Shown here piece by piece: positions 1-54,219 of a DNA stretch of 54,219 nucleotides (position 1 is its first letter; every line of letters starts with the position of its first letter). The DNA is from Candidatus Woesearchaeota archaeon (GTDB lineage: Archaea > Nanobdellota > Nanobdellia > Woesearchaeales > GW2011-AR9). The position numbers and the translations under genes were made by a program. The notes under the pieces were generated by a model. The model saw nothing but the letters and a program-made list of their open reading frames with translations. It did not search any database and was not told where the DNA came from. The stretch is taken from contig JACPND010000020.1 of the NCBI GenBank assembly GCA_016185625.1, positions 1 through 54,219 of the forward strand. The letters run 5' to 3'.

Positions 1-154
1 CACCAAGGCTATTATTGATGAAGTGTTTTAATATGCGATTGTTGAATGTAAGTTTATCGATATCCACATGAGAAGAAGATACGCTCTATTTAAAGGTTTT
101 TTTGACTATTCAAAAAAGGTGAATCGCTCTCGGAGATACTGATATTGTAATACT

Positions 155-415
155 TCATTCCTGTTTCTCATCCATTTGCCATTCATGATGAATTCCATTG
201 AATTGCTTACTTTTTATTGGACCAGTAGAACATGTTTTGACTTCAACGCGAAACATTGATCTTGTTTTTGGATTACTTGCCAAAATATCGACGCTTTTTG
301 TATTCCCGAAAGTAAGAGTGCCGGTAATATTTCTCATAGCTAACTGGGCTAAAACGTAAGATTCTCCAGCCAGACTGACATTTTGAATGCCGATTTTGGT
401 TTTAGACATTGACAA
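155..415 (-). CDS. Short PD-(D/E)XK nuclease-like protein, possibly truncated
   Basis: 86-aa ORF with D-I-L followed by R-V-E-V-K-T (D...ExK pattern); ends soon after the motif. Confidence 0.4.
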   Translation of the reverse strand: MSMSKTKIGIQNVSLAGESYVLAQLAMRNITGTLTFGNTKSVDILASNPKTRSMFRVEVKTCSTGPIKSKQFNGIHHEWQMDEKQE

Positions 416-602
416 TCTCCCTGCCGTCGTGGATTACGAATACTTGGCGAAGAAAAGCGAAGGATATTCTTTTCGGGAGCTGGAGCGCTGCTGGAATATG
501 CTGATGTATCATTATCTGGAAGATAAGACAGAACTTACCTCTGCGGTACTCCGTGGTTTGCTGAAAGATAACGCCTTGGAAGAGAAGATGGCGTACGGGT
601 AG
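387..602 (+). pseudogene. C-terminal fragment of an AAA+ ATPase
   Basis: DYEYLAKKSEGYSFRELERCWN resembles the AAA+ lid helix region; Walker A/B absent; overlaps the opposite-strand ORF start. Confidence 0.4.
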
Positions 603-644
603 AGCTTTTATCGAGAAGACAAAACGAGTGGCAAAGGCTTTTAG

Positions 645-1337
645 TTAAAGCGCCTTCACTCTTCCCGGCAGGTTCTGGAAGACTTCTCCCTGCGCAATCA
701 TCTGCTCCAGAATCTTCTCCGTATCAACGATCGAGGATCTTTCAATCAAGGTTTCGATGGGCACGCCCTGTCCCTCATCCAGCTCGCGGATTAATCTTGC
801 CAATTTCTGCAGAGGAACAAGAAGGACATTGTCCTTCTGTTCAGAAGGGAAAACTATCCCTCCTTGAACAAGAGGCTCTTCAACGACACTCTCCACCGCA
901 ACAACTTCTTCTACAATGGCTTGCGGCGCCGTTACGGCTCTCAGTTTACGATGATGGAGCTCCAACGCCCGCACCTTTAACCACAACAGATTGATTTTCC
1001 GGATAATTTCTATCGCCAGGTATTTCTCCTGATCATACATCCGCACCCGGCCGATGACCATGACGGCATCGCTGATCATCACCCGAGAAACCGCTGCGTT
1101 TTCTTCAAACGACCGGGCGATGATTTTGCCGGTGCCATCATCAATCCATAAGTTAGTGATATTGCCCAGTTCTTCTTTATTGACGACAATGGCGCCTATA
1201 TTCAGGCGATATATTTTTTCCTCTCCACACAAAAGATAATTCGGCGACTGTTCCTGCTCCTGCACATAGGTTCCGTCCAGAATCTGCCGGATAGTCAATT
1301 TAATTGCCGGAAAGCGCGTAAAAGTTTCCATGGTCAT
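645..1337 (-). CDS. RPA32-like OB-fold single-strand DNA-binding protein with C-terminal winged-helix-like region
   Basis: OB-fold pattern IGAIVVNKEE...LWIDDGTGKIIARSF; start overlaps the end of the MCM gene. Confidence 0.7.
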   Translation of the reverse strand: MTMETFTRFPAIKLTIRQILDGTYVQEQEQSPNYLLCGEEKIYRLNIGAIVVNKEELGNITNLWIDDGTGKIIARSFEENAAVSRVMISDAVMVIGRVRMYDQEKYLAIEIIRKINLLWLKVRALELHHRKLRAVTAPQAIVEEVVAVESVVEEPLVQGGIVFPSEQKDNVLLVPLQKLARLIRELDEGQGVPIETLIERSSIVDTEKILEQMIAQGEVFQNLPGRVKAL

Positions 1338-3352
1338 AATCGCTGGACGAAGTTCCGCTTGGGTTCAAAGACATCGCCGGAACGGCGCAATTTCTCCAAC
1401 ACCTCTTCAACTTGGCCGACAGTCATGTTTTTCTCCTTGGCTGCTTCCACAATCGCTTCCAGCGGAATCAGTTTTGAGTTCAGCTGCTTCTCTAAGGCAT
1501 CAATAATCTCTTTAAGGACGCCAATATTACTGCGCTGCGTGGCGGTGATCCTGCTGCTCAGGCGGTCAATGTCAATTTTACCTGTCTCGTTGTCTTTGGC
1601 AATCTGACTCAGGCAATAATTGATGAGTTCGATGGCTTTCTGGGCATCTTTTTTCGTGACGGTCTTGGACAATCGTATTTTTGCTGAGGCTTCCGAAAGC
1701 CTGATTAACGCTTCCAGTTGCCTGGCCGTGATAGGGACGGGAGCACGCTTACCTTCGGTTGCGGTATCACTATTACGCATCGTGATATAATATTCTTTGA
1801 TTTCTTCAATTGCCGCATCGGTCATTTTTGGATTGCCCGTCTGGCGGATATACGAGAAATATTTTGTCAGCAGATTGGTGCTTATTTCCGCTTTGGCTTT
1901 TTCCGGGTTCTTGTGCAGGGCCAGGATAAACGTAGCGGTCTGCTCATCTTTTTCCCGCTGAGGATTATCTTGCACCGGAAAAATAAGGTCGAAACGATTG
2001 ATTAATGTGGGCGGCAGATCAATCTGCTCGGCGAGGAGCCCATAAGGATCGAACCGCCCGTGTTTCGGGTTAGCCGCCGCCAAGACGGTCGTTTCACAGC
2101 GCAACGTCGCCTGAATATTTGCTTTGCTGATACTTACTTGCTGCTGTTCCAGGCCTTCGTGGAGTGCAGCACGATCTTCTTTTGTCATCTTATCTAACTC
2201 GTCGATAATCGCAAATCCGTGATTGGCTAATACCAGTGTTCCTGCTTCCAGGCTCCAGCCGCCGAGAAATTCATCTCGTACGACAGATGCGGTGAGGCCG
2301 GCACCACTCGCCCCTTTTCCTGATGTAAAACGCGCTTTTGGGGCGACCTTGGAGATTCTCTTCAGCATCTGACTTTTTCCCGCTCCTGGATCACCAATAA
2401 GGAGCACATGCATGTCTCCTCTGGTCACCACGCCGTCCGGCCGCTCCTTCTTGCACCCTCCGGCCAACTGCAGTACCAGGGCTTCTTTGATCTTGTCATG
2501 GCCAAAAATAGACGGAACGATGCTGTTGGAAAGCACTGCCAGGACGTCCGGGCTTTTGGCAATTTTCCTGATTTCCTCCATTTCCTTTTCATTAATTTTC
2601 AGGTTAAAGAAATCCTCCTGCATCGGCTCTAGGTTATTGGCTTCGATGATCAGGTCGTATTTCACTGATTGTCCTCCAGTCTTGAGGATAATGGGCACTT
2701 CCGTCACCCAGCCATATAAGCGTACTTTTGAACCGGGAGCGGTACGGCGGTCAGAAATAGGTGAAACCAAATCATCTTTCAGAAATACGTTAATGCGCTT
2801 AGGCTGTCCCGCCCCTTCCAACTCATCGGGTGATTCTTCCAGCACGATGCCCTGGCCATCAAGCAGTTCTTTTGAAATTTCTTTAAATTTTCCCTTGCGC
2901 CCGCAGCTGCAGCGGCTGGGCTCGTGATATTTTTGGTCAGTTTGGAACAGAGTAATCATGGTTCCGCAGGAAGGGCATTCGAATTTAACCGTCGTGACGT
3001 GAGGGCGGACATCCGACTTTTTTCTGACGACGCCTTCCGTCCAGAGAAACTTGTTCAGATGCTTGCTCCTTATTTCTGATACCGCTACTTTCTGCGAGTC
3101 AGGAAGATTGGTCAGGCGGACATTGAACTTGGTGATTTTTTGGTCAAAGTCTTTGATGGTCAATTCCGCAGCTTTGAGCACTTCTTCCGGCGCTTCTAGC
3201 AGTTCTTCGCTCAATTCAGTGTTAAATTTTATCAGCTGGGTGAAATCTATGACCAGAAAACTCTGCCCTTTCCGGACGGCTTCTAGGAGTTGGGGGTAAT
3301 AGTTCTGTTCAATAAAGTCCCGAAAAATCTTTTTCTGTTCGTCTACTTCCAT
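1334..3352 (-). CDS. mcm: Replicative DNA helicase MCM
   Basis: Walker A GDPGAGKSQMLK, Walker B FAIIDELDKM, arginine finger region LINRFDLIF, N-terminal Zn motif CPSC...CSC. Confidence 0.97.
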   Translation of the reverse strand: MEVDEQKKIFRDFIEQNYYPQLLEAVRKGQSFLVIDFTQLIKFNTELSEELLEAPEEVLKAAELTIKDFDQKITKFNVRLTNLPDSQKVAVSEIRSKHLNKFLWTEGVVRKKSDVRPHVTTVKFECPSCGTMITLFQTDQKYHEPSRCSCGRKGKFKEISKELLDGQGIVLEESPDELEGAGQPKRINVFLKDDLVSPISDRRTAPGSKVRLYGWVTEVPIILKTGGQSVKYDLIIEANNLEPMQEDFFNLKINEKEMEEIRKIAKSPDVLAVLSNSIVPSIFGHDKIKEALVLQLAGGCKKERPDGVVTRGDMHVLLIGDPGAGKSQMLKRISKVAPKARFTSGKGASGAGLTASVVRDEFLGGWSLEAGTLVLANHGFAIIDELDKMTKEDRAALHEGLEQQQVSISKANIQATLRCETTVLAAANPKHGRFDPYGLLAEQIDLPPTLINRFDLIFPVQDNPQREKDEQTATFILALHKNPEKAKAEISTNLLTKYFSYIRQTGNPKMTDAAIEEIKEYYITMRNSDTATEGKRAPVPITARQLEALIRLSEASAKIRLSKTVTKKDAQKAIELINYCLSQIAKDNETGKIDIDRLSSRITATQRSNIGVLKEIIDALEKQLNSKLIPLEAIVEAAKEKNMTVGQVEEVLEKLRRSGDVFEPKRNFVQRL

Positions 3353-3397
3353 ATACGCCCCACAATCTCCAGAAAAAAAGAATATATAAAGATTTAG

Positions 3398-3943
3398 TTA
3401 CTTCCCTAGCACTTTCTTGAGGTTCTCGATGAGCTTATCCACCGCATCGTTCACTTCTTTCTCAGTCTTCGTTCCGGTACAGACAATCTTACCATTGCTG
3501 AAGAGCAGGAAGGTTGCATTAGTTCCTTTCAGCTTATGCACCAAACCCGGGAACTGCTCCGGCTCGTATTCAGTATTCGGCAGCTTGACACCTAAGATAT
3601 TTAAGTTCAGATCCATGCCGATATGGCCGGAAGCGACGATATTCTGAACGGTAATCTGGGGCTTAATCGTAACATGAATGTCCAGCTTTTTAAGCGCTTT
3701 GATGATCTGTTGGATGGCCAATTCTACATCTCCCATGGTCCTAGCGCCCGTACAGACAATCTTCCCGCTGGAGAACACTAAAGCAGATGTTTTGGGCTCT
3801 TTGATCCTGAGAACAAGACCGGGAAATTGCTCGGGATTGTATTCAGTATTCGGCAAAGTTGCCGCCATCTTCTCTAAAGGGATATCTTTCTCTAACGACG
3901 ACGAAACCACAATATTAACAATTTTAATTTCTTTTTTTGCCAT
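3398..3943 (-). CDS. tbp: TATA-box-binding protein
   Basis: Two direct repeats with NTEYNPEQFPGLV / NTEYEPEQFPGLV and SSGKIVCTGAR / SNGKIVCTGTK. Confidence 0.97.
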   Translation of the reverse strand: MAKKEIKIVNIVVSSSLEKDIPLEKMAATLPNTEYNPEQFPGLVLRIKEPKTSALVFSSGKIVCTGARTMGDVELAIQQIIKALKKLDIHVTIKPQITVQNIVASGHIGMDLNLNILGVKLPNTEYEPEQFPGLVHKLKGTNATFLLFSNGKIVCTGTKTEKEVNDAVDKLIENLKKVLGK

Positions 3944-4176
3944 AACGATTGCCCCCGCTTATTTAAAAACAGTTTGATTTGTTTATAAATCACAAGAGAG
4001 TATTTAAACGTTTCCTTTATAAATGATAGTTTCTAAAAAAAGTATATACTCTACATAGTTGCTCGGCAGGGGAACACCCCCTTGGTTTCCGGTGGATTTC
4101 TCGACGAGAAAAGAAGACAAATTAAGCGCAAAAGAAAGAGAGGAATGTTTTTAAATAGGCAGCTGGTCGAGAGCGT

Positions 4177-4959
4177 ATGGACGTCTTACTCCTCCGTTAC
4201 GGGGAACTCTTTTTGAAAGGCCAGAACCGGGGTTTCTTTGAGCGCTGTCTGATGAATAATATCCAGAGGATGCTCTCTTGGCCAGTGGAACGGCTCCATT
4301 CGAGACTCATTGTGCCGTATAATCGAGAACATAGTCGTATTACCAGCATCTTTGGGATTACATCGTATTCGCCGGCAGTACGCGTCGAGGCAGATGTTGA
4401 GAAGATACAAAAAGCAACGGTTGAGTTGGTACAAAGCAAAACAGGGACATTTAAAGTAGAAACTCAACGCTCCGACAAGCGGTTTCCTCTCAAATCCCCA
4501 GAATTGAATAGAATAATAGGGCAGTGTGTGGAAGAGCAGACCTCTCTCACATTTGACTTCAAGAAGCCGCAAACTATACTTGGTATCGAAATCCATGAAA
4601 AGGGGGTCTTTCTGTTCACGGAGACGTTTAAGTGCAGAGGTGGTCTGCCGACTGGCGTGGAAGGGAAGGCGCTGGCATTTATTGAGGATGACGCTAGCGT
4701 ATTGGCAGGGATATTGTTCATGAAGCGGGGAGTGCAAGTTCTTCCCGTGGCGTTGGGAGAACGAGATATTTCACTGCTGCAGAAATATAGTCCAAAGAAG
4801 CTGGAGTTGAAGGTGCTGAAGGACGTGGCAGCAATTGAGAAGTATGCGATGGAGCAGAAGATCGATGCGATAGTGTCGAAGAAGAAGTTCGAGAATTTGG
4901 TGTCGTTTAATCCGTTGGCAGCAATAGACCTGAAAGAAAAGAGCGAAATATTTAAATAA
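4177..4959 (+). CDS. ThiI-like protein (NFLD-THUMP) with degenerate PP-loop
   Basis: N-terminal LLLRYGELFLKGQNRGFFE and LPTGVEGKALAF...LFMKRG match ThiI layout, but SGGIDSP is replaced by EDDASVL. Confidence 0.75.
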   Translation: MDVLLLRYGELFLKGQNRGFFERCLMNNIQRMLSWPVERLHSRLIVPYNREHSRITSIFGITSYSPAVRVEADVEKIQKATVELVQSKTGTFKVETQRSDKRFPLKSPELNRIIGQCVEEQTSLTFDFKKPQTILGIEIHEKGVFLFTETFKCRGGLPTGVEGKALAFIEDDASVLAGILFMKRGVQVLPVALGERDISLLQKYSPKKLELKVLKDVAAIEKYAMEQKIDAIVSKKKFENLVSFNPLAAIDLKEKSEIFK

Positions 4960-4982
4960 GTGACGGCACTTACAAACTAAAA

Positions 4983-5213
4983 ATGACTAACATAACCCTT
5001 TCTATTGAGGACTCCATATACAAACAAATGCGAACCTATTCGGAAATCAAATGGAGTGAGTATGTGCGAAAGATGATTCAGAAGAGACTCCAGGAATTAG
5101 AAATTTTGAAAAAACTTCCTAAAAACGAATCTGTTCTCACCATGCTGGCATCCGAAGAAGTATTAAAAAAAGAGTGGGATAATGAAGCTGATGAACGCTG
5201 GAATACGGTATAA
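4983..5213 (+). CDS. Ribbon-helix-helix/VapB-like antitoxin
   Basis: ITLSIEDSIYKQMRTYSEIKWSEYVRKMIQKRLQEL; overlaps the downstream MazF-like ORF by 32 nt. Confidence 0.65.
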   Translation: MTNITLSIEDSIYKQMRTYSEIKWSEYVRKMIQKRLQELEILKKLPKNESVLTMLASEEVLKKEWDNEADERWNTV

Positions 5214-5532
5214 TCAGCGAGACGTGGTGCTTATTCCGTTTCCGTATTCTGATCTGACTGGTGTGAAGTTGCGGCCGGCGTTGATTCTTTCGAATGCCAA
5301 GTTAAACAAAACTGAAGATAGAATCTGCTGTTTGATTACCAGCAATACGCCAGTTGACGGCATAGCACTCGGTAAGAATTGTTTTTTGGAAGGAAATTTG
5401 CCTTTTGAAAGTTGGGTCAAGCCACATCGCTTATTTACGATCAATGAGCGTATTATCAAGAAAAAATTGTGCACCGTCACAAAATCATTTCACACTGCTG
5501 TCCTTCAGGCACTGAATGAGTATTGGGTTTGA
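5182..5532 (+). CDS. MazF/PemK-like toxin
   Basis: QRDVVLIPFPYSDLTGVKLRPALILSN ... ESWVKPHRLFTI typical of PemK/MazF. Confidence 0.8.
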   Translation: MKLMNAGIRYNQRDVVLIPFPYSDLTGVKLRPALILSNAKLNKTEDRICCLITSNTPVDGIALGKNCFLEGNLPFESWVKPHRLFTINERIIKKKLCTVTKSFHTAVLQALNEYWV

Positions 5533-5805
5533 CTACACTTCCATCGTAATCTTGTGCTTATCTTTGGGATGAACAAAAACTTCTTTTCCTTTTTTTAATC
5601 CCATAAAATCAGCAATTCTTTTATTGATTACGACTGCAATGGATGATCCTACTGGGGTTATTGTCGCCGGAGCGCCCAGACCCCAGAATCCTTTTTTCTT
5701 CGCTGCCTCATCGATGGCCTCAGAGGTTTTTTCATCAAAAATCTCTTCACCCGCTGAAGAGTATTTGAGATGTTTTCTGTCACGAATAACTAATTTCCCA
5801 CCCAC
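5533..5805 (-). CDS. Small hypothetical protein, AbrB/SpoVT-like C-terminus; probable GTG start overlapping the upstream E1-like gene
   Basis: VGGKLVIRDRKHLKYSS...ADFMGLKKGKEVFVHPKDKHKITMEV; GTG at 5805 overlaps the stop region of the 5790-6737 gene. Confidence 0.5.
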   Translation of the reverse strand: MGGKLVIRDRKHLKYSSAGEEIFDEKTSEAIDEAAKKKGFWGLGAPATITPVGSSIAVVINKRIADFMGLKKGKEVFVHPKDKHKITMEV

Positions 5806-6737
5806 TTCGAATACGCCGCTAATGCTTCTTGTTCTGATTTTGCTTTGATAAGCGCCCTTCCGTCCTGAAATAAAGTGATGTTCCTGAAGCGCAAGGTATA
5901 GCCGTCGTCTTCCACCACATCTATTTTTTTCCATTTTTCTTTTAGTCCCTGCAAATCTTTCGGTTTTCCAGTTATCTGATATCGTTCTGAAGAACAGAAC
6001 CGGACTTCCCGTACCACGTCTTTTTTTGCCAAATATTCATACCTTCCCCGGCACGTCGGGCAGGCCGGATTTTGTTTTACTTTTAGTTTCTTAAACTCAT
6101 TTGCATTAAGATCAAAATGATGCAATATTGATTCTACTTTTTCTCCAAGTAGTATTTTCACTGCTAAATTCACCTGAAAAGCAGCTATCATCGCGGTAAT
6201 CGTATTCAACACACCCACCGTTTCGCAGGTATCCAGGCTCGCTTCCCGCATAAAACAACGCAAACACGCCCGACCTGGAAAAATCGGCATCACCATGCCG
6301 CTTTCTTTAATCGCTGCGGCATAAATCCAGAGGATTTTTTCTTTCCGGCAGAAATCATTGAGCAACAATCTGGTTTGAAGATTATCGGTGCAGTCCAGAA
6401 CCAGATCATAATTTTTTAAGACACGGATATTAGCACTTGAAAGATGGACGGGCTGCGCATCTATCTTAATTTCCGCATTGACCCCCATTAACTTTTCTTT
6501 TGCCACCGCGGCTTTACTTCTCTCTACATCTTTCTCCGTAAACAGGATCTGCCGCTGCAAATTACTTTCTTCCACCACATCACGGTCAATTAAAAGTAAA
6601 GAACCAATGCCAGAACGCACTAATAATTCCGCCGCTACCGTGCCCAGAGCGCCCACGCCGACAATGGCCACCTTTTTCTTCTCTAATTTCCGCTGTCTTT
6701 CTTCCCCGATCACTAACGCCTGCCGCGAATAGTTCAT
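5790..6737 (-). CDS. E1-like ThiF/MoeB/UbaA family adenylyltransferase
   Basis: VAIVGVGALGTVAAELLVRSGIGSLLLIDRDVVEESNLQRQ; LDCTDN; CLRC / CPTC zinc ligands. Confidence 0.9.
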   Translation of the reverse strand: MNYSRQALVIGEERQRKLEKKKVAIVGVGALGTVAAELLVRSGIGSLLLIDRDVVEESNLQRQILFTEKDVERSKAAVAKEKLMGVNAEIKIDAQPVHLSSANIRVLKNYDLVLDCTDNLQTRLLLNDFCRKEKILWIYAAAIKESGMVMPIFPGRACLRCFMREASLDTCETVGVLNTITAMIAAFQVNLAVKILLGEKVESILHHFDLNANEFKKLKVKQNPACPTCRGRYEYLAKKDVVREVRFCSSERYQITGKPKDLQGLKEKWKKIDVVEDDGYTLRFRNITLFQDGRALIKAKSEQEALAAYSKWVGN

Positions 6738-7660
6738 GGAAGCACCTTCCGGATTTGGCAGGCATGGCAGATTCTCCCCTGCGCCGGCTCACCGCATTCC
6801 GCACAGATATTGACCTGCGTATCCTGCTTTCTGGCCTGTTCTTTCAGCAGCGGCAGCATCGCTAAAAAGGAGTTGATGATTCCTTGTTTGGTCCCTTTAT
6901 ACTTTGCTTCAAAGTCATTCAGCATATCACGAATCTGAGCGCGAAACCCTTCGTTCGCATACGGGCATTCAGCAAATTCTACCTGAAATTTTTGCAGCAG
7001 CGCATACAAGCGGGTTTCTTTTTCCGTGCAGAAATAGAGTGGTTTTACCCGCTGCACAAACAGTTCCTGCTCTTCCACGCCGGAAATCGGGCCCAGATGA
7101 GCTGCTAAGCCAGTATTAGCTTTGAAAATATTCATGATAACCGCCTGCGCTTCGTCGTCTAAATTATGCCCCGTGATCACTTTCGTCGCTCCTAACTTCC
7201 GAGCGTGCTTATTCAACAGGTAGCGCCGCCAGACACCGCAGACATTACATGGTTTTTTCTTGGTTCCTTTATTAACAATAGGATAGGCGTCGTCAAGGGT
7301 GTAGCTGAATTCAGCGGTGGTTTTCACGATCGTCAGCGGAATCCGATGCTCAGCGCAAAATTTGTCTAAATCAACCAGCGTCTTTTCCCGGTAATCGTGG
7401 ATGCCTTCATCAATCGCTAAGGCAGAGAGGGGATTGTCCATCTTATTTTTTTCCAGATATTTTTTGGTCAGATACAGCACGGTCAACGAGTCTTTCCCGC
7501 CGGATGCCGCGACACATAGCACATCCTCACGCGCAATCAAATTATATTTTTTAATCGTGTGAAATACTTTTTCTTCGACGTACGAGATGAAGTGGGATCG
7601 GCACAGCGAGCCATGCTGCAGTTCCATGACTGATTTATGAACACACTTAAGGCAATTCAT
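6734..7660 (-). CDS. ttuA: TtuA/Ncs6 family tRNA 2-thiolation protein
   Basis: CLKC N-terminal zinc motif, PP-loop AASGGKDSLTVL, CNVCGVWRR, C-terminal CAECGEPAQGRICHAC; likely start MNCLKC. Confidence 0.88.
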   Translation of the reverse strand: MNCLKCVHKSVMELQHGSLCRSHFISYVEEKVFHTIKKYNLIAREDVLCVAASGGKDSLTVLYLTKKYLEKNKMDNPLSALAIDEGIHDYREKTLVDLDKFCAEHRIPLTIVKTTAEFSYTLDDAYPIVNKGTKKKPCNVCGVWRRYLLNKHARKLGATKVITGHNLDDEAQAVIMNIFKANTGLAAHLGPISGVEEQELFVQRVKPLYFCTEKETRLYALLQKFQVEFAECPYANEGFRAQIRDMLNDFEAKYKGTKQGIINSFLAMLPLLKEQARKQDTQVNICAECGEPAQGRICHACQIRKVLP

Positions 7661-7661
7661 C

Positions 7662-7865
7662 TTATCCACCCGAAATGACACTGAGAAGCTCAATTTCATC
7701 GTTGTTCTTTACCGCTTCATCTGCCGTAAGCACTTCATCGTTACGCACGACGATGACTGTTTCCGGATTGATTTTTAAGTGTTGGAGAAGTTCTTCTACT
7801 TTTGAGCCAGAAAAATTAATCTTTTCGGTGCAGTTCTCTCTCTCGTGAATAATCGTCAGTTTCAT
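7662..7865 (-). CDS. Ubiquitin-like sulfur carrier (TtuB/SAMP/ThiS/MoaD family)
   Basis: 67 aa, beta-grasp-like, ends in IELLSVISGG (C-terminal Gly-Gly). Confidence 0.85.
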   Translation of the reverse strand: MKLTIIHERENCTEKINFSGSKVEELLQHLKINPETVIVVRNDEVLTADEAVKNNDEIELLSVISGG

Positions 7866-7938
7866 GGGCCGTCTCCTAGCGAGGCAGTTGGTGTCTTATT
7901 TTGTGCTCTGTTTTATAAATATTTCCTCTGTGGTGGTA

Positions 7939-7951
7939 AAATATATAAATA
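7939..7951 (+). promoter_or_regulatory. Archaeal TATA box for the Rpp30 gene
   Basis: aaatatataaata centred about 26 nt before ATG 7971, suggesting a leaderless transcript. Confidence 0.55.
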
Positions 7952-7970
7952 GCGCCATCCTATTGATTCC

Positions 7971-8486
7971 ATGGATGAAATAGTCTTGATGAAACGAACG
8001 CCGGAACTAGAACAATGGTGTCAGCAGTTAGGCTTCCAGCAGGTTCTGTTTTTGGACGATATTCAGATGCTGTCCGGGAGAAAACCAGGGGAAATACTCT
8101 CGCAGCTTAAAGGAAAAAAATATTTCATCTACGAGGCTGCGGATGAGCCGACTTTGCGTTTCGTGGTAGAAAAAATCTCCGTTCCTCTGGTCATCGGCAT
8201 GGAAAAGATCAATCCGGCTGACAGCCTGCATTACCTGCGCGGCGGGTTAGATCAGATACTCTGCACGCTGGCGCGGCAGAAAGAAAAAACCATCGGCTTT
8301 TCCTTTGCTGACATTTTACACGCACAAAACCGCCCGCAGCTCTTGGCCAGGATGATGTTCAACATCAAATTATGCAGAAAGTATAACGTAAAAACCTTCT
8401 TCGGCAGTTTTGCCAGAGAGAAATGGGAGATGATTTCCAAAAAAGATCTGGAAGCGTGGAAGAGAGTGCTGGAGAAAGGTGATTAA
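7971..8486 (+). CDS. rnp3: RNase P protein component 3 (Rpp30)
   Basis: GFSFADILHAQNRPQLLARMMFNIKLCRKYNVKTFFGSFA is the characteristic Rpp30 C-terminal pattern. Confidence 0.82.
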   Translation: MDEIVLMKRTPELEQWCQQLGFQQVLFLDDIQMLSGRKPGEILSQLKGKKYFIYEAADEPTLRFVVEKISVPLVIGMEKINPADSLHYLRGGLDQILCTLARQKEKTIGFSFADILHAQNRPQLLARMMFNIKLCRKYNVKTFFGSFAREKWEMISKKDLEAWKRVLEKGD

Positions 8487-8550
8487 AGAAAACATATATC
8501 AGGACGCTCTAATTTAACATCGATAAAATTGGGATGGTTCTGCAACAGCG

Positions 8551-8979
8551 TCACCAGTTGTTATTAGTACAAACTCCTTTATAGTCCGGCGGTACGCTGC
8601 TGCATGAAGGATAACTGCTGCTTCCACTGCTAGATGACTTTCCACTGGACGAAGAAGCATTACTGCAAGAGCAGGAACAACCTCTTCCAGGATATTCTTC
8701 ATTACATTTCTGGGTTGCCAAACCTTCTGCACTGGATTTGGAACTTGCGCCATAAATCTCTATACCCACAAAAAGCCCGTTTCCTTCGCAATTACAATTA
8801 TATTTTTGATTGTTCGTTGAACTACTACTATTATTAGAACCGCTAGAATAATTATCATTACTAGGATCATCACTTTCTGTCTCACAGCCAATCACTGCCG
8901 GCATGCCCAACAAAGAAATTAACCCTGCGCCAGCTAATAATTTTCTCCCATTTTTTAAAATATTCTCCAATCTTTCCAT
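8551..8979 (-). CDS. Ser/Cys-rich predicted lipoprotein
   Basis: MERLENILKNGRKLLAGAGLISLLGMPAVIGC lipobox-like; Ser/Asn-rich mature region with Cys pairs. Confidence 0.65.
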   Translation of the reverse strand: MERLENILKNGRKLLAGAGLISLLGMPAVIGCETESDDPSNDNYSSGSNNSSSSTNNQKYNCNCEGNGLFVGIEIYGASSKSSAEGLATQKCNEEYPGRGCSCSCSNASSSSGKSSSSGSSSYPSCSSVPPDYKGVCTNNNW

Positions 8980-9005
8980 TTTTGTTACCTCTTCGTTTAA
9001 ATTTT

Positions 9006-9239
9006 TCACTTACATAGGTAAAGTGGAGTCGCTTTGTTCCCTTTACTGTCTGTGCACTCACAATATGCATCGTCGTCATAGGTCTCCGTTGGCCAACAAT
9101 CAATCCACTGGCCATCTACATGACAACTGCAGTCATTTTTCTCACCGCATCCAGAATATCCTAACACCAAACTGGCAGCCAAAACCCCAATACTTATCAT
9201 TTTACTTAAAATAAGCTCCTGCTGCGGCGCAGGGCTCAT
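9006..9239 (-). CDS. Small Cys-rich predicted lipoprotein
   Basis: ISIGVLAASLVLGYSGCGEKNDCSCHV; start codon ambiguous (9239 or 9200). Confidence 0.55.
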   Translation of the reverse strand: MSPAPQQELILSKMISIGVLAASLVLGYSGCGEKNDCSCHVDGQWIDCWPTETYDDDAYCECTDSKGNKATPLYLCK

Positions 9240-9486
9240 AGCAGCCGTTCTTTTTCACACATTCGGTGTTGGCAGAGATACCTTTGGAGCCGGTTTCGAA
9301 GATTTCTGCACATTCGTATTCCGATGACGAAGTACAACGATTTTCCGTCAGGCAGTCGCAGCACTTCTCCTGATCTGTTGTCAGAGCTGCTTCACAGCCT
9401 GGATACAAAAGCATGCTTGCGGCTACCAGCACACGAGACGTATTTGCTTTCATAGTTCCTAAAATCAGTTCTAGAGTATTTTTCAT
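9202..9486 (-). CDS. Small Cys-rich predicted lipoprotein
   Basis: SRVLVAASMLLYPGCEAAL signal/lipobox-like; about 10 Cys in the mature region. Confidence 0.6.
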   Translation of the reverse strand: MKNTLELILGTMKANTSRVLVAASMLLYPGCEAALTTDQEKCCDCLTENRCTSSSEYECAEIFETGSKGISANTECVKKNGCYEPCAAAGAYFK

Positions 9487-9553
9487 TTTCTTTTAATATG
9501 CACCCCTTTATCTCTATTTTTAAATTTTATGATTCTCAGATAAGGTCTACTTT

Positions 9554-9700
9554 ATGAATGACGGCAAGGCCAAGATTGCTGCGACACTAAGCTACTGCTT
9601 GCACCAGGTTAAGGAACACTTTTCTATCAGGAAAATAATCCCATTTTTGAACAACTACCTCTCCAGAAAAGTGGGTCGCGGCAGGCCAGCCGTCATTCAT
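9554..9700. ncRNA. Structured element copy 1 (candidate ncRNA or repeat)
   Basis: Perfect 12-bp terminal stem ATGAATGACGGC/GCCGTCATTCAT; inner stems GCTGCGAC/GTCGCGGC and CACTTTTCT/AGAAAAGTG; related copy at 49011-49130. Confidence 0.55.
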
Positions 9701-9725
9701 TCGCTAAGATGGCAGTATCTGATTC

Positions 9726-10151
9726 TCATTTCTTTTCTTTGAGTAAAATCTCCATTGCTTCTTTTGTTTCCTGGCATTGTCGGACATCCCTAAGAAAGAT
9801 CACTGAGGCATCGTACTTCCCATCAATCACTAAAATCAATCCTTCAGTCCTATAATTTTCCTGGCTAGTTTCAAAAGTATCTTGGCATTTCAGAGATTCG
9901 ATTTCATCCCAAGTAAATTGTGATGAAAATTGCGATGAAACTACCCTTTTGAAACTACTCCAATAAACTGGGGTTTGAAAGCAGTAAAATCCATTGTTGT
10001 CAATTCGAAAATGAGGTTCATTTTCGCCGATATCGTTTTTATACGATGGATAAGCTTGGTAATCTCTTTTAGCATAGGTGGTCGGTGGTGACGAACACGC
10101 GAGTAAAAGAGAAAAGTATGTTAGTCCACTTGCGATTAATTTCTTAATCAT
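9726..10151 (-). CDS. Predicted secreted/lipoprotein, paralog A
   Basis: MIKKLIASGLTYFSLLLACSSPPTTYAKRDYQAYPSYKNDI; similar to the next ORF around TTYA(K/Q)RDY..YP.Y. Confidence 0.65.
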   Translation of the reverse strand: MIKKLIASGLTYFSLLLACSSPPTTYAKRDYQAYPSYKNDIGENEPHFRIDNNGFYCFQTPVYWSSFKRVVSSQFSSQFTWDEIESLKCQDTFETSQENYRTEGLILVIDGKYDASVIFLRDVRQCQETKEAMEILLKEKK

Positions 10152-10573
10152 GGTTTCAATTGTAATCCCACATAAACACGTATGGCCTTGGCAAAATCCG
10201 CAGTCTGCAGAGTGTCACGAAAATGACCCATATTAATACATTTTTTACCATAGTCACACACTTTTACCATTTCTTTACCTGAAACGACTTTGGTGATTTG
10301 ATCCCATCTGACATACTTGGGAAATGATGGAGAGCCTTTTGTGGTGAATTTGATACCCTCTTCCGTAATATCCATCTCATCACAGAGGGGCTGGACAACC
10401 CACGGATTACAAATGTTTTTTGCAATTTCCTGAAGATTATGCAACGCGATTTCCTTCCGGTATGCCGGATATTGGTCATAATCACGTTGGGCATACGTTG
10501 TCGCGCAATGCAACCCTAAGGCTGCTGCAAAGACAAAGCCTTTTTTCACCAACGATTCTAAAGTTCCGCCCAT
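10148..10573 (-). CDS. Predicted secreted protein, paralog B
   Basis: LGLHCATTYAQRDYDQYPAYRKEI; overlaps paralog A by 4 nt. Confidence 0.65.
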   Translation of the reverse strand: MGGTLESLVKKGFVFAAALGLHCATTYAQRDYDQYPAYRKEIALHNLQEIAKNICNPWVVQPLCDEMDITEEGIKFTTKGSPSFPKYVRWDQITKVVSGKEMVKVCDYGKKCINMGHFRDTLQTADFAKAIRVYVGLQLKP

Positions 10574-10675
10574 ATCCTCTTCCAGGAGCCGAACCTATTT
10601 AAAGATTTCTACTTTTTTACTGTTTAGTAAGAAATTAACGAAAGATTAATAAAGAGTGGGACGCTTTAGATTTCT

Positions 10676-11173
10676 ATGTTAGAAGAGATACTTCAGAAAC
10701 TGATATCGTCGCCATTGGTTAGGGCTACCGCCGTTTCTATGATTATTGGCTCTTCAGCACCCGTTTTAGCTGAACCCGCGCGTCAAAGTTACAGTTTGCT
10801 TCCGGATTGGCAAGGCGGTTTTAGTGAATATGCTCCTTATGGGATTTTACAGGTAGCTGGTTTGGATGAGCCGCCCAGGCCGCCGTATCTCTCACCAAAG
10901 CCAGGTCCTGCCGTCCCTTCAGAAGCAGTTCCTAAAGAGAATCCACCAGACAAGCCAAAAAGAAGTCATGCCAGCGACTGGGTTTTGATTGGGGGTGGCT
11001 TATTATCAATCTATCTAGGATCCATAGTGGTGAGCAATAAGGTTTGTGTTTCTGACAGCGGGAACAATTATCAATTGGAATGCCATAATCCGTACGAATC
11101 CATAGGATACATTACCGTTGCTGGTGGTCTTGGACTTACTATCTTAGGGATAGTTGGATTGAAGGAAGACTAA
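10676..11173 (+). CDS. Predicted secreted/membrane protein, Pro-rich linker and two C-terminal TM segments
   Basis: N-terminal hydrophobic signal ending APVLAEPA; PPRPPYLSPKPGPAVP; hydrophobic segments at the C-terminus. Confidence 0.6.
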   Translation: MLEEILQKLISSPLVRATAVSMIIGSSAPVLAEPARQSYSLLPDWQGGFSEYAPYGILQVAGLDEPPRPPYLSPKPGPAVPSEAVPKENPPDKPKRSHASDWVLIGGGLLSIYLGSIVVSNKVCVSDSGNNYQLECHNPYESIGYITVAGGLGLTILGIVGLKED

Positions 11174-11203
11174 ATGTTGTTAACGGATTCAAAAGAAACA
11201 AAC

Positions 11204-12058
11204 ATGACACTCGACAATCTATTAAACGGACTGGCACGCACTCTTCTTCGAGGAAGTTTTGGTTTAGTGTTAGGATATTCTGGAATGGCCTGTGAAACTG
11301 CATCCGGTAATTCTCCTTCACAGACAGCATGCGCTTCTGATAGTGAGTGTAAAGGGGATAGGGTGTGTGTAGGAGGAGAGTGTAGAGATTCAGTAAAAGA
11401 AGAAAGATATATGGATGTCGACAACAACCAAAATATCACTCCACAAAGCAGTGCTTGCCAGTCACATATTACTAAAGGTTGTCACCAAAATAATCTTTAT
11501 TGGAAAGATAGTTGTGGAAATATTGAAGAAAAGATTGAAGAATGCTATAGTAAATGTAAGGATGATCATTGTTGTGGTAATGATTATCGATGCTTTGATG
11601 GCGATGTGTATATGTTTGAGGCAGGACTACTGTGTGAGACTTCTTTAGAACAGGACTGCGATGACCAATACGAATTCTGTGAGGATGCCGCTTGCAAAGC
11701 TAAGTTAGAACGATGGGCCGATTTAGGTAACGGGACGGTCCAAGATGATAAAACCGGCTTAATTTGGCAGAAAGTTAGTGAGAAAAACCTAAAAAATGAT
11801 GCCCAAGGTTGGCCTTATTGTGAGAATCTTTCAATAGCAAATTTAACGTGGCGCTTGCCCATAAAAAATGAATTAAAGGATTTGTGGATAGAACAGAAAA
11901 TTAAAGGATGTCACTTTAGCTTGATATTTGAAGGGGGATGCGATTATATTTATTGGGCAGAAGAAAGCGAACATTCTGCCACTATCGATTTTGGCAACAA
12001 CAACCCAGATGCATGGAGTACTCAAAAAGGAGGATATGTTCGTTGCGTCAGTGATTAA
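11204..12058 (+). CDS. Predicted lipoprotein with C-terminal DUF1566-like domain
   Basis: LVLGYSGMAC lipobox-like; C-terminus DLGNGTVQDDKTGLIWQK...WRLPIKNEL...GYVRCV typical of DUF1566; probable start MTLDNLL. Confidence 0.7.
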   Translation: MTLDNLLNGLARTLLRGSFGLVLGYSGMACETASGNSPSQTACASDSECKGDRVCVGGECRDSVKEERYMDVDNNQNITPQSSACQSHITKGCHQNNLYWKDSCGNIEEKIEECYSKCKDDHCCGNDYRCFDGDVYMFEAGLLCETSLEQDCDDQYEFCEDAACKAKLERWADLGNGTVQDDKTGLIWQKVSEKNLKNDAQGWPYCENLSIANLTWRLPIKNELKDLWIEQKIKGCHFSLIFEGGCDYIYWAEESEHSATIDFGNNNPDAWSTQKGGYVRCVSD

Positions 12059-12105
12059 ATTTGCCCATTCAAATGACTAACTTTTTTTTGGTGGGCGTAT
12101 ATTTA

Positions 12106-12118
12106 TAAATTCAAAAGA
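12106..12118 (+). promoter_or_regulatory. Archaeal TATA box for the large surface protein
   Basis: tatatttataaat about 20 nt upstream of ATG 12131. Confidence 0.5.
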
Positions 12119-12130
12119 TTTTCTAAAGCT

Positions 12131-15100
12131 ATGTTCAAAAGAGGACTATGGTTGGTGCTATTAGTACTTCTGGCTACCTTGGTGAATGCAGAATTAATGG
12201 TGAACGAGAACAAGTATTTAGGAGTAAGGGTAGGAATCGATGATGTTGATACCTGGGGTGATGATCCTGATTGTTACGATGGCCGGCAGGAAATTTCTAT
12301 TCAAGGATCAACCTGCGGCGGATTCTACAGGAGCAGTCCAGACGTTTCCGGCTGTGATTTCTCAGATGTCCCGCCAAGCCAGGGCTGTTGGGTATTTGCT
12401 GTAGAGTTAGATGGCGAGAATTGCGGAGAGGATCCCGAAGATGCAGATGACGACAATTGTGGCGAAGCCAACGTTGTTGAGACGACGATTATCAAAGCAA
12501 CTTACACTCCTGATACATTCTCTCATTATTACAACCGCAACGAAGTTTCTGGCAGCGATGATGACAACGAGTACGCCTGCGCGTTTAATGATTTTGACGA
12601 TGGCGGGATTCCCAATTTTAAATCCGGAGACGGAAAAGAATATTTGTGCGCTGATGACCATTACTGGCACCAATGTTCTGCTGAGAATGGGGCCGAAGAC
12701 GCACCCGGTGATCTAAATACCACCACTTGGGCTAATCAACGCATCTATCAATGCCTCCTTGATGAAACGACGAAACTGCCCCAATGGAAACAACTTCCCG
12801 GCCTAGATGCCGACGGTGATGGTTATACCACGCAAACTAATGACTGCGATGACGATTCATCCCAGAATCCCGCCGTCTGCAATGAACTTGAATCTCCTGA
12901 GGGCTGTAAGAGTGATGCCGTGAAATATGCGTCCTGTTCCCAGTGCATCAATCCCAGCGTCGTCGAAGTCTGCGGTGACGGCGTTGACAATGACTGCAAT
13001 ACCGAAACATCAGACGACTGCCATAAGAACCAATACGGCTGCGAGCAATCCGAAGAACTCGACACTGAAGGCAATAAGATAAAATCCAGTCAATTCAATG
13101 TACAGAACAAACAATTTTCCTGGATAAATACTCCTTCCGGCGGCTATTGCTGTGGTTTTAGCGGTGAAAGCGATCTCGGAAAAATAGAAGGTAATGACAT
13201 CTGCATCAATAAAAACATGGTTGGTTCACAAGAAGTATTGGACGAAAGCTCTCCTTTATGGGGTCCCGAGAATGCCAAATGCGATGAATGGTGCTGGGTG
13301 AAAGCAACGGGAGATGCCAGATTCCGGATTTTTACGCTGAGGAAGCCCGACCAGCAGCCATTTGACGTAATGTCAGATTCTCAAACCTGGCACGATTGTA
13401 GCGATCAGAGCAAGGGCATATTGAGTGTTGAGAATCCCTTCGTTGAAGAAAAAGAAATTCTCAATCGCTTTTACTGCTATCGGGAAGGCCAGCATTGGAG
13501 CTGGGCGGAATGTGCCGGACCATTCGATAAGCGGAAAAACAAAAATGTCAAAGGCCGTTATGCCGGCGACGGGCTGTATTCATTATACTTGTCGGAAGCT
13601 GATGACAACGGCATTGTCGATGGACGATCTAAAGCATCGATCTCTCTCAATCCTAGCAAAGGATCCTATCCTGACTTTTACCAAACTAAAGAAGATCAGC
13701 CAGTGTACTTCGATTTCAGCGGCTATGACCAATTAGAATTTTTTGTCGCCTTTATTGATGAAAGCGGCAATGAATTTTCAGCCGCTACGGCGAACAAACC
13801 AGCCGATCTCCGTCTTAAAATCTATGGCCCCGGAGAAACACCATCACTCTTATTTGATCGGCGCGTGTTAGGAGATGTCATCAATGGAAAATTCTTTGAC
13901 GGCTGGATGCATGTCCGCGTGCCTCTTCCTGCGAGTCTTGCTCAAGTCTCCGGTGTCGATATTGTTGCTTCTCCAGGAAAAAACAAGATCAAAGTGCGAA
14001 ATGTTTTCCTGAGTAAAAAAAGCGAATCATCCTTTCTCTGCTCTGGACAGGACGACTCTTCCCGTTCTTCGTGGTTAACCTCGTTTGATGACGACGATAG
14101 TGCGTCGTATGTCAATGGAAAAGCTATGTGCATTGCTCATTACGGCGAAAACGCCTGGCTGGGCGACGAAAAAACAGTAACGAAAGAGACTGCCTCTTGC
14201 TGCGGCAATGACGAAGCGGAATATTACGCCGGGCCGTCAGAAAATGGCTATGGCTGCTGGAATTCGCAGCCGATCGCCGCAGGAACAACGACGATGAACG
14301 TCGAATATACGGTGGGCGATGCACTCTTCACCCGATCCTGTTCGCAGGAAGAATGCCTCTATGCCTTATCAGGAGATCCGCCATATACTATTACCAATCT
14401 ACATCCCGAACTGTATGATCTGTACGGGATAACAGACAAGAAGGAATTTTTGATTACCAGTCAGGAGATTACGGAGTATGCCAATCTCGCCGTGCGTCGT
14501 GTGGCTCAGCAAGTGATGTACAATGATCAGGAGTTCCACGGCTGTCAGGCTGCGAGTTACGTTGAGACGCACGCTGCCAGCCAACCTTATTGTACGGTAC
14601 AAGGAGAAAAATTCTGCGCCGCCAGCACAACATTAGAAGGAAAGGAAGGGAAGTACTCGGTCATCAATTCCTGGAGCAATGAGAAATTAACTCAAGTCGG
14701 CTATCAACCAGTCACTGGACCAGACTTTAAACTGGAATTGAAGGATCTGGAAGTAATCCCTGGCGAACGTAACCATTCTACACTGGCCCTGCCTGGAAGA
14801 AATATCATCTCCAATGCCGAGTTTGTGGTGGAACAGGAGAAATTGCCGTTCTGGCATCTGTCTAAAGGCAATGAAGAAATCACGAAAGATGTAAAGAAGC
14901 ATCTGACTGGCAATACTTTCACTGTCGATACCGATGAGACTTTACGTTCAGAACGTATCGCCATCGGACAAAATCTGACCTATGGTTTTCAGCACGACGG
15001 CCAGGCGAAAGTAAAAATCACGTTAGTGGATAAGGACGGCACGGCTTCCGTGGTCAACAATCAATTTACTTCCGGAACGAACATTTTTGCGGTCATTGAG

Positions 15101-16456
15101 TTTTCTCCTGGAACAGTACAGCAACCCTTTCTCTATGCCGCTTATGGAACTCCCACTTATAATTATGAAGGGCCGACCACCAGAAGCGGCGCCTCCTGCT
15201 GTCCGGACAATTTCTGTTGGAACGGCTTTGCCTGTGCAGAAGACATGAGTGCTAATACTAATATCTTTGAAGAGCTTCCGGACAAAACACGCTTCCGCTG
15301 TATCAAAGGTGAATGGAGATATCTTCCGTTGAAATATGACTGGAAGGGCGAGAAATCTGGTTTCTGCGAAATAGAGAGCCAGTGCTTTGTGCTGGCAAGT
15401 TCTGAAGGCGGAGATGCCGCAGCCAAAGCAGCTGACGCGTATCAAAGTAAAGGCACCTTTCCCACCTGCATCAACGACAGAGAATATATCTTTGATCATT
15501 ACTGTGACCAAGGGAATTGGACCTCCAGGACTAAATTCATTGCCCAATCATTGCTTAGTTCCATTGGTGAGAATGAACATATCATCTATTGCGCACCCTA
15601 CAAACAAGCGTTCGTGGAATACGGGTTTGATGAAAAATATATTGCCGGCAGCCTGCCCGCGGTTTCATCGCAGTTGCCTCTGCTTGGCGAGACGCTTTCC
15701 GGAGGTTCAGCGACCAAAACTATCAACACCTGCTTTAATACGCCTTCTTCTCTCGTTCCGGCAGAAGAGAATACCTGCATTAATGCCGTCTGCGTTGCTG
15801 CCTACAAAAAAGGCGGGCAAACGCGAAAAATTCTCGCCACCTCGCTCAACAAAGCCACGGACGATGCGGACTCTTTCCTCAAAGCTTTGGATTTGCAGCC
15901 AGCTAAGCTCAACGAACTTTGTCCGGGTGAGAAACTATTTAATAAATGCAGCGGCAATATAGGAGAAAATAGTGGAGAAATATGGTATTCTGAAAAGCTG
16001 CAGGGCCTTGCCTATAGTGAAGAATCTTTTGATCTCGTCGATCCTTTCCAGGCCTCTGCCGGATTTGCCGGTTTCTTCCAGAGCTTCCTGGCTTTCTGGA
16101 ATGATTTCTTGGGGATAGAAAAACCCATCAAAGAGCAGGAGTTCCTGATGCAGGCAGCCAACGCCCACAAATTTTATTTATTGAAGTGGGGGGATAAAAA
16201 AGTGCTGGCGGTGCAGCAGACCGTAGAAGGCGGAAAGGAACGTATTGCTGCCGAATACCAAGGCTTCACCACGCCGTTGTGCGATTATGCCGACCAGCGC
16301 GAGCGGCCGATACAACCAGAATTATTAGAAGAAGTAACAACAGGAAAAGAATATCAATGTTCGTCTGATGCTTCCAAACAGCGCTTTGCCACGGATGAAA
16401 ATGCCGAATTCTGGTGGCCGCAGTTGACGGGAAGTTTACGGGTAGGAAACAAATGA
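12131..16456 (+). CDS. Giant Cys-rich secreted surface protein with MopE-like metal-binding motif
   Basis: Signal peptide MFKRGLWLVLLVLLATLVNA; DADGDGYTTQTNDCDDDSSQNPAVCNE...CGDGVDNDCN; repeated CC pairs (GYCCG, ASCCG, ASCCP). Confidence 0.85.
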   Translation: MFKRGLWLVLLVLLATLVNAELMVNENKYLGVRVGIDDVDTWGDDPDCYDGRQEISIQGSTCGGFYRSSPDVSGCDFSDVPPSQGCWVFAVELDGENCGEDPEDADDDNCGEANVVETTIIKATYTPDTFSHYYNRNEVSGSDDDNEYACAFNDFDDGGIPNFKSGDGKEYLCADDHYWHQCSAENGAEDAPGDLNTTTWANQRIYQCLLDETTKLPQWKQLPGLDADGDGYTTQTNDCDDDSSQNPAVCNELESPEGCKSDAVKYASCSQCINPSVVEVCGDGVDNDCNTETSDDCHKNQYGCEQSEELDTEGNKIKSSQFNVQNKQFSWINTPSGGYCCGFSGESDLGKIEGNDICINKNMVGSQEVLDESSPLWGPENAKCDEWCWVKATGDARFRIFTLRKPDQQPFDVMSDSQTWHDCSDQSKGILSVENPFVEEKEILNRFYCYREGQHWSWAECAGPFDKRKNKNVKGRYAGDGLYSLYLSEADDNGIVDGRSKASISLNPSKGSYPDFYQTKEDQPVYFDFSGYDQLEFFVAFIDESGNEFSAATANKPADLRLKIYGPGETPSLLFDRRVLGDVINGKFFDGWMHVRVPLPASLAQVSGVDIVASPGKNKIKVRNVFLSKKSESSFLCSGQDDSSRSSWLTSFDDDDSASYVNGKAMCIAHYGENAWLGDEKTVTKETASCCGNDEAEYYAGPSENGYGCWNSQPIAAGTTTMNVEYTVGDALFTRSCSQEECLYALSGDPPYTITNLHPELYDLYGITDKKEFLITSQEITEYANLAVRRVAQQVMYNDQEFHGCQAASYVETHAASQPYCTVQGEKFCAASTTLEGKEGKYSVINSWSNEKLTQVGYQPVTGPDFKLELKDLEVIPGERNHSTLALPGRNIISNAEFVVEQEKLPFWHLSKGNEEITKDVKKHLTGNTFTVDTDETLRSERIAIGQNLTYGFQHDGQAKVKITLVDKDGTASVVNNQFTSGTNIFAVIEFSPGTVQQPFLYAAYGTPTYNYEGPTTRSGASCCPDNFCWNGFACAEDMSANTNIFEELPDKTRFRCIKGEWRYLPLKYDWKGEKSGFCEIESQCFVLASSEGGDAAAKAADAYQSKGTFPTCINDREYIFDHYCDQGNWTSRTKFIAQSLLSSIGENEHIIYCAPYKQAFVEYGFDEKYIAGSLPAVSSQLPLLGETLSGGSATKTINTCFNTPSSLVPAEENTCINAVCVAAYKKGGQTRKILATSLNKATDDADSFLKALDLQPAKLNELCPGEKLFNKCSGNIGENSGEIWYSEKLQGLAYSEESFDLVDPFQASAGFAGFFQSFLAFWNDFLGIEKPIKEQEFLMQAANAHKFYLLKWGDKKVLAVQQTVEGGKERIAAEYQGFTTPLCDYADQRERPIQPELLEEVTTGKEYQCSSDASKQRFATDENAEFWWPQLTGSLRVGNK

Positions 16457-16575
16457 AACTCTCCACCACCGCAGCTCTTCTCTCAATTCAGGGAATGGCT
16501 TAAACGCTTGCTTTGTAAAGTATCTTTATGAAATGAATTTCTCGAAGCTGCCATAGAAGGCAATGCTCAGTATAG

Positions 16576-16676
16576 AGAAATACGTTGATTAGTGCAATAT
16601 ATTAACGTATTTCTAATACAAGAAAATAAGCAACGACTTATTTTCTGTACAGAAATATGATAGTTTTCATATTTCT
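16576..16676. repeat. Three tandem perfect hairpins in a convergent intergenic region
   Basis: AGAAATACGTT/AACGTATTTCT (11 bp), AGAAAATAAG/CTTATTTTCT (10 bp, 6-nt loop), AGAAATATGA/TCATATTTCT (10 bp, 6-nt loop). Confidence 0.8.
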
Positions 16677-16810
16677 TGTATGAATCTTCGCCTAAAAATT
16701 TAACCAATTAACGCAAAGATCTATATATTGTTAGTCAAGACCATTATTTGCTGGATTTAAAAGAATTCAGGGGGATAAAGATGGCCCATCCTGATAACTT
16801 TCTGAAGTTA

Positions 16811-17437
16811 TTATAAAAACGGATAGCTCGCTTTCTTCCATTCGATGACATTCCCCAAACTGACTTCCAAAGGATCGCCATTCTTCAATGAAGCAATCTG
16901 CGGTCGTGAACAGATCTTGATATGCGGAATTTTCCGTAAATGATCCACCACATACCAGACGTCTTGCTCCGAGGCCATCCAGCCGCGATGATCAAACTGT
17001 GACAGATTCACAGGATTACTGTACGTGCGCAGTGTTTTCCGTCCTTTCTTATCCAGATATTCATGAAAATAGGACATCGCCAATTCCCTTACCGTTTTAT
17101 ACACCGGATCGCGATAGCGCAACACCGCATGGTTGGTTTTGGAAATCGCACCCCAATGGCCGTACTGCTTAAAGATAGCAATGACATGATCCTCTTCATC
17201 GATTGTCTCAAAATCCATAATCAATGGCTTCTGCCCTTGCAGGCGCAAGCATACCGCCGCCAGCATCGCTCCCTCAATACAATGGCAGGTGCGATGTTTC
17301 AGCACTTGACGGGGTGAATAGCAGGTTTCCTCATGCGGCTCGTAATTCGTGGGGAGGGAATTCAAGAAGAGCTGAATCTTCCGGGGAGTATTTAAGGATT
17401 TCAACATCTTTAATTCTGAGGAAGTAAAGTCGGACAT
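16811..17437 (-). CDS. Transglutaminase-like (papain-fold) protein
   Basis: RTCHCIEGAMLAA (Cys), EEDHVIAIF (His), RDPVYK (Asp) order. Confidence 0.55.
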   Translation of the reverse strand: MSDFTSSELKMLKSLNTPRKIQLFLNSLPTNYEPHEETCYSPRQVLKHRTCHCIEGAMLAAVCLRLQGQKPLIMDFETIDEEDHVIAIFKQYGHWGAISKTNHAVLRYRDPVYKTVRELAMSYFHEYLDKKGRKTLRTYSNPVNLSQFDHRGWMASEQDVWYVVDHLRKIPHIKICSRPQIASLKNGDPLEVSLGNVIEWKKASYPFL

Positions 17438-17467
17438 GTGTTAAGAGGAGTACAAAAGTATATAAAG

Positions 17468-17890
17468 ATAACTTTCGTATTCAGAAAAATGAAATCCGAC
17501 CAAGGCGGCAAGCGAACCTTTTCGAGCGAACTTCTCTTCTGGCTGCATCTGCCCATTGTCCTGCTCTGGTTCGGTCTCTTCTTCGTTCCCAGCTCCGTCT
17601 GGCCCGGCCGCGTGAGCTTCCACTTCTGGTTTATCGTGATTATCATGTTCCTGCAGCTGCTCTGGGGAATTATCCTGTATCCAAAAATAAGAAAAATTGA
17701 TTTCATTTGCCCATTAACCACCTGGCTGCAATATCTGCGAGGATATGAAATAAAAGACCAAAGAAATTATGCTCATTCGTTTATCGCCGAACTGTTAAAC
17801 CGTCTGCACATTAAAATTAGCTTTCGTGGTGTGAATATATTGTTGATGATTACACTCATCATTGTTGTTATTCAGTATTTCTTTGGATGA
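17468..17890 (+). CDS. Small membrane protein, function unknown
   Basis: Two or three hydrophobic helices; probable start MKSDQGGKR. Confidence 0.5.
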   Translation: MTFVFRKMKSDQGGKRTFSSELLFWLHLPIVLLWFGLFFVPSSVWPGRVSFHFWFIVIIMFLQLLWGIILYPKIRKIDFICPLTTWLQYLRGYEIKDQRNYAHSFIAELLNRLHIKISFRGVNILLMITLIIVVIQYFFG

Positions 17891-17910
17891 TTACAGGGAT
17901 TAAAACCGAT

Positions 17911-18576
17911 TCACATCTTCCTTTTTTCTTTAAAACTATAATATTCCTTTCCAATAATCACATGGTCTAGTACGTTTATCCCTAAAATCTCTCCTGCTTT
18001 TCTCAATTTCTGGGTCACTTCTTCATCTTCACTGCTCGGCAGCGGATCGCCCGATGGATGGTTATGCACCACAATCACTGCCTGGGCGCTTTCTTTGATG
18101 GCGGACTTAAACACTTCCCGCGGATGAACTAAGGATGCATCTAACAATCCCATGGAAATAATCTCTTCTTTCAGGATCTTATTTTTTGTATCCAACATCA
18201 GGATGCGGAATTGCTCCTGCTGCAAGTGGCCAATTTTAGGAAAAAAGTAATCGTACACATCTTTCGCTTTCTCGATTTTTCCGTTTTCATTTTTATGGGC
18301 AGATGACCTCCTTCCTAATTCCAGCGCCGCCACAATCTGACAGGCTTTGGCATTCCCAATGCCTTTAATTTTCTGCAATTCCGGCAGCGAACAGGTGGTC
18401 AATCGTTCCAATCCATACATCGAAATCAGCCGATGGCACATATCAATCACATTCTCTTCTTTCGTTCCGATCTTAAGGATAACCGCCAGTAGTTCGGCAT
18501 CAGAAAGAACTTCCACTCCCTGTTTCATCAGGCGTTCCCGAGGCCTATTCTCAACGGAGATGTCTTTGAGTTTCAC
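17911..18576 (-). CDS. radC: RadC family JAB/MPN-domain protein
   Basis: HhH KIKGIGNAKACQIVAALELGRR and JAMM VVHNHPSGDPLPSSED. Confidence 0.93.
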   Translation of the reverse strand: MKLKDISVENRPRERLMKQGVEVLSDAELLAVILKIGTKEENVIDMCHRLISMYGLERLTTCSLPELQKIKGIGNAKACQIVAALELGRRSSAHKNENGKIEKAKDVYDYFFPKIGHLQQEQFRILMLDTKNKILKEEIISMGLLDASLVHPREVFKSAIKESAQAVIVVHNHPSGDPLPSSEDEEVTQKLRKAGEILGINVLDHVIIGKEYYSFKEKRKM

Positions 18577-18670
18577 AAAACCGGTTCTGAATCGGAGAGA
18601 ATAAATACTTTTCCTGATTTTTCACTTATTCTTATAAATATTTATAAATAGAACCTATGTACTGCAGTAT

Positions 18671-19150
18671 ATGAATCAAAAAAACATAGGCTATCTGCTT
18701 ATCGGATTTGCGGTTGCCTTACTCCTCCTTTTAACCCTCGTTAAGATAGACGTAGACAAGCAAGCAACGTACCTCTGCTCGGTGTTTCATCAGAATGAAT
18801 GGGACATGACTGAATGTCCGGCGCATCAAAGTAACACGTCGTGGATGCTCTTGGCGGCATTTGGCATCTCTTTTTTCCTCTTGGGTTTGGGCGTATACTC
18901 ATCGTTTTTTTTCCAGCCGACAACGAAACAAGAAAATTTCAAACTAGTCAATCTCTCCACGTTAGACGATGAAGAAAAGAAAATCTACGGGCTAATCCAG
19001 GCTAAAGGCGGCTCTGCTTTTCAGGGCGATTTAGTCCGGGAAACAGGCTTCAGCAAAGTCAAAATAACTAGAATTCTCGATAAATTGGAATTGAATGGCG
19101 TTCTGGAACGCAAACGGCGGGGAATGACTAATATTATTGTGTTAAAGTGA
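18671..19150 (+). CDS. Membrane-anchored winged-helix transcription regulator
   Basis: Two N-terminal TM helices then FQGDLVRETGFSKVKITRILDKLELNGVLERKRRGMTNIIVLK wHTH. Confidence 0.75.
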   Translation: MNQKNIGYLLIGFAVALLLLLTLVKIDVDKQATYLCSVFHQNEWDMTECPAHQSNTSWMLLAAFGISFFLLGLGVYSSFFFQPTTKQENFKLVNLSTLDDEEKKIYGLIQAKGGSAFQGDLVRETGFSKVKITRILDKLELNGVLERKRRGMTNIIVLK

Positions 19151-19170
19151 TGCTGACGTTAAATCTGCGT

Positions 19171-19365
19171 CTAAACTTCTAGATAAAGCCAAAGAAAAAA
19201 CAGAAAAATGGCCCAACTGCCAATTATTGTAATCGCAATCAACAGATACACTTCCCGATCCGGCTTTTGGCCTTGCGACTTGGAGAATATCAGATACAGC
19301 AATCCAAAACTAACAACTGCCAAAATCCCTTTGGTCACCCAGTGATGTCCTGCTAATGTTCTCAA
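19171..19365 (-). CDS. Small membrane protein
   Basis: 64 aa with two hydrophobic segments. Confidence 0.4.
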   Translation of the reverse strand: MRTLAGHHWVTKGILAVVSFGLLYLIFSKSQGQKPDREVYLLIAITIIGSWAIFLFFLWLYLEV

Positions 19366-19388
19366 AACACTTTTAAACGATGCTGATA

Positions 19389-19455
19389 GTTCACTCCAGA
19401 CGGTTAACGCTACGATATCCTAAAGTTTTGGAGTGAACGGTTTTAGAATCCGTCG
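19389..19455. ncRNA. Candidate H-type pseudoknot element
   Basis: Stem 1 GTTCACTCCA (19389-19398)/TGGAGTGAAC (19429-19438); loop GACGG (19399-19403) complementary to downstream CCGTC (19451-19455). Confidence 0.4.
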
Positions 19456-19565
19456 AGCCATCAATAATTATCAAATCATGCCGGTATAGCTTAATCTTTT
19501 CTCCCTATAGTTTTTGAGCATTTTTCTGTTCCTGCACATTATCAAATAAGCAATAATGTTTTGCC

Positions 19566-19856
19566 TTACCTCACCACCTCTGCATGCGGCACATTCTGGA
19601 CGTATAAGATCTGTTTGGAATCAACTAAATCCATCTCCACACCCAAAGCTACCGCTTCTTTTCCCGTCAGATGGAGATGCTGCGCCTTCTCCATGCGCCG
19701 TTGTGCCTCAGGCTTATTCATTTCCTCTCCCTGGTAAAAATCTTTGGTCAAGTCAAGCTGTCTTCTTTTTTCTTCAAATCTCTTCCCGAGAAGATCCGAA
19801 TCTGTCACGATAATGAGAGAGCCATGTGGGCCTTCCTTTTCAGAGACGGTTAACAT
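19566..19856 (-). CDS. DUF424-like protein downstream of aIF2-beta
   Basis: MLTVSEKEGPHGSLIIVTDSDLLGKRFEEKRRQLDLTKDFYQGEE; start overlaps the aIF2-beta stop. Confidence 0.7.
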   Translation of the reverse strand: MLTVSEKEGPHGSLIIVTDSDLLGKRFEEKRRQLDLTKDFYQGEEMNKPEAQRRMEKAQHLHLTGKEAVALGVEMDLVDSKQILYVQNVPHAEVVR

Positions 19857-20266
19857 CAGACAATGCTCTTCACTGGTTTTTTCACGCCACAGGCCAGGCA
19901 GCGCAGATAGGTGATGCCCTTCTCTTCCATCAATTTTGTGTCTGGCTTGCTGCATTCGGAGCAAACGACAAACTCACTCACATACTTTTTGATTTTCTTG
20001 TTAATCAACGTGGCGGCTACTTTTGTTCCAAAAATCGCCCGTTCGCCAACGTACTTTCCGGGCGTAGCCAGTTCCCGCAGCAAGTATTTCAGCAGATGGC
20101 TCTCATCACGGCCAAAATCCTTGGCAATTTTCTTCAGATTCACCAGAACAGTCTTATTTCCCTCCAGATGGCCGCAGATTTTCTCTATCACAAAGCGCTC
20201 GCCGCCCGCCTTCATTTCCGGCAGTTCTGCTTCCGCTTTCTTCAGCAATGCTTCGTATTCGTCCAT
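19856..20266 (-). CDS. Translation initiation factor aIF2 subunit beta
   Basis: HLLKYLLRELATPGKY...CSECSKPDTKL...YLRCLACGVKKPV. Confidence 0.95.
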   Translation of the reverse strand: MDEYEALLKKAEAELPEMKAGGERFVIEKICGHLEGNKTVLVNLKKIAKDFGRDESHLLKYLLRELATPGKYVGERAIFGTKVAATLINKKIKKYVSEFVVCSECSKPDTKLMEEKGITYLRCLACGVKKPVKSIV

Positions 20267-20355
20267 GCCTTCTTTTTAGGCAGCTATTTTATAAACCCTT
20301 CGCCCAAAATGTTTATAAACTCCTAAATAATTGTTCCTGTAAAGAGGTTGAGACT

Positions 20356-20553
20356 ATGGCAGGACTTGAATTACAGGAAGTCATTTTAGCGGTAATCATC
20401 GGGACTTTGTTGGCGATTGTCTATTCGCTGAGGGTGTTGATTCTCGTGGAACGAAGAGTGGCTTCCATGGAAGCAAATATCCAAAAACTGACTTCCAGAG
20501 TGCTCAGAGAAGAAGTCGCGATTGAAAAAGCACTTAAAAAACGGAAGAAATAA
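20356..20553 (+). CDS. Small membrane-anchored coiled-coil protein
   Basis: MAGLELQEVILAVIIGTLLAIVYSLRVLILVERRV; one TM helix then charged helix. Confidence 0.55.
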   Translation: MAGLELQEVILAVIIGTLLAIVYSLRVLILVERRVASMEANIQKLTSRVLREEVAIEKALKKRKK

Positions 20554-21192
20554 TCACTTTCTTTTCTTCTTTTTGGCTTTCTTCGTCTTTGCTTTGACTT
20601 TTTTCCGCACTATCTTCTTTCTGACTTTAGCCTCTTTTCGGCGGACTTTTTTCTCCTCTTGAAATTCTTTCAATTCTGCTTCAATCTCATCTATTTTCTG
20701 CTGCAGCGGCCGGATGGCCTCTTCCCTATCGATATGGCTGACCAATTCTCCGCATTCCGGGCAATGAAACTCAAATTCCATCCCCTGATCAAAATTCAGG
20801 CGCACGCATTTGCTGGGGCAGGCAAAGAACAGCTCTTTCTGTTCCGTTGCCAATTTCTCCTGCAATCGTGCCAACTGTTCTCTTTTATTCCTAAGGTAAA
20901 GATAACGGATGCGTTCCGGCAGCAGTGTCCAGTAATAAATGTACCAGCCTTTTTCTTTATCTTTTTTCCGTGTAAAATCCACCAGATTGTTATTATAAAG
21001 CAAGTAAAGCATTTTACGGATAATTTTGATGTCTTTTTTCAGTTTAGAGGAAAAATCGAACTCCGAAACATTTTCTCGGTCTTTCATCTCTTTTGTTAAC
21101 AATAAACCTTCTTCTCCCAGAATACTAACAATAACTTCTTCAATTTTTTTGGTCGTGAGGCGCATCTTTGCATTTAACTTTAGTGATAACAC
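20554..21192 (-). CDS. tfe: Transcription factor E (TFE alpha) with Lys-rich C-terminal tail
   Basis: wHTH followed by CPSKCVRLNFDQGMEFEFHCPECG zinc ribbon; tail KKVKAKTKKAKKKKRK. Confidence 0.88.
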   Translation of the reverse strand: MLSLKLNAKMRLTTKKIEEVIVSILGEEGLLLTKEMKDRENVSEFDFSSKLKKDIKIIRKMLYLLYNNNLVDFTRKKDKEKGWYIYYWTLLPERIRYLYLRNKREQLARLQEKLATEQKELFFACPSKCVRLNFDQGMEFEFHCPECGELVSHIDREEAIRPLQQKIDEIEAELKEFQEEKKVRRKEAKVRKKIVRKKVKAKTKKAKKKKRK

Positions 21193-21366
21193 TTATAAAT
21201 CTTTTCTTTCTTTGTAATACTTCACTATTCTGAAGCGATTTAAGCATGTTCTGGAGTATAGGCCTCTTGAGGTAGTTAATGTGGTTACTTTGTAACTACA
21301 ATGAAAAAGCCAATCCAAATTTACCCTGGGTTTATTTTTGAATTTTACTGAAGACGATACTTTTTT

Positions 21367-24300
21367 TCATTTCACAAACGCTCCCAATCCCGCCTGCTTC
21401 TCCTTCTCCCGCCCAAAGACATGATCCACGTCGGTCTTCAAAATATGGATCACCTGTTTTAAGTACGGTGAAAAATCGTATTTTTCTACTAACGCCAGCG
21501 AAGGGCCTAAATACTTTACCACTGAGCCTTCCGAGATGGTGAAGATTAATTTGCCGTCACAGGCGGTGCATTTAGATGATAACGGCGGACGGCGATATTT
21601 GGCATTGCACTTTACGCAGCGGAACTGCTGCATGGAGAATTTCTTGAGGTTTCCCCGGATATCTTTCAGGAAGTGTTTTTGAATTACTAATTTGGCCACG
21701 TCGTCCATATCAACAGCCCGTACTTTCTTGGCGATTTCCATCTGGCCGAACAATTTCTCTTCCATCGAGGGCAGGATCTTGTAGGCGGAGCATTGTACGC
21801 CTTGGTTGAAATTGCTGACCGGATGAGTGAAACCAAACTGCTCGTATTGCAATGGCGTGCGCAGGCGACCGCCCAACTGAGCAACCTTTTTCTTTTCGGG
21901 GCCAGATTTCACCTCCCAGGGATTTTTCATGTCTAAGGCGGCTTCATAAAATTCTAATGGATATTTCCACACGACATCCATTCCGTGCACCTGGTCATCG
22001 ACTTCGGAAGGATTGAGATTAGAAGTAAGAACTAATGGAGAATCCATCGTGGCAGCGCCACGGGTGTTGGGCAAATACTGCCGGGAGAAATTTAATAAAG
22101 CGTCCATCAAGAGCATGACGCAAGCTTCATCACCGTCGCATTGTTTGGCAAGGATTCCGTTGGCAAGAACCACATGGTTTTCCACATTTAAACAGTAGGT
22201 GGTTTGTTCTTTTTCTTCTATGGTGATGTTGGTAATAGGATCGTAAATAAACAATTTGTCTTTTTTTATTCGCATCCCCTGTACTTTTTTCTGTGAGAAA
22301 GTGGATAATATCTTTCTCTTTCGTTGAGATATGAACCCGGCGTAGTACTCAAATAAATGAGTATAATCAGAAGGAACAGTTAATTTAGTACAGGTAAAGA
22401 ATGGGATCTCCTTTTTTTTTCGGATGTAAAATTCTCTTACTCGAGGCCCTGGTTGTTTTGTATATTCGTAAAACCGGGAGAAAATCCCTAACTTTAAGAG
22501 TAATAGATGGATGTCGTTGAGGAGCTGGTTATTTGCAGAGTCGCAGCACACCCGATTATCTTTTCTACTGACTGACCCGTCTCCTTCAAAATAACCACGT
22601 AAAAATGCGCCCACAGCATCTTTTTCAGCGCTAAAGAACATCCCGGGAACTCGTTTGCTGTATGCATCAGTACCGCAATTAAAGTAATGGACAATTAACT
22701 CGTACCACAACCTACTGGAAAAAGTGATCCTATCTGCTTTGTTCTCTGTTTGCTTTAATCCCACTTTCTTCCCAAAATGAGTAAGAAAATTTCGGATTTC
22801 CGGATCAAATCCAGCGACATATACCTGAGCAAAGCCCTTTTCAGACTGGTTTATTCTCGCATACCCTTCTGCCACATAGAGGCCCAAGTATTGATAAAAA
22901 TCTTGATCTAAATCTATAAGAAGGGGAAGCTCGACAGTGTCACGTTTGGCGGCTAGGGTAGCCCTGCCCATCCATTCTTTCGGATCGAGAGAGAAAGCTC
23001 TCACTATTTTTTCAAATACAGAAAGGGGAAAACTGTTCCGGAAATAATAATTTCTGATATCGTGGTAATTTATATTTAGTTTTCTGCTAATTTCAAGGAG
23101 TGGAATCTTTAGTGCTTGTTTGACATTTCTGATGACAATATCATCTCTTCCGGAAAACACCTTGGACAGATTGAGATTTCTCTTTGGATTTTCCGGAAAG
23201 GCGGCATTTTTCGGAAGAAGGAGAAGATCGCCCACGGTCAATTTGTCCGCAGCAATGGTCTTGATGGATTCATTTTTTTTTGTGATAAATTTATGAGTGA
23301 GAGTGACGGATATTCTCCTGCCCGTGGCAGTTTTTAGGGTGATAATCTTACGGGGGGCATGTTTCGTAAAATTATTGATTTTAACAACACTTAATTTTTT
23401 TTCAGTATTTAATCCAAAAGTGTAATATTCAGATGCGTTAACCTCTGTCGTTCCAAAGGCATCAACTACTTTTTGTGGATTTAATCGTTCTACAAGTTCA
23501 CCGAGAGCTTCGTTCCGCCATTCTTTCCCATCATATATTGGCAGCAATGTATCACGTGTAAAGCAATCCCTGCGCAATCCAGCATGATACATCGGATGCG
23601 CCAGCAACCCTTGTGTTTCCGAAAAACCGATGATCCGCCCGATCAGCCCGGCAGAAATGTGCGGCGCCAGGCCAATAACTAGATGGCCGATTAAATCTTC
23701 TTCATTCTTGCAGCCATAAAATGACCCTAACCCATAGAACTTTACCAATAAGTCATCGACAAATTGAGTCACTCTTCTCAGCACTTTGGGGGCGCTTTCA
23801 TCCAGCGAATCAAAGCCGGGAAGAATCAAGTCCTGCGGCTTTAGCTCGAGGATCTGATCCTCGTCCGCCAGTTCTGTTCCCTGAATGTCATAGAGATAAC
23901 CCAGCTCTTTTAATTTTGCGACCGAGGTCTTGATTTCCTTGGGCTTGAAATGGGTTATAGGCAGCTCGGTGCAGTCATAACGGGTGGTGCCGTCTTTATT
24001 GACATAAATCAGATGCTTCGCCCGCAGGATGCCTTTAGCTAAATGCTCTACGATGTGATATTTGTTAGAGGTTCCGCGGATGCCTTTAATCAAATCAGGA
24101 TAAATGTTTTCTCCCAATCGGCTGAGTGCAGATGAGAAATAATATTTGATGTCTAATGCCTGTTCTTTATACGGGCGGGCAGGGCCATGCCGACACTGCT
24201 CGGCATCTACATCCCCGCAGCTGCGGCAATGGTGACGCTGGATAGTCTTTTCTCCGCATTGTTCACAGCGAGGATAAATCATCTCTTTCTGGCAGGGCAC

Positions 24301-26331
24301 GCAGTAACGGCAGGGGAAGGAGCTCAGAACTTTTCCTGCATCCATCGCCGACTGGAAACTGCGTAAGCGATCGCCTTCTTCCCCTACGGGGAACATCACT
24401 TGGGGGCTTCCTGTGAGCTGGCGCATCTTGGCCTTTTCAGGACGGCCCATCCTTGCTCCGATAAATGTGCCGGCTTTATCTCTGATCGTGACCGGCGAAA
24501 TTTGATTGATGATGTCGAGAGCAGTCTTGGATTTATCAGCAGGAATGGTCAGCTGCTCCAGGTCTTTTTGGCTCTGGAGATTGAAAACCAGGCACAATGC
24601 CGTCGCTTCTGTCTTTTCAATGACTATGTTTTCTTTGTTGACGACCTGATGCGGCAGGCCAGCGGATTCCAGCACCTGCTTGCCAGACACATGGATAGGA
24701 TTAGAGAAGTAGTAGGGTAAAATTATCTTTTTGATCCCCTGCTCATCAATCTTCAATTTTCCTTCACGCAGCCACTCAGCCAGCGCTATCAAATCAGCAG
24801 AAGGAATAAGCTTCCAATAATAAGTATAGTCGGGGTGTAATGGAATGCCGAGTTCATGGCTTAACATTCGGGCTTCGTCAAATGAGGGATATTCCAGAAG
24901 TGGATTTGACAGTAATTCATCAACGCGCTGCAAACTTGCTTTTTTATGCTCCAACGCCTCTTTCACATCCAGCGCCCACCACTCCGGGCAATAGCCGGCA
25001 GGGACCAAGAGCTGGCCATTTTCAGAAAAATCGCCGTAATTAAAGAGAATATCTCCGAGAAAGATAATTTCTTCGACATCACTGTTGACTTTTTTCGCTT
25101 CTTCTTCTGTTTTCAATCGCAGCACTGAACCGTCCCGTAGTTTCACCGTCGGCCCTTCTATTGTGTCACAGACCGTGACGGAAGCGGCTTTTCCGGGACG
25201 CTCCACTTTCAATTGTGTGCCTATCGCAATATATTTGTCTAGCACAATCAGGGTTGCGGGATGCAAGGCACAGGCAGAAAATCCGGTGGCTCTGGTGCGG
25301 CCATAGCGCAGGCGGAAGCCTCCGGGTGCAAGAGGATAGGTGAGAATCGGCCGGCCAGCGACTAAGTCCATGATGAAAGTGTTATTGGCTTTTACTTTCT
25401 TCTGGGTAACTTCGGTTTTGGGCGAATGCGAGGCATGGATCTGCTCCTTGACTTTCAGGAAATCAGCCAGCCATTCCCACTGCAAGCCAAAATCCTTTCC
25501 CCATTTGGATAGGCGTTTCCAGAGCTTGGGCGCTTTTTGTGAGAGTCCTTCGGCTAACACCAGTGCCATGCCGCCGCGGATGCAATTGGTTTCTATTCTC
25601 GGAAGGTCTTTGTAATTTGATACTTCAATTTTTTCTGTGGGATCGCCGTCAACCTCCACCGGCAGATGGGAAACAAGGAAACGAATCTCTTCGTCAGAAG
25701 GATGATATTGTAAATTGGTCACCCGCTCATGATAATCGTGGATTTCCATCGTGTAGCGATTGATTTCCTTTTCATCAGGATCGTACGCGGCATAGCCCAT
25801 CACGACCCGCACATAGTCTCCCAAAATCACCGATGTGGAAGCCGCTGTTCCGCCTGCTCCTCTGATGGGGCCGGCATATTGGAGCGCAAAGTATTCTTTT
25901 CCATCCTGCCGCTGCTTGATTTTCAAACCGATAAACCCTTCTAATGGAGCAGAGACAATACCTAAAGTTAAATAGGCAAAGCCGACACGGATGCCGACTT
26001 CCATCGCCTCGTGCTTAGACTTGAACGGGGAAAATTTTTCTTTGGCAACTTCCTCGGCAATTTTAAATCCCACCCGCCAGTCCAGCAATCCATATTCTTT
26101 TTCTAGTTCCAGGATACGCTGGATGATCGCCGGATCATTGATCTGTGGAGAAACGACGGAAACCAATCCCACGACACGCTCAGCCATATTGTTGGCTAAA
26201 GGAATGTTCACTTCTTCTTCCGGATCAAGCCCCTTGGCGCGCGCCTGCTGGGCGACGTCATAACAATGCTTTACTTCGGCATTGATGGTCTGGAAGTACT
26301 GCTTGATTTCAGGAGAGCTGGCGATGTCCAT
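21367..26331 (-). CDS. polC: DNA polymerase D large subunit DP2, intein-containing precursor
   Basis: GPIRGAGGTAAS, GGFRLRYGR, CDGDEACVMLLMDALLNFSR...GAAMDSPLVL-type DP2 motifs; C-terminal CxxC zinc motifs. Confidence 0.97.
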   Translation of the reverse strand: MDIASSPEIKQYFQTINAEVKHCYDVAQQARAKGLDPEEEVNIPLANNMAERVVGLVSVVSPQINDPAIIQRILELEKEYGLLDWRVGFKIAEEVAKEKFSPFKSKHEAMEVGIRVGFAYLTLGIVSAPLEGFIGLKIKQRQDGKEYFALQYAGPIRGAGGTAASTSVILGDYVRVVMGYAAYDPDEKEINRYTMEIHDYHERVTNLQYHPSDEEIRFLVSHLPVEVDGDPTEKIEVSNYKDLPRIETNCIRGGMALVLAEGLSQKAPKLWKRLSKWGKDFGLQWEWLADFLKVKEQIHASHSPKTEVTQKKVKANNTFIMDLVAGRPILTYPLAPGGFRLRYGRTRATGFSACALHPATLIVLDKYIAIGTQLKVERPGKAASVTVCDTIEGPTVKLRDGSVLRLKTEEEAKKVNSDVEEIIFLGDILFNYGDFSENGQLLVPAGYCPEWWALDVKEALEHKKASLQRVDELLSNPLLEYPSFDEARMLSHELGIPLHPDYTYYWKLIPSADLIALAEWLREGKLKIDEQGIKKIILPYYFSNPIHVSGKQVLESAGLPHQVVNKENIVIEKTEATALCLVFNLQSQKDLEQLTIPADKSKTALDIINQISPVTIRDKAGTFIGARMGRPEKAKMRQLTGSPQVMFPVGEEGDRLRSFQSAMDAGKVLSSFPCRYCVPCQKEMIYPRCEQCGEKTIQRHHCRSCGDVDAEQCRHGPARPYKEQALDIKYYFSSALSRLGENIYPDLIKGIRGTSNKYHIVEHLAKGILRAKHLIYVNKDGTTRYDCTELPITHFKPKEIKTSVAKLKELGYLYDIQGTELADEDQILELKPQDLILPGFDSLDESAPKVLRRVTQFVDDLLVKFYGLGSFYGCKNEEDLIGHLVIGLAPHISAGLIGRIIGFSETQGLLAHPMYHAGLRRDCFTRDTLLPIYDGKEWRNEALGELVERLNPQKVVDAFGTTEVNASEYYTFGLNTEKKLSVVKINNFTKHAPRKIITLKTATGRRISVTLTHKFITKKNESIKTIAADKLTVGDLLLLPKNAAFPENPKRNLNLSKVFSGRDDIVIRNVKQALKIPLLEISRKLNINYHDIRNYYFRNSFPLSVFEKIVRAFSLDPKEWMGRATLAAKRDTVELPLLIDLDQDFYQYLGLYVAEGYARINQSEKGFAQVYVAGFDPEIRNFLTHFGKKVGLKQTENKADRITFSSRLWYELIVHYFNCGTDAYSKRVPGMFFSAEKDAVGAFLRGYFEGDGSVSRKDNRVCCDSANNQLLNDIHLLLLKLGIFSRFYEYTKQPGPRVREFYIRKKKEIPFFTCTKLTVPSDYTHLFEYYAGFISQRKRKILSTFSQKKVQGMRIKKDKLFIYDPITNITIEEKEQTTYCLNVENHVVLANGILAKQCDGDEACVMLLMDALLNFSRQYLPNTRGAATMDSPLVLTSNLNPSEVDDQVHGMDVVWKYPLEFYEAALDMKNPWEVKSGPEKKKVAQLGGRLRTPLQYEQFGFTHPVSNFNQGVQCSAYKILPSMEEKLFGQMEIAKKVRAVDMDDVAKLVIQKHFLKDIRGNLKKFSMQQFRCVKCNAKYRRPPLSSKCTACDGKLIFTISEGSVVKYLGPSLALVEKYDFSPYLKQVIHILKTDVDHVFGREKEKQAGLGAFVK
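22141..23565 (-). mobile_element. Intein (475 aa) with DOD homing endonuclease in DP2
   Basis: Interrupts RRD|CDGDE; begins CFTRDTLLPIYDG, LAGLIDADG-like YLGLYVAEGYA and FLRGYFEGDGSV, ends NHVVLANGILAKQ before Cys+1. Confidence 0.95.
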
Positions 26332-26379
26332 GGTAAAGGAAGATGCGGTTGGTATATAGGACTGCTGTCTGGCTTGGAG

Positions 26380-28065
26380 CTAGAGGAATTTGAGCACTTT
26401 TATTTCTCGTGTTTTGAGATTGATCAAAGGGACGCGCGCCGGTTCAGGGTCGTGGCCGAGCTTTTCCTGAAAGGCAGTCTTAGCCTGCCAGCAGCTGCCG
26501 CTCATCATGGTTACGCCGCGATAATTGGCCACGGTACAATAATGGATATGGCCGGTAATGAGAATATCGGGAACTTTGCGGATGACTAAAGGATCTTCAG
26601 CATGTGCCGGAAAATACGGCGTGGAACGAAAAGTCGGCGCCAGATGGCGGCGCTTGAGCAGGAATTTCATGATTAAATCAGAGCGGTGATAGCCACCACC
26701 ATTGCGGATGGATTCCACGTTGGCAACAAAATAATCAAAACTATAGCCATGATACATCAGCACGTCCAGGCCGGGAGAGGCCGGTGTTTTGGCGATGTTG
26801 ACCAGTGCAGGATTGGTGACCAAAGTCACGTTGGGAAGCTCAAAGAGCAGGGGTGTGTATTCTTTGTAAAACACGGGCTGCGGCTCCGCCAGATGCACCA
26901 CATCGTGATTGCCGGGACAGATGATGATCTGCTTGTCAACAGGTATTTGCTTGATAAGGCGGCAGAATTCATTATATTGGCCGGTAATGTCTTTGATCTC
27001 CAGCTCTTCATCTTGTGATGGATAAATGCCCACGCCATCAACTAAATCACCAGCAATAAAAATGTAGCGTACTTTCTGCGCCATCTCGCGTTGAGCATCA
27101 TTTCCCGCCTGCCCGTTAATCCAGTGCAGGAAACGATTGAATTCTTCTTTGAGGAACAACAGGGAGCCGACGTGCAGATCGGAAAGAAAAATGGCATATT
27201 CCTCTTTTTCGGCAGTCCTTGGTTCGGCTTGCGGGATGTCGGGCCAGACAATGGAGTTGGCAAAAATAGCTTTATCCGCAGATTGACCGGTAATGCCGAT
27301 CACTTCGTCAGGAACGAGATCTTTCGCCTGCCGGAACAGCTCGGTGTTGTTCTTGGAAAAGATGATTTTTATCTGGCCGGTTAAATCTTCTATCGTGACT
27401 ATCAGGTTTCCGGATTTAGTTTCTCTGATGTCTGAAATGATGCCGATAATGCTGACCGGTTCGGCTTCTTTTTTCTGCAAGATCCGGTTGATGGCAGTGA
27501 GATTCTGTAATTCCTGGCGATAGCGCAGCAGGCTTTCCAGAAAGCGGTAGCGCGAAACGAAGTAGTTAGAGAAATCTTTGACTTCGTATTTATGGGGAAC
27601 ATTGACATAAGAGACCAGTACTTGGAGCGGCGCTAATTCCAGTAAGGCGGTTTGCAGCAGTGCGGACGACAGTAGTGCTGGTTGCGGCTGGATTTGTGCT
27701 TCCGTAGAAAAGCTGGCACTCTGAGTTGCCGCTTCTAACTGCGTTTCCAGGCTGTGTACATCCTGTGGCTGCGTGCTGGGCTGCACGAACAGCTGGGAAT
27801 GCTGCAGCTTCTGCAGATGGCGCTGATATAAATCATCATTGCGGTCACGCTCCGCATCCACCCGATACTTGTCAATTTCGTACCAATCGACGATATGACC
27901 CTGCTGGGCAATGATGGGGGTATAATCTGGTGTCAGCACGAGCAGATCGCCTTCGGCTTCAATTTTGGCTTTGAGAGTGTCTTCAACACCCTGGTCTACC
28001 ATCTCCTTGCTGAGGAGCACGCCCCGTCCGAACATATCCCCGATGATTTTTTCCGGTTCCATCAA
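26380..28065 (-). CDS. polB: DNA polymerase D small subunit DP1
   Basis: OB region plus calcineurin-like LSDLHVGS, GDLVDG, CPGNHD, GHIHY motifs. Confidence 0.95.
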   Translation of the reverse strand: MMEPEKIIGDMFGRGVLLSKEMVDQGVEDTLKAKIEAEGDLLVLTPDYTPIIAQQGHIVDWYEIDKYRVDAERDRNDDLYQRHLQKLQHSQLFVQPSTQPQDVHSLETQLEAATQSASFSTEAQIQPQPALLSSALLQTALLELAPLQVLVSYVNVPHKYEVKDFSNYFVSRYRFLESLLRYRQELQNLTAINRILQKKEAEPVSIIGIISDIRETKSGNLIVTIEDLTGQIKIIFSKNNTELFRQAKDLVPDEVIGITGQSADKAIFANSIVWPDIPQAEPRTAEKEEYAIFLSDLHVGSLLFLKEEFNRFLHWINGQAGNDAQREMAQKVRYIFIAGDLVDGVGIYPSQDEELEIKDITGQYNEFCRLIKQIPVDKQIIICPGNHDVVHLAEPQPVFYKEYTPLLFELPNVTLVTNPALVNIAKTPASPGLDVLMYHGYSFDYFVANVESIRNGGGYHRSDLIMKFLLKRRHLAPTFRSTPYFPAHAEDPLVIRKVPDILITGHIHYCTVANYRGVTMMSGSCWQAKTAFQEKLGHDPEPARVPLINLKTREIKVLKFL

Positions 28066-29258
28066 AAGCTCAGTGATTTTTCCAGGAGTTCTTTCAATTT
28101 GGCCAGCAGGACTTCATCTAAAGAGAGAGAGATTTCCCGCGTTCTTCCATAACGCCCTTTAGAGATAATCTTAGCATTGATGACGCCTAACATGTCAAAT
28201 TCGGCTAGGATGTCTGAAATCCGCCGCTGGGTGAGCACATTCCACTTTACTTTTTTGCAGAGGTTCTGGTACAATTCGTAGATTTCTCCGGTAAAGAATT
28301 GTTTTTTTTGTGGTGAGATGAGGATGATTGCATATAACACTAATTGGAATTGTTTCGGCTGGGCGGCGATAGAGTTCAGGATCTTGTCGCTTTCTACTTT
28401 TTTCTCAGCGTCATCGAGATGCTGGATAGTAATTTCAGGAGAGCCGGTCCGTTCTGCCAGTTCGCCAGCGACACGCAGCAGATCGATAGCTCTTCTCGCA
28501 TCGCCATGATCACGGGCGGCAAAGGCGGCACATTTCTCGATCACGCCAGGCTGGAGCACGCCATCACGAAACGCCTTTACCGAGCGACGGCGCAAGATGT
28601 CCTGAATCTGAGGAGCATTATAAAGAGGAAAAATGAGTTCTTCTTCAGATAAAGAACTCTGGACGCGGGGATCAAGATTTTCCGCAAAGACCAGATTATT
28701 AGAAATGCCGATAAGGCAGATTTGAGTATTGTGGAGTTCGGCATTGATGCGGGTGAGGTTATACAGCACTTCATCGCCAATTTTTTTAGTGAGCTGGTCG
28801 ATTTCATCCAACACCAGCAGAACGATGCGTTTTTCCTGATCGAGAAGCTTATAGAAGATATTATAAACTTCATCAGTAGGCAAGCCGGTGGGAGGAATCT
28901 CCTGGCCGAAGAACTTGATCAGTTGGGCAATTAAGCGGTATTCGGTGTCGGCAACACGTTTGAGCTTGCAATTGATATAGATGCATTTTAAAGGAATAGC
29001 ATTGGTACGGGCAATCTGCATCATGGACGCAAGCACATAGCGCACAGAAAGGGTCTTGCCAGTGCCGGTCTTTCCATAGATAAAGAGATTGGACGGTTTT
29101 TCGGCGCGTAAAGCGGGGGCGAGGATATTGGCTATCTCATGGACTTGCTCTTCCCGATAGACTATTTCTTCTGGAACATAGCGAGACGTAAGCACTGAGG
29201 AGTCTAGAAAGAATGATTTTTTTTTAAGATAGTTCTGAAAAAAATTGTCAATACCCAT
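28062..29258 (-). CDS. cdc6: Orc1/Cdc6 origin-binding initiator
   Basis: IYGKTGTGKTLSVRYV Walker A, VLLVLDEIDQL Walker B, C-terminal wHTH. Confidence 0.96.
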   Translation of the reverse strand: MGIDNFFQNYLKKKSFFLDSSVLTSRYVPEEIVYREEQVHEIANILAPALRAEKPSNLFIYGKTGTGKTLSVRYVLASMMQIARTNAIPLKCIYINCKLKRVADTEYRLIAQLIKFFGQEIPPTGLPTDEVYNIFYKLLDQEKRIVLLVLDEIDQLTKKIGDEVLYNLTRINAELHNTQICLIGISNNLVFAENLDPRVQSSLSEEELIFPLYNAPQIQDILRRRSVKAFRDGVLQPGVIEKCAAFAARDHGDARRAIDLLRVAGELAERTGSPEITIQHLDDAEKKVESDKILNSIAAQPKQFQLVLYAIILISPQKKQFFTGEIYELYQNLCKKVKWNVLTQRRISDILAEFDMLGVINAKIISKGRYGRTREISLSLDEVLLAKLKELLEKSLSF

Positions 29259-29284
29259 ATCCCCCTCTTATTATCTATGGAAAC
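29258..29284 (-). promoter_or_regulatory. Divergent ORB-like site at the cdc6 start
   Basis: GTTTCCATAGATAATAAGAGGGGGATA on minus strand, adjacent to the stronger site 29288-29314. Confidence 0.4.
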
Positions 29285-29287
29285 TAG

Positions 29288-29314
29288 TGCCACCCCTTGA
29301 TTTCTCATGGAAAA
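29288..29314 (-). promoter_or_regulatory. ORB-like origin recognition site
   Basis: TTTTCCATGAGAAATCAAGGGGTGGCA on minus strand; shares TTTCCA...GAAAT.AAGGGGTGG with 29837-29863. Confidence 0.65.
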
Positions 29315-29836
29315 ATAATATCTGAGTTTCTGTCGAATCGATGTGAAGTTTGGATGAGCCTGCTTTATAAAAATGTTGAAGATGAAATGTGTACATTTAT
29401 AACTAGATATTGGTATGCTTCTATTTCAAGTGGAAGTTATATAAATACTTAACCGAAGATTGAAGAGTAGTGAATTATATTTATCCAATGTTTATCTTAT
29501 CACTTATTATTTATTATATTATTATATTCATCATGTATTTATATTATATATCTTATCATTATATCATCATTATTTTTCAATATGGAAAATAAGAACAACA
29601 AATCAATAAAATGAAGCAGAAAAAAAATAAAAAAGTGCATTTAACAAAAAATATAAGATAATAGGGTATTTTTATTTTTTTTTGAATATTCCATAAACTG
29701 CAATAGAAATGGCCATTTATTTTAAATTTTGATGAAATAATATAAAAACACAAAAAACTATAATTGAATAGTTTATTCTAAAGTATTGTTAGGCTAAAGT
29801 ATTGTCCCTGAATTGCCCTTAATTTTGATGAAAGAT
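29315..29836. other. Predicted replication origin (oriC) AT-rich unwinding region
   Basis: About 520 bp, strongly AT-rich, no supportable ORF, flanked by inverted ORB-like sites and adjacent to orc1/cdc6. Confidence 0.7.
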
Positions 29837-29863
29837 ATTTCCAGATGAAATGAAGGGGTGGGA
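29837..29863 (+). promoter_or_regulatory. ORB-like origin recognition site (inverted relative to 29288-29314)
   Basis: ATTTCCAGATGAAATGAAGGGGTGGGA. Confidence 0.65.
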
Positions 29864-30031
29864 GAGGGTATGGGGATAAATATTGAATTTGATATTTATA
29901 TCTCCATTAAAAATATTTGTTAAATGCAATCTAAACTATACTTTTTACACACATACATATATAATAGCGTGTAGGTGATTGTATTCAGACATAAACTCAA
30001 ATAAAAGTTTCGTGTGACCTTGCTCACTGTA

Positions 30032-30087
30032 GGCGTAGCCGACGATGCAGGAAAGCGAAGTCTTTCTTTGCACTTCTTGGCTAAGCC
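30032..30087. ncRNA. Candidate structured RNA/hairpin between oriC and the SpoIIM-like gene
   Basis: Nested stems GGCGTAGCC/GGCTAAGCC (one mismatch), TGCA/TGCA, GAAAG/CTTTC. Confidence 0.35.
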
Positions 30088-30156
30088 ATCACTCACAAAA
30101 CAGACAATGCCCACTTCTACACAATGTTTAAATAGATTATACATATCCCTTTCTCT

Positions 30157-30999
30157 ATGGTCTTGGAATCTTTGTTTAATCCTTTCATTATCAAGCGGAA
30201 GCCTTGGGAGATGTTTGGCGCTGGATTTATCTATTCTATTGTTGGCTTGCTGTTATCTTATATCGTTTTTAAAGAGGCCGCTGGACTTCTGACAGTTTTT
30301 TTAATCTGCTTTGCCGCCATCCCCTTGCTCTATGTAACGGTGAAGAATGAAGAGGAATTGGATATGAAGTATAATAAAGAGTTAAGCCTGCTGAAAGAGC
30401 ATACCAAAGTGCTCCTCTTCCTGCTTTTTTTCTTTTTAGGAGTTACGGCAGCGCTTTCACTGGCTTATATTTTCCTCCCTGCTCCATTAGTCAAGACTGT
30501 TTTCTCGCTTCAGGAGCAGGCTATTGTCAATGTGAATAATAATGTCCAAGGCAACGTAGCCCAATTTAACCTCTTCATCCGTATCTTTTTAAACAACCTT
30601 AAAGTGTTGTTTTTTTGTATTGTTTTCTCTTTTTTATATGGGACGGGAGCGATTTTTATTTTGACCTGGAATGCATCCGTGGTGGCTACGGCTATTGGAA
30701 ATTTGTTTAAGACGGAATTGGCGAAAGGAGCAACACTTGTCGGGTTTCCAGTATTATCACATTATTTAACCGCCGCATCGTTCAGTTTCTTCCGTTACAT
30801 GACCCACGGGATTTTTGAAATTACTTCTTATTTTATCGCCGGATTAGCCGGAGGGATAATTTCGATAGCGCTGATAAAGCATGACCTACAGAATGACAAA
30901 GTGCTGATTGACGCTTTAGATTTGATTTTACTCAGCTTGGCGGTGCTGTTCGTCGGGGCAGTGGTCGAAGTCTATGTCACGCAGCCGATGTTTAGCTGA
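30157..30999 (+). CDS. SpoIIM-like integral membrane protein
   Basis: Multiple TM helices; NNVQGNVAQFNLFIRIFLNNLKVLFFCIVFSFLYGTGAIFILTWNASVV resembles stage II sporulation protein M family. Confidence 0.75.
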   Translation: MVLESLFNPFIIKRKPWEMFGAGFIYSIVGLLLSYIVFKEAAGLLTVFLICFAAIPLLYVTVKNEEELDMKYNKELSLLKEHTKVLLFLLFFFLGVTAALSLAYIFLPAPLVKTVFSLQEQAIVNVNNNVQGNVAQFNLFIRIFLNNLKVLFFCIVFSFLYGTGAIFILTWNASVVATAIGNLFKTELAKGATLVGFPVLSHYLTAASFSFFRYMTHGIFEITSYFIAGLAGGIISIALIKHDLQNDKVLIDALDLILLSLAVLFVGAVVEVYVTQPMFS

Positions 31000-31157
31000 A
31001 GAAGGATTTGATTCATTATCCTGACCTTTTTTGCATCTTTCTCTCTGAAGCCTCTGCAAGTTTTCTCATTGAGATTTTACTTTCCTTTGTAATTTCTGAA
31101 TACGATGTTTCTTTGAATATCTTCTTTTTTGAGATTGAAATTAGTTATCTCCGTTGC

Positions 31158-31589
31158 CTAATTTTTGGCTGTTATGGTGGTAGTCGGTAGGTACGAATGT
31201 TCGGCTGATAAATCAATAATCTCTTTCACGTCTTGTTCTGCAGTTTTTGTTTCTTCGGGCGAGATTTCCGGAAAGAATTGAGGAAGAATGACGGGAAGCA
31301 TTCCGCAGATGACGACTTTCCCTTCTTTTTCAAAGACGTTGATCTTGCAAGGCAGACAGAGCGAGACCAACGGATTTTTCGTCAGGAACTGGTGAGCGTG
31401 TTTGGCGTTGCAGATTTCTATGATTTTTAATTTGTGGAGAGGAAATCCTTTCGCCGCCAGACGTTCTTGTACATCGTAAACCTGAAACAGCGCCCAGCCT
31501 TTTTTGTCGATGGCTTTCAATACCGATACCACCGCCTCATCAAATCTTTTTGTCGTTTCCACAACATAGGCGAAATCACTGAGATTCAT
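31158..31589 (-). CDS. DUF302-like protein
   Basis: AIDKKGWALFQVYDVQERLAAKG...KIIEICNAKHAHQFLTKNPLVSLCLPCKINVFE. Confidence 0.75.
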   Translation of the reverse strand: MNLSDFAYVVETTKRFDEAVVSVLKAIDKKGWALFQVYDVQERLAAKGFPLHKLKIIEICNAKHAHQFLTKNPLVSLCLPCKINVFEKEGKVVICGMLPVILPQFFPEISPEETKTAEQDVKEIIDLSAEHSYLPTTTITAKN

Positions 31590-31596
31590 GTTCCTG

Positions 31597-32076
31597 CTAT
31601 TTCTTCTTTGCATTCAGACTTCTCCATACTTTTACAATCCAAATATACACGAGCACTACCAGCCCAATCAGCAACAGAGTGTACAGCAGACCGTTCAATC
31701 CCCAGAACCACCCACTGCCCATCATTCCATACCCGCTCGATCCCATCATACCAAAATTTCCCATCATGTTCATCATTCCTCCACCCATCATCCCTGAGCT
31801 GCCTGTCGCTTCATTACAGTACAGCCGTTTCGCCATGAGAATATGCATTTGTGCAAGAGAAGCAGAACCTTCCCCACCCATCATATTGTCCATGAGCTTG
31901 TGGGCTTCTCCGGGATGGATTTGCTCCATGTAATAATCGCCCATGGATTCCAATTGGTCATCATCTAATTGGTCACAGGGCACGTTGGAGTCAATAAGTG
32001 TTTTAGCATCCACATCTTCATGGGCCAAAGCCAAGGGAAGCAACAATAACACCAATATCGCATAGAGTTTATTCAT
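31597..32076 (-). CDS. Met/Gly-rich predicted secreted membrane protein, likely metal-binding
   Basis: Signal peptide LVLLLLPLALAHED; GMMGGGMMNMMGNFGMMGSSGYGMMGSGW; C-terminal TM. Confidence 0.7.
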   Translation of the reverse strand: MNKLYAILVLLLLPLALAHEDVDAKTLIDSNVPCDQLDDDQLESMGDYYMEQIHPGEAHKLMDNMMGGEGSASLAQMHILMAKRLYCNEATGSSGMMGGGMMNMMGNFGMMGSSGYGMMGSGWFWGLNGLLYTLLLIGLVVLVYIWIVKVWRSLNAKKK

Positions 32077-32149
32077 AATCGTTCACCTAGAAGTATACGA
32101 TATTTTAATAGTATATAAACATAATTCAAAATTAGGGAAAAATTAGTGT

Positions 32150-32584
32150 CTACCATCGTTTGCAACAAGCGATGGCTTTTTGGACGAAGGCATTGACGTT
32201 AGGATTGCGTCGGTACAGAAATAAGATAAGAAAGATGACCCAAATGATGATTATAGTGAATAGGGCGGAGATGGAAATTATACGGACCAGCGCCGCCGCA
32301 AGAAGAAACAGCGTGAGATAAAAAGGCAAACGAAACAGCCGATAATGCTCCGGAACGTTGGCTTCCACCAGATAAAAAATCCCCAGAATCGAGCTGCCCA
32401 GTAAAATCGCAATAAGCGTGATGTTATCCCATTTTTTCAAATAAAAGAAACCCAACAGAATCAGCCAGGTTAACAACGATGCCGCACAGAGAACACAGAA
32501 TTCTTTTTTGAGGATGTTCTTTAACATTAAAAGTATTAAAAACAATCCGATGATCAGCAAAAGAACCAGCGTCAGTTGATCCAT
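32150..32584 (-). CDS. Multi-TM membrane protein
   Basis: Four predicted TM helices; overlaps the upstream membrane ORF. Confidence 0.6.
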   Translation of the reverse strand: MDQLTLVLLLIIGLFLILLMLKNILKKEFCVLCAASLLTWLILLGFFYLKKWDNITLIAILLGSSILGIFYLVEANVPEHYRLFRLPFYLTLFLLAAALVRIISISALFTIIIIWVIFLILFLYRRNPNVNAFVQKAIACCKRW

Positions 32585-33114
32585 CGCGCCAGCTCAATGA
32601 CGATTGAAATGACAATTAATAATGCAAAAGTGAGGGTCAATCCTTGATAGGGCAGCATTTTGCCGTTTCGTAACTGTGTGATTTTATTGCTGAGCCAGGG
32701 CGTGCTGCAGACAACCACGCCGCCCAGCAGGCTGCCCAGTAAAAATTTATTGGCCAAATAGGTGCGATTAAACCAGGAGCCGTAATCGCCAAACCAGAAG
32801 ACTGATATCGGCGTAAACTCTTTGAATAAGGGAAGAGAAATCATCGGCACGATAGTCAGCAGGAACGACAAGATGATTAATGCTGCTTTTTGTCCGGGAA
32901 TGAACTCTCGTTTAATCAGCCTCGAAACCCACCAACCCGTAGACACGGCAAAAGCACCGATGAAGATGCTGACAACCGTCATGCTTATGCCCAGCCAGAC
33001 TGCTCCTCCGGCAGCGGCAGCCGCTCCGATTGTGCACAAAGGACAGTGGGCCAGTACGCCGGGTGACAGTAAGAGTAGTGCTACGGACAGCAGAGAGAGC
33101 CTTCTCATGCTCAA
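32572..33114 (-). CDS. Membrane protein with N-terminal HCPLC motif
   Basis: Signal LLLLSPGVLAHCPLCTIGAAAAAGG; multiple TM helices. Confidence 0.65.
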   Translation of the reverse strand: MSMRRLSLLSVALLLLSPGVLAHCPLCTIGAAAAAGGAVWLGISMTVVSIFIGAFAVSTGWWVSRLIKREFIPGQKAALIILSFLLTIVPMISLPLFKEFTPISVFWFGDYGSWFNRTYLANKFLLGSLLGGVVVCSTPWLSNKITQLRNGKMLPYQGLTLTFALLIVISIVIELARWIN

Positions 33115-33584
33115 ATCCTCATAAATTCACTGCTCGTTCCATCTTTATGGATGGCCATTATCATAAACTGACCAGTTCTGCTTCCCGGCATTCCTGGCGA
33201 TCCAGATGGCATTCCCGGCAGGGCAATACCAGCTATGTCTGGTTTTTCAGTCAGGAGTTTGGTGATGGCTTCGAGAGGAATATGGCCTTCCACGAAGTAG
33301 CCCTGGACAATGACCGTATGGCAGCTTCTCAAGTCCTGCGGGATGTTATACTGGTCTTTTAAAGGTGTAACGTCATCCATATTTTTCACCTGAACGGCTA
33401 AACCACTTTTCTTCTTTAGATATTGGCCATAGAGGTCACAGCAGCCGCAGTATTCGGATTTGTAGAGCGTAATGCCATTAGAATCGTTGGTCAAAGCTCC
33501 GCTTGGTGAGCCACTGGGCCAGAAGTACCAGGCAGCCCCCAGAGCTATAAGAACTACAATAAAAATAATCCTCGTTTTGTTCAT
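33111..33584 (-). CDS. DUF411 metal-binding protein
   Basis: TLYKSEYCGCCDLYGQYLKKKSG...SCHTVIVQGYFVEGHIPLEAITKLL...GIALPGMPSGSPGM. Confidence 0.9.
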   Translation of the reverse strand: MNKTRIIFIVVLIALGAAWYFWPSGSPSGALTNDSNGITLYKSEYCGCCDLYGQYLKKKSGLAVQVKNMDDVTPLKDQYNIPQDLRSCHTVIVQGYFVEGHIPLEAITKLLTEKPDIAGIALPGMPSGSPGMPGSRTGQFMIMAIHKDGTSSEFMRI

Positions 33585-33629
33585 GTTTTCACCGCTTTTT
33601 GAGAAATGAAACACTTTATTTAACTAGCG

Positions 33630-33645
33630 TTGAAACTAGTTTCAA
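33630..33645. promoter_or_regulatory. Perfect 16-bp palindrome, candidate operator
   Basis: TTGAAACTAGTTTCAA just upstream of a minus-strand TATA-like TTAAATAAAG (33614-33623) and the DUF411 start. Confidence 0.6.
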
Positions 33646-33787
33646 TAGTTTGGTGATAAGTAGCTTCTGTGTATTAAGTACAAAGATGATCTAGGGCCTT
33701 TGAGAAGATAAAGTGAACTTTTATGTCTGAATAAAACCATATAATATTGTCAAGACAGTCCAACTTAATTATTCAAGAAACCTTAAC

Positions 33788-34183
33788 TCATAATTCGACA
33801 TCCAATACTTTCATTATCTTATCCAGCTTCTTGTTGATCAGGATAAACTCGCTTCTCGATGGAACCTGGCTTTTCGATTCGTCAGGGTCATCTTTTCTAA
33901 AACAATGGCGGCAATAGATTGGTTTTCCTTCTCTTGGCCTAAAAGGGACTTCGCAGCGATCACCGCATTTCGCGCAGGTCACCAAGTACATATTTTTTTC
34001 AAATGATCGTTCTGAGTCTCTTCTCAGGAATCTGTCAGTATCTCTTCCCCGGAAATCTCTCCCCACAGAATCTTTTCCTTCAGAGGAGGGAGAATCTCTT
34101 CTGCTGAATCTTTTTGGAGCGTCATCACGGAATCTACCAGGACTTCTGGTTCCAAATTTATGATCCGGATTGAAATTTCGCAT
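33788..34183 (-). CDS. Zinc-ribbon CxxC...CxxC protein with Arg/Ser/Asp-rich N-terminus
   Basis: VTCAKCGDRCEVPFRPREGKPIYCRHCF. Confidence 0.75.
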   Translation of the reverse strand: MRNFNPDHKFGTRSPGRFRDDAPKRFSRRDSPSSEGKDSVGRDFRGRDTDRFLRRDSERSFEKNMYLVTCAKCGDRCEVPFRPREGKPIYCRHCFRKDDPDESKSQVPSRSEFILINKKLDKIMKVLDVEL

Positions 34184-34231
34184 TTTGTATCAGCCTTCCT
34201 GATGTTATCTCCTTTGCAAAAACACGCACCT

Positions 34232-34241
34232 ATTTATAAAT
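34232..34241 (+). promoter_or_regulatory. Archaeal TATA box
   Basis: atttataaat about 20 nt before ATG 34256. Confidence 0.5.
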
Positions 34242-34255
34242 CCATTTCCCGTTAA

Positions 34256-35026
34256 ATGGAGAATCACAAACCTTTTAAACAATTACCCTTAAAACAGGGC
34301 ATGCAAAAACTTTCTATCGTTATCCCCTGTTACAATGAAGAAGAGGGGATCCCTCAACTGGTGCAGCAATTGAATCCCGTTGCCGAAAAGCTTCGTAAGA
34401 TCTATGAATTAGAACTCATTTTCGTTGACGATGGCAGCAAGGATCAGACTAATCGCCTGTTGCATCAGCATTTTGACAATTGGCCTGGAACAAAAATCGT
34501 CAAGCATGAGGTCAATAAAAATTTAGGTGCGGCTTTGAAAACAGGATTCGCACAGGCGACGGGAGATCTGGTGGCAGCCTTAGACAGCGATTGCACATAT
34601 AATCCGGCACTGATTGCGGAAATGGCAGAGATGATCGATACCGATACTGATATTGCGACTGTTTCTCCCTATCATCCCTTGGGAAAAGTCAACAATGTTT
34701 CTGCCTATCGCATCTTTCTCAGTAAAAGCATCTCGCGTCTGTACCGCATGTTAGTCCCGGCAAGGGTCTATACGTTCACGGCCATGGTCCGGGTGTATAA
34801 AAAAGACGTCGTGAAGAATATTCATTTTTCCTCCGACACCTTCTTAGGTGTTACCGAATTGATGATTAAAGCTTTGCTTCACGGCTATCGTGTCAAAGAA
34901 CTTCCCACGGAACTCAACCTCAGAACCTTCGGCACGTCGAAGATGAAAACTGCCAGGGTTATTGGTGATCATCTTGGCTTGATTGCCCGCCTCATCCGCT
35001 ACAAAGTGACCAGAAAAGAGATATAA
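34256..35026 (+). CDS. Family 2 glycosyltransferase
   Basis: LSIVIPCYNEEEGIPQLV, FVDDGSKDQT, ALDSDCTYNP. Confidence 0.9.
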   Translation: MENHKPFKQLPLKQGMQKLSIVIPCYNEEEGIPQLVQQLNPVAEKLRKIYELELIFVDDGSKDQTNRLLHQHFDNWPGTKIVKHEVNKNLGAALKTGFAQATGDLVAALDSDCTYNPALIAEMAEMIDTDTDIATVSPYHPLGKVNNVSAYRIFLSKSISRLYRMLVPARVYTFTAMVRVYKKDVVKNIHFSSDTFLGVTELMIKALLHGYRVKELPTELNLRTFGTSKMKTARVIGDHLGLIARLIRYKVTRKEI

Positions 35027-35088
35027 AAAGTAGTGGGGGAGAGATATAAAAAATACAGGGAATACAAAAAAATATAAAGATACAACAC

Positions 35089-36192
35089 ATGAAAATTGTC
35101 ACTGTTCTGGGCACACGGCCGGAGATCACGAAACTTTCGCCGCTCCTGCCTCTTCTGGAAGAGATTTCTGAACACATACTTATCCATACTGGACAGCATT
35201 ATGATTACGCTATGGATGAAGTTTTTTTCGCCGAGTTGCAGCTGCGGAAGCCGACATACAATCTTCACATCGGCTCTCAGACACAGGGAAAGCAAACCGC
35301 GATGATCTTAGAAAAAGTGGAAGAGATTTTACAGAAAGAAAAACCAGACTTGGTTATTGTCGAGGGCGATACTAATACCGCTCCGGCAGCATCGTTGGCG
35401 GCGGCGAAATTACATCTTCCTCTCATACATATCGAATCCGGGTGCCGCTCTTTTAATAGAGAGATGCCTGAAGAAATCAATAGGGTCATCGCGGATCATC
35501 TGGCAACCTATCTCATCGCTCCGGATAAAGTAAGTGTTGAGAATCTACGCAGAGAAGGATTAACCAACAATGTATCTCTTCTGGGCAGCACCATGTTTGA
35601 TGCCATTGTCAGAAATAAACAATTAGTGGACGAGAAAAATGTTCTGCAACAATTTGGATTAAAACCAGATGATTTTGTGGTGGTGACCATGCATCGTGCG
35701 GAGAATACCGACAATGAAAAGAATTTACGGCAGATTATAACTGCGCTGAATCAAGTAGCAGAAGAAACACTTCTCGTTTTCCCCATTCATCCCAGGACTA
35801 AAAAGGCGCTTCAGGATCATAACATAACTTTAAATCCAAAAATAAAAGTCGTAGAGCCGCAGCCGTATCTTACTTTTTTAGGCCTCTTATCCTGTTGCAA
35901 GTTCTGTATGTCAGATAGCGGCGGCATCCAGGAAGAAGCACTGGTCTGCAACAAGCCCTGCCTGATCTTGCGCAATGAGACAGAATGGATACGTCTGGTA
36001 CACGCTGGAAAAAATATCCTGACAACGACAAATACAGCCAGGATTGTCGCCGTTGCACAAGAATTATCAAGAGATTCGGCAAAATTAGAGGCAATCAAGA
36101 GGATACGATATCCTTATGAGATTGGAGTTGCCCCTAAAATTATTGCGGCCATTAAAAAAATACAACCAAATACAACAAATATCAAAAATTAA
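35089..36192 (+). CDS. UDP-N-acetylglucosamine 2-epimerase (WecB/WbpI-like)
   Basis: VLGTRPEITKLSPLL, HTGQHYD, EGDTNTAPAASLAA, HIESGCRSF, SDSGGIQEEA. Confidence 0.92.
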   Translation: MKIVTVLGTRPEITKLSPLLPLLEEISEHILIHTGQHYDYAMDEVFFAELQLRKPTYNLHIGSQTQGKQTAMILEKVEEILQKEKPDLVIVEGDTNTAPAASLAAAKLHLPLIHIESGCRSFNREMPEEINRVIADHLATYLIAPDKVSVENLRREGLTNNVSLLGSTMFDAIVRNKQLVDEKNVLQQFGLKPDDFVVVTMHRAENTDNEKNLRQIITALNQVAEETLLVFPIHPRTKKALQDHNITLNPKIKVVEPQPYLTFLGLLSCCKFCMSDSGGIQEEALVCNKPCLILRNETEWIRLVHAGKNILTTTNTARIVAVAQELSRDSAKLEAIKRIRYPYEIGVAPKIIAAIKKIQPNTTNIKN

Positions 36193-36204
36193 ACCTCTCT
36201 AAAC

Positions 36205-36762
36205 ATGATCCATCCCACCGCTGACGTTTCTCCTCTGGCAAAAATCGGAAATAACGCGAGAATATGGCATCAGGCTCAAATAAGGGAAGGTGCGGAGATA
36301 GGAGATAATTGCATTCTGGCAAAGAATGTGTATGTCGATAAGAATGTAAAAATTGGCTCAAATTGCAAAATCCAGAATAATTGTTCCATCTACCATGGCG
36401 TGACGCTGGAAAATGGCGTTTTTATCGGCCCTCACTGCGTCTTTACCAACGATAAAAACCCCCGGGCGATAAATCCGGACGGTTCTTTAAAGAAAGACCA
36501 GGATTGGGAAGAATCGTACACTCTCGTACAAGAAGGTGCATCTCTGGGAGCGAAAGTGGTGGTTCTGCCGGGAATAACGATCGGAAGATTTGCGATGGTC
36601 GGAGCCGGCTCTGTCGTGACGAAAGACGTGCCTGACTTTGGGCTGGTGTATGGAACTCCGGTGCAGTTGAAAGGATTTGTCTGTACCTGTGGAAGGAAGC
36701 TGGACGAAGGAAAGAAAGCCGGCGAATACTGTTTTAATTGCGCCAATATTTATAATGCGTAG
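36205..36762 (+). CDS. Left-handed beta-helix acyltransferase (WbpD-like)
   Basis: Hexapeptide repeats; [19 protein letters not shown] and [29 protein letters not shown]. Confidence 0.88.
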
Positions 36763-36778
36763 TGCCTTACGTTAAAAA

Positions 36779-37306
36779 ATGGCCACGTTCGAAAAGCATA
36801 TTGAATTAGGATTTGGAGTAAGTATCGTTGTATTGGCAATACTCTGGGGTATATTGGGAATCAATATTTTTGAAATGAATACTCTTATTTCTGGATTCGT
36901 AACAACGATAATATTCAGTGTTCTTCCTGATATTGATAATAAAAATGCAAAAATCAGTAGATATTTACATGTTATGTTTATCGTTTCGATTATAGGACTC
37001 TTTTGGAAAACATTCTCAATAAACATTTCTACTATCACGGCATTTCTCATGTTGATTGGATTAGAATTATATCACTGGAATTATGCAAAAGATGATAAAA
37101 CGCATCGACAGTTCCCACATACTTTTACATTTGGAATACTCACATCTATCTTCCTATACGTTATAACATTTTCTGGGATAGCAACATTGTTGGGATTTCT
37201 GGCTCTGTCCTCTCACTTGCTTATAGATGGACATGGAACAGAAGCTTGGAAAAAAGATCAAAAGATATGGCTTAGATTATTTTCTTTTTTCACTCGACGT
37301 GCATAA
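36779..37306 (+). CDS. DUF457/YdjM-like membrane protein, metal-dependent hydrolase type
   Basis: H at start, LPDIDN, HRQFPHTF, SHLLIDGHG across TM helices. Confidence 0.55.
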   Translation: MATFEKHIELGFGVSIVVLAILWGILGINIFEMNTLISGFVTTIIFSVLPDIDNKNAKISRYLHVMFIVSIIGLFWKTFSINISTITAFLMLIGLELYHWNYAKDDKTHRQFPHTFTFGILTSIFLYVITFSGIATLLGFLALSSHLLIDGHGTEAWKKDQKIWLRLFSFFTRRA

Positions 37307-37322
37307 ATCTCGGTTCCAAAAT

Positions 37323-37332
37323 ATTTATAAAT
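37323..37332 (+). promoter_or_regulatory. Archaeal TATA box
   Basis: atttataaat about 27 nt before ATG 37355. Confidence 0.55.
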
Positions 37333-37354
37333 CAAAACTAAACAAACATCTCTC

Positions 37355-38485
37355 ATGATTCCCATCGCTAGACCATTGCTGGGAGAAGAGGAGAAGAGCG
37401 CTGTTTTGGGTGTGCTTTCTTCCGGCATGCTGGCACAGGGAAAAAAAGTGGCTGAATTTGAACAGCGCTTTGCTGAATTTATCGGTGTCCAGCACGCGAT
37501 TGCGACATCGAACGGCACTACTGCTCTCCATGCTGCGCTTCTCGCTCATAATGTCGGCCTGGGTGACGAAGTTATCACCACGCCATTCAGTTTCATCGCC
37601 ACGGCGAACGCCATCAAAATGACCGGTGCCACGCCCGTCTTTGTAGACATCAACGAGAAAACTTTCAATATCAATCCTGATCTCATTGAAAAAGCGATTA
37701 CGTCAAAAACGAAAGCCATCCTGCCAGTACATTTATTTGGATTGCCGGCGGACACGGAAAAAATATCCGCTATTGCGAAAAAGCATCATCTGGCCGTTAT
37801 CGAAGACGCCTGCCAGGCGCACGGAGCAGAGGTTGCCGGGAAAAAAGTGGGCTCATTTGGCACCGGCTGCTTTTCATTTTACGCCACCAAAAACATGACC
37901 ACAGGAGAAGGAGGGATGATTACCACGAACGATGATGCTGTCGCTCAGCAATGCGGGAAACTTATTTCCCATGGGTCGGAGAGAAAATATTACCACGATT
38001 TCATTGGCTACAATTATCGGATGACGGATATTGCTGCGGCTATTGGTATTGAACAGCTAAAGAAACTTCCCCTGTTTAATGCCAAGAGGAAAGGAAATGC
38101 TCAATTTCTTGCCCAATATCTTCAACACATTCAGGGGATAGTCGTACCAGAGATGGCCGTCGTCCCAGAAATTAATCCTGCGTCGAATCTCACCCACGTT
38201 TTCCACCAGTATACGATTCGTGTTACGCCAGAATTCCCTTTTTCACGAGATCAGCTCTTACAGAATTTGACTGAAAACAATATCGGCACTGCCATCTTTT
38301 ATCCCGTTCCCATCCATCAACAAAAGGCATATCCAGAATATCATCATCTCAGATTTCCCGTGGCAGAAATGGCAGCAGCACAAGTTCTCTCGCTTCCGGT
38401 TCATCCTGGAGTGAGTGAGGAGGATCTGCTTTTTATCACCCGCTTTATACAAGACGTGGAGCACAAATCCAGAAAGCTTTTATAA
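37355..38485 (+). CDS. DegT/DnrJ/EryC1 aminotransferase (WbpE-like)
   Basis: IPIARPLLGEEE, ATSNGTTALHAAL, EDACQAHGAE, SFYATKNMTTGEGG. Confidence 0.94.
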   Translation: MIPIARPLLGEEEKSAVLGVLSSGMLAQGKKVAEFEQRFAEFIGVQHAIATSNGTTALHAALLAHNVGLGDEVITTPFSFIATANAIKMTGATPVFVDINEKTFNINPDLIEKAITSKTKAILPVHLFGLPADTEKISAIAKKHHLAVIEDACQAHGAEVAGKKVGSFGTGCFSFYATKNMTTGEGGMITTNDDAVAQQCGKLISHGSERKYYHDFIGYNYRMTDIAAAIGIEQLKKLPLFNAKRKGNAQFLAQYLQHIQGIVVPEMAVVPEINPASNLTHVFHQYTIRVTPEFPFSRDQLLQNLTENNIGTAIFYPVPIHQQKAYPEYHHLRFPVAEMAAAQVLSLPVHPGVSEEDLLFITRFIQDVEHKSRKLL

Positions 38486-38505
38486 CCTTTCTCTGCTGTT
38501 CGAGC

Positions 38506-39480
38506 ATGCTTAAAGTAGGCGTTATTGGTGTTGGTTCGATGGGCCAGAATCATGCCCGGATTTATTTTCATAGCGACAATGCTGTATTAACAGCAGTGGC
38601 CGATCCTTTTCAGGAACAAATACAAAAAGTTGCCCGGAAATACAACGCCAAAGCGTATCTTGATTACCGCGAAATGCTCGATCATGAAGACCTCGATGCT
38701 GTTTCCGTTGCCGTTCCCACCAGCCTGCACCGGGAAGTTGCCATCTACGCTCTCTCCAGGAAAAAGCACGTCCTTCTGGAGAAACCCATTGCCCAGAATG
38801 AAGAAGAAGCAAAAGAAATCATTGCCTGTGCGAAACACCATAACGTCAAACTGATGATCGGCCATATCGAACGTTTCAATACCGCAGTGATGGAATTAAA
38901 GAAGCGTCTGGGAGACTTAGGAGAAATTTACAAGATTGATGTCCAGCGCATCGGTCCCTTTCCAGCTAGGATTGCCGATGTTGGAGTCATCACGGATCTT
39001 TCGGTCCATGATTTGGACATCATCAATTATCTTATCGAATCGGAACCACGCCGGATTTATGCAGAGACACAGCAGCGGCTTCATCCCCATAACGAAGATT
39101 CTGTCACGGCGCTGGTCAATTACAAAAATGGAGTTTTAGCGGTATTGAACATCAACTATCTATCTCCCACTAAAATCAGGCAGGTGAAAGTCTTTGGCAA
39201 AAAAGGGATGTTTGAAGTAAATTACATCGATCAGGAATTATTCTTTTATGAAAACCGATCATTTGAATCAGATGATTGGGAGAGCGTCACCGAAGGCGAC
39301 ATGAAAAAGATCATCATCACAAAAAAGGAGCCGCTGCAGGTAGAAATAGAGTCCTTTCTGGAATGTCTTCGTTTAGACCTTCCGGTATCAGTGCCCGGTG
39401 AACATGGACTCAAAGTACTCTCTACTGCTAATCAACTACTCGCCTCGGCACAAACCCAACAAATAATCCACTTACCATGA
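38506..39480 (+). CDS. Gfo/Idh/MocA oxidoreductase (WbpB-like)
   Basis: VGVIGVGSMGQNHARIY; VLLEKPIA; GHIERFN. Confidence 0.92.
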   Translation: MLKVGVIGVGSMGQNHARIYFHSDNAVLTAVADPFQEQIQKVARKYNAKAYLDYREMLDHEDLDAVSVAVPTSLHREVAIYALSRKKHVLLEKPIAQNEEEAKEIIACAKHHNVKLMIGHIERFNTAVMELKKRLGDLGEIYKIDVQRIGPFPARIADVGVITDLSVHDLDIINYLIESEPRRIYAETQQRLHPHNEDSVTALVNYKNGVLAVLNINYLSPTKIRQVKVFGKKGMFEVNYIDQELFFYENRSFESDDWESVTEGDMKKIIITKKEPLQVEIESFLECLRLDLPVSVPGEHGLKVLSTANQLLASAQTQQIIHLP

Positions 39481-40385
39481 ATAGGAATAAGAATATCAAC
39501 CGGAACATTATCATCACCATACCTGCTTACAATGAAGAAAAAACTTTGCCGTTCGTATTAGATGAGATAAAGCGTGTTTTGCAGACGACAAAATATAGAT
39601 CAGCATATAAGATTCTGGTGCTGGATGACGGCTCCCTAGACAGAACAGCAGACGTCGCCCGAAAGCATGGTGCGATAGTGGTCTCGCACCGGCGTAATAA
39701 AGGACTGGCGGAAACCTTTCGCAGTGAGATGCACGAATGCCTGAAACTTGATGCTGATATTATCGTGCATACGGACGCTGATGGGCAGTATCACCCGCAG
39801 CATATCCCCGAATTGATCCAAAAAGTGGAAGAAGGCTATGATCTCGTCTTAGGCAGCCGGTTTCGTGGCCGGATCGAACAGATGCCTTTGTTAAAGAGAT
39901 TTGGCAACCTGGCTTTCTCTACTGTTCTTACGTCGCTCACCAAAGTAAAGATTACCGATTCGACCACCGGATTTCGGGCGTTTACAGCAGAAATTGCTCG
40001 TGATATTAGCTATATCAATACTTTTACCTACACCCAAGAGCAGATCATCAAAGCGGCCAAGCAGAAATTCAGAATAACGGAAATACCTATCATTGCACGC
40101 AAAACCAGGGCCAGCCGCCTGTTTAAGAATCCGTTCCAGTATGCGGTGCGTGCCTGGATCAATATTTTCCGGATCTATCGGGATTATGAGCCGTTGATGT
40201 TCTTTGGGAGAATAGGATTGCTGGGATTGTCTGGCGGGTTCATGATTGGGCTGTATTTTGTGTATCTGCATTTTACAGCAGGAATACATGGGCATTTAGG
40301 GCTGTTATTTCTGATGATCATTCTGTTAGTCTTTGGTCTGCAGACAGTATTGTTCGGATTTTTGGCGGACATGATGAGGGAGTGA
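39477..40385 (+). CDS. Family 2 glycosyltransferase with C-terminal TM helices
   Basis: ITIPAYNEEKTLPFVL, LDDGSLDRT, HTDADGQYHP; two TM helices. Confidence 0.92.
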   Translation: MNRNKNINRNIIITIPAYNEEKTLPFVLDEIKRVLQTTKYRSAYKILVLDDGSLDRTADVARKHGAIVVSHRRNKGLAETFRSEMHECLKLDADIIVHTDADGQYHPQHIPELIQKVEEGYDLVLGSRFRGRIEQMPLLKRFGNLAFSTVLTSLTKVKITDSTTGFRAFTAEIARDISYINTFTYTQEQIIKAAKQKFRITEIPIIARKTRASRLFKNPFQYAVRAWINIFRIYRDYEPLMFFGRIGLLGLSGGFMIGLYFVYLHFTAGIHGHLGLLFLMIILLVFGLQTVLFGFLADMMRE

Positions 40386-40386
40386 T

Positions 40387-41355
40387 ATGGAAAAGGAATA
40401 TTCCGACTACGTCGTACAACGGGTCAATGAGCTTTACCATGATCTCATCGGAAAGAAATATGATGATTCCCATCCGGAAATATTCAAAAGGCTGCCTCCG
40501 CGCTGGCAAAGGATTGCCCCTATTTTTTTTTCCAAGAAAGGACCTTTAACTATCCTTGACCTTGGAACAGGCACGGGATTCGTACCCCTCATGGTTGCGC
40601 CTCACCTCAAGAAAGAAGACGTATTCATCTGTTCTGATATTAGCAGTACTATTCTCAACGTAGCGCAGGAAAATATTAAGTCACTTAAGTTTGAAAATAA
40701 GTTTAAATATGTCAAAATAGGGGCGCAAGAAACATATACTCTTCCATTTAAGGATAACGCTGTTGATGCTATCACTGTTAATTCTATGCTCCATCACGTA
40801 AAAAATACACATCATTTTCTGAGCGAGATAAACCGCGTTCTCCGGCCTGGCGGAACCATCATTATCGCTCATGAGCCAAACGCCAACTTCCATACCCATC
40901 TTCTGCTGAAAAATCAGGCTAGGGCATGGCAGCTTTTCTTATGTCCGCGCCAGACCATGACACGAATAGCCAGAAAAATAAAAGTCCTGCCAATATTAGA
41001 GTATCTGTATTACAGAATCACCAAGCCAACAGTCAACAACAAGGAAATTGCCGAGGAGGTCAGTCAGCGATTGATGAAGGAAGGAGTACTCACTGAACCG
41101 ATTGCTGCGAGAGAAATAAAAAAGATTACCGATATTCAAATCAGAGGGTTTATACCGGAGGAACTTCTGACGACCTACCAACTCTCTCTGTTAGAGACCT
41201 ACAATCATCTCTCCGATGATATCGCAAAGAAATATAATAATCGTTTCATACTGGCTTATGAAAAATTCTTAGAACGACTGTATCCTACGTATGGCAATCA
41301 GTTTTTTATGGTTAAACGAAAACCAGAGAACGAAGACCAGAGCAATCATGAATAA
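40387..41355 (+). CDS. Class I SAM-dependent methyltransferase
   Basis: ILDLGTGTGFVPLMV; INRVLRPGGTIIIAHEP. Confidence 0.88.
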   Translation: MEKEYSDYVVQRVNELYHDLIGKKYDDSHPEIFKRLPPRWQRIAPIFFSKKGPLTILDLGTGTGFVPLMVAPHLKKEDVFICSDISSTILNVAQENIKSLKFENKFKYVKIGAQETYTLPFKDNAVDAITVNSMLHHVKNTHHFLSEINRVLRPGGTIIIAHEPNANFHTHLLLKNQARAWQLFLCPRQTMTRIARKIKVLPILEYLYYRITKPTVNNKEIAEEVSQRLMKEGVLTEPIAAREIKKITDIQIRGFIPEELLTTYQLSLLETYNHLSDDIAKKYNNRFILAYEKFLERLYPTYGNQFFMVKRKPENEDQSNHE

Positions 41356-42112
41356 AAAATCACCTTCGATCCAGGAATTGAAAGATCTCTGCCTGAAGAA
41401 AGGTGTTTATGTCGGACTGGATACGATTATCAGCCGAATGGCCATTTATCCAACTAAACTATTTCTCTATACCCCATTAAAGCCGATGCAGGTGATGTTC
41501 GTCTGGTTTATCGTGCAGCTGGTTGCTTGTTACGTCATTACGCAAGGCGGTTATGTCTTTGTTATGTTGGGTATTATTCTATTTCATGCTGCAATTATTC
41601 TGGATCATGCCGACGGGCAGATGGCCAGGTATCTGGGGGGTGAGAGCATACTGGCACTGTATGTGGATCAGCTCTATCATAATATCACCAATCCTTTATT
41701 TATTCTTTCGCTGGCGTATGTAGCCGGGATCTTTTGGATAGGCGTTATCATGGTCGCCATTTACTTATTCAATAGGGTAATTATTTTCAATCCCCACATC
41801 TACAACCTAACGAATGAGCGTATGGAGAATGCCATTCATCAGACTATTGACCAAGACCAGAAAAAACTCTCTTATAGCCGTCGGAAAGCACATGAGAAAA
41901 ACTCTTTTGGCAAAATATATGAATGGTTCCGTATCGAGCATCCGTTGAGTATCATCTTTTGGGGTGCTCTGGTTGGCTTATTGCAGTGGACCTTATATCT
42001 ATACCTCGCTTTGTTTTCAGTAGATTTAATCCGCAGATTGTACTTGCAGCTTTCTAGTTTACGGAGGGCAGATAAAATTTTAAACAAGAAAGATCTAGAG
42101 GAACAAGCCTAA
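41348..42112 (+). CDS. CDP-alcohol phosphatidyltransferase family, non-canonical motif
   Basis: LDHADGQMARYLGGESILALYVDQLYH: D1, D2, AR, D3 present, D4 is His; multiple TM helices. Confidence 0.8.
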   Translation: MNKKSPSIQELKDLCLKKGVYVGLDTIISRMAIYPTKLFLYTPLKPMQVMFVWFIVQLVACYVITQGGYVFVMLGIILFHAAIILDHADGQMARYLGGESILALYVDQLYHNITNPLFILSLAYVAGIFWIGVIMVAIYLFNRVIIFNPHIYNLTNERMENAIHQTIDQDQKKLSYSRRKAHEKNSFGKIYEWFRIEHPLSIIFWGALVGLLQWTLYLYLALFSVDLIRRLYLQLSSLRRADKILNKKDLEEQA

Positions 42113-42117
42113 AAATA

Positions 42118-43578
42118 TTATTTTTCTCTTTCCCCCTGCAAAAGATTCCTCATAAAGAGAAAATCGCTTTTTTTCAGTTCTCCAAAGAGATATAACAGTA
42201 TTCCATAGAGCAAGGTTAGCGTAATATAGGGAATGGCCAAGGCGATTCCTGAATAATGCCAGTGCTGAGCTAGAATAAAAACCAAGACTGAAACACCCGA
42301 TATTCTGATCAAAGAAAAAACTTTGGTAAAAGCCTTAAACTTCCAGTACACATAGCTTCCCGCGATTACTGTAGCTATAAAAGAAGTAATCACACTTGCC
42401 CACGCTGATCCTATCACCCCGTAGACCGGAATAAGAAGAATATTTAACAACGTCAAAGCCACGACCAGGCCAACACACCAGTACATCTCCATCCTTGGCC
42501 TGCCGCTTCCTGTGACTATGGAACAAAATACTGAAAAAATGGATAAGAAGGCGGAAGCCACCACTAATAAACTAAGCACCGATGCTGCAGGGGCGTATTC
42601 TGCAGAATAGAAAAAAGTGAGCAATTCTTTACTGGTAGCCGCCATTAATGCCGTGACTGGAAGCAATAAAAGCAAAAGATAACGGATTGATTTTGAGACG
42701 TACTTCCGGACTTGGTGCCAGTCCTGAGAAGCTATGGCTCTGGAGACCGAAGGTGTTAGCGTCAACGGCAATCCGGTAAAGGTGATATACGTTATGGTCG
42801 ATAAGGTTGCCGCGGCGGCATATAAACCAACGAGAGTATTATCGCCCAGGATAGATTTTATAAAGAGGATGTTTACGTTTCGCAGCAAGGTAAAAGCCAG
42901 AGAAGCAATGACAATGGGTATGGCGAAAGAAATGATTTTTTTGGCAGGGTAGGCTTGATCTTCTGTGGTCTTATCTGCTTTGGTATTAAACCGGCGAAGG
43001 AGGTACATGCACCAGAGCAAGCCAAAAATAATCGCCATAAAATATCCCACTAATGCTCCCCACAAAGCCCAACCTAGCCAGACTAATAGGATCGTAAATC
43101 CCAGCCGTACTATCGGATATACTGTTGACACATACGCCTGCTGCCGGAACAGACGTAATCCATTCAGATAACCATTGGTGTGCAGGGATAATAAAGCCAT
43201 CGGCGTCACCATCACGCCAATGAATATAATGTAATAAACTAAGCTATGGTCATGAAGGCTATCTGCAATCAGAGGGGCAAAGAGAATATAGAATAACGTA
43301 AATGAAACTGCTATTCCAACTTGGATCTTAAATGACGATCTGAAAATAGGGCCTATTTTTTCTGGCGATTCTGACAAAAATTTGGAAACGGCGCGAGGCA
43401 GCCCGGTATTCAGGACTGATCTATTGACGAGGTACAAGGACATCAGTATTCCGAACACACCATACGCCTCTAGACCGAGGTAACGGGCTAAGCCGATATG
43501 AATCAGATAATTAGAAAGCATAAACGCCAGTTCTGAGCCCATAAAATAGAGTGTGCCAGAACTCACCGATTGTTTCAT
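42118..43578 (-). CDS. Polysaccharide flippase (Wzx/MATE-like)
   Basis: About 12-14 TM helices; SGTLYFMGSELAFMLSNYLIHIGLARYLGLEAYGVFG. Confidence 0.88.
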   Translation of the reverse strand: MKQSVSSGTLYFMGSELAFMLSNYLIHIGLARYLGLEAYGVFGILMSLYLVNRSVLNTGLPRAVSKFLSESPEKIGPIFRSSFKIQVGIAVSFTLFYILFAPLIADSLHDHSLVYYIIFIGVMVTPMALLSLHTNGYLNGLRLFRQQAYVSTVYPIVRLGFTILLVWLGWALWGALVGYFMAIIFGLLWCMYLLRRFNTKADKTTEDQAYPAKKIISFAIPIVIASLAFTLLRNVNILFIKSILGDNTLVGLYAAAATLSTITYITFTGLPLTLTPSVSRAIASQDWHQVRKYVSKSIRYLLLLLLPVTALMAATSKELLTFFYSAEYAPAASVLSLLVVASAFLSIFSVFCSIVTGSGRPRMEMYWCVGLVVALTLLNILLIPVYGVIGSAWASVITSFIATVIAGSYVYWKFKAFTKVFSLIRISGVSVLVFILAQHWHYSGIALAIPYITLTLLYGILLYLFGELKKSDFLFMRNLLQGEREK

Positions 43579-43654
43579 AGCACCACCCTCTGAGAAGGCT
43601 TTTTAAGACTAATGAAAAAGGAACACTTGTTTTATTGACTTTATTTCACTGATT

Positions 43655-44857
43655 CTATTTTATTGACGGCTGCATTGGTTTCTCGTTGGGCAAAGTCGAT
43701 TGCTCAATCCGCACTCCCCTCATTTCTCCGATCTGAATCAAATCTTTTTGAGAATTTTTCCCTTGGTTATTCAAAGCCAGACTATTGACAATCTCGGACT
43801 TCCCGGCCAGAGATTTAGCCAGATGCTTGGCCATGAAAGCCGGATCATACAAGATATTAAAACGCTGAAAACACTCATGGGTGCAATAGCATCTAGTGTC
43901 TTTAATCCACTTCGCACTTTTTTGAGTGGCGGCAGAAGTCCAAAGCCTGGTGAAATCATAGTCAAAATCGCGGACATTCCCTATCTTCTGCGCATTCAGC
44001 AATTCACAAGGGTAGACATCTCCTTTTTCATACATCACTCCCATTAAAGTTCCCGCCTTACAGGACACATACATCTTTTTATCTTCTACTGTTCGGATAA
44101 TCATGCCCGTCCTGAGCTTATTCATGTAATCCCTGACCAGACTTTTTATTCCTTTCTTCTTCGATTTTGACTGCAGGGCGAAGAATTTCTTATAGGCATC
44201 CAGATTAACTCCAAACAGATCCATTTTTTTTGCTTCACCCCTGATCAGATTCATACCTAAGACATCTGGTTTCCATTCTGTAGAGATTTGCCGATGGAAT
44301 TCTTCTACTGTATCCTGGTTCAGTGCCGTCAGTGTGGAGACGATCGATACCTGCAAATGAGGATAGGTTGATTGTAATCCTTTCAGCATCTCAAATGATT
44401 TTTTGGCAGTTTTAAAACAATCTTTTACTTGTCTTATTTCATCATGAATTCTCTCAATGCCGTCCAAAGAGACCACAATATTCAGATCCAAGTCAGGACA
44501 ATGCTCCAGAATGTCAACACAATCATTCTTCATTTTCTCCGTAAACGTGGCATTGGTAGGAATAGTTACTTCCTTGACAGGCGTATTGCGATAATAGGTC
44601 TTAATCACTTCGGCAAAATCCTGACGGATGAATGGCTCGCCGCCGCTGATATTCAGAATGACTAAATCCGGCAACGTTTTGGTAACCTTATCGATCTCTT
44701 CCAAGGAAAGTTCTCCTTTGGTATTCAGCTGGCTCCAGTAGAAGCAATGGCCGCATTTGGCGTTGCATTTGGAAGTGATAAAATGAATCAGCTGAAGAGG
44801 GGTTTTAGGTTTTTTGAGTACAAAATATTTCAAAAGTTTTAGGTAAGTACGCCTCAT
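43655..44857 (-). CDS. Radical SAM/SPASM-type protein
   Basis: CNAKCGHCFYW; ISGGEPFIR; C-terminal Cys cluster CYCTHEC. Confidence 0.9.
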   Translation of the reverse strand: MRRTYLKLLKYFVLKKPKTPLQLIHFITSKCNAKCGHCFYWSQLNTKGELSLEEIDKVTKTLPDLVILNISGGEPFIRQDFAEVIKTYYRNTPVKEVTIPTNATFTEKMKNDCVDILEHCPDLDLNIVVSLDGIERIHDEIRQVKDCFKTAKKSFEMLKGLQSTYPHLQVSIVSTLTALNQDTVEEFHRQISTEWKPDVLGMNLIRGEAKKMDLFGVNLDAYKKFFALQSKSKKKGIKSLVRDYMNKLRTGMIIRTVEDKKMYVSCKAGTLMGVMYEKGDVYPCELLNAQKIGNVRDFDYDFTRLWTSAATQKSAKWIKDTRCYCTHECFQRFNILYDPAFMAKHLAKSLAGKSEIVNSLALNNQGKNSQKDLIQIGEMRGVRIEQSTLPNEKPMQPSIK

Positions 44858-44957
44858 TTTAAGCTGCTGGGGGGAGAATTCTTTAAAAATCTTATGAGGA
44901 ACAGATACTATTACCGCTTTTGTCGGCAGTCTCTTTCTGCGTCCATGATTTTAGAAC

Positions 44958-45965
44958 TTACTTCAGAAGAACAGTTTTACCTGTAGCTGAAGATTCATAC
45001 AACCCGAAAATGATTTTCATGGCCGGTAGCGAATCAGAGCCGGTAATCGCCGGTTTCCGTTTATTCCTGATGGCATTAACAAAATCATCTATAACTTTCT
45101 CATGTGCCGGACCGTAATATGCAGGCCGGTACATTGTTGGGATGGCATTGATGTCCAGTTCTTCGGGGAAGGGAAAATCCTGCACTGACCATTCTGGTGT
45201 TTTGTCGTCAGAAAGGAGTATCTTCCCTTTCGTTCCGGTAATGGTTATTATTGATTTTGTCTCTTCATTACCGCTGGAATTATTAGCTTTAATATAGGCA
45301 GTGATATCACCACAAAAGAGAACTTTTCCTTGAGCATAATCTTCTACTTCAAGGTAAGGCCGAGTAATCTTCGTAGCGCCAAAGACACTCTGAGGTGCAC
45401 CAAAGATATACACCAATTGGTCTATCCTATGCAGCGCCTGGCTCAGTAAAACTCCTCCTCCGCTGATTTTTTTCCCTCTCCAACTGTTGTAAAACTCAGG
45501 GGATTTATGGCAGGAAAAATCTAAAGATGCTTTCTTAATATCTCCTAAAACACTCCCTCTTACTGCTGCTGCTGCTGCAACCGTGTTGGGATAAAATCGA
45601 CGTTGGAGCATAGTGCCGAAGGGAACAGAACTGCACTTTTGAATAATATCCAAAGTATCTTCTAAAGTAGTTGCCAAGGGCTTCTCGCAAAGCAGGGCTA
45701 GTTTCTTTTCAGCACAGACAATTGCTTGTTCATGGTGCAGATAGTGGGGAGTGGATATGACTACCGCATCTAGATGGACACCAGTAAGCATTTCTCGATA
45801 ATCTTTGTAAACACGAGGTATGCCAAACGTGTCCGCAAGCCTTTGTGCTTTTCCTAAATCAGTGTCAGCAACAGCAACAGTCATGGATTCCGGATTTTTC
45901 TGAAAAACATAGGCATAAGTAGCTGAAACATTGCCGCAGCCGATGATGCCAAAGTTAAGGGTCAT
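44958..45965 (-). CDS. Gfo/Idh/MocA oxidoreductase
   Basis: FGIIGCGNVSATYAYVF; LLCEKPLATT; GGGVLLSQALHRIDQLVYIFG. Confidence 0.92.
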   Translation of the reverse strand: MTLNFGIIGCGNVSATYAYVFQKNPESMTVAVADTDLGKAQRLADTFGIPRVYKDYREMLTGVHLDAVVISTPHYLHHEQAIVCAEKKLALLCEKPLATTLEDTLDIIQKCSSVPFGTMLQRRFYPNTVAAAAAVRGSVLGDIKKASLDFSCHKSPEFYNSWRGKKISGGGVLLSQALHRIDQLVYIFGAPQSVFGATKITRPYLEVEDYAQGKVLFCGDITAYIKANNSSGNEETKSIITITGTKGKILLSDDKTPEWSVQDFPFPEELDINAIPTMYRPAYYGPAHEKVIDDFVNAIRNKRKPAITGSDSLPAMKIIFGLYESSATGKTVLLK

Positions 45966-46569
45966 TTTTAAAATCTGAGAGGGGTATTCCTAAAGTTATT
46001 AATCCCTGCTTTACCTGATCTTCAGAGAGGAATAGGATAGTCTTAAATCCTAAATTTGCAGCAGATTCGATGTTCTTGGTCTGATCATCGATAAAGATAC
46101 AATCTGCTGCACCTAAATTCAGTTTTCGTAAGCAATACTCAAATATTTTCTGCCCCGGCTTTGCTGCCCCGGCTTCATAGGATGAAACTATCACATCAAA
46201 ATAGGTATCCAAATGTTGCTCCTGTTTGGCCTGCTCAAACCAATCACGGGTAATATTGGTAAGAAGAGCAGTTTTATATTTCATTTTCAGCTGCTTAATA
46301 AATAAAAGTAAATCCTTTCGCAATCCAAACCAGGAAAGCCATTCCTGACGTAATTCTGATGCCTCGCAGTGTAAATAATCTGCTGCGTGTACCCATATGA
46401 GTTCTGAATCTATTGCTCCCACCTTTGCTAAATCCCAATGATGCTTTACTATCTGTTGAATTTCTTGCACAGGGCGATGACTCTGGTGCGCTTTTTCGGC
46501 CAGAAAGCCATCAAAATCCCCCTGATTGGTAATGACCCCATTATAATCAAAAATAACTGCTTTTATCAT
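45955..46569 (-). CDS. HAD-superfamily hydrolase
   Basis: AVIFDYNGVITNQGDF; LLTNITRDWF; CIFIDDQTKNIESAANLGFKTI. Confidence 0.9.
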   Translation of the reverse strand: MIKAVIFDYNGVITNQGDFDGFLAEKAHQSHRPVQEIQQIVKHHWDLAKVGAIDSELIWVHAADYLHCEASELRQEWLSWFGLRKDLLLFIKQLKMKYKTALLTNITRDWFEQAKQEQHLDTYFDVIVSSYEAGAAKPGQKIFEYCLRKLNLGAADCIFIDDQTKNIESAANLGFKTILFLSEDQVKQGLITLGIPLSDFKNDP

Positions 46570-46675
46570 CGGAGAACCTGAACGAATAACTTTTATAAGC
46601 CTTGTCGAACCATAAAACACGATTCTACCCGGACATGATGGCATGACCAGAGGTGTTTAAGAAAAAAGGACATTC

Positions 46676-47341
46676 TCAATGTTGCTTGCCCAGCCTTGAT
46701 GCGATTTCCCTGCCAGGAACATTCACGAGTTTATCAGCTATAACTAATTCGTCTGCTAATTCATCCGCCTCCGCCAATATATCTGATCTGCGTTTCAGAT
46801 GGAAATAGGATACATATCCGTTCTTGTGGGGATGAGCATTCGTAAGTTCCAGTCTCTCACCAAGAAGTATGTTAATTGCGGCCATGATAACGCCGCCGTG
46901 GGTGTGTACCACCACTCTTTTTCCATTATATTGAGAGTGCGTCTGGCGGATTGCGTCTAAAATACGATCTTGAAATTGGTGAAGAGATTCTCCTTCAGGA
47001 CAATTGCACTCATAAAAATGTTTTACCAAGGCGTTATAATCCTGCTGATCAGATCTGATTTCCGTTACCAGCTTACCCTCATGCCTGCCAAAATTCCGTT
47101 CTCTCCATTGCGGATCAACAGTCACACCCAGACCTACTAGATCAGCATGCGTCCTTGCTCCTTGGAGGGAGCGTTCCAGATCCGAACTTATAATGACATC
47201 GAAAGGTATTTTTGCCAGTTCCTTCGCTTGCTCTTCGACTTGCCGCTCGCCGGTAGAATTAAGAGGATTAGGAAGCTGTCCCTGCAATCGCCCCTGAATA
47301 TTGTAATCTGTCTCTCCATGACGGGCTAAAAGCAAGTACAT
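46676..47341 (-). CDS. Histidine phosphatase family protein
   Basis: LLARHGETDYNIQGRLQG; VVHTHGGVIMA. Confidence 0.92.
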   Translation of the reverse strand: MYLLLARHGETDYNIQGRLQGQLPNPLNSTGERQVEEQAKELAKIPFDVIISSDLERSLQGARTHADLVGLGVTVDPQWRERNFGRHEGKLVTEIRSDQQDYNALVKHFYECNCPEGESLHQFQDRILDAIRQTHSQYNGKRVVVHTHGGVIMAAINILLGERLELTNAHPHKNGYVSYFHLKRRSDILAEADELADELVIADKLVNVPGREIASRLGKQH

Positions 47342-47387
47342 AGCGCTAATTTCCAGACTGCATTTTTAAAGATTATGAAACCCGCTT

Positions 47388-48113
47388 TTAACTTTGTTTG
47401 GCTAAACCTTTGTCCAGCTGGTGCAGCTTCCAAATCTGGACAACAAACCTTCGGCAAAATTCTAATATATAAAGGAAGGTATAAACTATTAAAACTGCTC
47501 TTGGAAGGTTGAGCAAAATGCCTATCAGCATAAAGTTCAAGGGCTGGCTTCGTCGAAAGAATAAAAACAAGTAGATTATTTTCTTTCCTTTGACTCGTGT
47601 GCCTAAACTCTTGTTTAACGACAAAACTTGTTCTCGAAAGTCTTCAGGATAACTTGCCGGGTTGGCAATGGCCAGCTTGCTGTATAAGATGCACGCCAGG
47701 GAAATGACCCCCAGATAAAAATATCGTATATCGTGATACTGAGAAGCGACGCCGATGGAAAGGCCAAGGAAAAAAAGAGGGCTGCCCAGATAGATGCCAA
47801 GTTCTTCAAGAAAAATTCCTTTGTAGGTCCTTATTTTCTTTATCCGTGCGATCTGGCCGTCGACGTAATCCAGCAGGGCTGCACCGACAAACAAAACTAC
47901 TCCTACAGCATTCAAAGCATAATCCCCAAAAACCATGAGGATAGAACCCGCCAGTTGCATGAAAATCCAGAAAGTGGTGATCTGGTTTGGAGTGATATTC
48001 GTCTTGAGGAAGAGTCTGGTAAGATGGGCCATAGTATTGTGCATGAACTTACTTACTGGAGAATAGAATTCACGCTCATTTCGTTGGCGAACTTCTTCAA
48101 GGGAAAGATCCAT
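47388..48113 (-). CDS. CDP-alcohol phosphatidyltransferase family, non-canonical motif
   Basis: LLDYVDGQIARIKKIRTYKGIFLEELGI: D3 is Glu and D4 is Ile; TM helices. Confidence 0.78.
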   Translation of the reverse strand: MDLSLEEVRQRNEREFYSPVSKFMHNTMAHLTRLFLKTNITPNQITTFWIFMQLAGSILMVFGDYALNAVGVVLFVGAALLDYVDGQIARIKKIRTYKGIFLEELGIYLGSPLFFLGLSIGVASQYHDIRYFYLGVISLACILYSKLAIANPASYPEDFREQVLSLNKSLGTRVKGKKIIYLFLFFRRSQPLNFMLIGILLNLPRAVLIVYTFLYILEFCRRFVVQIWKLHQLDKGLAKQS

Positions 48114-48252
48114 GATGAAGGAATCCTGGCTATCTGTTTAAAAACGTTGCGGAAACAGAATCGTGGCCTGTTTCTTCTCACCCCGGAAAAAGCTTTGATT
48201 TCACCGCCTTTATTTCACAACCTTTAAAACAATAAGACTCCCGGAAGCCTTC

Positions 48253-48954
48253 ATGGAAAAAGGACAGGATTTGGGAATGTATAGCGTTCAGAAATCTTCT
48301 TTTCGTGTCTTTGATCAAGAAGGAGAGAAGTTTATTGAAAAGAAAATACGGCTCCAAGCACTAAAGGAACACCAGCATTCTATTCAAGGGATGATAAAGA
48401 CATATGCTGCAAAAATTCGTGAAGCAGGTATTCTTTTCCCCAGAATCGTCAGCGTTGATCCGGATCGTTGCCAATACACTTGCGAATACCAGGGGGAGAA
48501 CCTTTTACAAGCTTGTCCTCGCCCACATGATATCCTGGAGAATCTAAATCTTGATGCAATTTTAGATATTCTGCGTCTGGCACAATTACGCTGTCTGGGC
48601 CTTGACCCCCACATAAAAAATTTTGTCGTCGGAAGATCAGGCGTCCATTATGTTGATTTTTCGCCACCTTTGATTGAAGATTATTTTGCTTTACGTCTCT
48701 CATTGTGCTCTCCTGCAGAGCGGGAAATCCTGCAAGTTAACTTTGACTACTTTAAGTCTCCTTTACTGGGGTATCATTTTGCCGGAGACCTGCTCAAGAT
48801 GGATGAGCAATTTTACTCAGAGATGCCTTTGCTTTTTGAAAGGTTAGCTCGCAGGAAAATAGTCGGAGAGAATTATGCTGATTTTTTGGCCAAAGCGGAG
48901 AAAATAAAAGAGATTGAGCGTACCAGGGATCGAATGGGCATTTTGCTATTATAA
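48253..48954 (+). CDS. Protein-kinase-like-fold small kinase
   Basis: LDPHIKNFVV catalytic-loop-like and VHYVDFSPP metal-site-like motifs. Confidence 0.55.
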   Translation: MEKGQDLGMYSVQKSSFRVFDQEGEKFIEKKIRLQALKEHQHSIQGMIKTYAAKIREAGILFPRIVSVDPDRCQYTCEYQGENLLQACPRPHDILENLNLDAILDILRLAQLRCLGLDPHIKNFVVGRSGVHYVDFSPPLIEDYFALRLSLCSPAEREILQVNFDYFKSPLLGYHFAGDLLKMDEQFYSEMPLLFERLARRKIVGENYADFLAKAEKIKEIERTRDRMGILLL

Positions 48955-49010
48955 TTCTTGTCTTTGTTTAGCATTATACAGTCAAAATTCTTTCAGATAC
49001 TGTTTACTAA

Positions 49011-49130
49011 ATGAATGACGGCTAGGTCAAGAGGTTTGCGAGGCCAAGCTATACGCTGTTCTTGGAACGGTTTTTCCTCGAAACTGAGTTATCGAAAAAG
49101 CCGCCGAGTAAACGGCCAGCCGCCATTCAT
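49011..49130. ncRNA. Structured element copy 2 (candidate ncRNA or repeat)
   Basis: ATGAATGACGGC/GCCGCCATTCAT terminal stem (one mismatch), GTTTGC/GTAAAC, CGGTTTTTC/GAAAAAGCCG; shares AGGYCAAGA, AAGCTA, GGCCAGCCG and 3' flank TTCGYTAAGA with copy 1. Confidence 0.55.
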
Positions 49131-49195
49131 TCGTTAAGAACACAGCATCATTCTTTCACAAATCTTTTAAATGAACGTTAGTCTAAAAATATACC

Positions 49196-49282
49196 AAAGG
49201 ACATAAATAATTATACAGATAGTTATGTCCTTTGTACATAGCGACTGTGTATAATTGTCTAAACATTAATGTCAGTCGCTAT
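49196..49282. repeat. Two adjacent perfect hairpins with complementary loops
   Basis: AAAGGACATAA/TTATGTCCTTT (11 bp) and ATAGCGACTG/CAGTCGCTAT (10 bp); loop segments AATTATACA and TGTATAATT are reverse complements. Confidence 0.8.
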
Positions 49283-49375
49283 AGTATGATGAAAAAATGA
49301 AGGCCGGAAATATTATTGGTATGGTCCAAGGATTACTTGAACCATATTTGGGAGTTTTTGGGAGAAACAATTAAA

Positions 49376-50095
49376 ATGAGATTTACTCTTATAAGGCATG
49401 GGGAAACAGATGCCAATGTCCAAAAATTATCTCAGGGACATTTGGAGTCTATTTTAACAGTGAGAGGAATTGAACAGACTAAAAAGTTAGCTGAAAGGTT
49501 AAAAGATGAACATTTCAATTTTGCTTATATCAGTGATTTACAAAGAACAAGAGACACTGCAAATATAGTTCTTGAAAATGATCACAATAATACTGAAAGA
49601 ATTTTAACAGCAAACTTAAGGGAGCAATGCAAGGGAAAATATGAAGGGTGGACTATAAAAGACAGGGAAGACGATATTAAGAGAATCATAAAAGAGGAAG
49701 GAAAGGAATACAGTGAGGAGTATCATCTTTTCAAGCCTGCTGATGGTGTTGGTTTAGATAATACTTCCAATAATAAAAAAAGATTTTATCTTGGAGAGTC
49801 TGTTAAGGAGATGCAAGACAGAATTGTTTCTTTTTATTATAGTCTTCTTAATATGCATATTAATGATAATATTTTATTGGTTAGTTCTGGGATGGCAATT
49901 GGTTCCTTAGTAAGTTATTTTAATAATCAGAGCCTGAAAGATATAAAAACATCCATACCTGAAAATGGATCTGTAACCATCTATGAAGCAAATAATATTT
50001 CAAATCCTAGGGAAGCTAAGGAGATATCCTATAATGACATTAGGCATATAGGGGAGGGAGGATTCACAAAAGTAAAAGGATTATACGGTGTATAA
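49376..50095 (+). CDS. Histidine phosphatase family protein
   Basis: MRFTLIRHGETDANVQKLSQGHLES; AT-rich relative to neighbours. Confidence 0.88.
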   Translation: MRFTLIRHGETDANVQKLSQGHLESILTVRGIEQTKKLAERLKDEHFNFAYISDLQRTRDTANIVLENDHNNTERILTANLREQCKGKYEGWTIKDREDDIKRIIKEEGKEYSEEYHLFKPADGVGLDNTSNNKKRFYLGESVKEMQDRIVSFYYSLLNMHINDNILLVSSGMAIGSLVSYFNNQSLKDIKTSIPENGSVTIYEANNISNPREAKEISYNDIRHIGEGGFTKVKGLYGV

Positions 50096-50121
50096 CAAAT
50101 TCAAACCATTCTATAAAAGCG

Positions 50122-51423
50122 CTATTTTACTTTCTGAAAACCATATTTTGTTCCGTTTTGGATAATAGAAAGGTTGTCAGAAATGCTGCTATCAGCACTA
50201 TAATCCAGAGATAGAGTTTCGTGCTCCGTATTGACGGTTAAGATATTCAAAGGATATTTCTCTTTCATTTCTAGATTCAAAGGTTCAGTAGATTGCTTTA
50301 TCAAATGATACAGATCCATCGTGGCGGCAGCGTGCTCTAAGCTTTTTGGAAGCGTCCTCCTTTGCTCCAGGCGGTGCCGAATGACCTCTTCGCTGGACAC
50401 CTGGCAATCTATGACAAAAACCTGATATCCATATTTTGCTGCCGCTTCGTAGATTTTCTTCCTGATTTCAAACTTATTAAAATTACCATCCAGGATAACA
50501 TTGGAATTTTTCCACTCCATGACCAATCGAACCCTTTCCATGATAGCCTGATAAATTGCTTCCCGTTCTTCAGCAGAATAAAGATCAATGAGGCCAAGCT
50601 CCTCGCGGATGTTGAACGTCGAAATCAGAGACGTCCGGCTAAAATGAGAACAATATTCTTGAAGTGATCTAGAGGTGTGGGTTTTTCCCGTGGCAGGATT
50701 TCCAAACATCATGACTAAAAAGGGGATTTTCTTGCCGAATACTTTCTCGGCCATTTCTAAATCTTCTGGCGTATCTACTTCATACCATTTTAGTCCGGTA
50801 ATATCCACTCCATATATCGGGCAACATTTTGCGACTTCACTGAAGAGGGAATAAACTCGTGATTGTTTATTTCCTGCTGCCAGTTCCCGTTCAATCCTTC
50901 TGAATACTTCCTGAGCAAAAGAAGGCGAAATTTTTACCGGGCCGACTGCTTCTCCATGAGCAATGTCGGTACTTACGTTATGGTCATGATGAACAATCCT
51001 ATCTCCGATCATAACGATCTTTTGCATATCACTGGTGAAATCGTATTTCCGGTCAAACCCAAAAGCAGCGGCCTGGGGCGATTCTATAACCCGGCGTAAA
51101 ACCTCTTTTTCAAAAACTAAATCGGCATTAAGGTGGATATATCCTTCCTGGCAATGCTGTCGAGCCAGCCACAACGAGAAGACGCTGTTTGTCGATGAGA
51201 AATCGGGATTTTCTATGTACGCCACTCTTGGGCCACAATGCTCTCTGATTAATCTCTGCCCAAAACCGACCACGACGATGATGTCGTGAATTCCACAATC
51301 ATGTAAAGATTCTATCTGGTGATCCAGGATCGTCTTTCCGGCCACTTTTTGCAGGCATTTGGGAATTCCGGCAAGATGTTTCATACGCGGATCGTATCCT
51401 GCCGCCATAATCACCGCTTTCAT
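50122..51423 (-). CDS. Bifunctional LicC-like nucleotidyltransferase fused to P-loop kinase
   Basis: N-term MKAVIMAAGYDPRMKHLAGIPKCLQKVAGKTILDHQI and ENPDFSSTNSVFSLWLA; C-term MMFGNPATGKTHTSRSL Walker A. Confidence 0.85.
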   Translation of the reverse strand: MKAVIMAAGYDPRMKHLAGIPKCLQKVAGKTILDHQIESLHDCGIHDIIVVVGFGQRLIREHCGPRVAYIENPDFSSTNSVFSLWLARQHCQEGYIHLNADLVFEKEVLRRVIESPQAAAFGFDRKYDFTSDMQKIVMIGDRIVHHDHNVSTDIAHGEAVGPVKISPSFAQEVFRRIERELAAGNKQSRVYSLFSEVAKCCPIYGVDITGLKWYEVDTPEDLEMAEKVFGKKIPFLVMMFGNPATGKTHTSRSLQEYCSHFSRTSLISTFNIREELGLIDLYSAEEREAIYQAIMERVRLVMEWKNSNVILDGNFNKFEIRKKIYEAAAKYGYQVFVIDCQVSSEEVIRHRLEQRRTLPKSLEHAAATMDLYHLIKQSTEPLNLEMKEKYPLNILTVNTEHETLSLDYSADSSISDNLSIIQNGTKYGFQKVK

Positions 51424-51455
51424 GCTTCTCTTCTTAGAAAATCTTTTTATAAACG

Positions 51456-52199
51456 TTATGTACTTCCATTCTGGTTTCTTTTCTGAAATTCGCGGAGTGT
51501 ACTCTCGGCTTCTTCTAATTCAGACAGGGTATTGATCTCCCGGAAAAAGTGAGGTGAGACAAACCCATGAAAGTCAGTTAAATTCAGGGCCCAGCGGATC
51601 AGCCCGTAGCAGTGTTGGTTTTTTTCGCCACGTTGAAGGTGATAGAGGGCGCGCTGGCGCAGGAGATCAAGAGCTCCAGAAGAAATTTTGGCCAGGCCGC
51701 TGCCTCTCCCCATGGCCCCGGGAAGGTTGGCTTTGTCCATCTGAACAATCTTATCCTGCTGTACTATCACTTGCTCCATACTGTCATTAAGGGGGATGCG
51801 GTTATCGACAAGCAGGACGTTATCATGCCCACTCTGAAGAAAATCGTGTAAGAGATCGGCGTGAAACAGGAGATCACAATTCAGATGCAGATAGGTCTCT
51901 CCTTGAAGATGATCGCTGGCTAATAAGAAGGAATAAGCGCTGTTGGTGGTCGAATACTCAGCATTTTCAATGAAAGCTATGCGCAGGCCCGGCAACTGAA
52001 GGGAAGAAACATATTCGCGGATCTTATCCCCCTGATACCCTATAACCATGATGATGTCTCGAAGGCCGTTGGCATATAAAGCTTCTAATTGATACTGTAA
52101 AATTGATTTTCCACCGACGTGGACTAAGCATTTAGGTATTGTCTGCGTGTGATGCTGTAATCTGGTTCCCATCCCGGCTGCTAAAATGAGGGCTTTCAT
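51456..52199 (-). CDS. LicC-like sugar/alcohol-phosphate nucleotidyltransferase
   Basis: MKALILAAGMGTRLQHHTQTIPKCLVHVGGKSILQYQLEAL; ENAEYSTTNSAYSFLLA. Confidence 0.88.
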   Translation of the reverse strand: MKALILAAGMGTRLQHHTQTIPKCLVHVGGKSILQYQLEALYANGLRDIIMVIGYQGDKIREYVSSLQLPGLRIAFIENAEYSTTNSAYSFLLASDHLQGETYLHLNCDLLFHADLLHDFLQSGHDNVLLVDNRIPLNDSMEQVIVQQDKIVQMDKANLPGAMGRGSGLAKISSGALDLLRQRALYHLQRGEKNQHCYGLIRWALNLTDFHGFVSPHFFREINTLSELEEAESTLREFQKRNQNGST

Positions 52200-52927
52200 G
52201 GATTTTGAAGTGCAAACCGCCCTTCTATCTCCAGTTGAACACTCCCATTTTTCACGCTGACATAAGCAATATCAATATACGACGGCTTACTAGGCGGTAA
52301 AGTTGGCTCATCTTTCATCACATTGAAAAAATCAGTTAGCTGTTCTGAAGGAGTATGTTCTAAGAATCGTGAAACGGTAATGTGTCCTCCCCATGGCAGC
52401 TGCACTTTGCCTATTTTTTCAGCAGCATTATGTCTTTGAAGAGACTCATGCACCAAATCTGCGATGTAAACAAATGCTTCGCTGGCAATACCCTGTGCTA
52501 TAGTTGTATCTCGATTATACAGCCATCCTTCGTACGGGATAATCACTGCAGGAAAATCTTTTGATACGGAATGTAAAACATCTTCTAGTAAGGTAACACT
52601 TTTACGATTAATAGCTTGCTGTTCTGGAGGTCGATACTGCATTCCTAAGATGCCAAGAGTGGTATGAACTGCAATTCCTTCGTACGTCATTGCTGGCACT
52701 ATTGCAGCGATTTTACGGGATAAATCAGTACAACGTTTGACAATCTCATCTGGATGCTTCAAGATAATCAGATATCCATCTCTGTTCTCTACGGTTTTAG
52801 GGGGTGTAGTTCCCTCGGTTCGAATAGCATCCTGGGCAGCTCTAAACTGATCATATACTTGTTGTTGTCCTCGTAAAAAAACTTCCAATTCAATCATGGT
52901 GCATGCCTCATTCTCCTCTTTTACCAA
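52196..52927 (-). CDS. 2H phosphoesterase-like (LigT superfamily) protein
   Basis: Two HxT motifs: VHTTLGIL and GGHITVSRF. Confidence 0.6.
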   Translation of the reverse strand: MVKEENEACTMIELEVFLRGQQQVYDQFRAAQDAIRTEGTTPPKTVENRDGYLIILKHPDEIVKRCTDLSRKIAAIVPAMTYEGIAVHTTLGILGMQYRPPEQQAINRKSVTLLEDVLHSVSKDFPAVIIPYEGWLYNRDTTIAQGIASEAFVYIADLVHESLQRHNAAEKIGKVQLPWGGHITVSRFLEHTPSEQLTDFFNVMKDEPTLPPSKPSYIDIAYVSVKNGSVQLEIEGRFALQNP

Positions 52928-53004
52928 GGGAAAAAATTCACCTATTACTCTCCTTTTTAAAAGTTGTTAAACTTATTTCTAGCCATTCTGGCAAAGGATG
53001 ATGG

Positions 53005-53880
53005 TTATCGAAACGCCTCTCTCATAAATCCCCACCCCCACGCACCAGCACCTAATCCAATAAATGGTAACACCACTATAAATAACGGCAACTTTCTCAT
53101 GTTCCAACGAAATATGCGCCACCCTATCCTTCCCACGCGTACAAAAGGAGCCAGCAGTGCCAGAACAGGAAATTTTGCCAAGAACGCTCCCAGCAGCTTG
53201 ATCTTTTTACGTAATGCCGCCGAATGTTTTCCAAAATAATATTGGTGTCTCAAGAAGGCACTGAGGGTATCACGATTTGTATGGGCCGCAATCAACGCCG
53301 GATTAAACAACAGCTTATACTTCTGTGCCGCGGCATAACAAAATAATGTATCTTCACCAACGGGATATGCTGGATCAAATCCGCCCACGGCATGAAAATC
53401 ATCTTTATAACACACAAAATTACACGTTGGCATGAACCTTACTTCCCGCCGCGGCATGCCCTCCATAAATTCATTGAAAGTAAGAATGAAATCGGCATGA
53501 CTAATCAATCCAGGATTGCCGTTCCTTACTGCGCCGCCCACAAAAGAATAGCCTTGATGCATACTTTCGACAACCGTTTGGAGCCAATGACCTGATGCCA
53601 CGCAGTCAGAATCGATGAACGCCAGAATCTTGCCTTGGGCTTCTTTCGCCCCGATATTTCTTCCCGCACCAGGATACGTCTGGAGGTCTAGATGAATTAA
53701 TTGCACTGATGGAAATTTCTCTTGAACAATCTTAGGCGTTTCATCAGTAGAACTATCCACCACAATGACTTCGTACTGAAAGGGAACTTTTTGCTGAACA
53801 ATGGAGTTTAAACAAGGTTCAATATGGCGTGCCGAGTTATAGCAGGGGATAACGACACTGACTAACATATTTTCATCCAT
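53005..53880 (-). CDS. Family 2 glycosyltransferase
   Basis: VSVVIPCYNSARHIEPCLNSI; VVDSSTDET; FIDSDC; VGEDTLF. Confidence 0.92.
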   Translation of the reverse strand: MDENMLVSVVIPCYNSARHIEPCLNSIVQQKVPFQYEVIVVDSSTDETPKIVQEKFPSVQLIHLDLQTYPGAGRNIGAKEAQGKILAFIDSDCVASGHWLQTVVESMHQGYSFVGGAVRNGNPGLISHADFILTFNEFMEGMPRREVRFMPTCNFVCYKDDFHAVGGFDPAYPVGEDTLFCYAAAQKYKLLFNPALIAAHTNRDTLSAFLRHQYYFGKHSAALRKKIKLLGAFLAKFPVLALLAPFVRVGRIGWRIFRWNMRKLPLFIVVLPFIGLGAGAWGWGFMREAFR

Positions 53881-54219
53881 ATTTTTTCCTCTCCAAAAGA
53901 TACCCTTTTTGCTGCAGCACTAAACTCGCTCCTAAAAAAAAGAGGATAAAAGGCAGCCGCCAATTAGATTTATTCGCCCAAAAAATATTCTTTGCACTCC
54001 ACACCCTTAACTTCACAAACCCACCCACTTTACCCACTTTCTTCTTGAAATAATAATTCGCCTTTCCCCGCCGCAGCTGCCACTGGACAAAACTCTTCCA
54101 GGTCGTTCTCGCCTCATGGAAGGCATAGGCTTCTGGCACATACTTTATGGGGAGCCCAGCTTTTTCCAGCCGCACGGAAAATTCCGCATCTTCAGCGCCA
54201 AATCGCATCTCTTCATCAA
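53873..54219 (-). CDS. Family 2 glycosyltransferase, C-terminal part; continues past the window edge
   Basis: EEMRFGAEDAEFSVRLEKAGLPIKYVPEAYAFHEARTTWKSFVQWQLRRG. Confidence 0.7.
   Translation of the reverse strand, partial: DEEMRFGAEDAEFSVRLEKAGLPIKYVPEAYAFHEARTTWKSFVQWQLRRGKANYYFKKKVGKVGGFVKLRVWSAKNIFWANKSNWRLPFILFFLGASLVLQQKGYLLERKKYG

Follow-up and report, generated by a model that had tools for sequence, protein, structure and literature searches.

What are the two structured elements in this stretch of archaeal DNA, and how did they come to lie where they do? The window, by which we mean the whole 54,219-nt stretch analysed, is contig C15 of a 1.16 Mb genome assembled in 46 contigs. For one gene of the window, the closest relatives are in MAGs of which several carry archaeal labels (nzgw58, nzgw56), and the leaderless TATA promoters described below are consistent with an archaeon. 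An initial annotation described two elements with 12-bp ends and inner stems, and both features are present as described. It found the right locations, but its coordinates (9554–9700 and 49011–49130) cover only the inner part of the true elements, which extend over 9539–9719 (copy 1) and 48996–49149 (copy 2). Copy 1, on the plus strand, is a diverged subtype of 181 nt that scores 137 bits with the covariance model R1 introduced below. Its terminal inverted repeats (TIRs), GATAAGGTCTACTTTATGAATGACGGC and GCCGTCATTCATTCGCTAAGATGGCAGTATC, enclose a folded core (core 1, 9566–9688, plus strand) of stacked helices with the layout GGCC-AAGA-stem...stem'-GGCC. Copy 2, also on the plus strand, is 154 nt long and runs from GATACTGTTTACTAAATGAATGACGGC to GCCGCCATTCATTCGTTAAGAACACAGCATC. 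The general TIR layout of the copies is GATACTG...CAGTATC; the outer ends read GATAAGG/CAGTATC in copy 1 (right end GGCAGTATC) and GATACTG/CAGCATC in copy 2 (right end CACAGCATC). Perfect 9-bp direct repeats abut both copies and differ in sequence between the two loci. At copy 1 the repeat is TGATTCTCA (9530–9538 and 9720–9728, the latter overlapping the stop codon of the ORF 9726–10151), and at copy 2 it is ATTCTTTCA (48987–48995 and 49150–49158).

Folded as single strands, both copies beat 200 of 200 dinucleotide shuffles (z = −5.2 for copy 1, −3.3 for copy 2). A 62-aa ORF within copy 1 (9554–9742) is taken as fortuitous, since only four codons precede a stop in the equivalent frame of the other class members. 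Copy 1 sits between two members of a minus-strand array of small ORFs (8551–10573), the N-termini of which resemble lipoprotein signal peptides.

The initial annotation counted two copies. The host genome holds six of the GATACTG class, namely copy 2, four others 91–93% identical to it and the diverged copy 1, and the window itself contains a third, degenerate member on the minus strand at about 30060–30111. In this last element a terminal repeat, GGCATTGTCTGTTTTGTGAGTGAT (30088–30111), is followed by the start of a core, GGCTTAGCCAAGAAG, and the opposite end has no recognisable terminus. Perfect 9-bp duplications flank five of the six GATACTG-class copies; those at three copies elsewhere in the host genome are TCATCAGAA, TGATAGGTT and TTTTCCCCA, while the C11 copy has no duplication left. 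A small AAGCTA hairpin had been described in both window copies. Its stem is not kept in all copies of the class, and AAGCTA is a partly conserved sequence of the junction region.

How far does the family extend? The search with a covariance model that the initial annotation proposed did turn up further homologues, with covariation. We built model R1 from ten sequences of four genomes, the alignment of which gives a consensus of 30 pairs, 21 of them showing two-sided changes. Of 145 related genomes, 26 contain a match to the folded core and, with the best 20 candidates scored per genome, copy numbers reach at least 20 in some genome, as they do in the host genome itself. At least five kinds of terminal repeat enclose this core, each with duplications of 8 or 9 bp: class a (ends GATACTGT, 9 bp), class b (GGCACTRTC..GTGAGTGAT, 8 bp), class c (GTACGTATTAAG, 8 bp), class d (GTATAAGGAAAG, 8 bp) and class e (GGCTCTGTAGAAA, 9 bp). 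An automatic scan of 82 elements detected a duplication at 33; with the flanks re-paired between elements, the number was 0–4. Phage, plasmid and viral collections gave no match to the elements. The elements have TIRs and a duplication of constant length, contain no internal transposase gene (154–181 nt) and are dispersed in many copies. We conclude that they are a superfamily of MITEs, which bears out the earlier suggestion that they were MITE-like.

Class b is abundant: the host genome alone has 40 of its left ends. In a relative, genome G039, more than 50 class b left ends (GGCACAGTC) are mostly identical and nearly all lie at contig ends; for both reasons they suggest a recent burst of transposition that fragmented the assembly. 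A second folded core (GTGCCMAKGAGTGCAGTGAGGGAGAAG...GGTTGGATTAGCACTATAAACGCAGC...GATTAATCCACCCGAACTGC) was seen within class b repeats in the host genome (L134, L135, L139, L142, L147, L152 and L155), and also at L032 (about 3700–3830), there with GATACTG ends. Because this core occurs with both kinds of end, repeat classes and cores appear to be shuffled among elements. Composite elements (L087, L121, L122, L127 and L086) carry one TIR pair around two cores in opposite orientations, and the two cores differ in their stems (AAAAACGCCGCC and GAGCACTAGC). Extra hairpins common to several elements lie within the MITEs at L139, L156, L160–L162 and L110 (for example AAGTCCTC...GAGGACTT, AGATGAGG...CCTCATCT and TGCAAGAGCTCGCAATGCTCTTGC); these would be nested insertions of small hairpins.

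What lies immediately outside the elements? Each of the three in the window has an adjacent predicted promoter that points outward, the TATA boxes being called from sequence. Beside copy 1 a BRE/TATA-like promoter (TAAAA+TTTAAAA, 9518–9529, minus strand; TATA at 9518–9524, index 14 from the edge of the copy) points away from the element and towards the ORF 9202–9486, the ATG of which is at index 52. Beside copy 2 the corresponding promoter (CAAAT..TTTTAAA, 49159–49171, plus strand; TATA at 49165–49171, index 15) likewise points away, and the next long ORF begins at a distance of about 150 nt. The third element, with its edge at 30111, is followed by CACAATG+TTTAAAT (30120–30133, plus strand; TATA at 30127, index 15), and the ATG of the ORF 30157–30999 is at index 45 from that edge. 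This fixed position beside a promoter, absent from the initial annotation, is the most important feature of the elements. The promoter of copy 2 is followed by two palindromes (AAAGGACATAA...TTATGTCCTTT and ATAGCGACTG...CAGTCGCTAT, 49188–49285), probably within the 5' leader; a similar palindrome, GAAGGACATAA, adjoins the C9 copy.

Is this arrangement general? To answer this we took 51 non-redundant elements, each chosen because it has a duplication, as the set for duplication length and for the promoter tests. On their 102 sides, TATA-like heptamers peak at index 10–19 (25 and 18 counts in the two 5-nt bins) against 0–4 per bin elsewhere out to 150 nt. At index 12–16 such a heptamer is present on 33 of 102 sides, compared with a background of 0.7–0.9% (p about 1e-44). 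The TATA mostly starts at exactly index 14, with the consensus GAAAnnTTTATAAA; read from the edge, the consensus is eight variable nucleotides (the duplication), GAAA, two nucleotides and TTTATAAA. Start codons on the promoter side peak 44–45 nt from the edge. A leave-one-out BRE+TATA PWM finds a promoter at 43 of the 51 elements, in all five classes, against 16 of 357 outward-shifted controls; the other eight, the C9 copy included, lack a convincing promoter. The layout outward is thus element, duplication, BRE, TATA and usually a leaderless ATG. Insertion to near single-base precision at the edge of a promoter is established. The insertion point is at about −44, which would be the upstream edge of the footprint of TBP and TFB.

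An independent test was made across the order. The class e end GGCTCTGTAGAAA occurs in 59 of 242 genomes, whereas a reversed-pattern control is nearly nil. Among 68 distinct ends, the first TATA heptamer is at exactly index 15 in 21, and a PWM built with class e left out recovers the promoter at 11 of 12 elements that are complete and have duplications, mostly at exactly 15. These order-wide class e MITEs are mostly about 163 bp long, and their folded interior is not the one described above (GACAAGGGG...CCCC..GGGG..GTCAGC); one exception, which R1 does recognise, is at L269. Since the interior differs and the spacing is the same, the promoter habit belongs to the transposons and not to the core of the window elements. 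The interior represents a third core family (GTTAGCAGC...GACAAGGGG...CCCC..GGGG..GTCAGC...GCTGCTAAC), noted in class e MITEs of about 163 bp at L268, L278, L294, L295, L300, L304 and L305; in L037, similar sequence is found close to the G001 copy.

If the elements carry no transposase, which enzyme moves them? Twelve of 21 genomes carry DDE_Tnp_1 genes, which in the host genome are short or broken pieces only. One such gene, at a contig end (L184), has a GGCTCTGTAGAA end, and a search from its C-terminal 64 residues identified homologues in 23 of 145 genomes. A complete IS of 994 bp in genome G033 (L199, 633–1626) has the class e ends GGCTCTGTAGAAA, a 9-bp duplication, CTAAGAACA, and a TATA at index 15. 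Its transposase belongs to the IS5 family (NF033579, IS5_2, 140.2 bits at a cut-off of 140; PF01609). A second IS5_2 protein scores 142.5 bits at the same cut-off, and a third, at 110.8 bits, falls below it. Five further GGCTCTGTAGAA ends with a related transposase in the locus have their TATA at index 15 (L184, L203, L208 twice and L212); four others (L198, L200, L202 and L206) have no TATA there. The GGCTCTGTAGAA IS ends and the ends of class e MITEs in the present family begin with the same 12 bases. That an IS5-type transposase moves class e is well supported. The shared architecture, duplication length and target spacing suggest that an enzyme of this type would move the GATACTG class too.

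We found no transposase with GATACTG or GGCAC ends. Two other families were considered and rejected: IS1595 (PF12762), suggested by the GGCTCTGT-like ends, is represented by one gene in one of 16 genomes, without matching ends, and IS256 (PF00872), suggested by duplications of 8–9 bp, occurs in none of 21. A terminal-repeat scan of 23 DDE_Tnp_1 loci revealed one GGCAC-type end beside transposases, in L181 (G031:C48), but the limits of a complete element could not be drawn. At this locus CAGTATCTCCGAA repeats flank an ISH3-like transposase gene, which lies next to the GGCAC-type end and an IS5-like transposase; it is a possible lead to the mobiliser of class b. The ORFs near orphan GGCAC ends are host genes and one integrase-like fragment, with no autonomous element among them. 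A de novo scan at strict settings for long elements with TIRs and duplications returned none; it is no evidence of absence, because it also missed the L199 IS.

Why, then, is the core so strongly paired, and does it act as RNA or as DNA? The initial annotation had noted that pairing is retained while sequence alters, and this holds across the family. Across 85 aligned R1 matches the paired fraction of cells is 95.3%, whereas shuffles reach 64.4%. Two-sided changes affect 29 of 30 pairs, and covariation scores 0.745, compared with 0.188 for shuffles. These figures lean towards the model to which the alignment was fitted, but they exceed the shuffles by a very large margin. When partners are slid by one column the covariation falls to 0.15 or less. 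Part of the core, GGCC-AAGA...CGGCC, is about 90–100% conserved while the other stems turn over. Some core loops are more conserved than the terminal repeats, for which a passive MITE interior offers no explanation.

Very strong covariation, together with unpaired positions that are conserved (the AAGA bulge, for instance), is what one would expect if the elements encoded an unrecognised structured RNA, as the initial annotation allowed, with the flanking repeats incidental. An RNA should, however, show G–U pairs far in excess of A–C, because G–U on one strand is A–C on the other. In the stem cells of 53 sequences below 80% identity we counted 1448 Watson–Crick pairs, 25 G–U and 18 A–C, an excess of G–U that is not significant (p = 0.36). 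The corresponding counts for 30 tRNAs from these genomes were 605, 30 and 0. Both ARAGORN, used for the tRNAs, and the covariance model disfavour A–C and so favour G–U, which makes the low G–U of the elements harder to explain as RNA. Nor does the RNA proposal fit the rest: Rfam has no match at gathering or relaxed thresholds, the promoter may be on one side of the core or the other, with no clear preference, and some elements carry two cores in opposite orientation. The annotation had itself named flanking target-site duplications as evidence against an RNA, and such duplications are what we find. We regard a general RNA function as unlikely, though some copies may have one. A further comparison is with the attC sites of integrons, or with some other recombination site that folds as a single strand, since attC sites are palindromic, with strand-asymmetric bulges and stems of variable sequence, and are of similar length. 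But the elements are dispersed single copies with true terminal repeats and target duplications of 8 or 9 bp, no cassette arrays were seen, and this identity can be practically dismissed. With G–U pairs rare, in no clear excess over A–C and unlike those of tRNAs, the elements look like DNA palindromes, the arms of which change together through selection on DNA structure or through template switching between the arms. The core would act, if at all, as a DNA structure.

Could the promoter spacing arise in some other way than by targeting? Neutral insertion followed by selection, in which a small genome packed with genes would retain insertions only where they lie upstream of promoters, would predict the intergenic location, but it should also give broad distances. 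The observed peak is 1–3 nt wide with adjacent bins near zero, and we consider this origin very improbable. A more serious proposal is that the transposase recognises the BRE/TATA sequence itself, as a long AT-rich consensus, and not the transcription factors bound to it. Spacing exact to about 1 nt is usual for sequence-specific enzymes, and the consensus GAAAnnTTTATAAA was recovered. On the other hand, the adjacent promoters look real, with start codons peaking 44–45 nt from the edge, and the duplicated 8- and 9-mers themselves have no strong consensus. Direct recognition of DNA deserves real weight, at a little under even odds.

Our reading, to which we give a probability of about 85%, is that the elements form a superfamily of MITEs moved by the IS5 family and inserted directly upstream of the BRE/TATA of existing promoters. 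The window elements are non-autonomous DNA transposons (MITEs) that would be mobilised by IS5-family (DDE) transposases. Each comes close to being a single long imperfect hairpin, in which the TIRs run straight into the folded core (GGCC-AAGA-stem-...-stem'-GGCC). The transposase would insert the element, with a duplication of 8 or 9 bp, directly upstream of the BRE/TATA, for which reason the promoter would stay intact and point away from the insert. Recognition would pass through the promoter-bound TBP–TFB complex rather than bare DNA. We put forward only tentatively the fuller proposal that TBP–TFB tethers IS5-type transposases, which then insert at its upstream edge, and that the core is a conserved DNA-structure module that aids movement.

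How do these elements compare with known systems? To our knowledge no such promoter-edge targeting has been described for IS5 or for any prokaryotic IS. A keyword search of the open-access literature, a coverage that leaves out most subscription journals, returned no report of a promoter-targeted IS in archaea. Like members of the IS5 family (NF033579 transpos_IS5_2, PF01609), the class e partners encode a transposase, are about 1 kb long and have terminal repeats and short duplications; unlike them, the elements here are placed to nearly a single base upstream of BRE/TATA promoters. Prokaryotic MITEs, among them Correia, RUP and QMITE (reviewed in PMC10969869), resemble the present elements in being non-autonomous, 150–190 nt long and intergenic, with TIRs, duplications and stem-loop folding. 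They differ in two respects: here a conserved, covarying core is common to at least five terminal-repeat classes, and the elements keep a fixed distance to a host promoter rather than carrying one.

In a small genome dense with genes, a mobile element has to spare its host. The eukaryotic elements Ty3 and TRE5-A do so by docking on transcription complexes, and we know of nothing comparable in archaea or bacteria. The TBP and Brf1 of TFIIIB are homologues of archaeal TBP and TFB. The yeast retrotransposon Ty3 inserts at a narrow fixed position by promoters, guided by TFIIIB (PMC8632968), and TRE5-A also inserts at a narrow fixed position beside promoters (PMC5391098). The present elements share that narrow placement but are unrelated, being archaeal DNA transposons with a putative DDE transposase, for which tethering by TBP/TFB is our proposal. 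The MITE reading explains puzzling, covarying 'RNA-like' repeats of the kind that comparative RNA searches would flag. If the targeting is confirmed, the edge of an element would serve as a natural marker of promoters in uncultured archaea, pointing to the TATA and the leaderless start site, and transposition guided by TBP/TFB could be tested with a handful of purified proteins.

Follow-up and report, generated by a model that had tools for sequence, protein, structure and literature searches.

The interval 29258-29863 of the DNA analysed here (the window, a stretch of 54,219 nucleotides from a Woesearchaeota genome) is predicted to be a chromosomal replication origin of the oriC1 type, an assignment to which we give a probability of about 0.9. 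We arrive at it because a unique pair of inverted ORBs encloses an AT-rich interval next to orc1, because this layout is conserved and because relatives exhibit skew steps at the corresponding locus. The sites, their geometry and conservation, an origin-specific palindrome and the skew steps in relatives are read directly from the sequences. At first sight, the locus is an ordinary oriC1; what is new is a lineage-wide palindrome at the centre of the origin and the occurrence of ORBs at the helicase operon. A literature search revealed no paper describing a Woesearchaeota origin, with subscription papers and DoriC outside its scope and earlier in silico calls of ORB pairs therefore possible.

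The ORBs of the origin and the interval between them are the following:

29260..29283, minus strand: decayed ORB TTTCCATAGATAATAAGAGGGGGA at the orc1 start codon (11.2 bits)
29290..29313, minus strand: proximal ORB TTTCCATGAGAAATCAAGGGGTGG (36.4 bits)
29314..29837: AT-rich region between the ORBs, presumed duplex-unwinding element (77.5% AT)
29838..29861, plus strand: distal ORB TTTCCAGATGAAATGAAGGGGTGG, inverted relative to the proximal ORB (30.6 bits)

The first-pass annotation had described two ORB-like sequences in inverted orientation around some 520 bp of very AT-rich DNA, and the sites, their places and orientations as well as the composition proved correct. The ORBs of the pair face each other across 524 bp with their G-strings pointing outward, and the interval compares with a mean AT content of 56.4% for the window, of which it is the most AT-rich stretch of this length, the next best elsewhere reaching 69.5%. 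The shared pattern TTTCCANNNGAAATNAAGGGGTGG has two matches in the window even when three mismatches are allowed (shuffle expectation 0.01), and these are the only ones in the whole genome (1,163,668 bp in 46 contigs). Likewise, the genome contains just two exact matches to TCCANNNGAAAYNAAGGGGT, that is, the ORB pair. A 20-base ORB core is found twice without mismatch, again as the pair, and once with a single mismatch (4077-4096, minus strand); the remaining matches to the core occur at about the level of a reversed-pattern control. The site with one mismatch belongs to the sole other near-ORB of the genome:

4075..4098, minus strand: ORB-like site 131 bp upstream of the TBP-MCM operon (18.0 bits)

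Equal frequency of ORB-like sites elsewhere in the genome had been named beforehand as a finding that refutes the proposal of an origin, and the inverted pair turned out to be unique. The window ORBs match the published common archaeal motif TCCA[CG]T[TG]GAAA[TC][GA]AAGGGGT (PMC4164010) except at variable mid positions. They thus combine the dyad TCCA...GAAA(T/C) with a G-string and are arranged in inverted orientation around an AT-rich region, as is characteristic of oriC1-type origins. With a decayed ORB at the start of orc1 and an intact one 31 bp upstream of this start, the locus shows local turnover. We also considered whether the G-string of the ORB could serve orc1 as a ribosome-binding site, but such sites are seen at few window genes. 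Many window genes have TATA-like boxes not far from the start codon, and it is simpler to assume that the proximal ORB overlaps the orc1 promoter or leader. The decayed third ORB, the ORB before TBP-MCM and the central palindrome had all been absent from the first-pass annotation.

The window furthermore encodes the following replication and transcription proteins:

1334..3352, minus strand: MCM replicative helicase (NCBIfam NF040949 domain match, E 6e-209)
3398..3943, minus strand: TATA-box-binding protein, TBP (NCBIfam)
21367..26331, minus strand: PolD large subunit DP2 with intein (TIGR00354 above cut-off; TIGR01445 intein N-terminal region)
26380..28065, minus strand: PolD small subunit DP1 (NF003118 above cut-off)
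28062..29258, minus strand: orc1/cdc6, 398 aa, Orc1-1 type initiator (TIGR02928 above cut-off)

Comparison with PDB entries identifies the product of the gene beside the ORB pair as an initiator of the Orc1-1 type expected at an oriC1. Its best relatives are SsoOrc1-1 (2qby_A, E 6e-103) and ApeORC1 (2v1u, E 3e-97), the alignment spans AAA+ and winged-helix, and its closest relatives among named records carry the label Woesearchaeota. DP1 and then DP2 follow orc1, and TBP and MCM make up the left end of the window. The adjacency of the two PolD genes to orc1, claimed earlier, is borne out by the NCBIfam matches; the intein in DP2 begins near residue 923. The claim that MCM and RPA reside in the same window holds for MCM, and the open reading frame labelled RPA (645-1337) has no NCBIfam match.

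Conservation of the layout was assessed with an ORB weight matrix built from the ORBs of the family, which found no site of at least 15 bits in 1.08 Mb of simulated sequence with the dinucleotide composition of the window. All 30 family orc1 loci possess a sense-strand proximal ORB at a distance of at most 141 bp from the start of orc1 homology. In 23 of them it precedes this start by only 1-11 nt, which is the position taken in the window by the decayed ORB. The inverted partner is present at each of the 25 family loci with enough upstream sequence. Among the remaining families of the order, inverted pairs occur at 14 of 20 loci, of which several are truncated by contig ends. The partner ORBs lie 206-1137 bp away across conserved AT-rich DNA. 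The same layout is also seen at many loci of other orders. Between genera, the ORBs and the palindrome are kept within an intergenic region that has otherwise strongly diverged. The earlier proposal of an archaeal oriC layout beside orc1/cdc6 is therefore supported by conservation in family and order, by the published ORB motif and by the type of the initiator. Three family origins (L035, L042, L058) contain second, weaker same-strand ORBs about 111 bp from the main ORB.

Across the order, a single AT-rich palindrome of about 24 bp, ATTATTTWCWATATWGWAAATAAT, is located near the midpoint between the inverted ORBs. It emerged when the k-mers of 39 ORB-ORB regions were compared with those of shuffled sequences: CTATATTGAA was present in 18 regions (0.3 expected) and related words were also enriched; the enriched words join into this one palindrome, which usually has one copy per origin. 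A second word, GTTAAATGCA, has 1-3 copies in each ORB-ORB region that contains it, and the window origin has two:

29574..29589, no strand: central palindrome, own copy TTTTCAATATGGAAAA of the consensus TTTWCWATATWGWAAA, 6 bp from the ORB-ORB midpoint
29636..29645, minus strand: GTTAAATGCA element, copy 1 (10-mer in 11 of 39 ORB-ORB regions, shuffle mean 0.0)
29919..29928, plus strand: GTTAAATGCA element, copy 2, inverted and outside the ORB pair

The window's own palindrome is diverged with two mismatches in the 18-mer core; a family-trained model from which it had been held out nevertheless assigns it a score of 14.6, compared with a maximum of 11.4 in 200 shuffles. With at most one mismatch, the 18-base core is found at 17 of 27 family loci (null 0.1), at 13 of 17 loci of other families (null 0.0) and at 7 of 22 loci of other orders (null 0.1). 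When the model is trained on the family alone, the palindrome is significant at 16 of 17 order loci from hold-out families, where the best match lies inside the ORB pair in 14/14 cases; in other orders, about half of the loci are significant and in about half the palindrome is undetectable. Four more origins (G202, G243, G181, G222), chosen because a pattern search listed ORBs and palindrome together, have it close to the midpoint of ORBs that are about 60 to 305 bp apart. The ORB pairs of six unseen genomes of the order (G212, G248, G217, G252, G244, G156) contain no palindrome at up to one mismatch. The 49 family genomes (about 53 Mb) contain 14 exact matches, every one of them between or beside ORBs at orc1. 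Allowing one mismatch yields 0-3 sites per family genome, and the reversed-pattern control gives 5 per strand for the 49 genomes together. The other palindrome-like match in the genome studied here (C37:224) is without ORB and outside any origin context. In one genome (G009:C45:4952-4969), a palindrome copy resides about 250 bp upstream of TBP beside ORBs, and the TBP promoter resembles a small origin.

The palindrome is probably a functional origin element. It is unlikely that it represents a promoter or operator instead, for example the TATA element of an unannotated transcript. Its AT-richness, its TATA-like core (it contains TATATA) and the many copies present in a few genomes, such as those away from the origin in G175 and G246, would agree with such a role, but the element keeps its place near the midpoint at ORB-ORB distances ranging between about 60 bp and over 1 kb. 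In large origins, hundreds of bp separate it from the neighbouring genes, and within the family it is specific to origins.

Further evidence is provided by strand-composition skew, which was calculated from third codon positions with correction for gene strand on sampled stretches of five relatives. T-A skew breakpoints coincide with or come close to orc1 in G022 (338 and 1058 kb, separated by nearly half the genome, with orc1 at 1058 kb), G005 (130 kb, orc1 at 129 kb) and G046 (466 kb, orc1 at 469 kb). Keto or G-C breakpoints in G044 (322 kb, orc1 at 354 kb) and G058 (146 and 794 kb, orc1 at 764 kb) are weak, are off orc1 by about 30 kb and are unconvincing taken alone. At orc1, each of the five relatives has a positive keto step; the fractions of positions with a larger step are 0.017, 0.134, 0.049, 0.11 and 0.091, which combine to p ~0.002 (Fisher). 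An inflection of skew, suggested earlier as a check, is thus seen at the homologous locus in relatives, more weakly in G044 and G058, and the window alone shows no step, its own genome consisting of 46 contigs.

Raw GC skew is misleading in these organisms: in G022, G005 and G007 the G/C bias has one sign on either side of the origin, and a clean step becomes visible only with gene-strand-corrected third-position T-A or keto skew. The third-position G/C bias keeps its sign over very long stretches and in genes of both strands, with GC3 skews of about -0.5 in G005 (L242-L261), -0.3 in G022 (L130-L149, L182-L201) and -0.25 in G007 (L262-L277). In the Microgenomates bacterium Ch65 a C-rich strand along the whole chromosome has been read as one-directional replication (PMC7143001). 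We did not adopt this interpretation, as the T-A skew of both G022 and G005 steps at oriC, and that of G022 shifts a second time close to the antipode.

The ORBs could in principle be Orc1 operators that regulate orc1 and the divergent gene, with replication beginning elsewhere. The proximal ORB indeed abuts the orc1 start in 23 of 30 family loci, and ORBs before TBP-MCM and other genes do not imply an origin at these places, but regulation would leave the inverted partner, the AT-rich DNA, the central origin-specific palindrome and the skew step at the locus unexplained, such that we regard this possibility as very improbable. Slightly more improbable still is a relic or dispensable origin in a chromosome copied mainly by recombination-dependent replication or from the origin of another Orc1 paralogue: Thermococcus kodakarensis is reported to be able to replicate without Cdc6 and origin (PMC5663688) and a second paralogue is indeed present, but ORBs and palindrome are conserved between genera despite divergent surrounding intergenic DNA, relatives show skew steps and the second paralogue has no ORBs nearby. 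This divergent Orc1/Cdc6 paralogue (L004, G000:C18:19499-20425) shares 30% identity, occurs in most relatives and lacks neighbouring ORBs in the weight-matrix scan. It is possibly a non-initiator regulator; its existence makes a further origin elsewhere conceivable.

For the oriC1-type origin, we infer protein binding, MCM loading, regulation and a palindrome-binding protein along the following lines. The Orc1 encoded next door would bind the two inverted ORBs, its winged helix contacting TTTCCA...GAAAT and the initiator-specific motif of its AAA+ part contacting the G-string. By homology to oriC1 systems, Orc1 monomers would be bound with defined polarity, and each would bring one MCM hexamer into the AT-rich region. 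The palindrome may then form the symmetry axis at which the N-terminal faces of the two hexamers meet, and a putative binder, probably a symmetric dimer, could space, align or release them before forks depart in both directions. Since the proximal ORB reaches the orc1 start and another ORB precedes TBP-MCM, Orc1 is also likely to adjust how much of itself and of the helicase is made.

PolD genes lie near the oriC of Pyrococcus as well. As in the window, this single oriC is located directly upstream of cdc6 (PMC4010727). The minimal oriC1 of Haloarcula hispanica is likewise an AT-rich sequence between inverted, G-string-ended ORBs beside cdc6, and haloarchaea have an enhancer immediately inward of the ORBs in the form of a G-rich inverted repeat (PMC3936714). 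The origins studied here have an AT-rich palindrome at the centre. The closest parallel for this palindrome is offered by oriC1 of Sulfolobus islandicus/solfataricus, in which the order is ORB3-DUE-ucm-ORB2, with Orc1-1 and UBP as the proteins involved (PMC12141716). It shares the inverted ORBs around an AT-rich DUE beside orc1-1 and the short motif midway between them. The activity of oriC1 requires the ucm, to which UBP binds; this protein contacts MCM and has been proposed to act on the spacing, alignment or release of hexamers (PMC12141716). In contrast to the Woesearchaeota element, a palindrome of about 24 bp that is origin-specific in the family, the ucm is an 11-bp site for a UBP monomer, and more than 300 UBP sites exist per genome. 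Like the ucm, the palindrome is thus conserved and sits in the middle of a DUE bounded by inverted ORBs; hundreds of sites per genome are absent in the family (0-3 at up to one mismatch). On the basis of its position and symmetry, the palindrome appears to be a good candidate for a ucm counterpart.

The central palindrome as part of a lineage-wide origin design is a previously undescribed feature. The ubp gene has been reported as confined to Desulfurococcales and Sulfolobales, and the question of analogous origin factors in divergent archaea was left open in the 2025 UBP paper (PMC12141716); a conserved central element between ORBs addresses just this question. Its consensus ATTATTTTCTATATAGAAAATAAT provides a 24-bp bait for the binding protein, and its symmetric position bears on the question of an opposed-hexamer assembly of archaeal MCM. 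In addition, the ORB/orc1 layout is a marker for finding the origins of uncultured DPANN archaea and hence for coverage-based estimates of growth rate.

The ORB before TBP-MCM has single or tandem counterparts in many genomes of the order. About 15 of 42 family genomes have an ORB of at least 18 bits near TBP, and 27 of the 42 have no recognisable ORB before this gene. In seven genomes of other families (L310-L315, L329), tandem ORBs 83-86 bp apart precede TBP, and MCM is situated directly downstream of TBP in six of these; at two further loci (L316, L317) a tandem pair precedes MCM without TBP in between. All nine tandem loci (L310-L317, L329) therefore precede the TBP-MCM operon or MCM, a fraction that is no estimate of frequency since the loci were chosen from a pattern list showing tandem sites. 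The distribution of ORBs over orc1, TBP-MCM and a few other genes suggests, on balance, an Orc1 regulon. An alternative natural reading of the non-origin ORBs is titration of Orc1, as proposed for haloarchaeal oriC2 (PMC3936714). ORBs at TBP-MCM suggest a coupling of initiation with helicase supply. Bacteria carry DnaA boxes in the dnaA promoter and at other genes. The bacterial system is thus similar in having initiator sites at the start of the initiator gene itself and at other genes, but boxes and initiator are unrelated, and the analogy is a functional one. Taken together, origins of the order may possess a palindromic centre as the DPANN equivalent of the ucm, at which a dedicated symmetric binder sets the MCM axis, plus a DnaA-like Orc1 regulon, a composite picture for which we see the chances as evenly balanced.

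Tandem ORBs are also present before other genes. In six genomes (L318-L323) they are spaced 24-30 bp apart, are followed by CTCA/GTCTCA words and stand in front of a small coiled-coil/HTH-like and/or DUF192-like open reading frame. In one genome (L324), a triple ORB precedes a VapBC-like pair, the labels of all these products having been assigned by eye.
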